From assembly GCA_031406795.1 (NCBI GenBank), contig JANOHV010000151.1:1-64000 (forward strand): a DNA stretch of 64,000 bases, read 5' to 3'. The notes beneath the pieces were generated by a model. The model was not told where the DNA came from and made no database searches. It saw only the letters and a program-made list of their open reading frames with translations. Origin of the DNA: DATDCY01 sp031406795 [NCBI: Candidatus Rokuibacteriota bacterium]. GTDB lineage: Bacteria; JAUVQV01. Below are positions 1 through 64,000 of this stretch, piece by piece (the stretch's first letter is position 1; each line of letters starts with the position of its first letter). Position numbers and translations under genes: made by a program.

Positions 1-1674
1 CAGTGCGACATGGGGCCGGTCGAGCAGCTCGGCCTCGTGAAGATCGACCTGCTCTCGCAGCGCTCGCTCGGCGTGCTGCAGGACGCCGTCGCGGCCGTCG
101 AGCGCAACACGGGCACGGCGCCGCCGGTGGACGAGCGCGACGTCATTCTCAACGACCGGCAGACGCGCCGGCTCGTGCGCGAGGGCCGCACGATGGGCTG
201 CTTCTACATCGAGTCCCCGGCGATGCGCTCGCTGCTGTGCAAGCTGCGAACGGAGACCTTCGAGGAACTGACGGCCGCCAGCTCGGTGATCCGCCCCGGC
301 GTCGCCGAGAGCGGCATGATGCAGGAGTACATCCGGCGCCACCACGTCGCCCGGGAGCAAGGCGACACCGCGGCCTGGTACCCGCACCCGAAGCTCGCGG
401 AGGTTTTGCGCGAGACACACGGCGTAATGATCTACCAGGAGGACGTCCTGCGGGTCGCGCACGCGCTCGCCGGCATGAGCCTCGGCCAGGCCGACACGCT
501 GCGCCGCTCGATGAGCGGGAAACTGCGCTCGCCCGAGGCGATGGCGCAGGTGCGCGACGGCTTCATCGCCGGCTGCCGCGCGGGCGGGATCGGACAGAGC
601 ATCGCCGCGGAGACCTGGCGGCAGATCGAAAGCTTCGCCGACTACGCCTTCTGCAAGGCGCACAGCGCCTCCTACGCCCTGCTCTCGCTGCAGGTCGCCT
701 ATCTCAAGGCGCACCACCCGGCGGAGTTCATGGCCGCGGTGATCTCCAACCAGGGGGGCTTTTACGCGGCGGCCGCCTACATCTCCGAATCGCGCCGGCT
801 GGGCCTGCGCATCCTGCTGCCCGATGTGAACCGCAGCGACCGCGACTACGCCGGGCGCGGGCGGGAGATCCGCATGGGGCTCATGGCGTTCGCCGGGTTA
901 GCCGAGGCGGCCATCGAGAGCCTGCTCGCCGCCCGGCGCGAAGGCGGCCCCTTCACCAATCTGTCGGATCTGCTGTCGCGCTCGGGTCTCGGCCGCGGCG
1001 ATCTGGAGCTGCTCGTGCGCGGCGGCGCCTGTGATGGCTTCGAGCTGACGCGGCCGGAGCTGCTCTGGCGGCTGGCGTGCCGGTTTCGGTCGGGAGAGCA
1101 CCCCATCCGCCCAGCCGGAACCCGCGGCGGGCGGGCGGGCGACCTGTTTCCCGGTTCCGGCGGCCTCGACCACCTCGTGCCGCGCCTGCCGGAGTACGAC
1201 CTGCGCGAGCGCTGCCGGATGGAGGAGGAGATCTTCGGGTTCATGGTGACGAGACACCCGCTGGAGCTGATCGAGGAAGGCGCGTCCGCGCCGGGGCCGC
1301 CGCTGATTGCCGCAACCGACATGGCCCGCCATGCGGGGCGGCGCGTCCGCATGCGCGGCCTCGCGATCTCGTACAAACGCATCCCGACGAAGACCGGGAC
1401 CTGGATGAAGTTCCTCTCTCTCGAGGACCTCAGCGGCACTTTCGAGGCGGTGCTCTTCCCCGACGTCTACGCCCGTTGCGCGGAAGCCACGCTCGGCACC
1501 GGGTGTCTCCTCGCGGAGGGACGCGTCACCCTCGACCACGGCGTCCCCTCCCTTACCGTTACGGGCGTTGAAAAGGGCTCAGCTGCGGCGTTGCCCTTCG
1601 CGCATCTGCCTGCGACGGGCACCAGCCCGTCTCGGCATCAGCTTGGCAGGCGCCTTGCATCTGAACCCTTTTGA
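1..1674 (+). CDS. DNA polymerase III alpha-type subunit, C-terminal part (5' truncated by window)
   Basis: The frame is open from the window edge, so only the last ~557 residues are present. The start of the visible part carries the VKIDLL segment that matches the third catalytic aspartate of the C-family polymerase palm. It is followed by fingers-type sequence (YAFCKAHSASYALLSLQ) and, near the end, an OB-fold (GRRVRMRGLAISYKR to about TVTGVE). The protein stops soon after the OB-fold and lacks the long tau-binding tail of replicative DnaE. That favours an accessory or error-prone DnaE2/ImuC-like enzyme acting in translesion synthesis; class assignment is inference. The last ~35 residues are odd: they lie inside a dispersed repeat also seen near 53.1 and 57.7 kb, so the native C-terminus has probably been replaced. 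Confidence 0.8.
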   Translation, partial: QCDMGPVEQLGLVKIDLLSQRSLGVLQDAVAAVERNTGTAPPVDERDVILNDRQTRRLVREGRTMGCFYIESPAMRSLLCKLRTETFEELTAASSVIRPGVAESGMMQEYIRRHHVAREQGDTAAWYPHPKLAEVLRETHGVMIYQEDVLRVAHALAGMSLGQADTLRRSMSGKLRSPEAMAQVRDGFIAGCRAGGIGQSIAAETWRQIESFADYAFCKAHSASYALLSLQVAYLKAHHPAEFMAAVISNQGGFYAAAAYISESRRLGLRILLPDVNRSDRDYAGRGREIRMGLMAFAGLAEAAIESLLAARREGGPFTNLSDLLSRSGLGRGDLELLVRGGACDGFELTRPELLWRLACRFRSGEHPIRPAGTRGGRAGDLFPGSGGLDHLVPRLPEYDLRERCRMEEEIFGFMVTRHPLELIEEGASAPGPPLIAATDMARHAGRRVRMRGLAISYKRIPTKTGTWMKFLSLEDLSGTFEAVLFPDVYARCAEATLGTGCLLAEGRVTLDHGVPSLTVTGVEKGSAAALPFAHLPATGTSPSRHQLGRRLASEPF

Positions 1675-1690
1675 ACACCCTCTCGGCTGC
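1575..1690. repeat. Dispersed structured repeat, copy 1
   Basis: This copy begins with TGAAAAGGGCTCAGCTGCGG and ends with GCGCCTTGCATCTGAACCC TTTTGAA. It is similar along its length to 57683-57800. Shared blocks are CTGCGGCGTT near the left end, an internal palindrome (GACGGGC-ACCA-GCCCGTC here) and GCGCCTTGCATCTG near the right end. The ends are roughly inverted, so the unit can fold into a large hairpin. It overlaps the 3' end of the polymerase gene. Confidence 0.6.
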
Positions 1691-1815
1691 GGTACCGACT
1701 GCCGCCGCGGGGACTCGCCGGGCGGATGCAGCTGCCGGGTTGGTGGTGTATATTGGCGGAAATGACGGAGTTGTTCGTCTGCGCGGCGATCACGCCGGGA
1801 TTGAGGGAAGCGTCC

Positions 1816-4380
1816 ATGGATGACAAATCGGCCTACATCCGCCGGGAAACCGACAGAATTCTACAGGAGTGGTCCGCGCGCACGGCGGTCCTGGGCGCCG
1901 GCATGTTCCTGTGTCTCTCCCTGCTGGATTTTTACTGCGCTGCGGACTACGCCGTGCGCTTCCTCGGCTACCGGATCGCCGTCGCGACATTGCTGGCCGC
2001 GACCGCCGTCGCCATTCGCCGCACCCGGCGGCGAGCCGTGATGCACCTGTTCGCCTTTCTCGGCGTGCTGGCCTCGGCGATCGCCCTGGAGGCGATGATC
2101 ATGGACTTCGGCGGCCACCACTCCCCGTACCTGATCGGCCTGATCCTGCTCGCCGTTGTGTTCGCCGGCCTGATCCCCTCGGGGCCGGGGTTCGCGGCCC
2201 TGGGCCTTGGCGCCATCTTCGCCGTCTACGTCGTCCCGATCCTCCTGTGGGACACCATCCTCGAGCCCGCCTTCTTCACCGTCAACACCGTCCTGTTCTT
2301 CTGCGTTCTCGCCAGCGGCGTGCTCGTCCGCTGGTTTCACCAGCAGCACCTCGTGAGCCAGATCGCGCTGCGGCACGATCTGATCAAGAACCGCGAGAGC
2401 CTCGAGACCGAGGTCGAACAGCGTGCGCAGTCCGAGATCGAACTGCGCGAAAGCCGGGAGTTTCTCTCCTCGATTACGGCCGCGGCCATGGACGGCATCG
2501 TGATGATCGACCCCGAAGAGGCCATCCGCTACTGGAACCCTGCGGCCACGACCATCTTCGGCTACACCAGCGAGGAGGCCGTGGGCCGCGGACCGTTCAC
2601 GTTCCTGGTCGCTCCCGAAAAGGCCGGGGACTTCCTGGCGGATTACCGCTCCTGGCAGGCAACAGGCACCAACCCGCTGATCGGGCATCGGATCATCAGC
2701 AGCGGGCGTCGCAAGAGCGGCGCGACCTTCCCGATGGAGGTCGCGATGACCAGCGTGGTCCGAGGGGAGAGCTGCTGGGTCTGCGCGCTGCTGACCGACA
2801 TCAGCGAGCGCGCCGAGAATGAAGAGCGGCTCAGCCTGTTCGCCGCCGCCGTCGAGGGGGCCGCCGAGGGCATCTTCATCATCGATCTCGAGGGGCGGAT
2901 CGTCTACTGCAACACCGCCGCTGCCGGGCAAACGGGCATCCCCGCCGCCGGAGGGGTCGGCCGGGATGTTCGCACCATCCACCGGGACCCCGCCGTGTTC
3001 GACAGCGTCATTCTCCCGGCCCTGCAGAGCGGCGGGGCCTGGACCGGAGAACTCCCCGGGATCGACCGCAACGGCAGGCCGGTCCAGCTCTGGCTCACCG
3101 CATCGCTGGTACGAAACCCCGACGGCCGGCCGGCGGCGATGGTTTTGCTGACCCGGGACCTGACCGACCAGAAGCGACTCGAGGATGAGCACCTGCGCAC
3201 CCAGAAGCTCGAGTCCGTGGGGGTGCTCGCCGGCGGGCTCGCACACGACTTCAACAACCTGCTGACCATCATCCTCGGCAACCTCGATCTCGCCCGCCTC
3301 TTCGCCGGATCGAACCCCGATGCCGCCGAGGCCCTCGACCACGCTGCGGAGGCCGCGCTGCGCGCCGGGGATCTGACCCGCCAGCTGATCACCTTCTCCA
3401 AAGGCGGCCAGCCGGTCAAGCGCGTCGGCAGCATCGCCCGGATGCTGCGCGAGACGGCTCTGTTCGCGGCCTCCGGATCGAACCTCGCCTGCGATCTGTC
3501 CATCCCGGAGAATCTCCCGCCCGTGGATTTCGACGAGGGGCAGATGCGCCAGGTCATCTACAATTTCGTCCAGAACGCCCGCGAGGCGATGCCGGAGGGC
3601 GGGACGCTGATGATAAGCGCCGCCGCAATCCGGCTCGCGCCCGGGCAGATCGCCGCGCTCCCCGGGGGCTGCTATCTGCGCCTGGAATTCACCGACCGCG
3701 GCACCGGGATCGCCCAGGAGCACCTCAGCTGCATCTTCGATCCGTATTTTTCGACCAAGGAGATGGGCAGCGTGAAGGGCCGCGGTCTCGGACTCGCGGT
3801 GAGTTATTCGATCGTGCAGAGCCACGGCGGCGCGATCGCCGCGAAATCGCGCATCGGGGAGGGGACGACGATCACGGTGTACCTGCCGGAATCGACGCGG
3901 AGCGCCGAGAGCGAAGACGAAGACGAACAGGAGGAGAAGCCCGAGCCGGCTGCCGCTGCGGCCGAGTCCTGGGACCTGGTTCCGGAACGACTGCCCGATG
4001 AGCCGCCGCGAGGCCGGGTGCTCATCATGGACGACGAGCCGCTCGTGCTGGAAATGGCCGGCGCCGCCGTGCGAAGGCTCGGCTATGCCGCAACGCTGAC
4101 CCGATCGGGGGCCGAGGCCATCGTGCAGTATCAGATCGCTCTCGACTCCGGCAGACGCTTCGACGCGGTCATCCTGGACCTGACCGTGCCCGGCGGAATC
4201 GGCGGGCCGGAAACGCTGGCGCGGCTGCGTCAGATCGACCCGGGGGTCCGTGCCGCTCTCTCGAGCGGCTACACGGACCACCCGGCCGTGACCGATTGGG
4301 CAGGCGCGGGCTTCGCGGCTTTCATCGCCAAGCCCTACCTGCTTAAGAACTTCGAGGAGTTGCTCGCTACGCTCGTGTAG
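1816..4380 (+). CDS. Hybrid sensor histidine kinase (membrane MASE-like, PAS-PAS, HisKA-HATPase, receiver)
   Basis: About 854 residues from the ATG at 1816, which has GAGGGA eight bases upstream; an in-frame upstream extension exists but has no good ribosome site. The N-terminus (roughly residues 20-180) has about six hydrophobic helices, so the sensor is integral to the inner membrane. Two PAS domains follow (around residues 215-330 and 340-450). The phospho-acceptor histidine is His477 in GGLAHDFNNLLT. The ATPase domain shows an N-box (NFVQNAREAMPEGG) and G-boxes (DRGTGIA, GRGLGLAVSYSI). A short acidic linker leads to a receiver domain with MDDEP and acceptor Asp788 (VILDLTVPGG). With no DNA-binding output it probably signals to a separate regulator. 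No cognate partner is adjacent, so the stimulus is unknown. Confidence 0.9.
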   Translation: MDDKSAYIRRETDRILQEWSARTAVLGAGMFLCLSLLDFYCAADYAVRFLGYRIAVATLLAATAVAIRRTRRRAVMHLFAFLGVLASAIALEAMIMDFGGHHSPYLIGLILLAVVFAGLIPSGPGFAALGLGAIFAVYVVPILLWDTILEPAFFTVNTVLFFCVLASGVLVRWFHQQHLVSQIALRHDLIKNRESLETEVEQRAQSEIELRESREFLSSITAAAMDGIVMIDPEEAIRYWNPAATTIFGYTSEEAVGRGPFTFLVAPEKAGDFLADYRSWQATGTNPLIGHRIISSGRRKSGATFPMEVAMTSVVRGESCWVCALLTDISERAENEERLSLFAAAVEGAAEGIFIIDLEGRIVYCNTAAAGQTGIPAAGGVGRDVRTIHRDPAVFDSVILPALQSGGAWTGELPGIDRNGRPVQLWLTASLVRNPDGRPAAMVLLTRDLTDQKRLEDEHLRTQKLESVGVLAGGLAHDFNNLLTIILGNLDLARLFAGSNPDAAEALDHAAEAALRAGDLTRQLITFSKGGQPVKRVGSIARMLRETALFAASGSNLACDLSIPENLPPVDFDEGQMRQVIYNFVQNAREAMPEGGTLMISAAAIRLAPGQIAALPGGCYLRLEFTDRGTGIAQEHLSCIFDPYFSTKEMGSVKGRGLGLAVSYSIVQSHGGAIAAKSRIGEGTTITVYLPESTRSAESEDEDEQEEKPEPAAAAAESWDLVPERLPDEPPRGRVLIMDDEPLVLEMAGAAVRRLGYAATLTRSGAEAIVQYQIALDSGRRFDAVILDLTVPGGIGGPETLARLRQIDPGVRAALSSGYTDHPAVTDWAGAGFAAFIAKPYLLKNFEELLATLV

Positions 4381-4393
4381 CCCGCGGCGTTCG

Positions 4394-5200
4394 CTATTTC
4401 TTCGGGGGAGCCGCGGGCGGTTTCTTCGCCGGCGCCGCGGCAGCCGGCACCGGGATGCCAAGCCGCTGGCGCAGCGCGTCCGGTTCAAGCACGCCGGACT
4501 GGAACCGGCCGTCGGCGAAAAGATACGTCGGCGTGCCGGTGATGCCCTTGGCCGAGAGCAGCACGATGGACTCATCGACCAGCTTGGCGCCCTCTGCGCA
4601 CTGGTTGTCGGACTTGTAGCCGTTCTCGAGATCGTCGAAGCCCTTCTTGTCGCACACCACGGCGATGCACTGCTCGCGCGCGCCCTTGTGCATCGGCAGC
4701 GGGAACATCAGCACTTTGATCTGGATCTCGCCCTTGTCCGCCAGCTCCTTGAGGGCCGCACCGGCCCTCTTGCAGTACGGTCAAAGCGGGTCGGTGATGA
4801 AGTAGACCGACGGGCCCTTGGTGCCGACGGTCATCGCGACGAGGGCGTCGACTTTCTTCAGTTCCTCGGGCGAGAGGCTGTTGAGCGCACTGATTGTCTC
4901 TTCGGTGAGATCCCTGCCGCTCGCGGTTTCGATCAGATGCCCGGTGACCAGGTAGGCGCCGGCCGCGTCGGTGTAGACGATGTTCGGTCGGCCCTGGAAG
5001 CTGACCTGGACCTCGCAGAGGCCCTTGAGCGGGGCCGGCGCGACCTTCTTGACTTCGATCGGGCGCTTGAAGACCTCCAGGAGCTGCTTCCCCACCAGTT
5101 CGGCGGTCGGGCACTGGGCGAACGCCGCGGCCGGCAGCGCCAGCCCCAGCACCGACGCGAGCAGCGCGCGTCGGGGAATGGAAACGCGAGTACAGATCAT
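4394..5200 (-). CDS. dsbC: DsbC-family periplasmic disulfide isomerase, probable selenoprotein (UxxC active site)
   Basis: A single frame runs from ATG 5200 to 4394 if the UGA at 4781-4783 is read as selenocysteine (Sec140), giving 268 residues. Residues 1-28 are a signal peptide (RRALLASVLGLALPAAAFA). The N-terminal domain resembles the DsbC dimerisation domain (VGKQLLEVFKRP, then VQVSFQGRPNIVYTDAAG). The thioredoxin-fold active site reads ITDPL-U-PYC-KR, so UGA sits exactly where DsbC has the first cysteine of CxxC. The fold continues in frame past UGA to the cis-proline motif GTPTYLF and a Pro/Ala/Lys tail. A SECIS-like hairpin lies immediately after UGA. The expected role is disulfide isomerisation or reduction of exported proteins, plausibly for multihaem cytochromes. 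The alternative, a pseudogene stop, is unlikely because about 130 residues of intact homology follow. Confidence 0.88.
4751..4769 (-). promoter_or_regulatory. Bacterial SECIS-like hairpin after UGA of the DsbC gene
   Basis: In the mRNA, a perfect 7-bp stem GAGGGCC/GGCCCTC closes a 5-nt loop GGUGC. The stem starts 12 nt and the loop 19 nt after the UGA. Bacterial SECIS elements are coding-region hairpins just downstream of UGA with a guanine in the first two loop positions; this one fits. Confidence 0.75.
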
Positions 5201-5340
5201 CGGTGACCCCCCTGTATTAGTCGACAAATCAACGTCATACGTGCAACCGTAGCATATCCGACGCTGAAAAAACACTCTTCGACCCACCAGGAGAATATTC
5301 TGGGGATCGGCAGCGAGGGCGCAGCTCGGCATTTCGTTGC

Positions 5341-5369
5341 TGGGACAGCCCGGAGACTCTTGCTATACT
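5341..5369 (+). promoter_or_regulatory. Putative sigma70 promoter of the MetE-like gene
   Basis: TGGGAC (5341-5346), a 17-bp spacer and TATACT (5364-5369) lie about 40 bases before the start codon. The -10 is good and the -35 is weak. This is a sequence match only. Confidence 0.4.
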
Positions 5370-5410
5370 GAACATCGACACCAACCCGCTGACGAAAGGA
5401 TCCGCCGACC

Positions 5411-6466
5411 ATGACGCACGAGTTCAATTGCATGGCCACCGGTATCGGCAGCCTGCCGCTCACCGACCCTGACGCGGCCGTTGCGCTGGCGCTGCGGTAC
5501 CTCCCCGAGGCGCCCATCTGGCCGCAGCTGCCGAAGCGCGGCTTCCAGGAGCACATGGGCGGCCAGTACAGCGAGGCTCTTCCCGGCATCGTGAGAGACG
5601 AGGTGCGGCAGCGCTTCTCGTTCGACACGACCCAGGATCTCACGCCGGGGCTCGAACACTTTTTCGAGCGCTATCTCGCGAAGGACTATGATTTCTTCGG
5701 GTTATCGGCGGAGCACGCCGCTGGATTCCACGCGCTGCTTCGAGCGCTCGCCGGCAAGCCCCCGGCTCAGGCGCGCTTTCTCAAGGGCCACGTCACCGGC
5801 CCGCTGACCGCCGGGATCTCCTACAAGGACGAGCAGGGCCGGGACATCATCCACAACGAGCAGCTCTACGACGCCGTCGTCAAGAAACTCGCGATGAACG
5901 CCGCCTGGCAGATCCGCAAGCTGGGGGCCTTCGGCAGACCGATCATCGTCTTTCTCGACGAACCGGCAATGGAGACGCTGGGGTCCGCGTTTTCTCCGGC
6001 AGCGCCGGAACTGGTCGCGGAAAAACTGGACGAGATCATCGAGGCGATCCACGAAGCCGGCGGCATCGCCGGGATCCACTGCTGCGGGAATGCCGACTGG
6101 CCCCTGATCTTCAACACCCGGGTCGACATCGTGAACTTCGACGCCTTCGGCTATCTCGAGCGGGTGTTGTTGTATCCGGCGGAAATCCGCACGTTCATCG
6201 CCCGCGGCGGGGCGCTCGCCTGGGGGATCGTCCCTACCGACGGGTCCGCGGGCGACGAGACCGCCGAGAGCCTGATCGGACGGCTCGAAGGCGGCATCAG
6301 ACGGCTCGAAGCCGAAGGGCTCCCGCGCGCCGCGCTCCTGCGCCAGAGCATCATCACGCCCTCCTGCGGACTGGGCAGCCTGACCCCGGAGCACGCCGAG
6401 TCGATCTTGAAGTTGACGCTGGAGATTTCGCAGCGGCTGCAGCGCTACGAGGTCAACGCGCGGTAG
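5411..6466 (+). CDS. MetE-like cobalamin-independent methionine synthase, catalytic domain only
   Basis: A protein of 351 residues, about half the length of classical MetE (~750), covering only the C-terminal zinc-dependent barrel. Likely zinc ligands are His-Cys in IHCCGNADW and the late Cys in TPSCGLGSL. GIGSLP near the start and LDEPAM are typical of the family. Short core-MetE proteins in anaerobes are reported to take methyl groups from a methylated corrinoid rather than from methyltetrahydrofolate; that this one does so is inference. AAAGGA lies upstream of the ATG. It is divergent from the DsbC gene and overlaps the 3' end of the convergent VWA gene by 22 bases. Other members of the UroD/MetE superfamily act as methyltransferases on other substrates, so the exact reaction is open. 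Confidence 0.75.
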   Translation: MTHEFNCMATGIGSLPLTDPDAAVALALRYLPEAPIWPQLPKRGFQEHMGGQYSEALPGIVRDEVRQRFSFDTTQDLTPGLEHFFERYLAKDYDFFGLSAEHAAGFHALLRALAGKPPAQARFLKGHVTGPLTAGISYKDEQGRDIIHNEQLYDAVVKKLAMNAAWQIRKLGAFGRPIIVFLDEPAMETLGSAFSPAAPELVAEKLDEIIEAIHEAGGIAGIHCCGNADWPLIFNTRVDIVNFDAFGYLERVLLYPAEIRTFIARGGALAWGIVPTDGSAGDETAESLIGRLEGGIRRLEAEGLPRAALLRQSIITPSCGLGSLTPEHAESILKLTLEISQRLQRYEVNAR

Positions 6467-8772
6467 ATCTCCGGGACGCGCAGGGGAAGTTTGGCGACCG
6501 CGTCGATGACCACGTAGCTGACCTCGCCAAACAGATGCGCGACGTAGTCGTGCGCCTTCGGGTCGAGCGTGATGCAGAACGGGTGCACGCCGGCGAGCTT
6601 GGCCTCGGTGAGCGCGTGCCGGGTGTCTTCGACGGCGTAGTCCCCCTTGTACTCGTCGTAGTCCTCGGGCTTGCCGTCCGACAGGATCACCAGAAGCCTG
6701 CTCTTCGCTTCGGCAGCACGCAGCAGGCGCGTCACGTGGCGGATCGGCGGTCCCATGCGCGTGTAGTCCCGCGGGGTGATCGCGGCGATGCGCCCCCGGA
6801 CCTGCTCGCCGTAGGGCTCGTCCAGATCCTTGATGTGGTAGAGCTCCGAGCGCAGGCGCCGTATGCCCGAGAAACCGTACACCCCCCAGCGGTCGCCGAG
6901 CACCTCGAGCGATTCGCACAGCAGCACCAGCGACTCCCGGATTGCCGTGTTCACCCAGCCCTCGGTCGATGAGGACATGTCCACGAGAAAGACGACGGCG
7001 ATGTCGCGCCGGTCGCGCGCCAGGTGGATGAAGACCCGGTCGGAGACCGCTCTCCCGGCAATACGATCCGCGCGGGCCTCGATCGCCGCGTCGATGTCCA
7101 CCTCGTCGCCGTCGAGTTGCCGGCGCACCAGGTGCTCGCCGGTCCGCAGCCGTTCGAACGCCCGCCGGATCCGCAGCAGCGGGCCGCGATAGCGCTGCAG
7201 CGTGGCCCGGACGAACGTCGTATCCCCGGGCTCCAGCTCCAGCGGGTGCACGGAGCACCAGCCCCTGCGGAATCCGGCCCGACGAAAATCCCATTCGTCG
7301 TAGACCAGGGCCTCCGCCGCCCGCGGTCCCTCAGGCACCGCCGGCCCGGCGAAGCGCCCGGCGGCGCTCCCGGCCCGGGCGATCACCCCCGAGACGTAGC
7401 TCGTGGGAACCCCTCCCAGGTCGCGCCGGATTTCCTCGACCAGGGCCCGCTGTTCCTGCGGTATTTCCACCTGCTGGGCGCCGATGCGGACGAAGTCGGG
7501 GCGCCCCTCGTCCACACCCTTGCCGATATTGATGTCCGCGCGGGAGCGCGTGTCACCGCCCTCCTCCCGGGCCACCTTCCCCGTGGGCTCGCGCTCGCCC
7601 GAGTCAGGCGCGGCACCGTCTTGTTCTCCAGCCGCCAGCGGGTCGACCAGCGCTCGAAATGCCGCGATGAACTCCTCGCGGGCCTCCTCCCGCCGGGCTC
7701 TGCGACGCTCTTCGGCGAGTGACGGTCGCAGCGCGCCCTCGAAGGACGGCGGTTCCGCCGCGGACTCGCCGGTGGGAAGCGCGTCAACGAGGGGATACAG
7801 CCCCGCGACGGCCCGCGCCGCGTCCGCAGCCGTCGCGATCGGCTGCCGCAATGGCAGCAGCAGGGCCGACACGGGCGGGGGAAGATCCGCATCCGCCCCG
7901 GGCTGGTTCCAAATCCAGCGACGCAGCGATTCGAACCAGCCCTCGCGCCCATCGGGGGTCGCCGGGACGGAGCGGCGGGAAAAGTATTCCGCGAGCACCG
8001 GCACTGCCTCACGCCCCAGCCCCGGGAGCTGCGTTGGGATCCGCGCGGCCACCCGCAGCGTCGCCACCGTGTGGTACAGCCGCTGCGCAAGATCCGGTTC
8101 AGGGAAGAGCCCGAAATAATTCACGAGCCAGGCGGGGTTCGCACCCCACGAGGTCCCGAACCGACGCTCCAGCCCGGGAACCAGGGGGTCTCCCGACGGC
8201 GGCTCTGCCCGGTAGGTCCCGGCCGCGATGTGGCCCCATTGCACGGTCGCCGCAAGTTTGAAGAGCAGGAAGTTGCGGTCGAGGTCCTCGAAGACGACGA
8301 TCCGCCGCGGCAGCCAGACCACGGCGGTGTCGGTGGCGGCCTCGCGCCCCTCGGCAACCTCAAGGTGCCGGCCGGCCAGGGCGCAGAGATAGGGGTGCAG
8401 CAGCCCGACCACGTCACGGTAGCGTGCGCCGTTTTCGCCGCGCAGCTCCCGCACCAGCGCGCGCCCGCCGTCGGCGATGACCGGGCGCGCCTGCTCGAGT
8501 CCGCCGGCCTCGTACGCGTCGAGGAGTGCGCCGACCCAGATCTGCAGCCTGGTTTCTCCGAAGACCTCGAGCCCCCGCGCCGCGTTGCGCAGGAATGAGA
8601 ACGTCAGCGCGTGGCTCACCGGCCAGAGCGAGGGGACCAGATCGAGCACGCGTCGCTGCGCGCTCTCGGGCAGTTGCGCGAGCACTTCCGCGTATTGCTC
8701 AATCTCCCCGTCGGCGAAGTGTCCGGGACGGATGAGCCTCTCGAGCCGCCGGCTGATCTGCGCCTCGTTCAT
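6445..8772 (-). CDS. NorD/CbbO-like VWA-domain protein
   Basis: 775 residues. The N-terminal ~450 residues are helical, with an Arg/Glu-rich linker (EERRRARREEAREEF). The C-terminal ~200 residues form a von Willebrand A domain with a MIDAS start (VFLVDMSSSTEGW) and ILSDGKPEDY. The C-terminal VWA with its partner ATPase immediately upstream (6-base gap) is the layout of NorQ-NorD and CbbQ-CbbO pairs. These pairs remodel a target enzyme so that its metal cofactor or active form is installed. No nitric oxide reductase, Rubisco or other obvious client is present in the window, so the client is unknown. Expression is expected from the same transcript as the ATPase. The fold assignment is firm; the physiological role is inferred. 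Confidence 0.8.
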   Translation of the reverse strand: MNEAQISRRLERLIRPGHFADGEIEQYAEVLAQLPESAQRRVLDLVPSLWPVSHALTFSFLRNAARGLEVFGETRLQIWVGALLDAYEAGGLEQARPVIADGGRALVRELRGENGARYRDVVGLLHPYLCALAGRHLEVAEGREAATDTAVVWLPRRIVVFEDLDRNFLLFKLAATVQWGHIAAGTYRAEPPSGDPLVPGLERRFGTSWGANPAWLVNYFGLFPEPDLAQRLYHTVATLRVAARIPTQLPGLGREAVPVLAEYFSRRSVPATPDGREGWFESLRRWIWNQPGADADLPPPVSALLLPLRQPIATAADAARAVAGLYPLVDALPTGESAAEPPSFEGALRPSLAEERRRARREEAREEFIAAFRALVDPLAAGEQDGAAPDSGEREPTGKVAREEGGDTRSRADINIGKGVDEGRPDFVRIGAQQVEIPQEQRALVEEIRRDLGGVPTSYVSGVIARAGSAAGRFAGPAVPEGPRAAEALVYDEWDFRRAGFRRGWCSVHPLELEPGDTTFVRATLQRYRGPLLRIRRAFERLRTGEHLVRRQLDGDEVDIDAAIEARADRIAGRAVSDRVFIHLARDRRDIAVVFLVDMSSSTEGWVNTAIRESLVLLCESLEVLGDRWGVYGFSGIRRLRSELYHIKDLDEPYGEQVRGRIAAITPRDYTRMGPPIRHVTRLLRAAEAKSRLLVILSDGKPEDYDEYKGDYAVEDTRHALTEAKLAGVHPFCITLDPKAHDYVAHLFGEVSYVVIDAVAKLPLRVPEIYRALTS

Positions 8773-8778
8773 CGCGGG

Positions 8779-9603
8779 TCAGAAAAGGGAGCTGACCAGC
8801 TCGTCGAGCGCCAGGTGCAGCTCCCGGTCGTCGGTGAGCGTCTCGGTGATTGCCGCCCGACAGGCGGTCCGCGGCGCAACCCCGGCGCGGATCAACTTGC
8901 CGGCGTGGATGAGCAGGCGCGGGCTCGCGCCCTCGGTGAGCCCGGAGTCCCGCAGGCCGCGCGTCATCGCCCCGAGGCGAACCAGCAGGCCCGCCGTCTC
9001 GGCGTCGATCCCTGCTTCGTGCCGCACGATCTCCTCCTCGAGCTGCGCCGGCGGGAACGTGAACTCGAGGGAGACGAAACGCTGACGGGTGCTGGGTTTG
9101 AGATCCTTGAGCACGCTCTGGTACCCGGGGTTGTAGGAGACGGCCAGCAGGAACCCCGGCGGCGCCTTGATCAACTCGCCGCGCTTTTCGATAGGCAGCT
9201 CGCGCCGTTCGTCCGCGAGGGGATGGATGACCACGGTCGTATCCTTGCGCGCCTCGACGATCTCGTCCAGATAGCAGATCGCCCCGGCCCGCACCGCAAC
9301 GGTCAGGGGCCCGTCCGTCCAGACCGTGTCGCCTCCCCGGATGAGGTAGCGCCCGACGAGGTCTCCCGTGGAGAGGTCGTCGTGGCACGAGACGCTGACG
9401 AGCGGCCGCCGCAGCTCCCAGGCGAGCCGCAGCATGAACCGGGTCTTCCCGCACCCGGTCGGCCCCTTGAGCAGCAGCGGCAGGCCGTTGCGGTCGGCCG
9501 CGCGCGCGATCTCCAGCTCGGTGCCCTGCGGCAGGTAGTATGGCTCGTCGGTGATCAGGTGATCGGCCGCCATCTGTGCAAGCGGTTCTTCCGGCTCGGT
9601 CAT
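8779..9603 (-). CDS. MoxR-type AAA+ ATPase (NorQ/CbbQ-like)
   Basis: 274 residues. Walker A is GPTGCGKTR (near residue 45) and Walker B is ICYLDEIVEAR. It also has the pre-sensor-type segment PPGFLLAVSYNPGYQ, seen across the CbbQ/NirQ/NorQ group, and a CbbQ C-terminal-type tail. It is cytoplasmic and expected to assemble as a hexamer that works with the VWA protein encoded 6 bases downstream. A purine-rich stretch (GCGAGGGAGGC) precedes the ATG. The 300 bases upstream hold no other gene. Separation from any known client operon is the unusual point. Confidence 0.85.
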   Translation of the reverse strand: MTEPEEPLAQMAADHLITDEPYYLPQGTELEIARAADRNGLPLLLKGPTGCGKTRFMLRLAWELRRPLVSVSCHDDLSTGDLVGRYLIRGGDTVWTDGPLTVAVRAGAICYLDEIVEARKDTTVVIHPLADERRELPIEKRGELIKAPPGFLLAVSYNPGYQSVLKDLKPSTRQRFVSLEFTFPPAQLEEEIVRHEAGIDAETAGLLVRLGAMTRGLRDSGLTEGASPRLLIHAGKLIRAGVAPRTACRAAITETLTDDRELHLALDELVSSLF

Positions 9604-9906
9604 GCCCGCCTCCCTCGCGTGATTTCCGGGTTCTTTGCGCTGGAGTCGATTGTAGTCTGTGTGTACGTGTCATACCATGAGCGCCTCTGTCCGAAAGTCA
9701 GCGCCGCCGGCTCCGCGGGAGAACTCCGTCCGCCGGCGAGATCAGTCGGGAGTCCTCCTACGACACGGTCCTACCTGCGTGGCGGCGCCGGCCCGGACTG
9801 CTCGCGCGCTTCACCCTGCTCATGGTGCAGGCCGGGGCGGAGGGATAAGCACAGCCGCCGGGCCGGTGGAGGCCAGACCCCCTCCGCCGGCCCTGACGCG
9901 ATGCGA
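9604..9906. other. Intergenic region between NorQ-like and rhodanese genes
   Basis: No convincing open frame. It should contain the promoter of the NorQ/NorD pair, though no confident -35/-10 pair was found, and at its right end the hairpin at 9860-9893. Confidence 0.5.
9860..9893 (-). terminator. Hairpin downstream of the rhodanese selenoprotein gene
   Basis: A 13-bp stem GGGCCGGTGGAGG/CCTCCGCCGGCCC with one G-T wobble and an 8-nt loop starts 14 bases after the stop codon. There is no U-tract, so it may terminate transcription weakly or protect the transcript 3' end. Confidence 0.45.
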
Positions 9907-11277
9907 TTACTTCTCGGTCACCTCATAGGCGCCGTTGGCGCCGACGACGATCACCGCGTTGAGATACCGGACCTTGTCGTACCCTTTCACGATGAGCAGG
10001 TCGTAGGCCATCTTGGCAAGGACGCCCGTATTGCAGTGGATCACGACGTTCTTGTCCTTCGGGACCTCTGCGAAGCGCGTCTCCAGCTGGCTCTGCGGAA
10101 TCGGGAGCGCGCCGACGAGTATCCCGTCCACCGGCTGTTCGCGCACATCGACGATGAGCGTCCCTTCAGGCCGTGTGTCCACAATCTTCTTGAAATCGTC
10201 GATGGTGATCTCGCCGGGCTTGAGCGTCTTCACGTACTCGATCTTCGCCGGCGACGCCAGCGGACCTGTTTTCAACTCACCCTTCCAGGAGCCGAGACCC
10301 TGGCGCAGGACCGTCGTGTTCACGTAGCCCCAGCCCCGCACGGTCTTGAATGCGTCGGGGCTCGCCTGCGCCGTGTCGTAGAGGACGATCGGCGCCTTCT
10401 TGTTCACCGGGAACCGGTCTTTCCACGAGGCGAGATCCTGCGCCGGGATGCCGATCGCCCCCGGAATGAACCCTTTTTCAGCCGTCGCGGCGTCGCGCAG
10501 ATCGATCAGAACGAACGACTCCCCGCCCTTGATCCAGTTTTCCAGCGCCACGGGGCCGCTGGCGACCAGTCCGCCGGCTTTCTTCCAGGCGGGCATGCCG
10601 GCGTGGAAGACCTTCACGTTGGTGTAACCCAGCGCCTCCGCCTCACGGGCGGAGAAGGGGCTGAGCGTTCAGGTTTCGCCTGCGCAGTAAAAGATCAGGA
10701 GGGCCCCCTTGTCCGCCGGCAGCAGGGCGGCCGCCTTTTCCTTGAAGCTCGCATACGGCAGACTGACGGCGCCGGGAATGTGCCCCTCGGCGAACATCGG
10801 GCCGGGACGCGAGTCGAAGAGGGCGAATTTCCCCGTATCCGGCCCCTGTGCCGCCAGTTCCAGCATCTGCTCGACCGCGATGATCTTCTCGGCCGCGAGC
10901 TTGAAGGGCTGCTTGACGGCGACCTGAACGGCCACCGGAGCCTTCTCGCCCCCCGTGAACGAGACCGCGATCTCCCGGTCGCGCGTGATCGTCTTGAGCG
11001 CGTCCGCACCGCTGATCTTCTCGCCTTCCTTGACCTTGAGATCATCGCCGTACTTGACGATCCAGACCACGGGGCCGATCGTGACGTTCATGCTCTTGAA
11101 TTCACCGGAAACCGACACCATCTTGCCCCGGAGCACCCCGTCGGCCGCCTGATGGCAGATCTTGCAGGACTCCATGGTGTTCGGCTTGGCGGCCGCGACC
11201 GGCCCGGCCTCCAGGACGAGGGCCAGCGTCGCCGCCCCGGTTGCTGCGACGGCGCTCCACTTCTTGCTCTTCGGCAT
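9907..11277 (-). CDS. Exported triple-rhodanese protein with c-haem motif; probable selenoprotein
   Basis: One frame of 456 residues if UGA at 10669-10671 is read as Sec203. Residues 1-30 are a signal peptide, followed by a single c-haem motif CKICH (38-42), so it is exported. Three rhodanese domains follow. The first has an active loop FYC-AGET-U-TLSP in which Cys198 is the usual catalytic position and Sec203 replaces a second cysteine common in this subfamily; homology continues in frame (AREAEALGYTNVKVFHAGMP). The second has YDT instead of the catalytic cysteine and looks inactive. The third has Cys415 in IHCNTGVLAK. A strong AGGAGGTG sits 7 bases before the ATG, a SECIS-like hairpin follows UGA, and a sigma54 promoter lies ~95 bases upstream. 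A role in periplasmic sulfur or selenium trafficking coupled to electron transfer is inference. Confidence 0.88.
10636..10654 (-). promoter_or_regulatory. Bacterial SECIS-like hairpin after UGA of the rhodanese gene
   Basis: In the mRNA, a perfect 7-bp stem CTCCGCC/GGCGGAG closes the loop CGUGA; the stem begins 15 nt and the loop 22 nt after UGA. Guanine is at the second loop position. Stem length, loop length and the loop GUG match the hairpin in the DsbC gene. Confidence 0.75.
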
Positions 11278-11380
11278 GGGTACACCTCCTGTTGATTGTA
11301 CGTTCCCCGCGCGCGAGCGATCTCAAGTTCCGCAATCCGCTCGCTGCGCCTCGGTCAACACTCCTGTCGCCTGAATCAAG

Positions 11381-11395
11381 AGCAATGATCGTGCC
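11381..11395 (-). promoter_or_regulatory. Sigma54 (-24/-12) promoter of the rhodanese selenoprotein gene
   Basis: The minus strand reads GGCACG-ATCA-TTGCT, with the invariant GG and GC separated by ten bases. Only the first T of the TGGCACGN4TTGCT consensus is missing. The predicted transcript starts near 11371 with a ~95-nt leader. A sigma54 activator gene is divergently encoded 245 bases away. Confidence 0.8.
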
Positions 11396-11612
11396 TTGGG
11401 AAATGGTCGGGACGGTTTCCGGGCGATCCGCCTTGGTGCAGAATTCCCGCCGAGTCGTTGTTAATCAATCGGTTGCGTCACGGGGAGCCGGCGGCGCGAA
11501 CTCGCAACAACCTTCCTTCAGCGCGGAATCGTGTCGGCAGGCGCTCTGGAAACGACGTGCATCGCGGTCGTTCTTGCCGGAATTCCGTTCACTTACGTTA
11601 ACAGGCGTTCAG

Positions 11613-11645
11613 TTTCATGTTACTGTGTTTACGATTAACATGAAA
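11613..11645. promoter_or_regulatory. Perfect 10-bp inverted repeat over the activator start codon
   Basis: TTTCATGTTA and TAACATGAAA are separated by 13 bases; the right arm contains the ATG at 11640. It could be an autoregulatory operator, an enhancer site for the divergent sigma54 promoter ~220 bases away, or an mRNA hairpin that hides the start codon. A related TTACGTTAACA lies at about 11593. Confidence 0.55.
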
Positions 11646-13004
11646 ATTAACGAACTGGTCAAGGATCCGGGATTCCTCGAGAGCGTCCTCGACACGATGA
11701 GCGACGGCCTCATGGTTGTCGATCCCGACGGAACCATCATTTCCTTCAACCCGGCCGCCGAGCGCATCACCGGCTACCGGCTCGAGGAGGTGATCGGCAA
11801 GCCCTGCGCGATCCTCGACACGAGCACGTGCGTCTATCACGAAGGGGACCGCACGACGATTCGCTGCTCGCTCTTCAAGGACGGCAAGGCGGTTCAGAAG
11901 AGCTGCCGCATCCGCGCGAAGGACGGCCGGGAGATTCACCTGCTCAAGAACGCCACGGTCCTGCGCGACGAGAGCGGCGCGATGATCGGCGGCATCGAAA
12001 CGATGACCGACGTGACCTCGCTGGTGATCAAGGAGCGTCAGATCCAGGAATTGGCGGTGGCGATCCGCGAGGAGCAGGCCTTCCAGGGACTCGTCGGCCG
12101 CAGCCCCGGGATGCTCCGGGTCCACGAGCAGATCAAGAACGCCGCGCGCAGCGAGGCACCCGCGGTCGTCCTCGGCGAAAGCGGCACCGGCAAGGAGCTG
12201 GTCGCCGCGGCGATCCACGCACTCAGCCGCCGCAAGGACGGCCCGTTCCTGAAAGTCAACTGCGCCGCGCTCAACGAGCACCTGCTCGAGAGCGAGCTGT
12301 TCGGGCACCGGCGGGGCGCGTTCACCGGCGCGGTGCGCGACCGCCAGGGGCGCTTTGAGGCCGCCAGCGGCGGGACGATCTTTCTCGACGAAATCGGCGA
12401 CATGCCCGCCCCGATGCAGGCCAAGCTGCTGCGGGTGCTCGAAGGCAAAGAGATTGAGCGCGTCGGCGAAAATACCCCGGTCCCGATCGACGTGCGGCTG
12501 GTGTCCGCGACGAACCGCCAACTCGCGGCGCTCGTGGAGTCGGGGACATTCCGCGAGGATCTGCTCTACCGGGTGAACGTCATTCCGATCGTGCTCCCCC
12601 CGCTGCGCGATCGGGTCGAGGACATTCCCCTGCTCGTCTCGCATTTTCTCGCGCGCATCGGGGCGGCGAACGACCGGGCGGCCTTGCGGGTGACCCCGGC
12701 CGCGCTCGAAGCACTGCAGCGATGCCGCTGGCCGGGAAATGTCCGGCAACTGATCAACGCTCTGGAGTACGCCGTCATCACCTCCCGCGGCGAGGAAATC
12801 GACCTCCAGGATCTGCCGGGAAGCCTCCTGGCCGAACCCGCCAGCCTGCCGCCGCTGCGACGACGAGGCACCCTGACCCCGGAGGCGGTCCGCGCCGCCC
12901 TCGCCAGTGCCGGGGGGAGTCGCTCCGCCGCGGCCCGCGATCTCGGCGTCAGCCGAGTGACGCTCTGGAAGCGCATGAACGAGTTCGGCTTGACCGGGCG
13001 CTGA
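11640..13004 (+). CDS. PAS-domain sigma54-dependent transcriptional activator
   Basis: 454 residues from ATG 11640; the ribosome site is weak and a GTG at 11624 is possible. Residues ~8-120 are a PAS domain with several cysteines (GKPCAILDTSTC, RCSLFKDGK, KSCRIRAKDG), a pattern suited to redox or metal sensing. The central AAA+ domain has Walker A GESGTGKE, the sigma54-contact loop GAFTGA and Walker B IFLDEIGD. The C-terminus is a Fis-type helix-turn-helix (AARDLGVSRVTLWKRM). There is no receiver domain, so it probably senses its signal directly. It is divergent from the rhodanese selenoprotein gene, whose promoter is of the sigma54 type, so that gene is the obvious target. An inverted repeat covers its own start. 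Confidence 0.88.
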   Translation: MKINELVKDPGFLESVLDTMSDGLMVVDPDGTIISFNPAAERITGYRLEEVIGKPCAILDTSTCVYHEGDRTTIRCSLFKDGKAVQKSCRIRAKDGREIHLLKNATVLRDESGAMIGGIETMTDVTSLVIKERQIQELAVAIREEQAFQGLVGRSPGMLRVHEQIKNAARSEAPAVVLGESGTGKELVAAAIHALSRRKDGPFLKVNCAALNEHLLESELFGHRRGAFTGAVRDRQGRFEAASGGTIFLDEIGDMPAPMQAKLLRVLEGKEIERVGENTPVPIDVRLVSATNRQLAALVESGTFREDLLYRVNVIPIVLPPLRDRVEDIPLLVSHFLARIGAANDRAALRVTPAALEALQRCRWPGNVRQLINALEYAVITSRGEEIDLQDLPGSLLAEPASLPPLRRRGTLTPEAVRAALASAGGSRSAAARDLGVSRVTLWKRMNEFGLTGR

Positions 13005-13057
13005 CCAGAGCGAAATCAGGCTCTTCCCGGTGAGTTGCAAAGCCTGCTGTTCTGCTG

Positions 13058-13257
13058 GATCAGCGCGTACGCGCGGATCAGGAAAGTCAGGCTTGTCACC
13101 TGGTCCGGTTTATCCAAGTCGTTGCTCATTTCTGATCGCAATGCTTGCTTCAAGCGATGCTTGACCTCTGCCACGCCGTGCTTCCTGCAATAAGTCCGGC
13201 TTTTTCAGTAGTTGAAATGCCTCCTCTGCTGCTGGATCCGCGCGTACGCGCGGATCC
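13058..13257. repeat. ~200-bp inverted repeat element, left copy
   Basis: Near-identical in opposite orientation to 15123-15321; by eye most positions match. It is bounded by palindromes: a perfect 24-bp GGATCC-centred palindrome at 13234-13257 and an imperfect version at 13058-13079. The minus strand contains a short open stretch (EEAFQLLKKPDLLQEA and onward to EQRLG) with codon-like conservation in the other copy, suggesting a degenerate coding origin. The rest of 13005-13388 holds only the serC leader. Confidence 0.8.
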
Positions 13258-13388
13258 GGGGCCCCCGCGGCGGTGTTGACAAGCCCCGGTTTTCTCTGGA
13301 GAATCCCCCATCGGTCGGAAAGGGTACTTCAGCGGCGCGGGCGTTCGGGCGCCGGGACAGGGGTAACGGCAGCATAAGGAGACAGTCC

Positions 13389-14471
13389 ATGAGTCGTGTG
13401 TATAATTTCAGCGCGGGGCCGGCGGCAATTCCGCTGGAGGTTCTGGAGCAGGCGCAGCGGGAGATGCTCGACTGGAACGGCTCGGGCATGTCCGTGATGG
13501 AAATGAGCCACCGCGGCAAGGACTACATGTCCATCGCGGAGAAAGCCGAGGCCGACCTGCGGACGCTGATGGCGATCCCCGCGAACTACAAGGTGCTCTT
13601 TCTGCAGGGGGGCGCCTCGCAGCAGTTCTCGATGATCCCGATGAACCTGCTCGCCGGGAAGAAGAGCGCCGATTACATCAACACCGGCGCGTGGTCGAAG
13701 AAGGCGATCTCCGAGGCGAAGAAATTCTGCACGCCGAAGATCGCCGCGTCGACCGAAGCCGACAAGTTCATGCGGGCGCCGGCCGCAGCGGAACTCAAGC
13801 TCGATGCCGAGGCCGCCTACGTTCACTACACCCCGAACGAGACGATAGGCGGCGTGGAATTCCCCTACGTGCCGGCCACCGGGGCGGTCCCGCTGGTCGC
13901 CGACATGTCCTCGACGATCCTCTCCCGGCCCATCGACGTCTCGAAGTTCGGCCTGATCTACGCCGGCGCGCAGAAAAACATCGGCCCGGCGGGGATGGCG
14001 GTGGTGATCATCCGCGAAGACCTCATCGGCAAGGCTCCCGAGGGCACGCCGACGATGCTCGACTACAAGACCCACGCCGCCGAGGGCTCGATGTACAATA
14101 CCCCGCCGACGTACACCTGGTACATCGCCGGTCTGGTCTTCGACTGGCTGCTGCGCAACGGCGGCCTGACCGCGATGGGCGCGATCAACGACCGCAAGGC
14201 GAAGAAGCTCTACGCGGCAATCGACGGGTCGGGTTTCTACAAGAACCCGGTCGAGGTCGCCTCCCGCTCCTGGATGAACGTGCCCTTCACGCTGGCAAAA
14301 CCCGAACTGGACGAGACCTTCCTCAAGGAGGCCAAGAAGGCGGGGCTGGTCACGCTCAAGGGACACCGCTCCGTCGGCGGCATGCGCGCCAGTATCTACA
14401 ACGCCCTGCCCGAGGCCGGCGTCGACGCGCTGGTCGCCTTCATGAAGGACTTCGCACAGCGCAACGGGTAG
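13389..14471 (+). CDS. serC: Phosphoserine aminotransferase
   Basis: 360 residues, the normal length. The start is fixed by AAGGAG eight bases before ATG and the canonical N-terminus (NFSAGPAAIP). PLP-lysine is in YAGAQKNIGPAG, and substrate-binding segments include GGASQQF and HRSVGGMRAS. It catalyses transamination of 3-phosphohydroxypyruvate with glutamate in serine synthesis and, in some bacteria, a pyridoxal phosphate step. No serA or serB is beside it. The gene and the convergent thioredoxin gene are enclosed by the inverted ~200-bp repeats, which could promote inversion of this segment. Confidence 0.95.
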   Translation: MSRVYNFSAGPAAIPLEVLEQAQREMLDWNGSGMSVMEMSHRGKDYMSIAEKAEADLRTLMAIPANYKVLFLQGGASQQFSMIPMNLLAGKKSADYINTGAWSKKAISEAKKFCTPKIAASTEADKFMRAPAAAELKLDAEAAYVHYTPNETIGGVEFPYVPATGAVPLVADMSSTILSRPIDVSKFGLIYAGAQKNIGPAGMAVVIIREDLIGKAPEGTPTMLDYKTHAAEGSMYNTPPTYTWYIAGLVFDWLLRNGGLTAMGAINDRKAKKLYAAIDGSGFYKNPVEVASRSWMNVPFTLAKPELDETFLKEAKKAGLVTLKGHRSVGGMRASIYNALPEAGVDALVAFMKDFAQRNG

Positions 14472-14491
14472 AAGACGCGCGGGCGATCCGC

Positions 14492-15034
14492 TCAGGAACC
14501 GAGCGCCTTGAGGAGGGCCGCCTCGTACTGCTTCTCGGTGCCGGTTTCGAAGCCCGTGTGGACGTAGCGCACGATCCCCTTGCGGTCGATGACCAGAGTG
14601 TGGGGGACCACGAAGTTGGTGTAGGCGTCGGATACCGTGAACTCCGGGTCTACGAGGACCGGGTAGCTCGGGTTGACCCCCACCTCCTTCATGATGGTCT
14701 TCGTGGCGGCCGCGTCCACCCCGTCGGTGACCACGGAGAGGACCGTCACGCCCTTTCCGGCGAAGCTCTTGTGCAGCTGCTCGAGAAACGGGGCCTCCTG
14801 CAGGCAGGCGCCGCAGCGCAGCGACCAGAAGGCGAGCAGCACGACGCGGCCCTTGTTGGCGATCGACAGTTGCACCTTCCGCCCCTCGGTGTCCGCGAGG
14901 GTGAAATCCTGGGCTTTGTCCCCGACCTTGAACTTCGAGGCCAGCTCCTCGGCCTGCGCGGGCAGGGCCGCGGCGGTCACCAGCGTCCCCACTACGGCCA
15001 GCAGCGCCGTGATCTTGAAGAACGTGCGTTTCAT
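14492..15034 (-). CDS. Exported TlpA/AhpC-TSA-type thioredoxin-fold protein
   Basis: 180 residues from ATG 15034, which has GGGAGGA well placed upstream. Residues 1-27 are a signal peptide (ITALLAVVGTLVTAAALPAQA). The thioredoxin fold has a CGAC active site in FWSLRCGACLQEAP, and a conserved VVPHTLVIDRKG contains the cis-proline. Such proteins reduce disulfides in the periplasm, for example apocytochrome c before haem attachment; that role is plausible given the cytochrome operon nearby but is inferred. It converges on serC. Both active-site positions are ordinary cysteine codons, unlike the UGA-containing redox genes upstream. Confidence 0.85.
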   Translation of the reverse strand: MKRTFFKITALLAVVGTLVTAAALPAQAEELASKFKVGDKAQDFTLADTEGRKVQLSIANKGRVVLLAFWSLRCGACLQEAPFLEQLHKSFAGKGVTVLSVVTDGVDAAATKTIMKEVGVNPSYPVLVDPEFTVSDAYTNFVVPHTLVIDRKGIVRYVHTGFETGTEKQYEAALLKALGS

Positions 15035-15122
15035 CTGCGTTCCTCCCACGTCGGGTTCGTCTTCGAGTCGGGCCGTAGATAATCGGGATTGGTCCGAATG
15101 TCAAGGTCAGCCGGTCCGCCCA

Positions 15123-15321
15123 GATCCGCGCGTACGCGCGGATCCATCAGCAGAGGAGGCATTTCAACCGCCGAAAAAGCAGGATTTCTTGCAGGAAGCA
15201 CGGTGTGGCAGAGATCAAGCATCGCTTGAAGCATCCATTGCGATCAGATATGAGCAACGACTTGGATAAACCGGACCAGGTGACAAGCCTGACTCTCCTG
15301 ATCCGCGCGTTACGCGCGGAT
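15123..15321. repeat. ~200-bp inverted repeat element, right copy
   Basis: Reverse-complement copy of 13058-13257. Left boundary palindrome at 15123-15144 and an interrupted palindrome (one inserted T) at 15300-15321. It occupies most of the gap between the thioredoxin gene start and the end of the next gene. Differences from the left copy are scattered substitutions and a few small indels, indicating an old duplication. Confidence 0.8.
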
Positions 15322-15347
15322 TTGGGGTCCGCCGATCGCCCAATCTG

Positions 15348-16532
15348 TCAGAACGAACCCTCCGCGCCGCCGCCGCCGAACGAGCCGCCCCGGCCGGCGA
15401 CCCCGGGCGGCTCCTCGGGGAGGACGCGTGCCGCCGGGGCCAGCGCGAACGCCGCCGCAACCGGAAGCAGCCGCTCCCGGCGGCTCTCGTCATACAACGG
15501 TGCGGCGGTGAAACCGAAGCGTTCGGCGGCCACGCCCGAGCGCAGCCAACGCTCCAGAAGCAGCGATGCCGCGGCGAGCGCAACTCCCGAGGCGGCAAGC
15601 ACCACCCAGAGCGGCGCCACGTGAAGGTAGAAGCGGATGGTGGTCAGCGAGAGCGCCGCGGCCGCAATCCCCAGGGTGATCAGGGCGCGGTCGCGCGCGC
15701 GCAGTCCCCAGGCGAGCAGCGCCAGGGGATACACTGCGGAGCCGATCCCGGCCAGGAACAAGGTGGCCTCAGCCGCGTGGTGGCGCGGGGCGCCGACCAG
15801 CCGGCCGAGTTCTTCGAGGATGCCCTTGTCCACCGAATAGTAGTTGATGGCGCCGTACAGCCCCGCGAGCGCGACGAGGCGCGCGAGCCCAACGCCCTCC
15901 CGATGGGACGGGGCAAGTTCGCGCATTTCGCGCACCTTGCCGGCCCCGGCCGCGATGAGCGCAGCCGCCGCAATCCAGACCAGACGGGCGCCGGGGAACT
16001 GGGTCGACCAGAGAAGGACGAAGAGCGCAGCCGCCCCGGCGTACAGCCGAAAACCCCAGCGCCACGCGGCCAGGGCGCAGACCGTCGCGCACCAGGGGTA
16101 GGTCAGCCGCAGCGCCTCGTGACCACGAAAGTGCAGATCGTCGAGCAGCACGAACACGGCCGCGCCGAGGTAGCCCACGGCGAGCAGCGAGGTCGCCGCC
16201 TCGGCCCCGGTGGGCCGGAACGAACAGCGGTCGATGATGATGTCCGTGATGGTCGCCAGACCGACGCCGAAGATCAGCAGCGCCAGACCGACGCCGTCCG
16301 CGCTGCGCACTCCGAAGCTGATGAACCCGACCGCGGTGGCGGTCGAGACCCCGGAAACGACGCAGAGAAAGACCAGGATCCGCCAGATCGGGCCGAGCTG
16401 GGGGCCGCCCAGGGAGTACTCGGAACCGATCGCTCCGAACGCGGCTTCGTCGATGAGGCCGGCTGCCCGCCAGCCCTGGGCAGCCGCGAGCAGCTCGGCG
16501 CCGCGATCCGCACTTCGCCATGCTGCTTTCAT
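15348..16532 (-). CDS. Polytopic membrane protein (GDYXXLXY/DUF4401-like), glycine-rich tail
   Basis: 394 residues with about ten hydrophobic helices after a ~50-residue cytoplasmic N-terminus. AAGGAGGAG precedes the ATG, and the start overlaps the previous stop by four bases (ATGA), so the two genes are translationally coupled. The C-terminus is glycine-rich (GRGGSFGGGGAEGSF), as in many membrane proteins of unknown role that sit beside DUF2157 proteins. Function is unknown. It ends 27 bases from the right repeat element. Confidence 0.7.
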   Translation of the reverse strand: MKAAWRSADRGAELLAAAQGWRAAGLIDEAAFGAIGSEYSLGGPQLGPIWRILVFLCVVSGVSTATAVGFISFGVRSADGVGLALLIFGVGLATITDIIIDRCSFRPTGAEAATSLLAVGYLGAAVFVLLDDLHFRGHEALRLTYPWCATVCALAAWRWGFRLYAGAAALFVLLWSTQFPGARLVWIAAAALIAAGAGKVREMRELAPSHREGVGLARLVALAGLYGAINYYSVDKGILEELGRLVGAPRHHAAEATLFLAGIGSAVYPLALLAWGLRARDRALITLGIAAAALSLTTIRFYLHVAPLWVVLAASGVALAAASLLLERWLRSGVAAERFGFTAAPLYDESRRERLLPVAAAFALAPAARVLPEEPPGVAGRGGSFGGGGAEGSF

Positions 16533-17494
16533 CGCTCCTCCTTGAAGCGCCGGTGCGCCCAGAGGATGAGCAGGAGCACGCCGAAACTCCCCGCCGAGAC
16601 CAGATAGAAGAGACCCTCTCTGAGGTGCAGCTCGGCCGCGAGCCTGAGAAAGCCGAGAAAGCCGGCGACGACGCCCTGGGCGAAGTAATCGGAGCGCCCG
16701 GCGCGGAAGGCCAGCGCGATGGTCGCCGCGGCGAGAGCCGCGAGCGTGGCGAGCCACGCGACGTCGAGGTGCCCGTAGCCCGCGTACGCGCCGGCGACCG
16801 CCGCCCCGAGCAGCAGCAGCAGGCCGAGATTCCCGAATGCGGGTTCGAAGTGCGCCTTGCGCCCGGTGCGTTTGCAAAGGATTCCGAAGCCGAAGAAGAA
16901 CGCGCCGACGACCAGCGCGTTGACGCGGATTGCCGCCTCGTGTTGCCCGAACGGCACGCCGCCCGGGAAGGAAAGCGCGACGCCGCGCCAGGCCGCGAAC
17001 GACGCCAGCGCGAGCGAGAGCACGGCGCGCGAATCGTAGCGGAACGCGAAGGCGAGCTGGAGCAGCGAGAGTACGAAGAGGTGCCAGGGCCAGTTCTGGC
17101 CGAGGAGCTTGTACTGCGTCTCGAAATAGCCGAGATCGGTCCCGATCAGCAGCACACCGAGGAGCAGGACGTAATCGAAGCCGAGCGTCGGCGAGATAAC
17201 CGGGCCCCAGGAGAAGGGCGCCGCGACGTGCACGACATACCAGAGACAGAGCGCGGCGGCGAGCCCGATGCCGGCGCCGATCGTCACCGGGCCGAGCTGC
17301 GCGAGGTTCTCCTTGACCAGAATGCCGGCGCCGGCGGCGGCCATCGTGACCCCGGCCCACAGGGCGAGCTGCAGCTCGACGCGCACCGAAACCAGCTCGC
17401 CCCGCGCGACGCGCCCGAAGAAGCCGGCCTGGACGTCGTTGAGAATGCCCCGCGCCCGCAGATGGCCGATGAACGCAAGCAGGTTGCTGTTCAT
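16529..17494 (-). CDS. DUF2157-like polytopic membrane protein
   Basis: 321 residues. A short soluble N-terminus (HLRARGILNDVQAGFFGRVARG) resembles the DUF2157 head domain, followed by about nine or ten membrane helices and a basic end (HRRFKEER). It is first in a two-gene unit with the coupled gene downstream, together encoding an integral membrane pair of unknown function. It sits on the same strand just after the cytochrome operon but is separated by ~110 bases containing a GC hairpin. Confidence 0.7.
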   Translation of the reverse strand: MNSNLLAFIGHLRARGILNDVQAGFFGRVARGELVSVRVELQLALWAGVTMAAAGAGILVKENLAQLGPVTIGAGIGLAAALCLWYVVHVAAPFSWGPVISPTLGFDYVLLLGVLLIGTDLGYFETQYKLLGQNWPWHLFVLSLLQLAFAFRYDSRAVLSLALASFAAWRGVALSFPGGVPFGQHEAAIRVNALVVGAFFFGFGILCKRTGRKAHFEPAFGNLGLLLLLGAAVAGAYAGYGHLDVAWLATLAALAAATIALAFRAGRSDYFAQGVVAGFLGFLRLAAELHLREGLFYLVSAGSFGVLLLILWAHRRFKEER

Positions 17495-17529
17495 CCGGGC
17501 ATCATAGCATCCCCGGCGCTTGCGGCTTC

Positions 17530-17546
17530 GGCGGGGCGCCCCCGCC
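17530..17546 (-). terminator. GC hairpin after the cytochrome operon
   Basis: GGCGGGG-CGC-CCCCGCC inverted repeat 57 bases past the last cytochrome stop. The same hairpin with flanking sequence occurs at 18922-18938 inside the tail of a pseudogene, so it was copied with the duplicated region. No U-tract follows. Confidence 0.4.
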
Positions 17547-17602
17547 GTGCATTCCCGGCTCGATGTCGAACCGGAGTCTCTTCAATCCCTCCGAAGCCGA
17601 CT

Positions 17603-18874
17603 TCAGATCGGTCCGCCAACCCCGTGACAGAGGGTGATATTGAAGCAACCAGGCGTACCGGGGTTCGACTGGTGGCAGCGGGCGCAGACCGGGGCGTTCG
17701 CCTGGTCTGTCGACTTGTGACGGCTCACGCGCCAGCCGGCGCTGGCGTGCGGGGCACTCCAGCCGTGACAGCCGATATTAACGTGACAGGTCTGGATGGA
17801 CGACCCGCCATCGAGAAAGAGCCCGTGACAGGTCTGGCAATTCGCGAACCCGGGGGAAGCCGCCTTGGCGGCAGCGCCGTGCTGACTCCCGGCCGACCAG
17901 CCTGCGGGGTGGCAGGCGCCGGTGATATGTGCGGCGGTGACGGCGAAACAACTGGGCGTGCCCTTGCCGGCGTGGCAGCCGGCGCATTCGGCGGCCGCGC
18001 TCTGGTTCGTCCGCCGATGCAAGGTGCGCCAGCCCGCGGGGTGGCGACCGCTCCTGACGCCGTGGCAGAGCGTGCTGTTGAAGCAACCGGGCGTGCCGGC
18101 GCTCGATTGGTGGCAGCCGGCGCACGTCGAGGCCTGGCCCTGGTCAGCTTCGGGGTGAGATCGGAGCCAGCCTCCGGGGTGCGGGCTCTTGGCGCCATGG
18201 CAGAGGGTGTTGTTGAAGCAGCCGGGCGCGCCGGGATTCGACCGATGGCAGCCGACGCAGACGGCGGCCTCACCCTGGTCCGTCCGGGGATGGCTTTGCA
18301 GCCAACCCGCGGGGTGGTAGCTTTTCGCTCCATGGCAGAGGGTGTTGTTGAAGCAGCCGGGCGCACCGGCGTTCGTCTGGTGACAGCCGGTGCAGGCGGA
18401 AGCCTGATTCTGGTTCGTCCTGGAATGGCTGCGGAGCCAATCCGCGGGGTGGTCGGACTTGGGCCCGTGGCAGAGACTGTTGTCGAAACAGTTGGGGACC
18501 CGATTGTTGCCCTTGTTGTCGTGGCAGACGGCGCACTCGGCGGCCCTGGAGCGATCCGCCGCGTGCTGCGCACGCCAGTCCGCGCCGGCGGGATGCCCAT
18601 CGGGACCGCCCGGGTGGCAGGCCTGGCCGTCGCGGGAGGTCGAATAGCAGCTGAGCGTCGCGATGCCGCCGCGCAAATCGTCGCCATGGCACTCGGCGCA
18701 CGACGCGGCCCCGGAGTTGCGGTACTCGGCGGAGTGCTTCGGGAAGAAATCCTCCGGGTGTCCCCCATCCGGGTCGAACGGTGCGCCGTGCTTTTTCGAG
18801 CAGCCGACCACGAGCACCGCAAGAAGCGCCCAGCCGATCGTCAGTGCCCGGGAACTCCGCTTTGAATGTGACAT
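17603..18874 (-). CDS. Multihaem c-type cytochrome lipoprotein with alternating CxxCH and CX5CH motifs (paralogue A)
   Basis: 423 residues from ATG 18874 with AGGAGG eight bases upstream. The lipobox LLAVLVVGC is followed by KKHGAPFDPDGGHPEDFF. The body consists of ~45-residue repeats of the form CxGCHQTNAGAPGCFNNTLCH followed by HPAGWLQSH. There are eight canonical CxxCH motifs, six CX5CH motifs such as CFNNTLCH, plus one CX9CH and one CX11CH, so up to 16 haems if all are used. It is probably anchored in the outer membrane as the electron-transfer partner of the barrel encoded upstream. It is a close paralogue of the gene at 20194-21453. The CX5CH spacing is unusual; related Geobacter proteins have a CxxxxCH..CxxCH domain. 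Confidence 0.85.
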   Translation of the reverse strand: MSHSKRSSRALTIGWALLAVLVVGCSKKHGAPFDPDGGHPEDFFPKHSAEYRNSGAASCAECHGDDLRGGIATLSCYSTSRDGQACHPGGPDGHPAGADWRAQHAADRSRAAECAVCHDNKGNNRVPNCFDNSLCHGPKSDHPADWLRSHSRTNQNQASACTGCHQTNAGAPGCFNNTLCHGAKSYHPAGWLQSHPRTDQGEAAVCVGCHRSNPGAPGCFNNTLCHGAKSPHPGGWLRSHPEADQGQASTCAGCHQSSAGTPGCFNSTLCHGVRSGRHPAGWRTLHRRTNQSAAAECAGCHAGKGTPSCFAVTAAHITGACHPAGWSAGSQHGAAAKAASPGFANCQTCHGLFLDGGSSIQTCHVNIGCHGWSAPHASAGWRVSRHKSTDQANAPVCARCHQSNPGTPGCFNITLCHGVGGPI

Positions 18875-18911
18875 ATACAGCACCTCCTGTGTTCTGATGC
18901 CGCGTCGGCGC

Positions 18912-19219
18912 TCAGGGTTTCGGCGGGGCGCCCCCGCCGCGCAAAATCGGGAAAATCACGGAGATGTCCCGGTCTTCGAGCCCGTGCGCGAACGAGAGCG
19001 CGAAGAGCTCCTTCACCGCCGCCGCCGTGAAGAGGGGCCGGTGCAGCGGCGAACGCGTCCTCCTCGCCGCTGACGAACACCGCGAGCTCCCCCGCCGAGA
19101 GGCTCGGCTTTCTCGGGGGTGCGATTCCAGATCAGCAAAGGGTGTCCGGCGGCGGCCAGGCGCCCGGCGACAACGCTGCCGAGGGCGCCGAGCCCGATGA
19201 AACCGATCGTCTCCTTCAT
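18912..19219 (-). pseudogene. Remnant of a 3-hydroxyisobutyrate dehydrogenase-family gene
   Basis: Starting at ATG 19219, the sequence gives a typical NAD-binding N-terminus (IGFIGLGALGSVVAGRLAAA, then WNRTPEKAEPL). It then jumps frame to a mid-protein segment (SAGELAVFVSGEEDAFAA) and again to a C-terminal segment (VKELFALSFAHGLEDRDISV). Most of the ~290-residue enzyme is deleted and the three frames cannot be joined. It lies inside the cytochrome operon between the two paralogous lipoprotein genes and ends in the same GC hairpin seen at 17530. It is a decayed insertion or rearrangement scar. Confidence 0.75.
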
Positions 19220-19286
19220 GCCACGGCCTTTCTCATTCGGGGGCGGAGTGCGCGCCGCGAGCTTCAGCGGCGACGACGCCCTGCCT

Positions 19287-20006
19287 TCACTTGACGATGT
19301 CGTAGAGGAATTTCTTGTTCATGCTCGCGTGGGGATTGTGGCAGAGATAACAGACCCGGCTGCGCGACTTCTCGACGTGATCGAGACTCCCGGGCTGGTC
19401 GTGGCAGGCGCTGCACATCGTCCTGGCGTCGTCGACCGTCAGCGCGGGCCAGCTGGACCCGTGGGGTTCGTGGCAGACAACGCACTTGCCGGCGGCGAGC
19501 GGACCATGAACATAGGGGTAGATCATCGCCAGCTTGCGGTGGCAGGACTTGCAGGTCTCGGACTCCGCATTTACCGCCGGGCGGCGCACGCCGGCATGAC
19601 ACTCGGCGCAGCGACCCTCCAGTACCGGCACGTGGTAGCGGTAGGGGGCCCGTCCCCGGCCACCCGAGCCGTAGATGAAAGTGAGTTTCGCGTCGAGTTC
19701 GCCGACCCGCGCATCCAGGGTGTGGGGTCCCGGACCCGGGGTGAGCTTGGCCGAGAAGGTGTCTCCGAGACGCGTGATGTCGACCACCGGGGCTCCGTCG
19801 AGAAGCAGATTCACGAAACCGGCGCCCGTGGGAATCCGTCCGGCCACGACCACCGTGCCCGCGGGAATGAACGCCCCCGCCGCGGGCATGACGAACTCGA
19901 TCGCCCCGCCGGGCGGCACTGCGGTGTCGGCGGCACGTGAGACCCCGGCGACGACGAAAGCGGCCACCAGAGCGATGGGGGCGAAAACGCGAAAATATAA
20001 ATGCAT
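19287..20006 (-). CDS. Exported five-haem c-type cytochrome with N-terminal Ig-like domain
   Basis: 239 residues from ATG 20006, with no clear ribosome site; an upstream start adding six residues is possible. A signal peptide ends near VSRAA. The N-terminal ~95 residues look like a beta-sandwich (IEFVMPAAGAFIPAGTVVV). The C-terminal part holds five CxxCH motifs: CAECH, CKSCH, CVVCH, CSACH and CYLCH, with the GPLAAGKCVVCHEPHGS pattern of paired-CxxCH domains. It is expected in the periplasm, passing electrons between the inner membrane and the outer-membrane conduit. It is on the same strand as the cytochrome genes either side. Confidence 0.88.
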   Translation of the reverse strand: MHLYFRVFAPIALVAAFVVAGVSRAADTAVPPGGAIEFVMPAAGAFIPAGTVVVAGRIPTGAGFVNLLLDGAPVVDITRLGDTFSAKLTPGPGPHTLDARVGELDAKLTFIYGSGGRGRAPYRYHVPVLEGRCAECHAGVRRPAVNAESETCKSCHRKLAMIYPYVHGPLAAGKCVVCHEPHGSSWPALTVDDARTMCSACHDQPGSLDHVEKSRSRVCYLCHNPHASMNKKFLYDIVK

Positions 20007-20127
20007 ATTCTTATTATAGACCACTGCGGACTATTGATTCGTGCGTTCCGTGACAGCCGGCCGACCGCAGGTCCGAGCGGGTGCTCGGAAGATAAGAATC
20101 CTTGCGCTGCAGTTTCCGGAGCAAACC

Positions 20128-20154
20128 GGAGCCGGGCCGCCATGGCCCGGCTCC
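20128..20154 (-). terminator. Strong hairpin downstream of cytochrome lipoprotein B
   Basis: A perfect 11-bp stem GGAGCCGGGCC/GGCCCGGCTCC with a 5-nt loop lies 40 bases after the stop at 20194. No U-tract is present. It could separate the barrel/lipoprotein genes from the downstream five-haem gene. Confidence 0.5.
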
Positions 20155-20193
20155 GCTCTTCAACCTCTTCGAAGCCGTTTTCAGGTCAATCCG

Positions 20194-21453
20194 TCAATCC
20201 CCGTGACAGAGCGTGCTGTTGAAACAGCCGGGTGTGCCGACGTTCGACTGGTGACATCGGGCGCAGACCGGCGCATTCCCCTGGCTGGTCGTCTGATGTC
20301 GGCCGCCGCCGCCGCGCCAGCCGACGCTGGCGTGCGGGGCGCTCCAGCCGTGACAGCCGACATTGGCGAGACAGGTCTGATTGGCCGATCCGCCATCCAG
20401 CCCAGGCCCGTGACAGGACTGGCAGTTCCCGAATCCAGGGGACAACGCCTTGGCAGCGGCGCCGTGCTGAGTCCCCGCCGACCAGCCCACGGGGTGGCCG
20501 ACACCTGCGCCATGGCAGGCAGAGGCGGTGAAGCAACTGGGCGTGCCCTTTTCAGGGTGACAAGCGGCGCAGCCCGTTGCCGCGCTCTGGGTCGTGCTCT
20601 GGTGTGTGGTGCGCCAGCCCGCGGGGTGCTGCGCGCTTTTCACGCCGTGGCAGAGGGTACTGTTGAAGCAGCCGGGCGTGCCGGCGTTCAATCGGTGGCA
20701 GCCGGCGCAGGTGGAAGCCTGGCCCTGGTCCGTTGCGGAGTGGGATTGCAGCCAGCCCGCAGGGTGCGAACTCTTGGTGCCGTGGCAGAGCGTGTTGTTG
20801 AAACAACCGGGCGCGCCGGCGTTGGTCAGGTGGCAGCCGGCGCAGACGGAAGCCTGGTTCTGGTTCGTTCCCGTGTGGGATTGCAGCCAGCCCGCAGGGT
20901 GCGAACTCTTGGTGCCGTGGCAGAGGGTGTTGTTGAAACAGCCGGGCGTGCCGGCGTTCGTCTGGTGGCAGGCGGCGCAGTTCGAGGCCAGCGACGGGTT
21001 GGTCCCCGCATGGGCGGCTCGCCAACCCGAGGGGTGGCCGGACTTGGGTCCGTGACAGAGGCTGTTGTCAAAGCAGTTGGGGGCCTGGTTGTTGGCTTTG
21101 TTGTCGTGGCAGACGGCGCACTCGGCCGCCTTGGAGGAATCCGCCGAGTGCAGCGCGCGCCAGCCGGCGGGGTGGCCGCCGGGACCGCCCGGGTGACAGC
21201 CCTGGCCGTCGCGGGAGCTCGAATAGCAACTCACCGTCGCGATGCCGCCGAGCAGATCGATCCCATGGCACTCGGCGCATGCCCCGCCACCGGAGTTGCG
21301 GTACTCGGCGGAGTGGTTCGGAAAGAAGTCTTCCGGGTGCCCTCCATCCGGGTCGAACGGTGCGCCGTGCTTCTTCGAGCAGCCGACCACGAGCAGCGCG
21401 AGCAGCGCACAGCCGATCGCAATCGCCCTGGAACTGCGGCTCACTTGTGACAT
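20194..21453 (-). CDS. Multihaem c-type cytochrome lipoprotein with alternating CxxCH and CX5CH motifs (paralogue B)
   Basis: 419 residues from ATG 21453, with GGGAGGTG upstream. The lipobox LLALLVVGC is followed by almost the same mature N-terminus as paralogue A. It has eight CxxCH, seven CX5CH (for example CFDNSLCH, CFNNTLCH, CFTASACH, CLANVGCH) and one CX9CH motif. Repeats such as TNAGTPGCFNNTLCH recur with little change, also at DNA level. The start overlaps the end of the five-haem lipoprotein gene by 13 bases, indicating one operon with that gene and the barrel. It is predicted to be the extracellular or outer-leaflet cytochrome of a porin-cytochrome conduit. Similarity to A extends past the stop codon, so the duplication included 3' flank. 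Confidence 0.87.
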   Translation of the reverse strand: MSQVSRSSRAIAIGCALLALLVVGCSKKHGAPFDPDGGHPEDFFPNHSAEYRNSGGGACAECHGIDLLGGIATVSCYSSSRDGQGCHPGGPGGHPAGWRALHSADSSKAAECAVCHDNKANNQAPNCFDNSLCHGPKSGHPSGWRAAHAGTNPSLASNCAACHQTNAGTPGCFNNTLCHGTKSSHPAGWLQSHTGTNQNQASVCAGCHLTNAGAPGCFNNTLCHGTKSSHPAGWLQSHSATDQGQASTCAGCHRLNAGTPGCFNSTLCHGVKSAQHPAGWRTTHQSTTQSAATGCAACHPEKGTPSCFTASACHGAGVGHPVGWSAGTQHGAAAKALSPGFGNCQSCHGPGLDGGSANQTCLANVGCHGWSAPHASVGWRGGGGRHQTTSQGNAPVCARCHQSNVGTPGCFNSTLCHGD

Positions 21454-21881
21454 ATGCCACACCTCCCCACGTTCTTGCGCCCGTGGCAGGGGAAGCAGGA
21501 GGCCGGATCGAGCTTCCCGTCGGCCCGGTGCTGGGTCAGGTAGTCCCCGCGGTGCGGCGTGCCCGAATCGAAGCGGCCCAGGCGCTTGTCGGAGGGCTTG
21601 ATCTCCTCCTTGTTGCCGTGGCAATCAGCGCAGGACGAAACCTGATGGCACATCTCGCAGGTGCGCTGGTCCCGCAAGGCGACCGCGCCGTGCGATTTCA
21701 TCCACCGCGCGTCGTGATCGGAGGCGGCGCTGTCGGCATCGTGGCAGGAAGTGCAGATCGGCGCGCCCTGCACCTTCTCGGGGTGGACGAAGGCGGCGCT
21801 CTTGGGTCCGGCGCACGCCCCGAGCAGCCCCGCCGCCGTCAACAGCAGCGCGGCCGCGAAGACCATGGTTGATCGGGTCAT
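21441..21881 (-). CDS. Five-haem c-type cytochrome lipoprotein
   Basis: 146 residues from ATG 21881 (a GTG one codon upstream has better spacing to AAAGGAGG). The lipobox is LTAAGLLGAC. Five CxxCH motifs: CTSCH, CEMCH, CADCH, CFPCH and CGICH. The start touches the stop of the barrel gene (TGATG) and the end overlaps the next cytochrome start, so barrel, small cytochrome and large cytochrome are co-translated. This is the size and position expected of the periplasmic-facing cytochrome inserted into an outer-membrane porin. Confidence 0.87.
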   Translation of the reverse strand: MTRSTMVFAAALLLTAAGLLGACAGPKSAAFVHPEKVQGAPICTSCHDADSAASDHDARWMKSHGAVALRDQRTCEMCHQVSSCADCHGNKEEIKPSDKRLGRFDSGTPHRGDYLTQHRADGKLDPASCFPCHGRKNVGRCGICHK

Positions 21882-23149
21882 CACTTGGTGCCTCCTTTCT
21901 TGATCGAGGCGTCGTAACGCCAGAGCACGGCGAGGAGCCCCTTGATTTCACGGTCGAATTCGGGAGTCTCTCCGTACTCGCCCGAGGCCGAAAGCTCGAG
22001 GGACTTGCTCAAGGCGTAGCTCAACCCGAGTTTCCCGGTCGTCGCGATCGTCTCGCCGTTGATTGCGACCCCATACGTCACGTACTCGGCGCCCAAGGAG
22101 AGGTGCACGGGGCCGAAGGCTTTTGTCGCGTGTGCGCTGATCTCCTGGTACCGGTCCTCCTCGGCTTCGCCGTGGACCTGCCGGTAGCCCGCCCCTGCCG
22201 TTGCCCCCGATCTGGCCCAGGAGAGACGCGCGCCGTACGTGCTGCCGTCGCTGCCCCCTTCGTCTGGGGCTCGGAACGCCGCATATTCGCCGGCAATGGT
22301 GAAACCAAGGCCGAGGACGATCTCGACCTCGCCGCCGTACCGGTCGTGCTTCGCGTCTTCGATCGGCAGCAAGGCGCGGTTGAGGGGCTCCTTGAAGTAA
22401 GCGGTGTAGTCGGTGGAGGCCCACGTTGCGGTGAGCCGCACCCGCTTCGCGAACGGGCCGAGAACAAGCCGATAGTCATGACGGGCCCACTTGCTGTCGG
22501 CCACACTGTACAGGGAAGTTCCCGTCAGCTCGACGAGCCGCAGCGGAGCCAGGAAGAGGTCCGAACCGGCCTCTTCGCGCACGTCCTCGCCGTCGTTCTG
22601 CTCCTTGAGGTAGGAGGCTCCCAGACGATAGAGCCCGGCGCGTCCCTGCGAGATGCGGCCGCCGTACAGCAGGTCCTTGGAGCGGCCCCCTTCCTCGACC
22701 TCGACGGGAACCCCGCCGAAGAACGTCACATCGAACCCTGCCGGCAGATCGCTGCCGAGCATCAAACCGTCGAAGACTTCGTGGCGTGCCACCCCTGCGG
22801 TGAGCGAAACCCGCCCCACGCGGGCTTCGGCGTTGCGTTGCGGCGCGCGCCAGCCCAGGAATGCGTACTGCAGCTCGCTGTTGCTCTTGCGCCCCAAAGT
22901 TTCATCAGCCAGGTCGGCCCTGCCCCAGCCGCCGACCCGCAGGTACACGCCCGGCTGCATGAGGTCCTCGGCATTGAGGGTCAGATATTCGTAGGGCAGC
23001 ACATGAGTATTCTCCCCGTCGGTGCCACGCGCGAGAACATAAGTCCGCGACTCGAGCGAGATTTCCGTTGCCGTCGCCGGGGGCGCGCCGACAGCCAGCG
23101 CGGCTCCCAGAAGGGCGAGTGCGGAAAAAGCTGTGACAATCTTCACCAT
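21881..23149 (-). CDS. Outer-membrane beta-barrel of a porin-cytochrome conduit
   Basis: 422 residues from ATG 23149; AAAGGAGGTC is very close, so the adjoining GTG at 23146 could be used. A signal peptide ends at about PPATA. The rest alternates polar and hydrophobic residues in amphipathic strands with aromatic girdles (GLYRLGASYLKE, YRLVLGPFAKRVRLTATWAS, LSLGAEYVTYGVAI) and no haem motif. It is first in the cytochrome operon, as are the barrel genes in porin-cytochrome complexes of Geobacter. It should form the sheath through which the cytochromes carry electrons across the outer membrane. No recognisable similarity to MtrB/OmbB could be judged by eye, so the family may be distinct. Confidence 0.78.
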   Translation of the reverse strand: MVKIVTAFSALALLGAALAVGAPPATATEISLESRTYVLARGTDGENTHVLPYEYLTLNAEDLMQPGVYLRVGGWGRADLADETLGRKSNSELQYAFLGWRAPQRNAEARVGRVSLTAGVARHEVFDGLMLGSDLPAGFDVTFFGGVPVEVEEGGRSKDLLYGGRISQGRAGLYRLGASYLKEQNDGEDVREEAGSDLFLAPLRLVELTGTSLYSVADSKWARHDYRLVLGPFAKRVRLTATWASTDYTAYFKEPLNRALLPIEDAKHDRYGGEVEIVLGLGFTIAGEYAAFRAPDEGGSDGSTYGARLSWARSGATAGAGYRQVHGEAEEDRYQEISAHATKAFGPVHLSLGAEYVTYGVAINGETIATTGKLGLSYALSKSLELSASGEYGETPEFDREIKGLLAVLWRYDASIKKGGTK

Positions 23150-23298
23150 GACCTCCTTTCGGTGCAATCCTGCGTGGTTGAAAAATCCGACATCAGACTT
23201 CGTCCTACGGGAGAAACAATACGCCCTCCCGAAACAATAGCAACCCTGGGTGTCAATTTTCCCATACGCATAGCCTAGTCACGGCGTCGGGAATGCAC

Positions 23299-23314
23299 TG
23301 TGACGCAAATCACT
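23299..23314. promoter_or_regulatory. CRP/FNR-type palindrome upstream of the cytochrome operon
   Basis: TGTGACGCAAATCACT matches TGTGA-N6-TCACA in all but the last base and lies 150 bases upstream of the barrel gene, between it and the end of purL. It could be bound by a Crp/Fnr-family regulator. Confidence 0.4.
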
Positions 23315-23370
23315 CAGACTGTTCCCGCTCTCGAACGTGACGTCGTGCCGAGGCAGGCGCGTCGTTGATC

Positions 23371-26300
23371 CTAAACGCCCTGTCGGCACCACTCCCGTGC
23401 ATTCTGGAAGATCTTCAACCAGGGTGAGGCGGTGAGCGTGCGACGCAGATGCTCGGGCAGCCAATGGGCCTGCCAGGGGAGGAAGCAGCGCTCGGGGTGG
23501 GGCATCATCGCAAGATGGCGGCCATCCGGGGTCGTGATGGCGGTGATCCCGCCGGGGGAGCCGTTCGGGTTGAAGGGGTACTGCTCGGTCGGCCGGCCGG
23601 CGTCGTCCACGAAGGCCACCGCTGCCAGCCCGTCGTCGAGCACTCTGGCGCGGATCGCGGCATCCGGGAAGATCAGCCTCCCCTCCCCGTGCGCCACTGG
23701 AATCCCGAAGACGAGCCCCTCCATGCCGCGCAGCAGCACCGAGCGGCTCGGGAGGACTCTGACCGTCGACCAGCGCGACTCGAAGCGTCCCGATGTGTTG
23801 TGCACGAAGCGCGGCTGCACCTCGGGGGCGATCCCCCGCCATGGAACCCAGCCGATCAGTCCGAAGAGCTGGCACCCGTTGCAGATCCCGAGGCTGAAGG
23901 TGTCCTCCCGTCCGTAGAAGGCGTCAAACATCGCCGCCAGCCGCTCGTTGAAGCGGATCGTCGCGGCCCAGCCCTTGGCGCTCTCGGGAACGTCCGCATA
24001 CGAGAAGCCGCCCACCGCGGCGAGCCCCCGGAAGCCCTCGAGGCTCACCCGGCCGGAGAGCAGGTCGGTCATGGTCACGTCCCAGGGCTCGAACCCGGCG
24101 GCGAAAAAGGCGCCCGCCATCTCGCGGTCGGAGTTGCTCCCCTCTTCGCGAAGAACGGCGACTTTCGGCTTGCCGGTGGACGCGAGCACCGCCGGCGCGG
24201 TCGGCTGCGGGGTGAACGGAAGATGGTAGTTCGGCCCGGGCCGGTCATGGATGGCCCCGCGCTCGGCCTCGGCGCACGCGGGATTCATCTGGAGACACTC
24301 GAGCCGGTAGCTCGTCTCCTCCCAGATGGCGCGCAACGTGCGCATGTTTTCGGCGAGCAGCGCGGCGCCATTGAGGTGGAAGGCGACGGTCTGCTCCTTG
24401 TGGGTCCACCCAAGCAGGACGCAGGGCACCTGCTGCGCGGCGAGCGCCTGGTTGACCTCCTCGACGTCCGCGTGCCGGCACTCGATGACCAGCCCGAGCT
24501 CCTCGGCGAACAGGGCGGCGATCGGGTCGTCGAGGGCTGAGGAACGCCGTGAGCTCTGCCCCCTGTTCGTGTTCACCGACACCTCGGCCAGCGGGTGTTC
24601 GTGCCCTTCGAGCGCCACGGAGAAGCCGCAATTGCCCGAGAAGGCCATCTCCAGCAACGTCGTGACCACCCCGCCGTCGCTGACGTCGTGGCCGGCAAGC
24701 ACCAGATCCCGCCCGATCAGCCCCTGCACCACCCCGAACGCCCGCCGCACCAGCGCCGGGTCGTCCATGTCGGGCGGCTCGTTCCCGAGCTGCCCGAAGA
24801 CCTGCGCCAGCGCCGAGCCCCCCAGCCGCCGCCGCCCCGGGGCGAGATCGACGAGCAGCAACACGCTCTCGCCCGGCGCCTTCAGGTCCGGCGTCACGGC
24901 CTTCGTGATGTCCGCCATCGTCGCATAGGCGGAAATCACCAGCTGCCGGGGGGACTTCACGGTCGTCGGCCCCACCTTGGTGGCCATCGAAAGACTGTCC
25001 TTGCCGCCGTCGATCGCGATCCCGAGGGCCACCATCGCACCGCGCAGCGCCAGAGCCGCATCGACCATGGCCGCCCCCTCGCCGGCGAGCTTCGGCGCCC
25101 ACATCCAGTTGCCCGAGCACTTGACGCTCTCGATACCGTCGATCTTTGCGAAGACCAGGTTCGTCAGCGCCTCGCCGACGGCCATCCGCGCCCCCGCCGC
25201 CGGGGAGACGAGCAACTTGATCGGCTGCTCCCCGATCGCGGTGGCGGCGCCGCTGAGCCCGAAGTGGCTCTGCGCGATCACCGCGACGTCCGCGACCGTG
25301 GCCTGCAGTGGCCCGCAACACTGCTGGCGCGCGATCAGCCCCGTCACGCTGCGGTCGACCTTGTTCGTCAAGAAGCGCTTGGAGCCCACCGCGAGCAGCC
25401 GCAGCACCCGCTCGAGCGCGGCGCGCACCGTGAGGTTCGCGGGCAGCGCCAGCGGCTCGAGCTTCAGGTCGATCCGCCGGTCCTCGAAAGTCTTCTGCGG
25501 GATGTTGCCGAGTACCTCGGCCAGGTCCAAGTCCTCCGGCGTGCTGCCGTCGCGGGAGTCCTCCACCACGAAGCGCTGATCGCCGGTGACCTCGCCGAGG
25601 TTCTCGCAGCCAACCTTCTCACGCTCGCAGATCGCCTCGAAGCGCGGCAGGTTCGCCGCGCGCACCAGCAGGCCGTTGCGCTCCTGGTACTCGGCCACCC
25701 AGATTTCCAGCACGCTCATCGTCGGGTCGCCCACCCGGATGCGCCTGACGTCGACGCGTCCCCCGGTCTTCTCGACCAGCTCCTTCAGCACGTTGCCCGG
25801 CCCCCCCGCGCCCTGGTCGTGGATGACCTCGATCAGGCTCGCCGCGCCCATCTCGTTGCAGGCGCGGATCACGCGGTTCATCTTCTGCTCCATCTCGGCG
25901 TCGCCGCGCTGCACCGCGTTGAAGTCCAGTTCGGCGACGTTCTGCCCCTGGAGCATTGAGGACGCCGCCCCGCCGCCGAAGCCCACCCGGTAGGCGGGCC
26001 CGCCGATCTGCAGGATGCGCATCCCCTTTTCGGGCTCGGCTTTCGCAATGTGCCGCTCGTCGATCTGACCGATGCCGCCGGCGAACATGATCGGCTTCAG
26101 ATACGCCCAGCGCTCACCCGAGGGCAGCACCAGATCGAAGCTGCGCGTGAACCCCTGGATCAGCGGCTCGCCGAACTTGTTGCCGTAATCCGAGGCGCCG
26201 TTGGACGCTTCGATCTCGATCGCCAGCGCCCGTGCCAGATTGCCCGGGTACTCGAGACCCGGCGTCTCCCAGGGCTGCTCGTAGCCGGGGATGTGCAGAT

Positions 26301-27255
26301 TCGCGACACAGTAAGCGGCGGTCCCCGCGACGACGAAGCCGCCGCGGCCCGTGCCCTGCACGTCGCGGATGCGCCCCCCGGTGCCGGTCTCGGCGCCGGG
26401 GAAGGGAGCGACGCCGGTCGGGAAGTTGTGCGTCTCCGCGGTGAAGATCACATGATAGCGTGCCCGCAGCTCCCGCAGCGGCGAGGGCTGGCCCGGCTCG
26501 GCCGGCGCCAGCGTCTGGATGTCGCGGCCCGCGATGCCGCTCGAGTTGTCCTTGAAGGCGATGACGCTGTTGCCCGGATTCGCAGTGAGCGTCGACTTGA
26601 CGATTTCCATCAACGTCTCGGGAATCGGCACCCCGTCGATCACCTGCCGGCCGCGGAAATACCCGTGCCGCGAGTGCTCGGAGTTCGCGTTGTTCAGGTC
26701 CATGATCTCGACGATCGTCGGGTTGCGGCCGTGCTTGTTCACGAAGTAGTCGTGGTAGAAGGCGCGATCCCGCGCGTCCATCGAAATGCCGGGGATCTTC
26801 GCGAGCGCGTCTGGCCCCTGCTCCCTGAGCGGGATCGCGTACACCGCCTCGGGGACGATGCCCGTCTCGAAGGTGCGCAGCGGCTCGGGGTAGACGCACT
26901 CGGTCATCCGGTCGTGCCGCGCGGCGGCAAAAGCCCGCGGGTCTTCGCCGGCCGGGACACGCAGGCGGCGCGAGCGCTCGACGCGGGTCGCCTGCGGGAT
27001 GCCGACCGCCCGACAGATCGAGACGAGATTCGACGACCAGGCGGTGGCGAAGTTCAGCCGCGGGCCGACCTCCACGACGTTGTCGCCGGCGAGGTGCGGC
27101 GTATCGGCCACCGAGGCCGAAACAAAGCCGTCGCCGAGGAGTTGGCGGAGTTTTTCGAGGTCGGCAGGAGCCAGCGGGACGCTCGAAGCAATGTTGAAGC
27201 AATACTCGAATTCATCGCTCACCCGGAGGTAGAGCTGCCGGATCGTGTCAGTCAT
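23371..27255 (-). CDS. purL: Phosphoribosylformylglycinamidine synthase (long, single-chain type)
   Basis: About 1294 residues, the length of the enterobacterial-type fused enzyme rather than the PurL-PurQ-PurS type. The N-terminal PurS-like domain is followed by two AIRS-type halves (HNFPTGVAPFPGAETG, GGKDSLSMATK, GHDVSDGGVVTTLLEMA). The C-terminus is a class I glutaminase with nucleophile cysteine in GICNGCQLFGL and the His/Glu pair in MPHPERCFLPWQ. It converts FGAR, glutamine and ATP to FGAM in purine synthesis. The gene is monocistronic, divergent from the Old Yellow Enzyme gene, and convergent with nothing. Starts at residues 1 or 3 of the frame are both possible. Confidence 0.97.
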   Translation of the reverse strand: MTDTIRQLYLRVSDEFEYCFNIASSVPLAPADLEKLRQLLGDGFVSASVADTPHLAGDNVVEVGPRLNFATAWSSNLVSICRAVGIPQATRVERSRRLRVPAGEDPRAFAAARHDRMTECVYPEPLRTFETGIVPEAVYAIPLREQGPDALAKIPGISMDARDRAFYHDYFVNKHGRNPTIVEIMDLNNANSEHSRHGYFRGRQVIDGVPIPETLMEIVKSTLTANPGNSVIAFKDNSSGIAGRDIQTLAPAEPGQPSPLRELRARYHVIFTAETHNFPTGVAPFPGAETGTGGRIRDVQGTGRGGFVVAGTAAYCVANLHIPGYEQPWETPGLEYPGNLARALAIEIEASNGASDYGNKFGEPLIQGFTRSFDLVLPSGERWAYLKPIMFAGGIGQIDERHIAKAEPEKGMRILQIGGPAYRVGFGGGAASSMLQGQNVAELDFNAVQRGDAEMEQKMNRVIRACNEMGAASLIEVIHDQGAGGPGNVLKELVEKTGGRVDVRRIRVGDPTMSVLEIWVAEYQERNGLLVRAANLPRFEAICEREKVGCENLGEVTGDQRFVVEDSRDGSTPEDLDLAEVLGNIPQKTFEDRRIDLKLEPLALPANLTVRAALERVLRLLAVGSKRFLTNKVDRSVTGLIARQQCCGPLQATVADVAVIAQSHFGLSGAATAIGEQPIKLLVSPAAGARMAVGEALTNLVFAKIDGIESVKCSGNWMWAPKLAGEGAAMVDAALALRGAMVALGIAIDGGKDSLSMATKVGPTTVKSPRQLVISAYATMADITKAVTPDLKAPGESVLLLVDLAPGRRRLGGSALAQVFGQLGNEPPDMDDPALVRRAFGVVQGLIGRDLVLAGHDVSDGGVVTTLLEMAFSGNCGFSVALEGHEHPLAEVSVNTNRGQSSRRSSALDDPIAALFAEELGLVIECRHADVEEVNQALAAQQVPCVLLGWTHKEQTVAFHLNGAALLAENMRTLRAIWEETSYRLECLQMNPACAEAERGAIHDRPGPNYHLPFTPQPTAPAVLASTGKPKVAVLREEGSNSDREMAGAFFAAGFEPWDVTMTDLLSGRVSLEGFRGLAAVGGFSYADVPESAKGWAATIRFNERLAAMFDAFYGREDTFSLGICNGCQLFGLIGWVPWRGIAPEVQPRFVHNTSGRFESRWSTVRVLPSRSVLLRGMEGLVFGIPVAHGEGRLIFPDAAIRARVLDDGLAAVAFVDDAGRPTEQYPFNPNGSPGGITAITTPDGRHLAMMPHPERCFLPWQAHWLPEHLRRTLTASPWLKIFQNAREWCRQGV

Positions 27256-27448
27256 GGCCACCGTACCCTTGTTGCTGTTTTGTTTGACCTCGCTCTACAA
27301 GTTTACACGAAGCGGCGGTCGGAGACACGGTGCTCCCCGGCGTGGGGCGGGCCGGGCCACGGGTCGGACTCGCGAAGGCGCCCGGGGCGCGTCACCGCAG
27401 GCAGAAAATAAGCTACTATTCCGGCAACCCTCTCAGGAGAAAGCGCCA

Positions 27449-28591
27449 ATGTCAGAGAGCCCCTTGTTCGAACCGACCCTGCTCGGCCGGCAGTGCCTTC
27501 GCAACCGCATGGTAATGTCGCCGATGACGCGCAGCCGCAATGGGGAGGGGAACGTCCCCACCGCACTGATGGCCGAGTACTACGGCCAGCGCGCCGGAGC
27601 GGGGCTCATCGTCACCGAAGGCACGTCGCCTTCGCCCAACGGCGTCGGCTACCCCCGCATCCCCGGACTTTGGTCGCAGCAGCAGGTCGAAGGCTGGAAG
27701 CCGGTCACCGGCGCGGTCCACGCGAAGGGGGGCCGCATCTTCGTGCAGCTGATGCACACTGGCCGGGTCGGCCATCCGCTCAATCTGCCGCCGGGCGCCG
27801 AATTGCTCGCCCCCAGCGCGGTCGCCGCCGCAGGCCAGATGTTCACCGATGCGCGGGGGCTGCAGGATCACCCGGTGCCGCGCCCGATGACCGACGCCGA
27901 AGTGCGCAGCGCCGTCGAGGAGTACGCCAGGGCGGCACAATTCGCCATCGCGGCGGGGTTCGACGGCGTCGAACTGCACGGCGCGAACGGGTATCTTCTC
28001 GAGCAATTCCTGAGCCCCCAGACCAACCTGCGCACCGACGCCTGGGGTGGGTCGGTCGAAAAGCGGCTCACTTTCATGCTGGAGGTGACGCAGGCAGTGG
28101 CCGCGGCAATCGGTGGGGAGCGCGTCGGCATCCGCCTGTCGCCGTACGGAGTGAACGCCGATATGAGGGCTTATCCCGAGATCGAGGAGACGTACACGAA
28201 GCTCGCGCCCCAGCTCGCTGCCACCGGGATCGAGTACCTTCACCTGCTCGATCACTCGGCGATGGGAGCACCCAAGGTCCCGGACGAACTCAAGCGGGCG
28301 CTGCGCACGGCGTGGCCGCGCACATTCATCCTCGCCGGCGGCTTCGACCGTGCCAGCGCCGAGGCCGCGCTTCGGGAAGGACGCGGCGACCTCATCGCCT
28401 TCGGCCGGCCGTTTCTGGCCAACCCGGACCTCGTCGTGCGGCTGCAGTGCGGCTTGGCGCTCAACGCCCCCGACTACGCGACCTTCTACACCCCGGGCCC
28501 GAAAGGGTACACCGACTACGCCACAGCGCCGGGTGCCGCAGGCGCCGATGGCGGATGCGAACCGGCTGAGAGAGGCGCCGAAGGTGGGTGA
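27449..28591 (+). CDS. Old Yellow Enzyme-family FMN oxidoreductase (alkene reductase)
   Basis: 380 residues, with AGGAGA upstream of ATG. An FMN TIM-barrel with the family signatures: RNRMVMSPMTRSR near the N-terminus, the substrate-binding HGANGYLLEQFLSPQTN, QLMHTGRVGH and the C-terminal FMN-phosphate segment AFGRPFLANPDLV. Members use NAD(P)H to reduce activated double bonds, nitro groups or nitrate esters. This sequence is closest in style to the NemA/XenB group. The physiological substrate is not evident. The next gene starts 16 bases on and may be co-transcribed. Confidence 0.92.
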   Translation: MSESPLFEPTLLGRQCLRNRMVMSPMTRSRNGEGNVPTALMAEYYGQRAGAGLIVTEGTSPSPNGVGYPRIPGLWSQQQVEGWKPVTGAVHAKGGRIFVQLMHTGRVGHPLNLPPGAELLAPSAVAAAGQMFTDARGLQDHPVPRPMTDAEVRSAVEEYARAAQFAIAAGFDGVELHGANGYLLEQFLSPQTNLRTDAWGGSVEKRLTFMLEVTQAVAAAIGGERVGIRLSPYGVNADMRAYPEIEETYTKLAPQLAATGIEYLHLLDHSAMGAPKVPDELKRALRTAWPRTFILAGGFDRASAEAALREGRGDLIAFGRPFLANPDLVVRLQCGLALNAPDYATFYTPGPKGYTDYATAPGAAGADGGCEPAERGAEGG

Positions 28592-28607
28592 CAGTTTCCA
28601 TCGGCGG

Positions 28608-29459
28608 ATGTATTATTCGATCATGTGTAAGACTCTGGCCTTCCTCGTGCTGACGGCGAACCTGCTCGCGGCGGGGCCGGCCACTGCCGCCGCGCCGGCG
28701 GCGCTCCCGCCGGGCGAGGCCGGTGCGAAGGCGGCACTCGAAACCTCGCCCCGCCACCACGAATGGGTGGAGTTGCCGGCCTCTGGCGACGCGGGAAGAC
28801 TCAGTCTTTTCGTCGCCTACCCGGAGCGCAAGGACAAGGCGCCCGTGGTGCTGGTGATCCAGGAGATCTACGGGCTGACGGACTGGCTTCGGGCTGTCGC
28901 CGACCGGCTCGCCGCCGACGGCTTCATCGCGATCGCCCCGGACATGCTCACCGGCCGCGGTCCGGGAGGCGGGGGTACGGCCACATTCGCCAGCCGCGAC
29001 GACGCGGTCAAGGCCGTGCGCGAACTTGCCCCGGCCTACGTGACTGCGGCCCTCGACGCGGCGTCCCGCTACGGGCGCTCCCTGCCGGCGGCCTCGGGAA
29101 AGCTCGCAACGATCGGTTTCTGCTGGGGCGGCGCGCAGAGTTTCTTCCATGCGACGGTGCGGCCGGAACTGAATGCCGCCGTGGTCTATTACGGCAGCTC
29201 GCCGGATCTGGCCGCCCTTGCGGCGATTCGCGCTCCGGTGCTCGGACTCTACGGCGAGGACGACGCGCGGGTCAACGCAACGGTCGGGCCGGCCGAGGCA
29301 AAGATGAAGGAGCTGGGCAAGACTTACCTCACCGCCACCTATCCGGGGGCGGGGCACGGGTTCCTGCGTGCGCAGGACGGCCGCGAGGGGGCGAACCTGG
29401 CCGCGGCGCTCAAAGCCTGGCCCGCAACCGTCGAGTTCCTGAAGAAGCACCTCGAGTAG
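28608..29459 (+). CDS. Exported dienelactone hydrolase-family protein
   Basis: 283 residues from ATG 28608; the ATG at 28623 is an alternative and neither has a clear ribosome site. The N-terminal ~25 residues are a signal peptide (FLVLTANLLAAGPATAA). The alpha/beta-hydrolase triad is visible: Cys in GFCWGGAQ, Asp in GEDDARV and His in GAGHGFLRA, the cysteine nucleophile being typical of this family. Export is less common for the family. The substrate is unknown. It follows the Old Yellow Enzyme gene closely and converges with the ASKHA gene. Confidence 0.85.
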   Translation: MYYSIMCKTLAFLVLTANLLAAGPATAAAPAALPPGEAGAKAALETSPRHHEWVELPASGDAGRLSLFVAYPERKDKAPVVLVIQEIYGLTDWLRAVADRLAADGFIAIAPDMLTGRGPGGGGTATFASRDDAVKAVRELAPAYVTAALDAASRYGRSLPAASGKLATIGFCWGGAQSFFHATVRPELNAAVVYYGSSPDLAALAAIRAPVLGLYGEDDARVNATVGPAEAKMKELGKTYLTATYPGAGHGFLRAQDGREGANLAAALKAWPATVEFLKKHLE

Positions 29460-29517
29460 CCGCCCCGCGGCATTCTCACGATCTTCGCCGGGTTTCCGCA
29501 CATCATGCGCGCCTGTC

Positions 29518-31086
29518 TCAGGTTTGCTTTTGTCGCACGCGGACACTCGGGAACAGCGACCGGTCGGTGTGCGGCAGGAAGCGCGCCGCCATGAAGCCGT
29601 TCATGAACTCGCGACTCTCATTCATTTCCACATAGGTCATCCGTCGCCCGATCTCCTCGATCCGCACCAGAGCCTCGGCCGACAGCAGCACCCGTTTCGC
29701 CCCCTCGAGCGAGGAGTTACCGAGCAGCTGGTATTTTTCCAGCGGTAAGTCGGGCACCATGCCGATCGTCACGGCCTTGTCGGCGGCGACGTACGCGCCG
29801 AACGCACCGGCAATGAAGAACCGCTCCAGCTCCTCGAACGCGACCCCTGCGGCTTCGGTCATCACGCTGAGCATCGTGTACATCGCCGCCTTGCTCAACA
29901 TCAGGTTGTCCATGTCGGCTTGAGTGAAATGAATCTCCTCGCCGCCGGCGGTGTCGGCGGCCTCGGCGATGACGAAGCGGGTGCCGCCCTCGCGCACCAC
30001 AACCCGGGGGCTCGGCGAGGGGAGCACGAACTTGCCTCGCTCGTCGAGGACCCCGGCCGTGAAGAGTTCGGCCATCAGATCGATCAGCCCGGAGCCGCAG
30101 ACGCCGCGGGGCGCGCCGCCGCCGATGACGGCAAACGTCGGCAGCATGGTCAGCGGATCGATCGCGATCCGCTCGATGGCGCCGGGGACCGCGCGCATGC
30201 CGTGGCGCACGACGCCCCCCTCGAGCCCCGGTCCGGCCGAGCCGGCGCCGACGAGCAGGAACTCGCGGTTGCCGACGACGATTTCGGCGTTCGTGCCGAT
30301 GTCCACCAGCAGCGACACCCGCTCGCGCGTGTGCATGCCGGAGACGAGCACCCCGGCGAGCGCGTCGCCGCCGACGTAACTGCCGACGTTGGGCAGCACG
30401 ATGACGGGCGCGGCGGGATTCACGGCGAGCCCCAGCTCCGCGGCGCGCACGACCGGGAAGTGATTCGCGACCGGGACGTAGGGCGCCCGGCAGAGATGGA
30501 AGGGGTCGAGACCCAGCAGAAAGTGCGCCATCGTGGTGTTGCCGGCAACGCACACGCAGCAGATGTCCTCGACCGCGCCGCCCGCCGCGGGCGCGAGTTG
30601 CGAAGCGATGTCGCCGATAGCGGCAATCGCGAGCGCCTGAAGACGCTCAAGGCTGCCCGGGTGCAGACACAGGTGCGTGCGGGCGAGGATGTCCTCCCCG
30701 TGCTCCACCTGCGGGTTGAGCACGGAACACTCGCCGAGCGACTCGCCGGTGTCGAGGTCGAGTAGCGCACCGACGATGTTCGTCGAGCCCAGATCGACGG
30801 CGAAACCGAGGTTCCTCGACGGCGCGCTCGCCGGCTCGACGCGCAGCAGCGTCGGCACGGGGACGAGGGCAACCGTCGCGACCACGCAAAACTCGGCCGC
30901 GCGCAGACGCTGCGGCAGGCCGGCGACAACTCGCAGCGGCACCTGCACGCCGCTCAGTCCCCGCGCCGCCAGCCAGCCGAGGACCCGATCGAGGTCGGCG
31001 GCGTGGTCGGCGCCCGTCGGGTGCGGAAGCTCCAGGCGGATGCTCCTGACAACGGGGCCGTCGATCACCGGGGCAGCGCTCGGCAT
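29518..31086 (-). CDS. RACo-like ASKHA ATPase (DUF4445), lacking the [2Fe-2S] domain
   Basis: 522 residues. The start at ATG 31086 overlaps the preceding stop by one base. An N-terminal linker region of ~110 residues is followed by an actin-like ATPase fold: VDLGSTNIVGAL (phosphate 1), VAGNTTMAHFL, VDIGTNAEIV and GSAGPGLEGG, plus a C-terminal FIAGAFGAYV. RACo/RamA-type proteins reductively reactivate corrinoid methyl carriers using ATP. They usually carry an N-terminal plant-type ferredoxin domain with four cysteines, which is absent here, so an external electron donor would be needed. No corrinoid protein is adjacent; the core methionine synthase at 5.4 kb is the only possible partner in the window (inference). 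Confidence 0.82.
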   Translation of the reverse strand: MPSAAPVIDGPVVRSIRLELPHPTGADHAADLDRVLGWLAARGLSGVQVPLRVVAGLPQRLRAAEFCVVATVALVPVPTLLRVEPASAPSRNLGFAVDLGSTNIVGALLDLDTGESLGECSVLNPQVEHGEDILARTHLCLHPGSLERLQALAIAAIGDIASQLAPAAGGAVEDICCVCVAGNTTMAHFLLGLDPFHLCRAPYVPVANHFPVVRAAELGLAVNPAAPVIVLPNVGSYVGGDALAGVLVSGMHTRERVSLLVDIGTNAEIVVGNREFLLVGAGSAGPGLEGGVVRHGMRAVPGAIERIAIDPLTMLPTFAVIGGGAPRGVCGSGLIDLMAELFTAGVLDERGKFVLPSPSPRVVVREGGTRFVIAEAADTAGGEEIHFTQADMDNLMLSKAAMYTMLSVMTEAAGVAFEELERFFIAGAFGAYVAADKAVTIGMVPDLPLEKYQLLGNSSLEGAKRVLLSAEALVRIEEIGRRMTYVEMNESREFMNGFMAARFLPHTDRSLFPSVRVRQKQT

Positions 31087-31916
31087 CAACACTCGGCGGT
31101 GGCGGAACCTGGCGCCACCTTCCCTCCCCATCCCACGAGGTTCTCCCGGATGAACCCGACGACCTGCTGGTGCTCGGCCGCGCCGCTGCCCTGGACCCGC
31201 AGGGCCTCCCCGAATGCGAAATGCACCGCCTTGGCCGGGTCGATGCTCCCGAACTCCTTCAGGCAGGCGCCGTTGCCCCAGGCATCGGTCTTGAGCGCCA
31301 ACGGGACGACCGGAACCTGCGCCCGCTTCGCCAGCTTGATGCCGATCGAGTTGAAGGCGGCCGGGTCGAACAGCGGCGAGCGCGTCCTCTGGGGGAAGAC
31401 GACGATCGAAATCCCCGACTGCAGCCGTTCCCTGCCCCCCTCGAAGACCGCGTGCAAGTCCTCGCGCGGATTGGTGCGGCCGACCACGATCGGGGATCGC
31501 GAGCGCATGAGATGTCCGAAGATCGGGTACTCCACCAGTGATTTCTTGACGACGAAGGCGACGCGCTTGAGCGGCTGGATGATCGTCGGCAGCACGAAGG
31601 CCTCGAGCGTGCTCATGTGGTTCCCGATGAAGACGCAGGGCCCCGCGAGCCGGCTGAAGTGTTCGGTCCCGGTAATCTCGATCCGCACGCCGACATCCTC
31701 GAGCGCGCGCAGGACCTGCAGGCTGCTGCGGCTCCAGTCCTCGTCGCTGTAGCGCCCGCGGCGGGCGCGGTCCGACCCGCTGAACACGAATCCCGCGAAA
31801 CGAGTGTAAAAACTCAGGCTCGGGAAGCTGCGCGCGAAGAAGGAGCCGGCTCCCGGCACGGTCCGATAGCAGCCGTCGACAAACCCTGGAGAAAGCGCCC
31901 CGGCCCGTTCGACCAT
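31086..31916 (-). CDS. PlsC-type 1-acylglycerol-3-phosphate acyltransferase-like protein
   Basis: 276 residues from ATG 31916, which has AGGGGA six bases upstream. The acyltransferase fold is recognisable, but both signature motifs are modified: NHMSTLE in place of NHxxxxD, and FPQRTRS in place of FPEGTRS. VGRTNPRED and VPVVPLALKTDAWG also fit the family. The acidic residue of the first motif is Glu, so activity is possible. It is expected to act at the inner membrane in phospholipid synthesis. It is coupled to the ASKHA gene by a one-base overlap, an odd pairing. Confidence 0.8.
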   Translation of the reverse strand: MVERAGALSPGFVDGCYRTVPGAGSFFARSFPSLSFYTRFAGFVFSGSDRARRGRYSDEDWSRSSLQVLRALEDVGVRIEITGTEHFSRLAGPCVFIGNHMSTLEAFVLPTIIQPLKRVAFVVKKSLVEYPIFGHLMRSRSPIVVGRTNPREDLHAVFEGGRERLQSGISIVVFPQRTRSPLFDPAAFNSIGIKLAKRAQVPVVPLALKTDAWGNGACLKEFGSIDPAKAVHFAFGEALRVQGSGAAEHQQVVGFIRENLVGWGGKVAPGSATAEC

Positions 31917-32140
31917 CGTTGTCCCCTGCTCCAACCACCGTCCGCCGCGATCAGTTCCCGCCACTGCGCTGCGCCGAGATAGTAGCAGAGACACCTCTTT
32001 GCCGCGATCCGTCGGACGGAGCGCGTCCGTCTGCGGCGTGCTTTTGGGACCGAAGTTCCCCGCCAGACGACCGAGTACCGGGGGGTTCTGGTAGATTGGG
32101 TTGTGAATCGGTGGTCGTTCGATCGGGAAACGGGGGCGCC

Positions 32141-33013
32141 ATGGAGTTCGTATCCTCAGTTGTCGACCTGGCCAGGAAGCGCCGTTCCTGCCGGAAGTAC
32201 CTGGAGCGGCCGCTGACCGAGGATGCGTATCGCTCGCTCGAGACCGCCCTCGCTGCGGGCCGCGAAGGGCCCTTCGGCGGCCGTGCCCGCCTGGCGTTGG
32301 TCGCTGCGACCTCGGAGGACCGCGCCGCCCTCAAGGGGCTTGGCACCTACGGCTTCATCAGCGGTGCGGCCGGTTTCATCCTCGGCGCGATCGAACGCGG
32401 CCCCGGGGATCTCGAAGACTACGGCTTTCTGATGGAACGTGCGATCCTGCGGGCGACCGATCTCGGGCTGGGCACCTGCTGGCTCGGCGGCACGTTCACG
32501 AAGAGCGGGTTCGCGAGGAAGATCGTGCTCGCCGAGAGCGAACTGATGCCGGCGGTCGCGGCGGTCGGGTACGCCGAGGAAGAGAGCTACGCACGGGACC
32601 GGATCCGCCGGATGGCGGGCGCGAACTTCCGGCGTCCGTTTGAGGAGCTGTTTTTCGACGCCACGTTCGGTGCGTCACTCTCCCTGCCCGATGCCGGAGC
32701 CTACGCGGCAGCGCTCGAGTTGGTCCGCTGGGCGCCGTCGGCCTCCAACAGGCAACCCTGGCGGGTTGTCCGAACCTCCTCCGGATGGCATTTCTATCTC
32801 GAACGGACCAGGGGCTACGGCAAGGGGACCATGCTCTTCGCCGTCTTGCAGCTCGCCGATCTGCAGCGTGTGGACATGGGCATCGCGATGTGCCATTTCG
32901 AGCTGGCCGCCCGCGAGGCCGGGTTGCCCGGCGCCTGGGCGGTCGAGGACCCGGCGATCGGGCCGCCGCACCGCGGGGTGGAATACACGGCGACGTGGCG
33001 CCCGGCGCGATGA
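32141..33013 (+). CDS. Nitroreductase-family protein (TM1586-like)
   Basis: 290 residues. It starts ARKRRSCRKYLERPL as nitroreductases do, and contains GLGTCWLGGTF in the middle and the FMN-contact-like WAPSASNRQPW in the second half. The long form with two related halves resembles the putative TM nitroreductase group, which folds as one polypeptide what other members form as a dimer. It presumably binds FMN; substrate unknown. No strong ribosome site other than GGGGGCGCC is seen before the ATG. Confidence 0.82.
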   Translation: MEFVSSVVDLARKRRSCRKYLERPLTEDAYRSLETALAAGREGPFGGRARLALVAATSEDRAALKGLGTYGFISGAAGFILGAIERGPGDLEDYGFLMERAILRATDLGLGTCWLGGTFTKSGFARKIVLAESELMPAVAAVGYAEEESYARDRIRRMAGANFRRPFEELFFDATFGASLSLPDAGAYAAALELVRWAPSASNRQPWRVVRTSSGWHFYLERTRGYGKGTMLFAVLQLADLQRVDMGIAMCHFELAAREAGLPGAWAVEDPAIGPPHRGVEYTATWRPAR

Positions 33014-33095
33014 CGGGGCACGCAATCGGTGCCCTTGTTGAGAATGCTCCGCGCGCGTGGCAGAATGGCTCCGGCAGGGTGAAGGAGGCGGGCGC

Positions 33096-33962
33096 ATGAA
33101 GAGAGCCATTGTGCTGCTAGCGGCGGGGCTCGTCTTGGTCGGCATCTCAACCTCGTTTGCAGCCGGGACGCTGCACTTCGTGATCATGTCGCCGGTCGAT
33201 CCGCAGAAAGAGGGGCTCAAGTACGAAGCCCTGAGCACCTACCTCAGGAGTGCCAACCCGCTGCTCGGCGACATCAAGCTGCGTGTCGCGAAAAACTACC
33301 CCGAGGCGGTCCGTCTTTTCGCGCAGGGAGATGTCGAGGGGATGTTCTCCGGGTCCTTCGTGGCCTCCGTTCTGATCGCCAAGGGGCTCGCGCGGCCGCT
33401 CGCGCGGCCCCTGTTTGCCGGGAATGCCTCGACCTACCGGACCACCATCGTCGCGAAGAAGGGCGTCGCTCCCTTCGGCGGCATCGCGGACTTCAAAGGC
33501 AAACGGGTCGCCTTCTGCCTGCTGGCCTCCGCGGGCGAAGTGTTCGCCCGCAGTCTGCTCCTCCCTGGCGAGGTTCTCGAGAGCGTCCTCGTCCCGGTCC
33601 CGGTCGATTCACACCAGGACGCCCTCGAGGCCGTGCAGGGCGGCGCCGCGGACTACGCGGTGGTCAAGAGCACGGTCTTCGTTCCCGAGGAGTTCCCGGG
33701 GCTGATCGTGGTCGGATCCGATTCCGGAGAGCACCCCGACAACACGCTCATCATGCCGGCCGAGGCCTTCGAGAAGTACGGCACAATGATCTCCCGGGTG
33801 CTCATCGGGCTCGAGGGAGACACGAGCGAGAAGGCCGAAGCGCTGAAGCAGGCCTTCGGCTGCCGGGGGTTCATCGCGACGGCCGGGATCGACTTTGCGC
33901 CCACCTTCACCCTTCTCCGGAAAGCCCGCGTCGACCCGAAGACGTTCGATTTCGTCTTCTGA
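33096..33962 (+). CDS. PhnD-like periplasmic substrate-binding protein
   Basis: 288 residues with a perfect AAGGAGG before the ATG. Residues 1-22 are a signal peptide (AIVLLAAGLVLVGISTSFA). The sequence has the phosphate/phosphonate-binding (PhnD) fold: FVIMSPVDPQKEGLKYE at the start and a mid-domain VAKKGVAPFGGIADFKGKRV. No permease or ATPase gene is beside it, so it may work with a distant transporter or as the sensor part of a signalling system. The ligand is unknown. Confidence 0.8.
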   Translation: MKRAIVLLAAGLVLVGISTSFAAGTLHFVIMSPVDPQKEGLKYEALSTYLRSANPLLGDIKLRVAKNYPEAVRLFAQGDVEGMFSGSFVASVLIAKGLARPLARPLFAGNASTYRTTIVAKKGVAPFGGIADFKGKRVAFCLLASAGEVFARSLLLPGEVLESVLVPVPVDSHQDALEAVQGGAADYAVVKSTVFVPEEFPGLIVVGSDSGEHPDNTLIMPAEAFEKYGTMISRVLIGLEGDTSEKAEALKQAFGCRGFIATAGIDFAPTFTLLRKARVDPKTFDFVF

Positions 33963-34116
33963 CTCCATTCGGTGAATCGGCTTTCGCCGCCTCCCCTCCG
34001 GTGCCATGCGTTGTGCTCTCTGCCCGGTTCTTTGCCGGAGGGTGATCAGCGCCCGCGGGGGGGGTGGAGCCGAGATCGATGCTAGACTGTGACGAGAGAG
34101 ATCAAGAGGGGGAGCG

Positions 34117-35091
34117 GTGGAAGAGCAGGCGGCGCCGGTGAAAGTGTCCTGTCCTCACTGCGCGTACACCACCCAGATCTCTCGCAGCCGCATCCCGGCA
34201 GGCGGCGCACGGGCCACGTGCCCCAAGTGCGGGGGGGAATTCCGCCTGCGTCCGGCACCGCCGGAGGAGGGGCTCCCCGCGCCGCTGCCGGCGCCTGTGG
34301 CAGAGGCCCTTGCCCCACCGCCTGCCCTCGTCCCGCCGGTGCCCGCGCCGGCCGGAATGGAGTCATCCGCGGCTGCGCCTCCCCGCGCGGGGAGATCCGG
34401 AAAGGAGAACCGGCAGTACCGGAGGATACCGTTCGCGGTGGACGTCCTCGTGAACAAGGCGATTCTGATGAAAGCGATCGATATCAGCCAGGGGGGGCTG
34501 TACGTGCACACCGGTCGTGCCTTCATACCCGGGAGCACCATCGAGGTCGAGCTGCCGCTCGGCGCACAGAAGATCTCCGTCAAGGGCAGCGTCCAGCACA
34601 ACCAGAACGGTGTCGGCATCGGGATCAGGTTCCTCGACCTGAGCAAAGCGCACCAGAACGCGATCTTCGAGTTCATGCGCAGCGACCGAGCCGGGGGCGC
34701 GAGAGCCGACGTTTCGAGGAAGAGGGTCCTGCTCGTCGACGAAGACGCCATGAAGCGGCGGATGAGCAAGAGCAAGCTGATTCTCGAGGGCTTCTCCGTC
34801 GTCGATGTCGAGGACGGCTTCGAGGCCATCCGGCGGATGGAGGAGGAACCGCCCGACCTCGTGATCCTCGACCTGTTCATGCGGAAGATGGACGGCTTCA
34901 AGGTGCTCACCATCATCAAGGAGTCCCCGAAGTGGAAGGACATCCCCGTCCTGATCTACTCCTCGAAAGGTAGTGACCAGATCATGGACAAAGTGCTGGC
35001 GGCCGGAGCGACGGAGTTCCTCCTCAAGGCGATGACTTCGCCCACGAAGCTGGCGGAGATCGTCAAGAAAACCCTCTCCTCCCGAGGCTAG
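34117..35091 (+). CDS. Zinc-ribbon, PilZ and receiver domain protein
   Basis: 324 residues from GTG 34117 with GGGGGAG upstream. Residues ~10-45 are an MJ0042-type zinc ribbon (CPHC and CPKC), followed by a Pro/Ala-rich linker. Next comes a PilZ domain (YRRIPFAVDVLV, ISQGGLYVHT) in which the RxxxR and D/NxSxxG c-di-GMP motifs are approximately present. The receiver domain has VDEDAM, acceptor Asp in VILDLFMRKMDG and Lys in LLKAM. This order is common in Desulfuromonadota and Myxococcota and links phosphorelay with c-di-GMP, often in motility or exopolysaccharide control. It ends overlapping the convergent transporter gene by four bases. Confidence 0.85.
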   Translation: MEEQAAPVKVSCPHCAYTTQISRSRIPAGGARATCPKCGGEFRLRPAPPEEGLPAPLPAPVAEALAPPPALVPPVPAPAGMESSAAAPPRAGRSGKENRQYRRIPFAVDVLVNKAILMKAIDISQGGLYVHTGRAFIPGSTIEVELPLGAQKISVKGSVQHNQNGVGIGIRFLDLSKAHQNAIFEFMRSDRAGGARADVSRKRVLLVDEDAMKRRMSKSKLILEGFSVVDVEDGFEAIRRMEEEPPDLVILDLFMRKMDGFKVLTIIKESPKWKDIPVLIYSSKGSDQIMDKVLAAGATEFLLKAMTSPTKLAEIVKKTLSSRG

Positions 35092-36632
35092 GCTTTCTGC
35101 ACCGCCGGCTCCGACACCATATCCGCGCTCTGCGCATCCAGCTGCTCGCGGGTCTTGATCTTGAAGGTCAGGGCGGCGGCCAGGATGAGGCAGAGCCCGG
35201 CGGCGAAGAAACAGCTGTCGAAACTGCCGGCCGAGCGGGCCTGGAGCATCTCGGAGACGCGGCCCATCACGAAGCCGCCAACGCCCCAGGCGCTGAACAG
35301 GACGCCGTAGTTGATGCCGAAGTTCTTCAGCCCCCAGAGGTCCTTGACGAACGAAGGGAAGAGCGCGAGGTTCGTGCCGTAGTTGAAGCCGATGAAGGTC
35401 GCGAGGACCACCAGCAGGATCGGGCTCGTCGCCTTCGATCCGACGATCGGGATCGCCGCAAACATCATCAGCGCCTGGCAGGCCAGCATCACGAACAGCG
35501 TCCGGGCGCGGCCGATCCTGTCGGAGAGCAGGCCGGCGACGATGCGCCCGCCCGCGTTGCCGACGGCCATGATGGCCACCGCGAGGAACGCCAGCTCCCC
35601 GAGGCTCTTCTTTGCCATTCCGGCCACGCTGCCGATGACCATGAGCCCGGCGCCTGAACCGATGAAGAAGAGCAGCCAGAGCAGGTAGAAGGTCGGGGTT
35701 TTCAGGATCTCCGAGGGGGTGTACTCGCGGGAGACTCTCCGGACGGGAGCGTCGGCCTTGGCGTTGGCGGCAACATAGCCCTTGGGCGGGTTGGTCAGGA
35801 ACATCGACAGACTGCTCACCACGAACAGGAACATCAGCCCGAAGAAGAGCATCGCCTGCTGCAGCCCATACACCTTGAGGAGCCAGGTCGCGAGCGGCGC
35901 AATGTATACCGAGGCCAGCCCGAAGCCGCTGACCACCAGGCCGGCGATGAGCCCCGTCCTGGCCGGAGGGAACCACTTGAGCGCGGGCGGGGTCGCCGAC
36001 GAGTAGCCGAACCCGATGCCGGTGCCCGCAAGCACGCCGAAGCCCAGGACCCACGCCGCGTAGCTGGTAGTCTGCGAGATCCAGAAGAAGCCGGCCCCGA
36101 CCAGAAGGCCGCCCACCATGGCGGTGACCCGCGGACCGACCTTGTCCTGGCACTTCCCGGCGACGATCATCGCGAAGGAGAAAACCAGACAGCAGACGGC
36201 ATAGGGATCGTTGATCGAGGCGAGATCCCACTGGAAGGCACCCGGTCCGCCCTTCTCGATGGAGGCTTTGATGGCGCCCTTGAAGACGCTCCAGGTGTAC
36301 AGAATGCCGAGTGCGAGATTGATGGCGGTGCCGGCGAGAGTGACGATCCAACCCCTGTTGCGCAATTCTTGCGACATGCCCCCTCCTGTCAACTCCGACT
36401 CATGTGGGTTGCAACCAGCCTGCTGGGTGCGATGCGGCATCGCGTGGCGATCGAGCAACGTCTTGTAGGTCGCGCACTCCGCGTACCTCGAGCTGCAGTT
36501 GTTGGCGATTCGGTGGACGACGGAGACGGAGACATAGCCACGGCCGACTTCGCATCCGGCCGTCTCCTTCCCGAAGAACGGGCAATGCATACTGTTCCTC
36601 ATCAGATTGTCGAGCAACTCGGTCTTGGTCAT
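35088..36632 (-). CDS. OFA-type major facilitator transporter with optional Cys-rich N-terminal domain
   Basis: Two good starts exist. ATG 36632 has GGGAGG six bases upstream and gives 514 residues. ATG 36377 has AGGAGG upstream and gives the 429-residue transporter alone. The transporter begins RNRGWIVTLAGTAINLALG and has about twelve helices with the MFS loop motif GLLSDRIGRAR, matching the oxalate/formate antiporter family of monocarboxylate carriers. The extra 85 residues carry Cys17, Cys27, Cys46, Cys53 and Cys74 (CPFFGKETAGC, CSSRYAEC), a possible metal or Fe-S site. There is no stop between the parts. A sigma54 promoter lies ~80 bases upstream and an NtrC-type regulator plus Cache kinase are encoded next door, so inducible uptake of an organic acid is likely. 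Confidence 0.85.
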   Translation of the reverse strand: MTKTELLDNLMRNSMHCPFFGKETAGCEVGRGYVSVSVVHRIANNCSSRYAECATYKTLLDRHAMPHRTQQAGCNPHESELTGGGMSQELRNRGWIVTLAGTAINLALGILYTWSVFKGAIKASIEKGGPGAFQWDLASINDPYAVCCLVFSFAMIVAGKCQDKVGPRVTAMVGGLLVGAGFFWISQTTSYAAWVLGFGVLAGTGIGFGYSSATPPALKWFPPARTGLIAGLVVSGFGLASVYIAPLATWLLKVYGLQQAMLFFGLMFLFVVSSLSMFLTNPPKGYVAANAKADAPVRRVSREYTPSEILKTPTFYLLWLLFFIGSGAGLMVIGSVAGMAKKSLGELAFLAVAIMAVGNAGGRIVAGLLSDRIGRARTLFVMLACQALMMFAAIPIVGSKATSPILLVVLATFIGFNYGTNLALFPSFVKDLWGLKNFGINYGVLFSAWGVGGFVMGRVSEMLQARSAGSFDSCFFAAGLCLILAAALTFKIKTREQLDAQSADMVSEPAVQKA

Positions 36633-37022
36633 GAACCGCCTCCCGAGACACCATGCGCTTTATCCACGGGTGCTCCGAACCGTGCCTCGCTCTTGCTAGT
36701 CGGCAGCGGATTGCATCGGGCGTGCCAGAGTCCTGAACTTTAGTGATGTGAGTGAAAATGTTCTGTAATTTCCGGTTGTTAGATGATGAATCGTCCGATG
36801 GTGATCTCGCGATGGCGGACTACCGGATTGGCGCAGATGCAAGGACAAGGAGCCAGAGAGCGAGTTCGGCGAGCACGATCCTGCGTTGAAGGAACGAGGA
36901 CCCGTCAGCTATTCGTCAACAAACCCAATGTGTTATGAATCGATGGCGATCGGATGCCCTCGCCTTGCAGTGACGCGAAGGCTCTCGGCAAAGATTCGCA
37001 GGAATGCGAAAGCTTCGACGCT
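36633..37022. other. Regulatory intergenic region upstream of the OFA transporter
   Basis: 390 bases with no credible gene. It holds the sigma54 promoter at 36712-36727, an imperfect inverted repeat (GAAAAT-N8-ATTTCC, 36754-36773) that could be an activator site, and otherwise unremarkable sequence of lower GC than the surroundings. Confidence 0.6.
36712..36727 (-). promoter_or_regulatory. Sigma54 (-24/-12) promoter of the OFA transporter gene
   Basis: The minus strand reads TGGCACG-CCCG-ATGCA, with GG and GC separated by ten bases and a single mismatch to TGGCACGN4TTGCA. The predicted start is near 36700, giving a ~70-nt leader to ATG 36632. Confidence 0.78.
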
Positions 37023-38407
<1,385 letters not shown>

Positions 38408-38408
<1 letters not shown>

Positions 38409-40381
38409 TAGAATGCCTCCCGTCCGCCCGGCAGGCGCACCGTAAACGTGGTGCCCTTCCCGAGTTCGCTCTCCACCATGATACTGCCGAAATGCTGCTC
38501 GACGATGCGTTTGGTGATCGCGAGCCCCAGCCCGGTCCCGCGGGCCTTCGTCGTGAAGAAGGGTTCGAAGATCTTCTCCAGATTCTCCGGTGCGATGCCG
38601 GCCCCTTCGTCCCGGATGGCGATCTCCACACCCCCCCCCGCGCAGGCCGACGTGCCGACCGTGATCGTCCCGCCCGATTCCATGGCCGCACCGGCGTTCA
38701 GGATCAGGTTGATCGCCACCTGCCGCATCTGGTCGGGGTCGACGAGGACCCGGGGCAGGTCGGGGGCGAGACTCCGGCGAAGGGCCACGTGATGCAGGTC
38801 CAGGTGATTGGCCGCGAAATCCGCGATCTGGTCCAGCAGGGCATTGAGGTCCGTCTCTTCCAGCGCCGGCTTCGGCGTGCGGGCGTAGCTCAGCAGGTCC
38901 TGGACGATCCCCTTGCAGCGTTTGCTCTCCTTCCGGATGTCCTGAATGTACCTGAAGTTCGGGTCCGCGGGGTCCATCTTGCCCTCGAGGTGCCCGGCAT
39001 AGCCGAGGATCACGCCCAGGGGATTGTTGATCTCGTGCGCGACGCCCGAGGAGAGCACCCCGAGCGCGGCCATCTTCTCCTGCTGAGCCAGGCTCGACTC
39101 CATCTCCTGGTTGCGCTTGATGATGCCGACCATCCGGTTGAACGTCGCGGCGAGCTCGCCGAGCTCGTCGTGCGAGCGCACCGCCATCCGCTCATCGAGC
39201 CGCCCCCCCTTCACCTTGCGGATCACCGCGATCATGTGCTCGATCGGGTCGGTGAGGACCCGGGAGGCGACAAAGACGAGACCCGTCGACGCGAGGAGCA
39301 GCAGCGTGGTCAGCGCGGCCATGCTCCAGAAGATCCGGCCCTTGATCAGGTTGGCCTCGGCGTAGAACTCGTCCTCGTAGGAGCCGACCGCGACGATCCA
39401 GTCCCAGGGGCGGAAATACTCGTAGCGCACGATCTTCATTCGAGCCTTCTGGTCGCCGATGTTCTTCCAGGGATAGCGGATCCAGCCGCTTTTCTTCTCG
39501 CACATTTCGCGGATGAAGTGCCGGCCGTCCCCGTCGCGCTCGTCGAAGATGTTCTGCCCCTCCCGGTCGATGTGGATCCGCAGGTCGCCCTTCGAGCTCA
39601 TGGCGTAGAGATATCCGGTCGTGCCGACCCGCTTGGACTTCAGACCCGCCTTCAGCTGCTCGAAGGCCTTCTGCTCGAAGGCGACGTCCTCGTACGTTTC
39701 GTCGAGGTAGCTCCCCGCGGCGACAATCCAGTCCCATTCGCGAAAATAACGGTAGGCGACGGCCTTCTTGCGCGGGTGCTTGTCGCCGAGCACCGCGTTG
39801 CGCCAGGGGTAGACGATGAAGAGCACCTCGCCGGGCCTGGCTGCCAGGGCCGCCCGGCACATCTCGCGGATGAAGTACCGGCCGCTCTCGTCTTGCTGAT
39901 CGAAGATGTTGCGCCCCTCCATCGCCACGTGGGCGGTAAGCTGCCCCTTGCTCGTCATGGCGTAGAGGTAGCCGCTCTCGCCGACGTTGATGGTCTTGAG
40001 GGCCTTGCTCGCCTCGCGCTGGACTGCGGCCAGGCCGATCCCCCCGGCGCGCTGCTGGCGCTGCTCGCTCTCCACCAGGTTGTAGGCCAGGTTCACGAGC
40101 GTCGCGAGTTCCCGGTCGATGCTCTTCTTCCGGTCCTGCTGATAGACCTCGAACTGCCGGTAGTGCGAATCCAACAGATCGATGGCGAACCGGGACATGT
40201 GCTCGAGGTCGTCCTTGCTCGTCTGCGTGATGCCGCGGTAGGCCTGGCGGGTCGCAATGTACCCGACGAGCGTCCCCGCGATGAGGACCGGGATCGTCGC
40301 CAGCGGCAGCACCACGATCAGCAGCTTCCAGCGCAGCCGCAGGTTGTTGACGAACCGGAAAAGATGCCCGCCGCCGCTCAT
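38408..40381 (-). CDS. Membrane sensor histidine kinase with two Cache domains
   Basis: 657 residues. One membrane helix (LLIVVLPLATIPVLIAGTLV) leads to a large periplasmic part holding two similar Cache units, each with GYLYAM-SKG-L and a downstream WDWIVA-GSY-DE. A second helix (SMAALTTLLLLASTGLVFVA), a HAMP domain, the HisKA histidine in SSGVAHEINNPLG and a HATPase domain (N-box NLILNAGAAM, G-box GTGLGLAITKRIV) follow. Cache domains of this type commonly bind small carboxylates, consistent with control of the neighbouring OFA transporter through the coupled regulator. Confidence 0.93.
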
Positions 40382-40412
40382 GCCTCTGGTGTTCGCGCGC
40401 CCCCGTGGCGGA

Positions 40413-40916
40413 TCAGAGTTCCTTGACGATCAGCTCGGCCAGATCACGCCGCGCCGGCGCCTTGACCGCACCGACGGGGTGGCCGACGGCGACGACCGCC
40501 ATCAGCTCCAGATTCGCCGGCAGCCCGAGGACGGCGCGCACCTCGGCGGCGCTCTTGAGAATCTCCCCGAGCCAGACCGCCCCCAAGCCGAGGCCGTGAG
40601 CGGCCAGCAGCAGGTTCTGGATGCAGGCGCCGATCGCCTGGAGGTCCTTGACCTCGTCGTACCCTGCCTCCCGATCCATGAAGACCGGGAGACAGACCGG
40701 CGCCTCCTCGAGAATCCTGCCGTAACGGGTCAACTGCGCGAGCCTGCCGCGGACGGCGGCATCGAAGACGATCGCGAAGCGCCACGGCTGGCTGTTAAGG
40801 CCCGAGGGGGCCCAGGCCCCGGCGCGGAGGATCTCGAGCACCACTGCGCGGCTCACCGGCCGCGGCGCGAACGTGCGGACGCTTCGCCTGGTCAGCAGCC
40901 CCTCGAGCAGTTCCAT
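40413..40916 (-). CDS. Small nitroreductase-family flavoprotein
   Basis: 167 residues. It begins GLLTRRSVRTFAPRPV, the usual FMN-phosphate-binding N-terminus, and continues with WAPSGLNSQPWRFAIV and a late GLGAVWLGEILKS. This compact form works as a homodimer binding FMN. The substrate cannot be told; relatives act on nitroaromatics or flavins. It lies 31 bases upstream of the sensor kinase on the same strand and may share its transcript. Confidence 0.88.
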   Translation of the reverse strand: MELLEGLLTRRSVRTFAPRPVSRAVVLEILRAGAWAPSGLNSQPWRFAIVFDAAVRGRLAQLTRYGRILEEAPVCLPVFMDREAGYDEVKDLQAIGACIQNLLLAAHGLGLGAVWLGEILKSAAEVRAVLGLPANLELMAVVAVGHPVGAVKAPARRDLAELIVKEL

Positions 40917-41044
40917 GCCGGCTGATTATACTGCCGAACACCTTGACGGAAGCAATCCGCAGGAATAGTTTACAAGAAGTTACTTCAGCCGTTGGGTGTC
41001 TGGGTTGTGCGCGCCAAAATTGCCGAGGACAGCAGGAGGGTGCC

Positions 41045-42781
41045 ATGGACAAGATTCTGAGGATCGATGTCGGAGCAGCAGGCGGCCCGAAGGCGACGAC
41101 GGTGCCGATCGGCGACTACACCGGGCTCGGTGGCAGGGCGATGACGTCCGCGATCGTCTCGAAGGAGGTCCCGCCGCTCTGTCACCCGCTGGGGGCCGAG
41201 AACAAGCTCGTTATCGCCCCGGGGCTCCTGAGCGGGTCGGCAGGCGCGCAGTCTGGCCGAATCTCCGTCGGCTGCAAGAGCCCGCTCACCGGCGGCATCA
41301 AGGAGGCGAACTCCGGCGGCCAGGCCTCGCAGGTCCTGGCCCGGCTCGGGTACGCCGCCATCGTGCTCGAGGGCAAGCCGCCCGGCGACGACCTCTACAA
41401 GGTCTTCGTCAACAAGGACGGCGTCGTCATCACCAAGGACAACGGCCTCCGGATGCTCACGAACTACGACCTCGTCGAGAAGTTGAAGCAGGCCCACGGC
41501 GACAAGATCGCCTGCATCTCGATCGGTCCCGCCGGCGAGATGAAGATGGCTGCGGCCACGGTGGCCTTCACCGACATGGAGCTGCGGCCGACCCGCCACG
41601 CCGGCCGTGGCGGCGTGGGAGCCGTGATGGGCGCGAAGAACATCAAGGCCATCGTACTGGACGACTCCGGCACGTCGATGCGGATGCCCAAGGACCTGGA
41701 GAAGTTCCGCGAGGCGAACAAGAAGTGGGTCGAGGGCCTGAAGAAACACCCCGTCACCGGCCAGGGGCTCCCGGCCTACGGCACGAACGTGCTGACGAAC
41801 ATCGTCAACGAGGTGGGTGGCTACCCCACCTACAACTTCAAGCTGGGCCGCTTCGACGGCGCCGCGAAGATCAGCGGCGAGACGCAGGCCGAAACCGAGA
41901 CCAAGCGCGGCGGTCTTGCGACCCACGGCTGCCACCGCGGCTGCGTCATCCAGTGCTCCGGCACCTACCACGACAAGGACGGCCATTTCCTCACCAAGCA
42001 GCCCGAGTACGAGACCGTCTGGGCTCACGGCGGCAACTGCGGCATCGACGACCTCGACAAGATCGCCATGCTCGACTTCCTCGACGACACCTACGGACTC
42101 GACACCATTGAGATGGGGGCGACGATCGGGGTCGCGATGGAGGCCGGCCTCGCCAAGTTCGGCGACGCCGACGCGGCCATAGCGCTCGTGCACGAGGTCG
42201 GCAAGGGCACGCACCTCGGCCGCATTCTCGGCAACGGGGCCGGCATGACCGGCAAGGCTTTCGGCGTCGAGCGGGTGCCGGTGGTCAAGAACCAGGCGAT
42301 GCCGGCCTACGACCCGCGCGCGGTCCAGGGGATCGGCGTCACCTACGCCACGAGCCCGATGGGGGCCGACCACACCGCGGGCTACGCGGTCGCCCAGAAC
42401 GTCCTGAAGGTGGGCGGCGACGTGAACGCGCTGATGCCCGAGGGGCAGGTGGAGCTGTCCCGCAACCTCCAGATCGCGACCGCGGCGATCGACTCCACGG
42501 GGATGTGCCTCTTCATCGCGTTCGCGATCCTCGACCAGCCCGAGACCTTCCAGGCCATGCTCGATCTGCTGAGCGCCTTCTCCGGGGTGCCCCTGACGGG
42601 CGACGGCGTGACCGCGCTGGGGAAAAAGGTGCTCACGATGGAGCGGGACTTCAACGCCCGGGCCGGCTTCACCCCGCAGCACGACCGGCTGCCGAGCTAC
42701 TTCAAGACCGAGCAACTCGCCCCGCACAACGTGACGTTCGGGGTCGCCGACGAGGATCTGGACAAGGTTTTCAACTGGTAG
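41045..42781 (+). CDS. Aldehyde:ferredoxin oxidoreductase-family tungstoenzyme
   Basis: 578 residues with AGGAGG before ATG. The N-terminal AOR domain (GDYTGLGGRAMTS, GPGLLSGSAGAQSGR-like, GRGGVGAVMGAKNIKAI) binds the tungstopterin pair. The cluster motif is GCHRGCVIQC (CX3CX3C), with a likely fourth cysteine in DSTGMCLFIAF. The spacing differs from the CX2CX3C of Pyrococcus AOR, marking a bacterial subgroup. It should oxidise aldehydes to acids with ferredoxin, or run in reverse. A MoaD-like sulfur carrier and an unknown protein are encoded just downstream, supporting cofactor supply. A hairpin follows the stop codon. Confidence 0.9.
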   Translation: MDKILRIDVGAAGGPKATTVPIGDYTGLGGRAMTSAIVSKEVPPLCHPLGAENKLVIAPGLLSGSAGAQSGRISVGCKSPLTGGIKEANSGGQASQVLARLGYAAIVLEGKPPGDDLYKVFVNKDGVVITKDNGLRMLTNYDLVEKLKQAHGDKIACISIGPAGEMKMAAATVAFTDMELRPTRHAGRGGVGAVMGAKNIKAIVLDDSGTSMRMPKDLEKFREANKKWVEGLKKHPVTGQGLPAYGTNVLTNIVNEVGGYPTYNFKLGRFDGAAKISGETQAETETKRGGLATHGCHRGCVIQCSGTYHDKDGHFLTKQPEYETVWAHGGNCGIDDLDKIAMLDFLDDTYGLDTIEMGATIGVAMEAGLAKFGDADAAIALVHEVGKGTHLGRILGNGAGMTGKAFGVERVPVVKNQAMPAYDPRAVQGIGVTYATSPMGADHTAGYAVAQNVLKVGGDVNALMPEGQVELSRNLQIATAAIDSTGMCLFIAFAILDQPETFQAMLDLLSAFSGVPLTGDGVTALGKKVLTMERDFNARAGFTPQHDRLPSYFKTEQLAPHNVTFGVADEDLDKVFNW

Positions 42782-42785
42782 CGCG

Positions 42786-42841
42786 AGCCGCCCGCGACGC
42801 CGAGAGAGCACCGGCGGCCGCCCCGCATCGCGCGGGCGGCT
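42786..42841 (+). terminator. Hairpin after the aldehyde oxidoreductase gene
   Basis: A perfect 11-bp stem AGCCGCCCGCG/CGCGGGCGGCT with a 34-nt loop, followed by TGCTTTCG. It lies between the stop at 42781 and the next start at 42882; it may reduce read-through rather than stop it. Confidence 0.4.
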
Positions 42842-42881
42842 GCTTTCGCGGGCGCCGTTTCTCGCTCCGGAGGCTTCAGAC

Positions 42882-43517
42882 ATGATCCTCGGGAATCCTC
42901 CCGTGGCAGAGCCGCCGACCCGTCTCGCGTTCGCCGTCGAGGCGCCACTCGTGGCGCGCTTCTTTCCGCTGCTCCAACAGGGCGTGACGATCCGGCGCCG
43001 CGTCGGCTGTCCGGTCGACTCGTTTCTGCGGCAGGAACTCGCAGCCGGACCCGAGACACTCGAGAAGATCCAGTCGGTGTTTCTCGAGGGCAGACCGGTC
43101 GACGACATTTGCGCTGCCGTCGTCCGGGACGGCTCGACGCTCGCGCTGTCCGCCGCCATGCCGGGGCTCGTTGGCGCCACGTTGCGGCGGGGCGGGGCCT
43201 ACTCCTCGCTGCGTAGCGCGATCAGTCACCGGGAAACCGGGGAAACCTGCGCGGCGGGGGAGGGCTGGGTGAGGATCAAGCTCTTCAATCTGCTGATGGC
43301 CGAACTCGGTCCCTCGCTGCTGCGTGAGCAGGTTCTCGTCGCCTCTTCCGTCCTTCTCGGCCTCCTCGGGGAACTCCCGGAGGACTTCTGGCGGGGTTGC
43401 CGCGGGATCATTCACGACGGGATGGCCGTCGACCGAGACGCACTCCTCGCCGCGGGGCGGCTCGGCGCCGCAACGGCGGTGCTCCTCTCCATCTGCGCGG
43501 AGCCGGAAGGCGGTTGA
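42882..43517 (+). CDS. Unknown protein linked to aldehyde oxidoreductase
   Basis: 211 residues from ATG 42882, with GGAGG nine bases upstream. No membrane helix, signal or clear catalytic motif. It begins with a Pro-rich head, then FAVEAPLVARFFPLLQQGVTIRRRVGCPVDSFL and ends in a helical region (LLGLLGELPEDFWRG). I do not recognise the family. Its position between the oxidoreductase and the MoaD-like gene, on the oxidoreductase strand, suggests a role in maturation or in the same aldehyde pathway, but this is inferred from context only. Confidence 0.65.
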   Translation: MILGNPPVAEPPTRLAFAVEAPLVARFFPLLQQGVTIRRRVGCPVDSFLRQELAAGPETLEKIQSVFLEGRPVDDICAAVVRDGSTLALSAAMPGLVGATLRRGGAYSSLRSAISHRETGETCAAGEGWVRIKLFNLLMAELGPSLLREQVLVASSVLLGLLGELPEDFWRGCRGIIHDGMAVDRDALLAAGRLGAATAVLLSICAEPEGG

Positions 43518-43526
43518 CCGGCGCGA

Positions 43527-43751
43527 CTACCCGCCGGCGATCGGCGGGAACAGGGCGAGCTCGTCACCCTCCTGCAGGATGTGCCCCGCGGCGCGGTGTT
43601 CGCCGTTGACAACCCTCAGGAGCCTGATTGTGGGGGGAAGGTTCAGGCTCCGCTCGACCGCGTCGATCGTCGTGGCATCGGGGAGATCGATCATCTGAAC
43701 GTCGGGACCGAACTTCCGCAGCGAGGCGAAGAGCTTGACCTTGACGTTCAC
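43527..43751 (-). CDS. MoaD/ThiS-family sulfur carrier protein
   Basis: 74 residues with the beta-grasp pattern (MNVKVKLFASLRKF, VVNGEHR, LQEGDELALFPPIAGG) and the obligatory C-terminal Gly-Gly that is thiocarboxylated. MoaD-like proteins are frequent beside tungsten aldehyde oxidoreductase genes and supply dithiolene sulfur for the pterin cofactor. It is encoded on the opposite strand, 9 bases from the unknown gene and divergent from the AEC permease gene. Confidence 0.88.
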   Translation of the reverse strand: MNVKVKLFASLRKFGPDVQMIDLPDATTIDAVERSLNLPPTIRLLRVVNGEHRAAGHILQEGDELALFPPIAGG

Positions 43752-43831
43752 TTTCTCATTCTAGCAGAGCGGACGTCGGCTGCCGCAGGGAGTGGTATCA
43801 TGTTCGTGGAAGCGGGAGCGAGGAGGGCGCC

Positions 43832-44731
43832 GTGGAAAACTTCGTCGTCGTGCTCGCCTGCCTCCTGATCGGCGTCGCCATTCGGCGGCTGCCGCAGTTC
43901 CCCGAGCAGACCGCCGCCGTCCTGAACCTCTTCGTGATCCACGTCTCTCTTCCGGCCCTCGTGCTGCGCACGGTGCCCGCTCTTGCGCCGAGCCGCGCGC
44001 TGCTCGCGCCCGCTCTGATGCCCTGGGCCATGCTGGCGCTGACCGCAGCCGCGGTGCTGGCGATCGCGCGGCTGCGCCGCTGGTCGCGGGAAACCACGGG
44101 GAGCCTCCTGTTGCTCGCGCCGCTCGGAAACACCTCGTTCCTCGGGATCCCGATGGTCACGTCCTTCCTCGGCGAGGCGGCCGTCCCCTACGCGGTGATC
44201 TACGACCAGTTCGGCACATTCCTCGGTCTGGCGACCTGGGGCTCGGTGGTTCTCGCTCTCTACGGCCGGAACGCCGAGCGCCCGACCGTGGCCACCGTCG
44301 CACGCAAGGTCGCGACCTTCCCACCCTTCCTCGCGCTGCTCGTGGCACTCGCGCTCCGGCCGGTCGGTTTCCACCCGATCGCCGTGCGCCTTCTCGAGGC
44401 ACTGGCAGACACGCTCGTCCCGGTCGTGATGATCGCCGTCGGGTGCCAGTTGCGGCTGCGGGTCGGTCGCGGCGCCGTCGGACCGCTGGCGACGGGGCTC
44501 GGGCTCAAGCTCGTCGCCGCACCGCTCGTGGCGCTCGGCATCTGTCGCGCCCTCGGCATCGACGGACTTGCGGCGTCGGTCTCGATTTTCGAGGCCGGGA
44601 TGCCCCCGATGATCTCCGCCGGAGCCCTGGCGCTGCTCGCCGGACTTGCTCCGGAGTTGAGCGCCGCGCTCGTCGGCGCGGGCATCCTCCTGAGCTTCGC
44701 CACCCTCCCCGCCCTCGCGCTGCTGCTTTGA
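43832..44731 (+). CDS. Auxin efflux carrier (AEC)-family permease
   Basis: 299 residues from GTG 43832. About ten membrane helices in two inverted bundles, with the family-type PLGNTSFLGIPMV segment in the middle and its counterpart FEAGMPPMISAGALA near the end. Bacterial members export or take up small organic anions such as malonate or malate. The substrate here is unknown. No regulator is attached; the preceding gene is on the other strand. Confidence 0.85.
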   Translation: MENFVVVLACLLIGVAIRRLPQFPEQTAAVLNLFVIHVSLPALVLRTVPALAPSRALLAPALMPWAMLALTAAAVLAIARLRRWSRETTGSLLLLAPLGNTSFLGIPMVTSFLGEAAVPYAVIYDQFGTFLGLATWGSVVLALYGRNAERPTVATVARKVATFPPFLALLVALALRPVGFHPIAVRLLEALADTLVPVVMIAVGCQLRLRVGRGAVGPLATGLGLKLVAAPLVALGICRALGIDGLAASVSIFEAGMPPMISAGALALLAGLAPELSAALVGAGILLSFATLPALALLL

Positions 44732-44763
44732 GGAGACGGGGCGGGGAGAGACAGGCCATTGCA

Positions 44764-44792
44764 TTGACAAAGCTCTGCTCTCCCCTGAGAAT
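44764..44792 (+). promoter_or_regulatory. Putative sigma70 promoter of the chemoreceptor gene
   Basis: A perfect TTGACA (44764-44769), a 17-bp spacer and GAGAAT (44787-44792). It leaves a leader of ~160 nt with a GATACC/GGTATC hairpin (44872-44890). The -10 is poor. Confidence 0.35.
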
Positions 44793-44963
44793 TGTCCCCA
44801 CCATGAGAGATGGCAATCCCGAGACCCTCTCGCTCTCCCTGGCCCATGATGAGCGTCCGGAACGCGCAACGGATACCAGCGGGCGGTATCTGGCGTGCCG
44901 GCCGCCGGGCAACGCCCCGTCCTATTTCGAGGACGCGGGTCAGCCCTCTGCGGTGCAGCCCCG

Positions 44964-46685
44964 TTGATCCGGCGGCCGAGCATCGTCCGCGCACTTTTTC
45001 TCGCCATGATGGGCACCGGCCTGGCGATGGGGCTCGTCTTCCCGCTCGTGGTCACACCCTTCGCCGAGTACCGCCCGGGCCTGCGGCTGGCCTTCGCGGG
45101 GCTGTGCGTGGTGGCCGGCTTGGTGGTTGGCGGACTGAATTTCCTGCTCGTGAAGCGCTTTCTGCTGCGTCCCGTCGAGGAGGTCAGCCGTCAGCTCGAG
45201 TCGCTAGCCAGCGGTGAGGGCATTTCGGCCACGCGCCTCTCGCTCGACTCGGATGATACGCTTGGCAGACTGGTTCTGCAGTTCAACGCCCTGATCGACC
45301 GGCTCCAGGGGACGTTGCGCCGGGTGATCGAAACCGTCGAAGCCTTCGTGGCCCACGCCGACGAGACGGGGAAGACAGCGCATGAGCTCGTTGCAAACCT
45401 CGATCGCAAGAGCCAGGTCATCGATGGAACAGCCAGCCTTTTTGCCGCGATGCGGCAGGAACTGATGAAAATCGAGGCGGTTCACGGTCGGCTTGCGGAG
45501 TCGGCCGCGGAGAGCCGTATTGCGGTCGGCGCGCAGGTCCGGCAGATCGCCGCGGTCAATGAGCAGATCGCGCAACTTCAGGAGCGCAGCGATGCGAACG
45601 CCGCAGCCATCAATCGCTCCAGCGCCGCTCTGCAGCGCACAAGCGGCGCCACCCGGGACTTGACGCGCGCGCTGGATGCCTCTTCCGCGAGCATGACCGA
45701 AATGGACTTCACGGTGCGGGAGATCGACCGGAATCTCAAGCAATCCACGTCTCTCGCCGAGCACGTTGCGACCGACGCGGCTGCGGGAAATCAGGCGGTT
45801 GCCAGCACCCGGGCGGGCATGGAGCGGATCCGGGAAGGGGTGGGGGCGGCAGCCGAGTCGATCTCTGAACTGGCCCGGCGGGTGGGGGAGATCGCCACGA
45901 TCACCGGCGTCATCGACGAGGTCACTGAGCAGACCGGCCTGCTCGCCCTCAATGCCGCGATCATTGCCGCGCAGGCGGGCGAGCACGGCAGGGGGTTCGC
46001 GGTTGTCGCCGACGAGATCAGGAACCTCGCCAACCGGACGGCTGACTCCACCCGCGAGATCGCCGGGATCGTGCGCGCCTTTCGCGAGCAGGCGGACGCC
46101 TCCCTCGCCTCGATGAGGCAGAGCCGCCTGCAGGTGGACGAAGGCGTGGAGCTCTCGGGCAGGGCCGCCGAAGCGCTCGGCTCGATCCGGGAGAGCGCCG
46201 TGAGCTCGCTCCAGCAGGTGCAGGCCATCAGCCGGGCGATCGGGGAGATCGCGACGACGACCCACAGCCTCTCGGGCACCGTGGAGTCGATTGCCGCACG
46301 CGCGAAGGAAATCGCGTCTGCCACCGTCGAGCAGAGCAGGGAGATCGCCACCCTCCAGGGTTCGGTACAGGAGGACCGCCGCACCACGGGCGCCATCGTT
46401 GCCTCCACCCGCGAGCAGGAGCATTCGGCCCGCCGGATCGAGCGGCAGGCCGAAGAGGTGGCCGCCCTCGTACAAAGCAGCGGCGCAGCCGTGCGGGAAG
46501 GTCGCGGCCAGACCGACATGCTGGCCGCAACCATCGAGACCCTGCAGGACATGGATGTCCGGGACCGGGGCTATTTTGGTCGGTCAGAGAAAGACGCCGC
46601 ACGCCTGTCGGAAAAGGCGCAGGTACTGCGGCGGGAGATAGAATTGCTCAAACCGCATGAGGGCGCGGACGCGGGCGGCAGCTGA
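44964..46685 (+). CDS. Methyl-accepting chemotaxis protein without a periplasmic sensor domain
   Basis: About 573 residues if TTG 44964 is used, which keeps the basic RRPS before the first helix; ATG 45006 would cut into that helix. Two closely spaced membrane helices ([20 protein letters not shown] and [20 protein letters not shown]) enclose only a short loop, then a HAMP-like segment. The rest is a long coiled coil with the conserved hairpin tip [19 protein letters not shown]. With no periplasmic domain it may sense membrane state or an internal signal. No che genes are nearby. Confidence 0.85.
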
Positions 46686-47311
46686 TTCCCGACCCGACTT
46701 GTGCGTGGCTCCCCTTCGTTGACACGTTTCGAACTCTTTGCCTGGCTCCCAGCCGGGAGGTGACAAGGGCGCTGGTGGGGATGGAGCCGCTCGGCTTGAT
46801 GGTTGCTCCAGCAAGGTTGCGGTGAAGTTGCTTGAAGAAAGCGGCGTCAAGCCCCCGCCAGATGTCCCCGGCACAGAAGCTTGCGATCGCCATAGAGCTT
46901 GAGTTTGTAGCTGAAACGGTCCGCCGTCGTTCAGACCAGGCCGAACTCGGTATCCTTGCAGATGCTGAAGGCGAGGTCGGTGAAAGTGCTCAGCTCACCC
47001 CGAGTGAGCGAGTGCTCCTCGTCCTCCTTGTACTTGCACTGGATCGCCCAGAATCCTCCGTCCACCGTTTCCGCGATAAGGTCGATCCCCTCGTCCGGCC
47101 CCGGGAGGTTGAGCCTCTTGCGTTTGTCGGGCGGAACATCGCGCAGATGCCAGACGTGCTTCAGGATGGACGTGTAGATCGGGCTGAGCTTGAGATAGTG
47201 CTCGACGAGCGCTTCGAAGCAGTCGCCCTTCTCTTTTGCAGCGAGCGGGCGGAGTGCGTCGCGGAACTGCTCCCATGTCGCAGTTGATCTGAGGATCCGC
47301 CGGACGTTCAC
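46648..47311 (-). pseudogene. Decayed helicase gene with N-terminal PD-(D/E)XK nuclease domain
   Basis: A GTG at 47311 overlapping the Fic stop (GTGA) opens a frame of 126 residues to 46931. It encodes a restriction-like head: GDCFEALVEHYLKLSP, then GIDLIAE and AIQCKYKE (the D...QxK core) and DLAFSICKDTEFGL. In relatives this head continues into a large helicase. Here the frame stops, and a second frame (46893 downward) supplies the next conserved stretch, FCAGDIWRGLDAAFFKQL, after which similarity fades. Thus a deletion, a frameshift and loss of the motor have occurred. The nuclease head could still be translated from the Fic transcript. Confidence 0.7.
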
Positions 47312-48477
47312 TCCCGATCCGTCCCCTCGCGCAGGATGGAAAGATAGCGTTCGTAGGCGTAGAGACGATTCCGTTTTCGCCCCGTGATCTCCCGGACGAT
47401 ACCAGCTTGCGCGAGTGCCGCGAGTGCCGACGCGGCCGTCGGGGCGCTCAGACGCGTCTCCCTGACCAGGCGGGGGATCGAGTCGAGCGGCCGCTGCTGC
47501 AGCGCCTGGTGGATCCTCAGCGCGGACCCCGAGACCCGGCCCAGCGCCGCGATGCGCGCGCGGTCCTCGACGGCAACCTGCTCGAGCTTCCGCGCGGTTG
47601 CCACGGCCCCGTCTGCCATCTCCCGGATCCCCTCCGCAAAGAAGAGAATCCATGATTCCCAGTCCCCCGTGAGCCGCACCGAGGAGAGCAGCTCGAAGTA
47701 GCGGCTCCGATGCTGCTTGAGGTAGAGGCTCATGTACAGCAGCGGTTCCCGCAGCACATTCTCCTGGCAAAGGATGAGCGGGATCAGCAGCCGTCCCACC
47801 CTGCCGTTGCCGTCCAGAAAGGGATGGATCGTCTCGAACTGCACGTGCGCCATCGCCGCTTTCAGCAGGACTGGAGTCCGCTCCGGCAGATCGTGGAGGA
47901 ACCTCTCCAGGGCAGCCATGCATTCCTCGACCCGATCGGCTGGCGGCGGTACGAACGCGGCGTTCCCCGGGCGGGTGCCCCCGATCCAGTTCTGCGACCG
48001 ACGAAACTCTCCCGGAAGACGATCGCTGCCTCGCCCCTTGGCCAGCAGGATGCCGTGGATCTCGCGAAGCAACCGGTTGGAGAGCGGGAAGCCCTCCCGC
48101 AGCCGCTCGTGCCCGTGCTTCATCGCCGCAACATAGTTCGACACCTCGACGACATCGTCGATCGGCACTCCGGGAGCCTCGTCCAGTTCGAAGAGGAGAA
48201 GATCCGAGAGCGAGGATTGCGTCCCCTCGATGCGGGAGGAAAGCACCGCTTCCTTCCGGACATACATGTAGAGGAAGAGTTGCGTATCCGGGAGCAGCGT
48301 CGTTACGCTGTCGAGTCGGCCAAGGGCGAGGAGTGCCTGGTCTAGGGCCTCGCGCAATTTCGCATCGACGCCGAGAGCAGGCTCAGGTGGTACTGGGCGG
48401 GGAATGAACGCACGGACCGGTTCACCGCCGACGACCAGCGTCGAGTATTCTCCGGTGAGCCCTCGCCTCACGGGCAC
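47308..48477 (-). CDS. Fic-domain protein with N-terminal inhibitory helix and C-terminal winged helix
   Basis: 389 residues from GTG 48477 (a second GTG two codons later is possible). The catalytic motif is HPFLDGNGRVGR, complete, so AMP transfer to a target protein hydroxyl is expected. An inhibitory-helix motif SSRIEG lies before it at around residue 80, as in class II Fic proteins that control themselves. The C-terminus resembles a winged helix (VRETRLSAPTAASALAAL), suggesting DNA binding or autoregulation. Next to the gene are an AT-richer leader and tRNA-Asn upstream, and a decayed nuclease-helicase gene coupled downstream, so this looks like a small acquired defence or toxin-like island. 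Confidence 0.9.
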   Translation of the reverse strand: MPVRRGLTGEYSTLVVGGEPVRAFIPRPVPPEPALGVDAKLREALDQALLALGRLDSVTTLLPDTQLFLYMYVRKEAVLSSRIEGTQSSLSDLLLFELDEAPGVPIDDVVEVSNYVAAMKHGHERLREGFPLSNRLLREIHGILLAKGRGSDRLPGEFRRSQNWIGGTRPGNAAFVPPPADRVEECMAALERFLHDLPERTPVLLKAAMAHVQFETIHPFLDGNGRVGRLLIPLILCQENVLREPLLYMSLYLKQHRSRYFELLSSVRLTGDWESWILFFAEGIREMADGAVATARKLEQVAVEDRARIAALGRVSGSALRIHQALQQRPLDSIPRLVRETRLSAPTAASALAALAQAGIVREITGRKRNRLYAYERYLSILREGTDRE

Positions 48478-48623
48478 CCCCCTATGAAAGTTACTTTTCT
48501 ATCGCTGACCACTAATAAAGGATATGGCGATTTCTTTTAACAAGCAAGTGGCTATATTGAGGACAAAAGGACTTTGAAAATTTGAAATGCCGTTTCGGCA
48601 GTGAATACCGCTTTGGTCTTAAT

Positions 48624-48699
<76 letters not shown>

Positions 48700-48726
48700 A
48701 TGTCGGTCGCATATTCGGCGGGCACA

Positions 48727-48755
48727 ACCATAACGGGAGTGCGCATGAGTGTCAA
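48727..48755 (-). promoter_or_regulatory. Sigma70 promoter of tRNA-Asn
   Basis: TTGACA, a 17-bp spacer and TATGGT on the minus strand, ending 28 bases upstream of the tRNA 5' end. Confidence 0.65.
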
Positions 48756-48781
48756 GACTGGAACGTCACCGATGCCTGCGG

Positions 48782-48801
48782 AGCAGGCCGCGCGGCCTGC
48801 T
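48782..48801 (-). terminator. Palindromic hairpin at the mglA stop codon
   Basis: A perfect 20-bp palindrome AGCAGGCCGCGCGGCCTGCT beginning at the mglA stop codon. No U-tract; it probably separates mglA from the tRNA promoter downstream. Confidence 0.5.
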
Positions 48802-49393
48802 ACCCGCCCTGGCCCCTCTTGAGCTCGATCAGGACGAGGCGGGCGACCGCCTTGAGGGTGTCGAAGACCCCGGTCCCGATCGGCGCCACCGCCTCGAAGT
48901 CCGGCACGCCGCCCGGGTTGAGCAGCTCGCGCATCTCGTGCACCGGCGCGACGTTGGGCAAGTCGCGCTTGTTGTACTGGATGACGTACGGCAGCTTGTC
49001 CAGGTCGTAGCCCTGCTCCTGGAGGTTGAAGCGGAGGTTCTCGATGCTCTCCGAGTTGGCCTCCATGCGCTCGACCTGGGAGTCGGCGCAGAAGATCGCG
49101 CCGTCGACCCCCTTGAGGATCAGCTTGCGCGACGCGTCATAGAAGACCTGCCCGGGCACGGTGTAGAGGTGGAAGCGTACCTTGAAACCGCGGATGCTCC
49201 CGAGCGCCAGCGGCAGAAAATCGAAGAAGAGCGTGCGTTCGGTCTCGGTCGCCAGGGAGATCATCTTCCCGCGGATGTCGGGGTTGGTCTTCTGGTAGAT
49301 GTACTGAAGATTGGTCGTCTTCCCGCAGAGGCCGGGACCGTAGTAGACGATCTTGCAGTTGATTTCCCGCGAAGCGTAGTTGATGAACGACAC
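48800..49393 (-). CDS. mglA: MglA-type small GTPase
   Basis: 197 residues. P-loop [10 protein letters not shown], switch/PM3 region [13 protein letters not shown] (the MglA-type variant) and the guanine-specificity motif NKRD. MglA switches cell polarity and motility in Myxococcus and its relatives; in Geobacter-like bacteria its role is less clear. The partner GAP gene mglB is 15 bases upstream on the same strand, so the two form an operon. Confidence 0.93.
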
Positions 49394-49408
49394 GGCGCCT
49401 GATATCCC

Positions 49409-49918
49409 CTAACGGAAAAGATTGTCGATATCGTCTTCGGTGATCTCGGCAAACGGCGAGGAGGCCTCGGTCGCGCCGACACCGACACCGGTCTTCTCGC
49501 GCTCGGTCTTCCGGGCGATCTCCTCGAAGATGCGCACGAGACTCTCCGAGGTGCGCTTGACGCGCAGCCGCACCAGGCCGAGCGAAGTGCGGGTGTCGAA
49601 GATCACGACGAGGATTACGCGATCGCCGACGAGGGAGATGTGCATGTTGTCCTTCTCGCCCTCGTGGAAGAGGATCGAGAACTCCTTTTCCCCGAGCAGC
49701 TTCGCGAGCCCCCCCGTGGCGGCGATGTTGCCGGCGGTGAGCGAGGCGAGCGACGTGGTGTCCATGCCTCCGGCATTGCCCGAGGAGGCGATGAGCTGGC
49801 CGTTCTTGTCGACGAGGAAGACGACCTTGGCGTTGGCTTCGCGACAGAGTCGCTCGACCTCGGCCACGATCTGCTGGAACTCCTCCTCGTAGAGGATCAG
49901 GTCAGGGTTGGCGTTCAC
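49409..49918 (-). CDS. mglB: MglB-type Roadblock/LC7 protein
   Basis: 169 residues. An alpha/beta Roadblock fold: helix EEFQQIVAEVERLCREA, strand KVVFLVDKNGQLIASSG, then TTSLASLTAGNIAATGGLA, followed by a longer C-terminal helix (RIFEEIARKTEREK) and an acidic end. MglB homologues stimulate MglA GTP hydrolysis as dimers. It is first in the mglB-mglA operon, downstream of the por genes on the same strand. Confidence 0.92.
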   Translation of the reverse strand: MNANPDLILYEEEFQQIVAEVERLCREANAKVVFLVDKNGQLIASSGNAGGMDTTSLASLTAGNIAATGGLAKLLGEKEFSILFHEGEKDNMHISLVGDRVILVVIFDTRTSLGLVRLRVKRTSESLVRIFEEIARKTEREKTGVGVGATEASSPFAEITEDDIDNLFR

Positions 49919-50003
49919 CGTATCATCTCCTCATTCCCCCGGCGCGGGGCGCCCCGGAAGCGTTTGATGAGTATCGCACACCCGGGCGCCCCCCGCAAGG
50001 GAG

Positions 50004-50954
50004 CTACAGCCCGCAGGCGGCGAGCTTTTGCAGGCGCTCCCACTCCAGGTCGACCCGCGCCTGGAACGCATCGAGCATCTCCATGTTCGGCGCGGGCTTG
50101 AACAGGTGGGCGAAGCGGCCCTGCAGCTTGAGCCACTCGATGACCGGCAGCTTCTCCTTGGGCGTGTAATTGATCGTCATCTTGCCCTCCTCGATCTCGA
50201 AGAGCGGCCAGTAGCAGCTGTCGACCGCCTTGCGCAGGATCGAGACCGCCTCGGCCGGTTTGCTGCGCCAGCCGCGGTGGCAGGTCGAGATCACGTTGAT
50301 GAAGCTCGGCCCGTCGACGGCCAGCGCCTTCTTGACCTTGATCGTGTAGTCCCGCCAGTTGCTCGGCGAGGCCTGGGCCACGTATGGGATGCGGTGCGCC
50401 GACACGATCGCGGCCAGGTCCTTGCGCCACTGCATCTTGCCGGGGCTCAGCTTGCCGGACGGCGAGGTGGTCGTCGAGGCGCCCATCGGGGTGGCGCTCG
50501 AGCGCTGGATGCCGGTGTTCATGTACGCGCCGTTGTCCAGGCAGATGTAGAGCATCCGGTGGCCGCGCTCGAGGGCGCACGAGAGCGCCTGCAAGCCGAT
50601 GTCGTAGGTGGCGCCGTCGCCGCCGAAGGCGATGAAGCGCCGCTCGGTGTCGGATGGGAGCTTCCCCTGCTTCTTCAGCGACTGGTACATCGCCTCCATG
50701 CCGGAGGCGGTCGCCGCGGCGTTTTCGAAGGCGCTGTGGATCCACGGCACCCGCCAGGCGGTGAAGGGGTGGATCGAGGTCGCGACCTCGAGGCAGCCGG
50801 TCGCGGCGGTGGCGACCACCGGGTAGTCTGCGGCCATCAGCGTCTGGCGCACGATCACCGAGTGCATGCACCCGGCGCAGAGCCGGTGGCCGCCGGCGAG
50901 CTGTTCCGGCTTCTTCGCGAATTCCTTCAGGCTGACCGAATATTTCGTCGTCAT
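50004..50954 (-). CDS. porB: Pyruvate (2-oxoacid):ferredoxin oxidoreductase, beta subunit
   Basis: 316 residues. The thiamine diphosphate-binding motif GDGATYDIGLQALSCALERG runs into NGAYMNTG. Cluster-binding cysteines are in HRLCAGCMHS near the N-terminus, with further cysteines later. It is the last gene of the four-gene unit and works with alpha, gamma and delta subunits in oxidative decarboxylation of pyruvate to acetyl-CoA with reduction of ferredoxin, or the reverse for CO2 fixation. A 15-base gap follows porA. Substrate specificity (pyruvate versus other 2-oxoacids) cannot be proven from the sequence. Confidence 0.92.
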   Translation of the reverse strand: MTTKYSVSLKEFAKKPEQLAGGHRLCAGCMHSVIVRQTLMAADYPVVATAATGCLEVATSIHPFTAWRVPWIHSAFENAAATASGMEAMYQSLKKQGKLPSDTERRFIAFGGDGATYDIGLQALSCALERGHRMLYICLDNGAYMNTGIQRSSATPMGASTTTSPSGKLSPGKMQWRKDLAAIVSAHRIPYVAQASPSNWRDYTIKVKKALAVDGPSFINVISTCHRGWRSKPAEAVSILRKAVDSCYWPLFEIEEGKMTINYTPKEKLPVIEWLKLQGRFAHLFKPAPNMEMLDAFQARVDLEWERLQKLAACGL

Positions 50955-50969
50955 CGCGTCTGTCTCCCC

Positions 50970-52157
50970 CTACTCGCGGACCTGGAGGTAGTCGTAGTGG
51001 CTCTCGATCTTCCCGGTGTCGACCGCCTTCTTGAGACGGTGCACCAGCTGGCGCCCCTCCTCGAGAGTCAGGTCGCGGCCGCCGAGGCCGTAGATGAAGT
51101 TCACCGTCCGGGGACGCTTCGGCTGCTCGAACAGCGCCGAGCGCACCTCGTGGAAGACCGGGCCGCCGAAGGCGCCAAAGGAGTCTGATCGATCGAGCAC
51201 CGCCAGCACCTTGAGGTGCCCCAGGGCCGCCGCCAGCTCTTCCGCCGGGAAGGGGCGGAAGACCCGCAGCTTGAGCGTGCCGACCCTGACCCCCTCCTCG
51301 CGCAGCTCGTTCACCACCTCGCGCAGCGTCCCCGCCGAGGAGCCGAGCGACAGGATGCCGATCTCGGCGTCCTCGAGCCGGTGCGTCTCGAAGCTGCCGT
51401 AGGAGCGCCCCGTCAGCTTCGCGAAGCGCTCGGCCTCGCGCTTGATCGCCCCGCGCGCCTGGGCCATCGCCTCGGACTGCTGGCGCTTGTGTTCGGTGTA
51501 GTAGTCCTGCAGGTCGACCGCGCCGTAGGTGACAGGCTTGGTCACGTCCAGCATCGGGTGCAGCGGCTGGTAGTCGCCGACGAACTTCTTCGCGGTCTCG
51601 TCGGCGAGCAGCTCGACCCGCTCAATGGAGTGGCTGATCGTGAAGCCGTCGTAGCAGCACATCACCGGCAGCCGCACCTTCAGGTCTTCGGAGATCCCGA
51701 TCGCCATCAGCGCGTTGTCGTAGGCCTCCTGCGCGTTCTCGCCGAAGAGCTGGATCCAGCCGGCGTCGCGCGCCCCCATCGAGTCGGAGTGGTCGCCGTG
51801 GATGTTCAACGGCGCCGAGAGCGCGCGGTTTACACACGCCATGACGATCGGCAGGCGCAGGCCCGCCGCGACGTAGAGCATCTCCCACATGTAGGCCAGG
51901 CCGGCCGACGAAGTCGCGGTCATCACGCGCCCGCCCGCTGCCGCCGCCCCGATGCAGGCGCTCATCGCCGAGTGCTCGCTCTCGACGGCGATGAAGTTCG
52001 TCGGCACCTTGCCGTCCGCGACGAACTGCGAAAAATTCTCGACCACCTGCGTCGACGGGGTGATCGGGTAGGCGGCGACGACGTCGGGGGCGATCTGGCG
52101 CATCGCCTCGGCCATGGCTTCGTTTCCGGTGATGCCGGCGATCTTACTCTTCGGCAT
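50970..52157 (-). CDS. porA: Pyruvate (2-oxoacid):ferredoxin oxidoreductase, alpha subunit
   Basis: 395 residues. TGNEAMAEAMRQ, YPITPSTQVVE and the TSSAGLAYMWEMLYVAAG segment are typical of alpha subunits, as is NRALSAPLNIHGDHSD, which is common in pyruvate-specific enzymes. The C-terminal transketolase-like domain includes VLDRSDSFGAFGGPV. The start lies within the end of porD (14-base overlap), so translation is coupled. Cytoplasmic. Confidence 0.93.
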   Translation of the reverse strand: MPKSKIAGITGNEAMAEAMRQIAPDVVAAYPITPSTQVVENFSQFVADGKVPTNFIAVESEHSAMSACIGAAAAGGRVMTATSSAGLAYMWEMLYVAAGLRLPIVMACVNRALSAPLNIHGDHSDSMGARDAGWIQLFGENAQEAYDNALMAIGISEDLKVRLPVMCCYDGFTISHSIERVELLADETAKKFVGDYQPLHPMLDVTKPVTYGAVDLQDYYTEHKRQQSEAMAQARGAIKREAERFAKLTGRSYGSFETHRLEDAEIGILSLGSSAGTLREVVNELREEGVRVGTLKLRVFRPFPAEELAAALGHLKVLAVLDRSDSFGAFGGPVFHEVRSALFEQPKRPRTVNFIYGLGGRDLTLEEGRQLVHRLKKAVDTGKIESHYDYLQVRE

Positions 52158-52470
52158 GGCAGACCCCCTCGTTCTTGAACTCGGCCTCTTCGACCATCGT
52201 GATCGCCTGGACCTTCTTCGGGCACTCGTGAGCGCAGATCCCGCACCCCTTGCAGTGCTTCAGGTCGAAGTCGTTGTGCTTGCCGTCGACAGTGACGAGG
52301 ATCGCCGAGTCGGGACAGAAGACCCAGCAGGTCAGGCAGTTGACGCACTTCGCCTTGTCCCGCACCGGCCGGAACGTGCGCCAGCCGCCGGTGACGTAGG
52401 CGTCCGAGGTCCCCCCGCCGGGGATCACGCCGCCGAACTCCAGTTCCTTCCAGCCTTTCTTCTTGCTCAT
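52144..52470 (-). CDS. porD: Pyruvate:ferredoxin oxidoreductase, delta (ferredoxin-like) subunit
   Basis: 108 residues. Two [4Fe-4S] motifs, CVNCLTCWVFCP and CKGCGICAHECP, after a ~40-residue N-terminal extension (GGTSDAYVTGGWRTFRPV) typical of PorD. It relays electrons from the catalytic subunits to external ferredoxin. The start is two bases after the porG stop, and the end overlaps porA. Confidence 0.95.
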   Translation of the reverse strand: MSKKKGWKELEFGGVIPGGGTSDAYVTGGWRTFRPVRDKAKCVNCLTCWVFCPDSAILVTVDGKHNDFDLKHCKGCGICAHECPKKVQAITMVEEAEFKNEGVCHAEE

Positions 52471-52472
52471 GG

Positions 52473-53045
52473 CTACTTCTGTACCTCCTCGAACCCGCGG
52501 CGTACGATGCTCAGGTTCTGTTCGATGACCTCGGCCGAGAGCTTCTTGCCGAGGATGCCCTTGACGTTCTCCAGCAGCGTGTCGAGACCGACGACGCCGG
52601 ACACCTTCGCCAGCGCCCCGAGCGTCGGCGTGTTCGGGAAGCTCTTGCCGAGCGCCGAGAGCGAGATGTTCGTCGCGTCGACGGTGGTCACGCGAAACGG
52701 CTTGAGCTGCGGGTGCGCCGCCTTGATGTCGGCGGGGCACTTGGGGGTGTTGATCAGAAAGAGCGTCTCGGGCGTCCCGCCTTCCGTGACGTCCACCGCA
52801 TCGAGGAGCGTCGGGTCCATGACCACGATCACCCCGGGGTGCTCGATCACGCAATAGATCGAAAACTTCCTTTTGGCGATGCGGTTGTACGCCTGCACCG
52901 GCGCCCCTTCGCGCTCGGGTCCGTATTCGGGGAAAGCCTGGACGTAGTCCCCGGCCGCCATCGCGGTGTCGGCGAGGATCTTCGCCGCCGAGACCGCACC
53001 CTGCCCCGCCCGCGCGTGCCAACGAATCTCTGTAATCCCCTTCAT
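52473..53045 (-). CDS. porG: Pyruvate:ferredoxin oxidoreductase, gamma subunit
   Basis: 190 residues starting at ATG 53045, with GGAGGGG upstream. Signatures WHARAGQGAVSAAKILA and FPEYGPEREGAPVQAYNRIA match the gamma subunit family. It is first of the porGDAB operon. The ~200 bases upstream contain a dispersed structured repeat, so the operon promoter must lie within or beside that repeat. Confidence 0.95.
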   Translation of the reverse strand: MKGITEIRWHARAGQGAVSAAKILADTAMAAGDYVQAFPEYGPEREGAPVQAYNRIAKRKFSIYCVIEHPGVIVVMDPTLLDAVDVTEGGTPETLFLINTPKCPADIKAAHPQLKPFRVTTVDATNISLSALGKSFPNTPTLGALAKVSGVVGLDTLLENVKGILGKKLSAEVIEQNLSIVRRGFEEVQK

Positions 53046-53084
53046 CTGCCCCTCCAGCTCTCGTTAACCGGGCCGGGGCTCTTC

Positions 53085-53205
53085 AGGAGGCCCTTTTCCG
53101 CCCCGGCGGCGTTGCCCCTCGCTCCGCTTGTGCGGCGTACGGCTCGTACGCCTCCGCGCGAGACTCGGGGCTGCCTTGCCGGGACGAAAAATGACGCTCC
53201 TGAAG
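53085..53205. repeat. Dispersed structured repeat, copy 3
   Basis: Same design as the copies at 1575 and 57683: CGGCGTTGCCCCTCGCTCCG on the left, a central palindrome (GGCGTAC-GGCTC-GTACGCC), then CTCGGGGCTGCCTTGCCGGG on the right. Sequence identity to the other copies is lower, and conservation of structure is the better evidence. It occupies the gap between recR and porG. Confidence 0.5.
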
Positions 53206-53243
53206 AACCTCGGCTCCGTCCCCATGAACAGCCTTGCCCGTCA

Positions 53244-53840
53244 TTATATGTCACGCCGGTTCTCGATCGCCTTGGCGAGCGTCAGTTCGTCGATGTACTC
53301 GAGCTCGCCGCCCACGGGAACCCCGCGCGCCAGCCGCGTGACCTGGACGCCCAGGCCCTTGAGCTGCCTGCCCAGATACAGGGCGGTGGCCTCGCCCTCG
53401 AGCGTTGGGTTGGTGGCGATCAGCACCTCGCGGAAGGACCCGGCGCCGATGCGCTCGAGCAGCTCGCGAACGCGCAGCTGCTCCGGCCCGATGCCCTCCA
53501 ACGGGGAAAGCACCCCGCCGAGAATGTGGTAGAGGCCGCGGAAGCTCCGGGCCTTCTCGAGCGCGGCCAGGTCGTGGGGCTCCTCGACGACGCAGAGCAA
53601 CCCCCGGTCGCGCGACTGGTCGGAACAGATCGGGCAGAGCTCCTCCTCGGTGAGATTGAAGCAGGAAGTGCAGTCACGGGTCTTCTTCTTGACTTCGAGA
53701 ATCAGGCGAGCGAGACGCACCGCTTCCTCCTGGGGAAGCTTGAGGATGTCCAGGACCATCGTCTGGGCCGCCCGGCGACCGACCCCGGGCAGGCGCGAGA
53801 GTTCGGCGATCAGACGGTCGGTGCTTCTCGTGTAGCCCAT
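53244..53840 (-). CDS. recR: Recombination mediator RecR
   Basis: 198 residues, standard length. N-terminal helix-hairpin-helix (LSRLPGVGRRAAQTMVL), a four-cysteine zinc finger (CTSCFNLTEEELCPIC), a Toprim domain (LLCVVEEPHDLAALE and TNPTLEGEATALYL) and the C-terminal LARGVPVGGELEYIDELTL. It loads RecA with RecF/RecO during repair of gaps. It lies downstream of ybaB and dnaX in the widely conserved dnaX-ybaB-recR order. Confidence 0.97.
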   Translation of the reverse strand: MGYTRSTDRLIAELSRLPGVGRRAAQTMVLDILKLPQEEAVRLARLILEVKKKTRDCTSCFNLTEEELCPICSDQSRDRGLLCVVEEPHDLAALEKARSFRGLYHILGGVLSPLEGIGPEQLRVRELLERIGAGSFREVLIATNPTLEGEATALYLGRQLKGLGVQVTRLARGVPVGGELEYIDELTLAKAIENRRDI

Positions 53841-53954
53841 GAATTTCCTCTCCGCACCCTGCTCGCGAGAATGTTGTTACGCTCTATCACAACAACTCCA
53901 GATCCCGAGTTTGGGAAGTCTCCGACGTGTTAGGGCACAAGCCTCCATAGTCTT

Positions 53955-53971
53955 GCGGGCGAAGCGCCCGC
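53955..53971 (-). terminator. GC hairpin between ybaB and recR
   Basis: GCGGGCG-AAG-CGCCCGC (7-bp stem) sits just after the ybaB stop; no U-tract. The 134-base gap between ybaB and recR, with a GTTGTT/AACAAC inverted repeat near 53875, suggests recR may also have its own promoter. Confidence 0.35.
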
Positions 53972-53974
53972 ACT

Positions 53975-54283
53975 CTAGAAGAGGCCGGGGAGACCGGCGC
54001 CGCCGGTGACTTTCTTCATCGCCTGCTCGACTGCCTCGCGCGCCTTGCTCAGGGCCTCGTTCGCGGCGACCACGAAGAGATCCTGGAGCATCTCGACATC
54101 CTCGGGGCGAGCCGCCTCGGGATCGATCCGCACATCGAGAATCTCCCCCTTGCCGCTGGCGCCCACGGTCACCACGCCGCCGGCCGTGGCCTCCGCCCGG
54201 TGCCCGGCCATCTCCTCCTGCACCTTGAGAATCTGGGCCTGCATTTTCTGGGCCTGGCGCATCATCTGCTGCATCTGGTTCAT
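53975..54283 (-). CDS. ybaB: YbaB/EbfC-family nucleoid-associated protein
   Basis: 102 residues. Methionine/glutamine-rich N-terminal helix (MNQMQQMMRQAQKMQAQILK), the beta-sheet core VVTVGASGKGEILDVRIDP and a final helix. It binds DNA as a dimer and is nearly always encoded between dnaX and recR, as here. The alternation and length are normal. Confidence 0.95.
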   Translation of the reverse strand: MNQMQQMMRQAQKMQAQILKVQEEMAGHRAEATAGGVVTVGASGKGEILDVRIDPEAARPEDVEMLQDLFVVAANEALSKAREAVEQAMKKVTGGAGLPGLF

Positions 54284-54339
54284 GTCAGAGCCTCCGTTGG
54301 CACATTGCCGAGCGTTGCGGGAAACGGGCGGGTCGCCGG

Positions 54340-56025
54340 CTAGGGGTTGATCTTTACTTCCACCACCTGCGCCTGGAGGATCTCGGCAGCCCAGCCGGTC
54401 GCGGGAGCATTGAGCGCCTCGTGCCGGTGCTTACGGTGCACGTCGGTCTCGCGCGCGGCGGGGCCTGCCGCGTCGGGCTCCCCGCCTTCTCCGGCGATGG
54501 TCAAGAGGCGAACCTCGGTGCGCGCGCCGAGCAATTCCCGGGCGACCGTCCGCAGGAAGGTGATGTTCTGCGTCTCCCTCGCCGTCTCAAGAAAGAAGCC
54601 GTCCTGCGGCGCGAAGCCGATCTCGAGCACCCCGTCCCCGGCTTTGATCAGCCGTCCGTGCTCGAGAAACCCGGCGAGCATCCCTTTCTCGCGCTGCACC
54701 CGCTCGACAAATCGGGCAAAGAGATCATCGGCGGCGGGAGTGCTTGAAGTCCCCGGGAGAGCCTCAGGGGACGCGACCACCGGCGGCGTCCGTTCAGCCT
54801 CGTGCCGCGTCGCCGCCATGGGTACCGACGACTCCGGGGACGCGGCGGTTCCGGGGGTCGGCGCGGACCACCCCCCCGCGGCGAGCCGCCGCTCGAACTG
54901 CTCGAGCCGCTCCAGGAGCGCCGCGATCTCCTGCACCTCCTCGAGGCGTACCGCGCGCAGCACCGCCAGTTCCAGCAGCATCCGGGGAAAGGTCGCGTTG
55001 CGCACCTCGGTCTCGACGCGCAGGAAGATTTCGAAGAGCGATTGCAGGTGCCCGGGGCTCGCTGCGGCCGCCAGGGGCTGCAACTCGGCGAGCGTCTCCG
55101 GCGTCACCGGGATCAAGTCGACCGCCTCGGGGGCGGCACGCAGCACCGCGAGGTTGCGCAGCATCCCCAGCACCTCTCGCGCGAACACGCGGGCGTCCAT
55201 CCCGAGAGCGGCTACGGCGTCGAGCGTCGCCAGGCAGGCCGCCCCGCTGCGCCCGAGCAGATCGGCGCAGAAGGCCATCAGAGTCTTCTCCTCGGGGAGC
55301 CCGAGGGCCGTGGCGACTTCCTCGTCGCGCACCGTGCGGCCGCAGTAGGCCACCACCTGCTCGAGCAGGCTTTCGGCGTCGCGCATGCTTCCTTCGCCCG
55401 CCCCGGCCACCGCGCCAAGGGCCGCCGGGCTCATCACGATCCCCTCGGCCTCGACGATGCGTCGCAGCTGCTCGACGATCTCGGCGCGATCGAGCAGTCG
55501 AAAGTCGTAGCGCTGGCAGCGCGACTGGATCGTGATCGGCACCTTGTGCAGGTCGGTCGTCGCAAAGATGAACTTGACGTAGGGGGGCGGCTCCTCGAGT
55601 GTCTTGAGGAATGCGTTGAACGCCTCCTTGGTGAGCATGTGGACCTCGTCCACGATGTAGATCTTGTAGCGCGCCGACGCGGGGGCGTAGTTGAGACTCT
55701 CGCGCAAGTCCCGGACGTCCTCGATGCCGCGGTTGGAGGCCGCGTCCATCTCAACGATGTCCATCGCGCTGCCCGCCGTCACTTCCTTGCAGAGACGGCA
55801 CTCGTTGCAAGGCTCCGGCGACGGACCATGCTCGCAGACGAGCGCTTTGGCCAGGATGCGCGCGGTGGTGGTCTTGCCGACGCCGCGACCGCCGGTGAGC
55901 AGGAAGGCGTGGGGTACGCGGTTCTCGCGAATGGCGTTCTGGAGCGGGCGCGTGACGTGCTCCTGGCCCACGACATCCGCGAACCTCTGCGGGCGCCATT
56001 TCAGGGCGAAGACCTGATAGGACAC
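54340..56025 (-). CDS. dnaX: DNA polymerase III subunits gamma/tau
   Basis: 561 residues from GTG 56025 with GGGAGGATC upstream. Walker A GGRGVGKTTTAR, a zinc module (CEHGPSPEPCNECRLC), Walker B region YIVDEVHMLT and SRC motif TIQSRCQRYDF. A Pro/Ala-rich linker near residue 380-430 separates the clamp-loader part from a tau-like C-terminal domain. I see no A-rich slippery site for frameshifting to gamma. It loads the sliding clamp and couples the helicase and polymerase. SRP RNA lies just upstream on the same strand. Confidence 0.96.
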   Translation of the reverse strand: MSYQVFALKWRPQRFADVVGQEHVTRPLQNAIRENRVPHAFLLTGGRGVGKTTTARILAKALVCEHGPSPEPCNECRLCKEVTAGSAMDIVEMDAASNRGIEDVRDLRESLNYAPASARYKIYIVDEVHMLTKEAFNAFLKTLEEPPPYVKFIFATTDLHKVPITIQSRCQRYDFRLLDRAEIVEQLRRIVEAEGIVMSPAALGAVAGAGEGSMRDAESLLEQVVAYCGRTVRDEEVATALGLPEEKTLMAFCADLLGRSGAACLATLDAVAALGMDARVFAREVLGMLRNLAVLRAAPEAVDLIPVTPETLAELQPLAAAASPGHLQSLFEIFLRVETEVRNATFPRMLLELAVLRAVRLEEVQEIAALLERLEQFERRLAAGGWSAPTPGTAASPESSVPMAATRHEAERTPPVVASPEALPGTSSTPAADDLFARFVERVQREKGMLAGFLEHGRLIKAGDGVLEIGFAPQDGFFLETARETQNITFLRTVARELLGARTEVRLLTIAGEGGEPDAAGPAARETDVHRKHRHEALNAPATGWAAEILQAQVVEVKINP

Positions 56026-56106
56026 AGCCGATCCTCCCTCCCTGTCGCGCGTCGCACTCCCTTGCCCGAAAAACGCGGGCCGGCATCGACCGACGGGACC
56101 GGTTCA

Positions 56107-56213
56107 GGCCAGGCACCCCTGCGGCACCCGGGAGATCCTGTTTACCGCTGCTTCCTTCCGGACCTGACGGGTTTCACAAGTTCCCGCCGCGCAGGACCAG
56201 ACCATCCCCGGCC
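56107..56213 (-). ncRNA. ffs: Small (4.5S-type) signal recognition particle RNA
   Basis: The minus strand contains the invariant domain IV core GTCAGGTCCGGAAGGAAGCA with the GGAA tetraloop, and GTAAACAGGATCTCCCGGG after it. The ends GGCCGGGG and GCCTGGCC pair to close the rod. It is located between tRNA-Ser and dnaX, its common place. Boundaries are estimated to within about five bases. Confidence 0.93.
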
Positions 56214-56248
56214 TCGCCGGCCGATGTCGGCCCGCGTTCAACCTTCCG

Positions 56249-56341
56249 TGGCGGAGAGAGTGGGATTTGAACCCACGAGGCAGCTTATGACCGCCTACAC
56301 GCTTTCCAGACGTGCTCCTTCGGCCGCTCGGACATCTCTCC
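56249..56341 (-). tRNA. tRNA-Ser (GGA)
   Basis: 93 nt with encoded CCA. The acceptor GGAGAGA/TCTCTCC is perfect, the anticodon loop CTGGAAA gives GGA, and the long variable arm is as expected for serine. Confidence 0.96.
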
Positions 56342-56565
56342 GCCGGCAAAAATAGCTGAATTGGTCGGAAAACGCAAGGAAATCACACGGAGGAGAGTGG
56401 CAAAGCGCACCTCGGACCTAATCCGGTTATGAACTGGACCGATCAGAGAAGGAGCGGCGAAGCCACGACGCAGTACCGGGTTGCGATCCGATCGCAGCCC
56501 GAACTCGAACCGCGAGCCCAAGGGGTCCGCAGCCCTCGATCAATCTAGTCGCGAGCGGTTCGAGT

Positions 56566-56656
56566 TGGCGGAGAGGGTGGGATTTGAACCCACGAGCACC
56601 TTTAGAGCGCTACCGCTTTTCGAGAGCGGCGCCTTCGGCCACTCGGCCACCTCTCC
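56566..56656 (-). tRNA. tRNA-Ser (CGA)
   Basis: 91 nt with encoded CCA. The acceptor GGAGAGG/CCTCTCC is perfect, the anticodon arm CCGCT-CTCGAAA-AGCGG gives CGA, and it has a long variable arm. The 224 bases between it and tRNA-Ser(GGA) contain no gene I recognise. Confidence 0.96.
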
Positions 56657-56690
56657 GTTTTTCAGTATAGCACGGATCGGCGCCGGAGGT

Positions 56691-57164
56691 TCACCGCTGC
56701 AGCCGCCGGGCCCGGCGTTCGCGAAAGAATTCCCGCAGCAGCTCCTGGCTTTCGGCCTCGAGCACTCCGTGGATGATCTCGGCCCGATGGTTCAACCGCG
56801 GGTCATCGAGGATGCGGTAAAGGGTTCGGGCCGCGCCGCCCTTGGGGTCCGGCGCGCCGAAGACCACGCGGGCGACACGTGCGAGGACCAGAGCCCCGGC
56901 GCACATCGCGCACGGCTCGAGGGTGGCGTAGAGCGTTGTGCCAGGGAGTCGGTAGTTTCCCAGCCGCCGGGCGGCGCGACGCAGCGCGACGACCTCGGCA
57001 TGAGCGGTCGGGTCGCATCCGCCGGCCGGCCTGTTGTAGGCGCGTGCGATTACCTCGCCGTCGGCGGCGACGAGAACCGCCCCGATGGGGACCTCGTCGG
57101 CGCGGCCGCCGCGTGCAGCCTCGCGCAAGGCCAGGCGCATATAGTGCTCGTGCGGGAGCCTCAC
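56691..57164 (-). CDS. tadA: tRNA-specific adenosine deaminase
   Basis: About 157 residues from GTG 57164, chosen because family members start shortly before the EHYMRLALREA helix; ATG 57140 is an alternative, and a TTG at 57221 would add 19 residues. Zinc-site motifs are AHAEV and PCAMC, with the catalytic glutamate in the first. It converts A34 to inosine in tRNA-Arg(ACG). That very tRNA gene lies immediately upstream on the same strand (end at 57225), so enzyme and substrate could be on one transcript. Confidence 0.93.
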   Translation of the reverse strand: MRLPHEHYMRLALREAARGGRADEVPIGAVLVAADGEVIARAYNRPAGGCDPTAHAEVVALRRAARRLGNYRLPGTTLYATLEPCAMCAGALVLARVARVVFGAPDPKGGAARTLYRILDDPRLNHRAEIIHGVLEAESQELLREFFRERRARRLQR

Positions 57165-57224
57165 GCCGGCCGGCTTCGAAAAAGATAGGGGACCGCGGCG
57201 GGTTCCGCCGCAGCCCCCCAATCA

Positions 57225-57301
57225 TGGTGCGCCCTGCAGGATTCGAACCTGCGACCTACGGATTCGTAGTCCGTTGCTCTATCCAGCTGAGCCAAGGGCG
57301 C
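57225..57301 (-). tRNA. tRNA-Arg (ACG)
   Basis: 77 nt with encoded CCA. Acceptor GCGCCCT/AGGGCGC, anticodon loop CTACGAA giving ACG, T-arm GGTTCGAATCC. A34 is the substrate of TadA, encoded just downstream. Confidence 0.97.
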
Positions 57302-57385
57302 GTCTAAAGCTCCACCACGTCCCGGCCGCGACGGCCCGGGCCAGGTTCGGAGTATACCCCGAATCCTGAAAATATTGTAGAACAT

Positions 57386-57478
57386 TGGCGGAGAAGCCGG
57401 GATTCGAACCCGGGTTCCCGGTTTCCCAGGAAACTCGCTTAGCAGGCGAGTGCCTTCAGCCAGCTCGGCCACCTCTCC
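57386..57478 (-). tRNA. tRNA-Ser (GCT)
   Basis: 93 nt with encoded CCA. Acceptor GGAGAGG/CTTCTCC (one G-T pair), anticodon arm CTCGC-CTGCTAA-GCGAG giving GCT, long variable arm. Confidence 0.96.
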
Positions 57479-57577
57479 ACATTCGCTGTCGCCGGCCGGG
57501 TGCCATCCCGGCGGTTTCTTCATCAATTCATCGCGCCAGGCTCAACCCCTGCGCCCCCCGCTTCGTGCGCCCGCTTG

Positions 57578-57669
57578 TGGCGGAGGGAGTAGGATTCGAA
57601 CCCACGGTCCCGTTCACACAGGACAACGGTTTTCAAGACCGCCGCCTTCAGCCTCTCGGCCATCCCTCC
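57578..57669 (-). tRNA. tRNA-Ser (TGA)
   Basis: 92 nt with encoded CCA. Acceptor GGAGGGA/TCCCTCC, anticodon loop CTTGAAA giving TGA, long variable arm. It is the first tRNA downstream of the promoter at 57830-57859. The anticodon is not TCA, so it is not tRNA-Sec. Confidence 0.96.
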
Positions 57670-57682
57670 CCGTGCAGCGTGC

Positions 57683-57800
57683 CGCTGAAAACGGCCCATC
57701 TGCGGCGTTCCCCTCCTCGCCAGCTCCCTGCGGCGGGCTCGAGCCCGCCTCAGTCGCCTGCTCGTCGGGCGCCTTGCATCTGGACCCGTTTGAGCGGTCC
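57683..57800. repeat. Dispersed structured repeat, copy 2
   Basis: Begins CTGAAAACGGCCCATCTGCG and ends GCGCCTTGCATCTGGACCCG TTTGAGC. The centre is a long palindrome (GGCGGGCTCGAGCCCGCC). It matches 1575-1690 in the same orientation. It lies between the tRNA promoter and tRNA-Ser(TGA), so it would be transcribed as leader RNA. Confidence 0.6.
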
Positions 57801-57829
57801 GCTTTTCTCAAGCAACAGCAAAGACGTAT

Positions 57830-57859
57830 ATTATACGTTATCAGTTGCGTTTCGTGCAA
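57830..57859 (-). promoter_or_regulatory. Sigma70 promoter of the serine tRNA cluster
   Basis: The minus strand has TTGCAC, an 18-bp spacer and a consensus TATAAT; the -10 sits within the palindrome ACGTATA-T-TATACGT (57824-57838). It points toward tRNA-Ser(TGA), GCT, tRNA-Arg and tadA, and lies just after the serS stop. Confidence 0.65.
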
Positions 57860-57862
57860 TGC

Positions 57863-59140
57863 TCAGGGCGCTTTGATCTCGGTTGCGCCGCCGAGATACG
57901 GGGCGAGCGCGGCCGGCAGGGCCACCGAGCCATCGGCGCGCTGACCGTTCTCGAGGATCGCCACGACGGTCCGGCCGATCGCCAGGCCCGACCCGTTGAG
58001 CGTGTGCACGAACGCCGGTTTCGCCTTCGGCGAGGGGCGAAAACGGATGTCGGCGCGGCGCGCCTGGAAGTCTTCGAAATTGCTGCAGGACGAGATCTCG
58101 CGGTACCGCCCCTGCCCCGGCATCCAGACTTCGATGTCGTAGGTCTTGGCGGCCGAGAACCCCAGATCCCCCGTGCACAGCGCGACCACGCGGTACGGCA
58201 GTGCGAGCCGCTCGAGCACGACGCAGGCGTCGCGCGTCAACGTCTCGTGCTCATCGTAGGAGGTGGCCGGATCCGCGAACTTGACGAGTTCCACTTTGTT
58301 GAACTGGTGCTGGCGGATCAGCCCGCGCGTATCCTTGCCTGCGGCGCCGGCCTCGGCGCGGAAACAGGGCGTCCAAGCCACGTATTTGAGCGGAAGGCGG
58401 GCTCCGTCGAGAATCTCGCCGCGGTGGAGGTTCGTCACCGGAACTTCGGCGGTGGGGATCAGGTAGTACCCGGAAGGATCGATCCGGAAGAGCTCGGCCT
58501 CGAACTTCGGCAGCTGGCCGGTGCCGATGAGGCTCTCGCGATTCACGAGAAAGGGCGGCAGCACCTCGAGGTAGCCGTGCTCGCTCGTGTGCAGGTCGAT
58601 CATGAACCCGATCAGGGCCCGCTCCAGCCTCGCCCCGAGGCCGTACGAAACGCAGAAGCGGGCCCCGGAGATCTTCGCGGCACGCTCGAAGTCGAGAATG
58701 CCGAGCGTCTCCCCGAGCTCCCCGTGCCCCTTCGGTGCGAAATCGAACGACGGCGGCACGCCCCAGCGGCGTATCTCAACGTTCTGGTCCTCGCTGAGGC
58801 CGAGCGGCACCGAGGCGTGCGGCAGGTTCGGGACATTGCGCATCAACTCGACGAGCGCCTCGTCGTTCGCGCGCTGGCGCCCCTCGAGCGCCTGGATCCG
58901 GTCGCCGACCTCGCGCATCGCGGCGACTTCAGTCTGGGTCTCCTGGCCGCGCTTCTTGCTCGCGGCGATCTCCTTGGAGGCCGCGTTGCGCCGCGCGCGC
59001 AACTCCTCGATTTCGAGGATCAGCGAGCGCCGCTCGGACTCGAGCGCCTGGAACGGGCCCAGGTCGATCTCCATCCCTCTGACGGCGAGGCGCTCGCGCA
59101 GCGCATCGAGATTCTCGCGGACGAATTTCAGATCGAGCAC
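57863..59140 (-). CDS. serS: Seryl-tRNA synthetase
   Basis: 425 residues from GTG 59140, chosen because GGAGAGGAG precedes it and the protein then begins LDLKFVREN as the family does. The N-terminal coiled-coil arm that grips the long variable arm of tRNA-Ser is followed by the class II core: motif 2 with [20 protein letters not shown] and motif 3 with [16 protein letters not shown]. Its gene stands directly upstream, same strand, of the tRNA cluster containing four tRNA-Ser genes, which would allow co-expression. The enzyme also charges tRNA-Sec, relevant to the two selenoprotein genes here. Confidence 0.96.
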
Positions 59141-59200
59141 CGGTCTCCTCTCCGCCTTGTCTGACGTGACTGCCACATCTTATGACATCTGCCTCAGGGG

Positions 59201-60115
59201 CTACAGCGCGACTGCGAGCATCCGCTCGAGCGCACGAACCGCGCGCACCCTGATCTCTTCGGCGACTTGAATCTCGTTGTCTTCCTTTTCGAGGACCGAG
59301 AGGACGTCCTCGAGGTTCGTCATCTTCATGTTCGGGCAGACCATGGTTTCGAGTGCCGGATAGAAGCGTTTCCCGGGGTTCTCGGCCTCGAGCCGCGGGA
59401 TGATCCCGGTCTCGGTGCCCACGATGAACTCGGTCGCCGGATTCTCCTTCGCATACCGGAGAAAGCCCGTCGTCGAGAGCACCGCATCCGCGAGCGCCAG
59501 CACCTCGAGGCGGCATTCCGGGTGAGCCATGAATTTCGCCGCCGGGTGCAGCCGTCGCTGCTCGATCACGTGCTCCGGCTTGAGGCGGTGATGGGTCGGG
59601 CAGACGCCTTTCCAGAGGATCAGCTCCTTCCCCGGGAGCTTCGTCTGCAGATAGCGCCCCATGTTGCCGTCGGGGACGAAGAGCACTTTCTTGTCCGGAA
59701 GCGACTCGACCACCTGGAGCATGTTCGCCGAAGTGCAACAAATGTCGACCTCGGCCTTGATGGCAGCCGCCGTGTTGATATAGCAGACTGTCGGGGCGCC
59801 CGGGTGCTCGGCCTGCAGCGCCCGCAGCGCCTCGACCGTGATCGTGTTCGCCAGCGGGCAGCCGGCGTCCGCACGCGGCATCACCACTTTCTTCCCCGGC
59901 GAAAGGATCTTGGCGCTCTCGGCCATGAAGTGCACCCCGGCAAAGACGATCATGCGGGCGTCGGTCGCGGCCGCCTTCGCGGAAAGACCGAGCGAGTCGC
60001 CCACCAGGTCGGCGACCTGTTGCACCTCGTAGCGCTGGTAGTTGTGCGCAAGAATGATGGCTCGTTTCTCCCGCGCGAGCCGGCGGATCTCGTCGTGCAT
60101 CTTCCCTCGTTCCAT
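59201..60115 (-). CDS. nadA: Quinolinate synthase
   Basis: 304 residues (ATG 60115; ATG 60100 is also possible). The three [4Fe-4S] ligand cysteines are recognisable in ADAGCPLANT, HPECRLEVLALA and METMVCPNMKMTN-like context near the end; IILAHNYQR and HFMAESAKIL are further signatures. It condenses iminoaspartate with dihydroxyacetone phosphate in NAD synthesis. nadB and nadC are not in the window. The enzyme is oxygen-sensitive, fitting an anaerobe. Confidence 0.95.
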   Translation of the reverse strand: MERGKMHDEIRRLAREKRAIILAHNYQRYEVQQVADLVGDSLGLSAKAAATDARMIVFAGVHFMAESAKILSPGKKVVMPRADAGCPLANTITVEALRALQAEHPGAPTVCYINTAAAIKAEVDICCTSANMLQVVESLPDKKVLFVPDGNMGRYLQTKLPGKELILWKGVCPTHHRLKPEHVIEQRRLHPAAKFMAHPECRLEVLALADAVLSTTGFLRYAKENPATEFIVGTETGIIPRLEAENPGKRFYPALETMVCPNMKMTNLEDVLSVLEKEDNEIQVAEEIRVRAVRALERMLAVAL

Positions 60116-60169
60116 TCTTCTCTTTTCCCGTGCTTGTCGCGGCGCTCCCCGCCGCCTTACAATACCACC

Positions 60170-60667
60170 ATGACTTCATCGCGCGGCAGCAGGCCCGCCC
60201 TCATCGGCGACATTCTCAAGGAGCGCATAGACGCGCTCGGTTGGGAGGGCCGCCTGCACGAGGAGGAGGTACTCGCCAGCTGGGACGCGGCCGTCGGGCC
60301 GTCGATCGCCGCGCACGCCCGCCCCTCCCATATCACCGAGCACCGGCTGACCATTGTCACCGAGAGCCCGGTCTGGACCCAGCAACTTTCGCTGCTCAAG
60401 CCCGACCTGCTCCGGCGCCTCGCCGGGAACTTCGGCCCGGGAGTGGTCACCGACCTGTATTTCGTCACCGGGAAGATCGAGCCGGCGCCCGGGAACCCGC
60501 CCGCAGCGGCGGCGGCAGTGCCCCCGGCAGCCGTCGCCCTCTCTGCTGCGCTCGAGGGCGATCTAGCCGTCATTGCCGACGCCGGGGTGCGCGACTCGGT
60601 TCGCCGGCTCATGCTCGCCTCGCTCGCCAGGACCGGGACGCCGGAGCCGGACATCGACCCGGCCTAG
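60170..60667 (+). CDS. DUF721 (DciA-like) protein
   Basis: 165 residues from ATG 60170. The N-terminal ~95 residues fit the DUF721 fold (IGDILKERIDALGWEG, SWDAAVGPSIAAHARPSHI, LTIVTESPVWTQQLSLLKPD). DciA members load the replicative helicase DnaB; shorter relatives are of unknown role. A Pro/Ala-rich linker (EPAPGNPPAAAAAVPPAA) leads to a short helical tail. It is divergent from nadA and its end overlaps the convergent LysM gene by four bases. Confidence 0.82.
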   Translation: MTSSRGSRPALIGDILKERIDALGWEGRLHEEEVLASWDAAVGPSIAAHARPSHITEHRLTIVTESPVWTQQLSLLKPDLLRRLAGNFGPGVVTDLYFVTGKIEPAPGNPPAAAAAVPPAAVALSAALEGDLAVIADAGVRDSVRRLMLASLARTGTPEPDIDPA

Positions 60668-61809
60668 CGCGCCCGCAGCAGATGCCCGACCTGCACCTCC
60701 TGGATGCTGGTCGTGATCAAGGCCGTCGAGGTGTGCACGCCGGAGCGCAGTATTTGGAGTTCGCCCACGGTGACGCGGCCTTCGGGGGCAACCTCGCGGT
60801 AGATCGTGAAGTGCTGGCCCGGGGTGACGCCCGTTGACGTGCCGCGGTCGATGTAGGCGAGATCATACTCGCCGACCGCCTGCCGGTCCTCGTTGAAGGC
60901 CACGATCACGGCGTGGCCTACCCCGGCGGGGATGCACTCCGGCTGCACCCTGCCGGCGAGGACGTTGTACACGAGCACGTCGTCCGGGTCGATCGGCAGG
61001 AGATAGTCGCCGATGCTCGCCGCGTCGCTCAGGCCGCGCAGCGCCACCGTGGAGGTGCGTTCCCCGCGACAGGTGACTTCGGCGGTGCCGAGAATCCGGA
61101 CCAGCCAACCGAGGTACGCGCCCGTCAGCGGGTGGAAGATCCGACGGTCGGCGCGGACCACCGTGAAGCGCGCCCCCGCGGGGATCGGGGCGTTGACGAT
61201 GGCGGCATCGTCGGAGCCGAGCAGGGTCCGATCGTCCTGCGAGGCGACAATCGCGATCGATGGGAGATTGTCCGCGATGTAGCCGGCCGACCGGTAGAGC
61301 GAGGGGCTAACCACAGCAACCGGCCGCGCCGGTTCCACCGGCACCCCAGCGATGACTGCCTCGGCGGCGGCGGCCGCCCCGCTCGCCGCTGCGGCATCGA
61401 TGGCCGCGCCGCCGGCACCCTGATCGCTCGCCGCGACGGAAACTGCAGCGGTCTCGGTGCGGACGGCAGCGGCGCCCGCGTCCGAGACGCCGGAGTCCGC
61501 GCCAGCCCGGGCAGCCAAGCTTTCGCCGGCGCCACCCGCGCTCGCCGACGTTGCCGGCATCGGCACGAGCAGGGTGTCCCCGGGGAAAATGCGGTTGGCG
61601 TTCGTGACCTGCGGGTTCTCCCTGAGGATCTCACGCCAGCGCATCTCGTCACCGAAGATGCGGCCGGAGATCTTCGAGAGCGTATCGCCGCTGCGCACCA
61701 CGTAGATTTCGTACCCGGGCCGCTCCGCCGAGGTTGCCGGCACGGCGGACAGGATCAGCATTACGAGCCCGACCACAACCGCCTTTATTTCGACTGGTGG
61801 ATTCTGCAT
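60664..61809 (-). CDS. Exported LysM-domain protein
   Basis: 381 residues. A signal peptide (VVVGLVMLILSAVPATSA) is followed by one LysM domain (IYVVRSGDTLSKISGRIFGD to FPGDTLLVP, residues ~35-85), then a ~100-residue Ala-rich spacer. The remainder is beta-rich, with repeats of a soluble domain seen in LysM proteins of Geobacter (VRADRRIFHPLTGAYLGWLVRILG, TSTVALRGLSDAASIGDYLLP). It is expected to bind peptidoglycan in the periplasm; no hydrolase domain is visible. It follows ybgF closely (42-base gap) and could share its transcript. Confidence 0.85.
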   Translation of the reverse strand: MQNPPVEIKAVVVGLVMLILSAVPATSAERPGYEIYVVRSGDTLSKISGRIFGDEMRWREILRENPQVTNANRIFPGDTLLVPMPATSASAGGAGESLAARAGADSGVSDAGAAAVRTETAAVSVAASDQGAGGAAIDAAAASGAAAAAEAVIAGVPVEPARPVAVVSPSLYRSAGYIADNLPSIAIVASQDDRTLLGSDDAAIVNAPIPAGARFTVVRADRRIFHPLTGAYLGWLVRILGTAEVTCRGERTSTVALRGLSDAASIGDYLLPIDPDDVLVYNVLAGRVQPECIPAGVGHAVIVAFNEDRQAVGEYDLAYIDRGTSTGVTPGQHFTIYREVAPEGRVTVGELQILRSGVHTSTALITTSIQEVQVGHLLRAR

Positions 61810-61851
61810 CGCTTGTGTCCCTCGCTCCCGCCGTGCAGGTGGTTTGACCGA

Positions 61852-62670
61852 CTACGGCTGCTTCCAGCGCTCCAGCTTCTCTTTGGCCTTCGCCGCCTCT
61901 TCCGACTGCCCATGCCGTTCGACAATCCGCTGCAGCGCCGCCTGGGCCTCGGGCATCCGCTTGAGTTCCGCGAGCGAAAGCCCCCGCTTGAGCAGGGCCG
62001 CAGGTATCTTGTGACTTGCCGGAAAGTCCTTCTCGACCTTGGCGAACTCTTCCGCTGCCTCGGCAAACCGCTTTTGGGAGTAATAGCACTCGCCGATCCA
62101 ATACTGCGCGTTGCCCGCCAGCTTGTGATCGGGATACAGGCCGACGAACTCCTCGAACTTGGCGGTCGCCTGCTGGTACTCGCGGCCGGAATACAGGGCG
62201 AGCGCGTTCGCGTAGAGCTTCTCAGCCTTGGGGCCGGCGGTGATGATCTCCCCGCCCTTCGGCGGCTCGGGCGCCGCGGGCTTGGGCAGATTCGTCAGCA
62301 GGATCGGCCCCTCGACCGGTGCCGCGGGAACCGGGGGCGCGGCCGCCTGCAGCGCCGCAGGCGCCTCGAGAGCTTCGGCAGCCGCGGGGGAAGGCGCCGA
62401 GGGCTGCGGCGCTGACGACGCGTCTCGCTCTTCCAGCCCGTCGATGCGCCGGGCGTTCTCCTCAGCCTTGTCGCCGAGGATCTTGAACCCGTTGTTCAGG
62501 GCGTCCCCGCGCAGTGCCAACTCGCCCTGCCGGGCCTTGAGATCGTTGATCTGCCTCTGCTGGAGCCGGACCTGCTCCCGGAGCGCCTCGAAATCCCGCT
62601 TCTCGACCACGCACCCGGGAAGCGCCAGCGAAAGGGCGACCCCCAGCAAGGACAACCTTCGTGCAATCAT
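61852..62670 (-). CDS. ybgF: YbgF/CpoB-like lipoprotein with TPR repeats
   Basis: 272 residues from ATG 62670 with GGGAGGA eight bases upstream. The lipobox LSLALPGC is followed by a coiled coil (FEALREQVRLQQRQINDLK), an Ala/Pro-rich linker, and three TPR-like repeats (YANALALYSGREYQQATAKF, YWIGECYYSQKRFAEAAEEF, LLKRGLSLAELKRMPEAQAA). It matches the Tol-Pal-associated coordinator, here lipidated. No tol or pal genes are in the window; in many genomes they lie upstream. It acts in the periplasm in outer-membrane constriction. Confidence 0.88.
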   Translation of the reverse strand: MIARRLSLLGVALSLALPGCVVEKRDFEALREQVRLQQRQINDLKARQGELALRGDALNNGFKILGDKAEENARRIDGLEERDASSAPQPSAPSPAAAEALEAPAALQAAAPPVPAAPVEGPILLTNLPKPAAPEPPKGGEIITAGPKAEKLYANALALYSGREYQQATAKFEEFVGLYPDHKLAGNAQYWIGECYYSQKRFAEAAEEFAKVEKDFPASHKIPAALLKRGLSLAELKRMPEAQAALQRIVERHGQSEEAAKAKEKLERWKQP

Positions 62671-63017
62671 CAACCGTTCCTCCCCAGTGCGGCAGCCGGA
62701 AGTTGCGGTGCGAACGGCAAAATCCACTTTCATCCTATGCTCCGCGCTTCGCCGCTGTCAAGGCGCCCGCGCGCGGCTCTCCCCGCAACGAGGCCGCGCC
62801 CGAAATTCGCCCTATTTTGGGGTCCTCCAGGACAAGTGCCCGGTGAGAATTGTCACACTCCCCGGCGATCGGGATTTCCACGGATCGGCCAAGCCGATCC
62901 CGACGCAACTTTGCGTCCCGGCTAGGCAGGAGCACGCCCACGCGGAGGCGCCCTTCTGTGCGCCGCAGATTCGAGGCGAACCCCAACGCCGATGGGGCGG
63001 CCCGGTCGAATCGCAGC

Positions 63018-64000
63018 CTACAACTCGTTGAAAACGAGGCCGGAGATGAGCTTGGGGTAGAAGTTCGTCGACTTCTGCGGCATGCGCTGGCCGGCGGTCG
63101 CGATCCGCCAGACCTGGTCGATCCGGCTCGGGCGCAGCAGAAAGGCCGCCGCGCCGCGCCCGGCCTCGACCTCCGCGGCTGCGTCCTCGGTCTTCGTGAA
63201 GAACCGGATGCCCCCCTCCTGCACGAGGCGCTGCTCCTCGAGGCCGAGCAGCCCGGAGAAGATCACCTGATGGAGCACCGTCACGTCGAGATCGGCGACC
63301 AGCTTCGAAGTCCCCGGGCGAAGATGGCGCGCAAGATCATAGCCGGCCTTCGGGCGCAAGAGCGTGAGCGACGGACCCCCGCGATAGCAGCCGAACACCG
63401 TGCCATCCCCTTCGAGCAAATCCTGGGTCGCGCCCGTCCAGCTCGAGCGGTCGGCCGGGAGCGCCCGCTCCTCGACTTCGAAGGCTGCGCCGATGCGCTC
63501 GAGCATCCGTTCCGGCCCCGGGGCGACCAACATCCGGTGAAAGGGCAGAATCGTGAGCCCGGGCGATTCCATGCGCACCAGGCACATCATCACCGAGTCC
63601 ATTGAATCGCGGAAGCGCCCCGGCTCCTGGCGCATCAGCCGTCGATACTCCAGCGCCGTCTCATAGCGGTGGTGGCCATCCGCAATGATGAAGGGCTTGC
63701 CCGCGAATCCCTCGCGCGCCCGGGCGATGAGCGCGGGGTCCTCCACCCGCCAGAGATTGTGCACCACCCCCTTGCCGTCGTCGAACGAAACCAGCGGCGG
63801 TGAGCCTGTCGCGGCGAGCAGCGCGGCCTCAACGGATCCGTCGGGATCGGAGTAGAGGGCGAAGATCTGGCTGAAATTCGTCTCGCAGGCCTGCAGGAGC
63901 CGCAGCCGATCGGCCTTGGGGCCGCTCATCGTCGACTCGTGAGCGAAGGCGCCGCCGCCGAATTCGTCGAGCCCGATGCGGGCGATCAACCCGAGCCGCT
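63018..64000 (-). CDS. DUF1015-family protein (N-terminus beyond window)
   Basis: The frame is open to the right edge, so the protein start is missing; 327 residues are visible. Recognisable DUF1015 features are YSDPDGSVEAALLA, IADGHHRYETALEYRR and the C-terminal FFTKTEDAAAEVEAGRG then MPQKSTNFYPKLISGLVFN. The conserved ADGHHRYETA segment suggests a catalytic or metal-binding histidine pair. The biochemical role is not known to me; homologues are often near serine biosynthesis genes. The preceding 300 bases contain only the short gap to ybgF. Confidence 0.88.
   Translation of the reverse strand, partial: RLGLIARIGLDEFGGGAFAHESTMSGPKADRLRLLQACETNFSQIFALYSDPDGSVEAALLAATGSPPLVSFDDGKGVVHNLWRVEDPALIARAREGFAGKPFIIADGHHRYETALEYRRLMRQEPGRFRDSMDSVMMCLVRMESPGLTILPFHRMLVAPGPERMLERIGAAFEVEERALPADRSSWTGATQDLLEGDGTVFGCYRGGPSLTLLRPKAGYDLARHLRPGTSKLVADLDVTVLHQVIFSGLLGLEEQRLVQEGGIRFFTKTEDAAAEVEAGRGAAAFLLRPSRIDQVWRIATAGQRMPQKSTNFYPKLISGLVFNEL

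What the first reader, a model, noticed from the sequence alone, without database searches (positions are those of the whole stretch)
9907..11277. Haem-bearing triple rhodanese with selenocysteine in the first active-site loop
Two open stretches lie in the same frame and are separated by a single UGA (10669-10671). Homology to rhodanese continues without a break across it: FYC-AGET-[UGA]-TLSP then EAEALGYTNVKVF. Relatives usually have Cys at that place. The protein also has a signal peptide, a CKICH c-haem motif and two further rhodanese domains, one lacking its cysteine. A protein that couples a c-haem to a selenol/thiol sulfur-transfer centre would be unusual, and I know no characterised example of this exact architecture.
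Basis: partly seen in the sequence, partly recalled or inferred. Interest (0 to 1): 0.88.

Follow-up and report, generated by a model that had tools for sequence, protein, structure and literature searches.

The report
Exported selenocysteine rhodanese with haem motif
A gene that looks broken by a stop codon is very probably read through with the rare amino acid selenocysteine, giving an exported sulfur-handling protein with a haem-attachment motif; many related bacteria carry the same gene, and its function is still unknown.

Summary
On the minus strand, window 9907-11277 is one frame of 456 codons with one in-frame UGA (10669-10671, residue 203), encoding an exported protein with one CKICH motif and three rhodanese domains. 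The UGA reads as selenocysteine, not as a stop or an error. Of 61 homologs aligned, 44 have TGA at this column, 14 Cys, 2 a gap, 1 Asp. A SECIS-like hairpin (fixed stem rule) follows the UGA in 45 of 45 Sec genes, window included, and in 0 of 14 Cys genes. SelB and tRNA-Sec each pass cut-off in 38 of 39 homolog-bearing genomes examined. A second UGA gene about 5 kb away (DsbC-like, UPYC) supports Sec decoding in this organism, whose own genome is not held. New: a sigma-54 promoter site upstream of 11 of 61 homologs, all Sec plus haem motif. Sec rhodaneses are already listed in print; my searches did not find this haem-bearing subfamily. Function is inferred: periplasmic reduction of sulfane sulfur or selenium oxyanions.

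The parts
9907..11277 (-). Whole gene, UGA read as Sec: signal peptide, CKICH, linker domain, three rhodanese domains; 456 aa
10669..10671 (-). UGA codon = Sec203
   Evidence: 45 of 62 aligned rows, window included, have TGA at this column
10637..10653 (-). Bacterial-SECIS-like hairpin UCCGCC-CGUGA-GGCGGA, loop G at +23 from the UGA
11188..11277 (-). Putative signal peptide (hydrophobic stretch, residues about 7-25; no lipobox, first Cys is residue 38)
   Evidence: hydropathy; no signal-peptide program was available
11152..11166 (-). CKICH c-haem attachment motif, residues 38-42
10576..10854 (-). Rhodanese domain 1 with loop C198-AGET-U203-TLS
10276..10533 (-). Rhodanese domain 2, no active-site Cys in any of the 62 rows printed
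9964..10215 (-). Rhodanese domain 3, Cys415 conserved in 62 of 62 rows; the usual Arg five residues on is Leu here
11285..11290 (-). Shine-Dalgarno AGGAGG
   Evidence: sequence printed
11382..11395 (-). Sigma-54 (-24/-12) promoter-like site GGCACGATCATTGC, 118 nt before the start codon
   Evidence: consensus recalled
11241..13004 (+). Divergent PAS - sigma-54 activator - Fis HTH regulator (ORF as listed; ATG at 11640 is a likelier start)
4394..5332 (-). Second UGA gene: DsbC-like protein, U184 in UPYC (UGA 4781-4783); supports Sec decoding in this organism
4751..4769 (-). SECIS-like hairpin of the DsbC-like gene (8-bp stem, loop GUG, G at +20)

Best explanation
The gene encodes a genuine selenoprotein: an exported triple-rhodanese protein in which the first domain's active-site loop carries a Cys198-x4-Sec203 pair, the second domain is catalytically dead, and the third keeps a lone sulfurtransferase cysteine (Cys415). 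In this clade one c-haem motif sits near the mature N terminus, and transcription is likely sigma-54 dependent. SHOWN by sequence: the Sec decoding signature, the architecture, its conservation, the promoter-site enrichment. INFERRED: Cys415 takes sulfane sulfur (from polysulfide or thiosulfate) as a persulfide; the Cys198/Sec203 pair reduces it, or a selenium/tellurium oxyanion, closing to a selenenylsulfide; periplasmic cytochromes, through the N-terminal haem where present, reopen it. I put the identity as a selenoprotein at about 0.95 and this particular catalytic role at about 0.3; the confidence below is for the identity and anatomy.
For: Same-column TGA in 30 of 43 rows (window included) and 15 of 19 further rows; the seven nearest relatives, L135-L141, 45-47% identical, all have TGA and CxxCH. 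Hairpin rule (pairs taken from the window's fold: at least 4 consecutive pairs closing on the loop, G at +22 to +24): 30 of 30 Sec genes, 0 of 10 Cys genes; applied unchanged to new rows, 15 of 15 against 0 of 4. Rate over all codons of the Sec genes, the Sec codons included: 216 of 12,898. Stem pair 18-30 is CG 22, GC 5, TA 2, TG 1; sliding the partner by 1-3 columns lowers paired cells from 159 of 180 to 49-113. SelB over cut-off in 38 of 39 and tRNA-Sec over cut-off (68.3 bits or more) in 38 of 39 genomes, these 39 being those with the best 42 matches out of 71 matching genomes. Cys198 60 of 62, Cys415 62 of 62; on a 59-row tree the Sec state changes 9 times, at least 6 forced by starred branches. 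Second Sec-type gene in the window: 20 of 20 fetched DsbC relatives have Cys where the window has UGA. Strict sigma-54 sites: 11 in 18,048 nt of sense upstream sequence (300 nt of 61 homologs), 0 antisense, 0 in 168,294 nt of coding sequence, 3 in 972,318 nt of control loci.
Against: The window's own genome is not held, so its SelA/B/C/D are untested. G126 has no SelB and G368 no tRNA-Sec over cut-off although both carry the Sec form; incomplete assembly is a guess. Controls: SelB passes cut-off in 2 of 14 and tRNA-Sec in 5 of 14 control genomes, and genomes with the Cys form also have both, so the machinery does not discriminate. The loop-G part of the hairpin rule is met by all 14 Cys genes too; only the stem separates the groups, and 5 of the 14 Cys genes come within one pair of it. 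The window's hairpin alone is only moderately stable against shuffles (z -1.44 to -2.34). 18 of the 29 other Sec+haem-motif homologs lack the strict sigma-54 site. Rows are related, so counts are not independent. Haem binding, export and activity are unmeasured. No constant neighbour names a substrate. AlphaFold without an alignment failed (pLDDT 33.8).
Confidence: 0.88

Rival explanations
1. Pseudogene or sequencing error: a TGC/TGT Cys codon mutated or misread as TGA, leaving two useless halves.
For: Cys is the residue in 14 of 62 family rows; no reads are available to check the base.
Against: 44 of 61 homologs, from other genomes, have TGA at the same column and none of the 61 has TAA or TAG there; coding signature intact downstream; hairpin in 45 of 45 Sec rows against 0 of 14 Cys rows.
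Confidence: 0.02
2. True stop giving a short 202-residue haem protein, with the downstream ORF translated separately from the GTG at 10617.
For: Both halves are open and the second has a GTG start.
Against: The stop would cut rhodanese domain 1 inside its active-site loop; 14 homologs with Cys run through this column uninterrupted.
Confidence: 0.03
3. Selenoprotein, but acting as a redox or metalloid sensor, chaperone or thiol-repair protein rather than a sulfane-sulfur or selenium reductase; the haem is structural or absent.
For: Haem motif missing in 24 of 62 rows; no constant operon partner in 35 neighbourhoods; a C-x4-U pair is closer to thiol-redox centres than to a single-Cys sulfurtransferase (inference).
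Against: Cys415 in a rhodanese loop is kept in 62 of 62 rows, which argues for sulfur transfer.
Confidence: 0.35
4. UGA reassigned (for example to Trp) in this organism.
For: A TGA appears to be read through in two genes of the window.
Against: TGA also ends genes here, for example the CbbQ-like gene at 8781; the residue aligned with the two UGAs is Cys in the Cys-bearing relatives, not Trp.
Confidence: 0.01

Closest known systems
Rhodanese-like domain-containing selenoprotein 'form 1' (PF00581, motif UxxS, example WP_010941598.1; table rows seen as passages of PMC13188914, and without the motif in PMC9312934)
   Same: PF00581 domain, one Sec, motif U-x-x-S (window U203-T-L-S206).
   Different: The table rows I saw give no architecture, haem motif, domain count or function; the example sequence is not held, so membership is likely but unproven.
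TsoB, rhodanese/DsbD fusion-like selenoprotein (NF045694, motif UxxxxU, two Sec; row in PMC13188914)
   Same: Its two Sec, spaced x4, may correspond to window C198-x4-U203 (inference from spacing); its profile matches residues 129-245 with 50.1 bits.
   Different: Far below its cut-off of 805 bits; two Sec, named as a DsbD-like fusion. The describing paper (PMC12013261) is not held.
NF041203 rhodanese_LYCAU (rhodanese 'form 3', CxU)
   Same: Sec in a rhodanese protein.
   Different: 46.9 bits against a cut-off of 115; model length only 126; motif CxU rather than CxxxxU.
ExtH of Geobacter sulfurreducens (rhodanese-family lipoprotein, 49.0 kDa; PMC5877670, PMC6148476, passages)
   Same: Exported rhodanese protein of similar size from a metal-reducing bacterium.
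   Different: Its sequence is not held and I did not search for the other ext genes, so homology is untested; the window protein has no lipobox.
ExtKL of Geobacter (pentahaem c cytochrome with a predicted Sec; PMC1914089, PMC6148476, passages)
   Same: c-haem motifs and a predicted Sec in one exported protein.
   Different: Five CXXCH motifs and no rhodanese domain mentioned; the window protein has one CxxCH and three rhodaneses.

Membership tests
Rhodanese domain family (PF00581) | Pfam score over the gathering cut-off | tested here: met
   121.8 bits against 22.2, three stretches
Bacterial selenoprotein | In-frame UGA aligned with Cys or Sec in homologs | tested here: met
   45 Sec (window included), 14 Cys, 2 gap, 1 Asp of 62 rows
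Bacterial selenoprotein | Stem-loop just downstream of the UGA with a G in a small apical loop | tested here: met
   the feature is stated in passages of PMC1088965
Bacterial selenoprotein | SelB and tRNA-Sec in the genome | not testable with these tools
   own genome not held; in genomes of homologs 38 of 39 for each
Rhodanese-like selenoprotein form 1 | PF00581 with UxxS | tested here: met
   U203-T-L-S206; Ser or Thr at 206 in 42 of 43 rows
Rhodanese-like selenoprotein form 1 | Homology to the listed example WP_010941598.1 | not testable with these tools
   sequence not held
TsoB (NF045694) | Score over curated cut-off 805 | tested here: not met
   50.1 bits
rhodanese_LYCAU (NF041203) | Score over curated cut-off 115 | tested here: not met
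   46.9 bits
c-type cytochrome (mono-haem) | CxxCH on an exported protein | tested here: met
   CKICH 38-42 after a hydrophobic leader; CxxCH or Cx4CH at this place in 38 of 62 rows
c-type cytochrome (mono-haem) | Haem covalently attached | not testable with these tools
   needs haem stain or mass spectrometry
ExtKL cytochrome selenoprotein | Five CXXCH motifs | tested here: not met
   one CxxCH, three rhodanese stretches
ExtH | extHIJKL gene order and sequence homology | not tested
   ExtH sequence not held; ext genes were not searched for in the neighbourhoods

The most novel reading that the evidence does not exclude
A sigma-54-controlled periplasmic enzyme in which a c-type haem feeds electrons into a Cys-x4-Sec selenenylsulfide centre of a rhodanese domain, with a second rhodanese cysteine loading the sulfur or selenium: a haem-selenol sulfur/metalloid reductase of which I found no description.
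Probability: 0.2. Interest if true: 0.8.

Novelty: new variant of a known kind. Interest (0 to 1): 0.52.

Why it matters
The family is common where sampled (119 of 192 genomes drawn from one class have a match at E <= 1e-40), yet ordinary stop-codon rules split the gene in two, and no NCBIfam model that matches the protein reaches its cut-off (11 families listed). If the haem and the selenol exchange electrons, it would be a new way to couple cytochromes to sulfane-sulfur or selenium-oxyanion chemistry. The sigma-54 site gives a direct handle for finding the inducing condition.

Tried and rejected
Searching genome contigs with the window protein itself gave nothing; a conserved 2-oxoacid oxidoreductase subunit of the window gave 80 named relatives, 14 of which were used as genome handles. 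A search of the class of G001 (2 genomes) was empty. Of those 14 genomes 6 match, only over one domain or so. The plasmid search gave 33 records, none covering 80% of the protein; the 10 listed are 25-31% identical. Structure prediction of the single protein was unusable (pLDDT 33.8), so no fold search was run. Clustering of neighbours found no constant partner: 20 loci of haem-motif homologs plus the window and 15 further loci, 12 known to lack the haem motif and 3 not classified. The window's sigma-54 activator has a counterpart next to the gene in 1 of those 20 loci (L191). A sigma-54 response regulator and a PAS histidine kinase lie close by in 6 of the 15. Multihaem ORFs lie near the gene in 2 of the 15 (L204 with a NapC/NirT-like pentahaem, L206). 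Pseudogene, true stop and code reassignment were rejected (see rivals).

Rows dropped: L115, L129, L134 from the hairpin counts (no Sec or Cys at the column); L119, L126, L134 from the tree. Homolog rows are not independent (L108 and L113 are near-identical). The pairs of the hairpin rule came from the window's own fold, after seeing the first set; only one search is held out. The sigma-54 pattern was tried strict and loose; within 450 nt one search shows 12 homologs with the strict site (one, L141, 416 nt away and not counted) and 3 with loose sites only.

In one search the TGA of DsbC hits L168 and L169 lies near the C-terminal end, not at the catalytic Cys; one search shows Cys there in 20 of 20.

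Papers: passages only (find results) of PMC13188914, PMC9312934, PMC1088965, PMC1794560, PMC5877670, PMC6148476, PMC1914089, PMC12545173, PMC3543383, PMC7539508; PMC12013277 was searched inside for three terms without an occurrence. Search listings. The statement that I did not find the haem-bearing Sec triple rhodanese in print rests on those searches alone, in an open-licence library. Recalled, from no call: the sigma-54 -24/-12 consensus and general rhodanese chemistry.

Full report
Observation. Read with UGA as selenocysteine, window 11277 to 9907 gives 456 residues with a single UGA at residue 203. The protein has a hydrophobic leader, CKICH at residues 38-42, and three rhodanese stretches that together score 121.8 bits. 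The best stretch, residues 142-234, runs across the UGA. Third-position GC is 0.85 and 0.87 on the two sides. An AGGAGG precedes the ATG.

Family. The window's genome is not held. A first search of genome contigs with the protein found nothing, so I used a conserved oxidoreductase subunit to reach relatives: 80 loci kept, of which the best five are assembled genomes labelled Deltaproteobacteria (three), Nitrospinota and Thermoflexia. Fourteen served as genome handles. In 395 genomes drawn from the phylum of the best hit, 71 match at E <= 1e-12; the best 42 matches, in 39 genomes, were fetched. In 192 genomes drawn from the class of G312, 119 match at E <= 1e-40; 104 of the 140 matches listed contain exactly one TGA, 36 no stop, none TAA or TAG (recount). 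Where the TGA lies was checked only in fetched rows.

Column 203. In the first 43 aligned rows (window included) the column is Sec 30, Cys 10, gap 2, Asp 1. With 19 more rows it is Sec 45, Cys 14, gap 2, Asp 1 of 62. The seven nearest relatives all have Sec and CxxCH, and the window joins them in a starred clade of eight (100/100). On a 59-row tree the Sec label needs nine changes, at least six forced by starred branches.

SECIS. Downstream of the UGA the window can form UCCGCC-CGUGA-GGCGGA with a loop G at +23, inside a longer stem (-23.0 kcal/mol and z -2.34 for 47 nt; z -1.96 and -1.44 for 60 and 76 nt). A rule taken from this fold (at least four consecutive pairs closing on the loop, G at +22 to +24) is met by 30 of 30 Sec genes and 0 of 10 Cys genes; over all codons of the Sec genes the rate is 216 of 12,898. 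Applied unchanged to new rows it is met by 15 of 15 Sec and 0 of 4 Cys. The loop G is present in all 14 Cys genes as well, so the stem makes the difference, and five Cys genes have three of the four pairs. Pair 18-30 occurs as CG 22, GC 5, TA 2, TG 1. Sliding the partner by 1-3 columns lowers paired cells from 159 of 180 to between 49 and 113. The Cys genes encode similar residues here and still fail, so the stem is unlikely to be a mere by-product of protein conservation.

Machinery. In the 39 genomes, SelB exceeds its cut-off in 38 (not G126) and tRNA-Sec in 38 (not G368), the best tRNA-Sec match per passing genome being 68.3 bits or more. All 14 control genomes ring weakly for both, presumably through elongation factors and tRNA-Ser; over cut-off are 2 of 14 and 5 of 14. 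Genomes with the Cys form also have the machinery, so this supports Sec decoding in the group but does not separate the two forms.

A second case in the same window. The DsbC-like gene 4394-5332 (minus) has UGA at residue 184 where the first catalytic Cys belongs: UPYC. Pfam finds DsbC_N and thioredoxin-like domains. All 20 fetched relatives have Cys there, and 21 of 21 rows keep the second Cys. An eight-pair hairpin with loop GUG and a G at +20 follows (z -2.70 for 48 nt, -1.70 for 60 nt). A DsbG-like and a thiol:disulfide interchange selenoprotein with UxxC are already listed (PMC13188914, passage). Two separate Sec-type genes within 6 kb make Sec decoding in this organism very likely.

Anatomy of the active sites. 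Cys198 (60 of 62 rows) lines up with the rhodanese cysteine of a solved structure (6mxv). Sec203 is five residues on, giving C-x4-U, and Ser206 completes UxxS. Domain 2 has no Cys in the active-site stretch of any printed row. Domain 3 keeps Cys415 in 62 of 62, but the usual Arg five residues later is Leu or Met exactly in the window's eight-row clade. The haem motif (CxxCH, or Cx4CH in four rows) is present in 38 of 62 rows (30 Sec, 6 Cys, 2 gap) and absent in 24 (15 Sec, 8 Cys, 1 Asp). So neither depends strictly on the other.

Regulation. Between the gene and a divergent PAS-sigma-54 activator lies GGCACGATCATTGC, 118 nt before the start codon; it is the only strict match in the window on either strand (0.6 expected from 50 shuffles). 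The 300 nt upstream of 61 homologs hold 11 such sites in the sense direction in 18,048 nt, none antisense, none in 168,294 nt of coding sequence, and 3 in 972,318 nt of control loci. All 11 belong to Sec plus CxxCH proteins; 18 of the 29 other proteins of that type lack the strict site. These rows are related, so the number of independent origins is smaller. A sigma-54 response regulator with a PAS histidine kinase lies near 6 of 15 other homologs. Neighbours otherwise vary.

Function. Shown by sequence: a protein with an export leader, one haem motif, a C-x4-U loop, a conserved lone Cys in domain 3 and a sigma-54-like site. Inferred: reduction of sulfane sulfur or selenium/tellurium oxyanions, with the haem as electron entry where present. 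No neighbour names a substrate, and no structure model was usable. I give this role about 0.3.

Comparison with what is known. A 2026 review table lists five forms of rhodanese selenoprotein; form 1 (PF00581, UxxS, WP_010941598.1) fits the motif here (PMC13188914, passages; also PMC9312934). The rows I saw say nothing of haem or triple domains, and the example sequence is not held. No NCBIfam model that matches reaches its cut-off. The Geobacter cytochrome ExtKL is a different haem selenoprotein (PMC1914089, PMC6148476, passages). I therefore call it a new variant of a known kind: a listed Sec motif in a sigma-54-linked, haem-bearing subfamily of which I found no description, within the limits of the searches named.

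Noticed in passing
window 4394-5332 (-): DsbC-like gene with UGA in place of the first catalytic Cys (UPYC) and a SECIS-like hairpin; 20 of 20 fetched relatives have Cys.
   Followed up: yes
window 11382-11395 (-) and upstream of 11 of 61 homologs: Sigma-54 -24/-12-like site ahead of Sec rhodanese genes with a haem motif.
   Followed up: yes
L194, L195, L197, L198, L206, L207: A sigma-54 response regulator and a PAS histidine kinase lie near the rhodanese gene in 6 of 15 further loci.
   Followed up: partly
window 17603-23167 (-): Three ORFs with 8, 5 and 8 CxxCH motifs followed by an ORF with a weak Porin_4 match (below its cut-off), perhaps a porin-cytochrome electron conduit.
   Followed up: partly
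window 9964-10215 (-) and L135-L141: The third rhodanese domain has Leu or Met in place of the usual Arg only in the window's clade.
   Followed up: partly
L107, L108, L110, L113: Homologs with a Cx4CH haem-type motif in place of CxxCH.
   Followed up: no
L115, L129: Two homologs with a shortened first loop and no Sec.
   Followed up: no
window 56104-57669 (-): Small SRP RNA and five tRNA genes (four Ser, one Arg), with tRNA-Asn at 48.6 kb.
   Followed up: no
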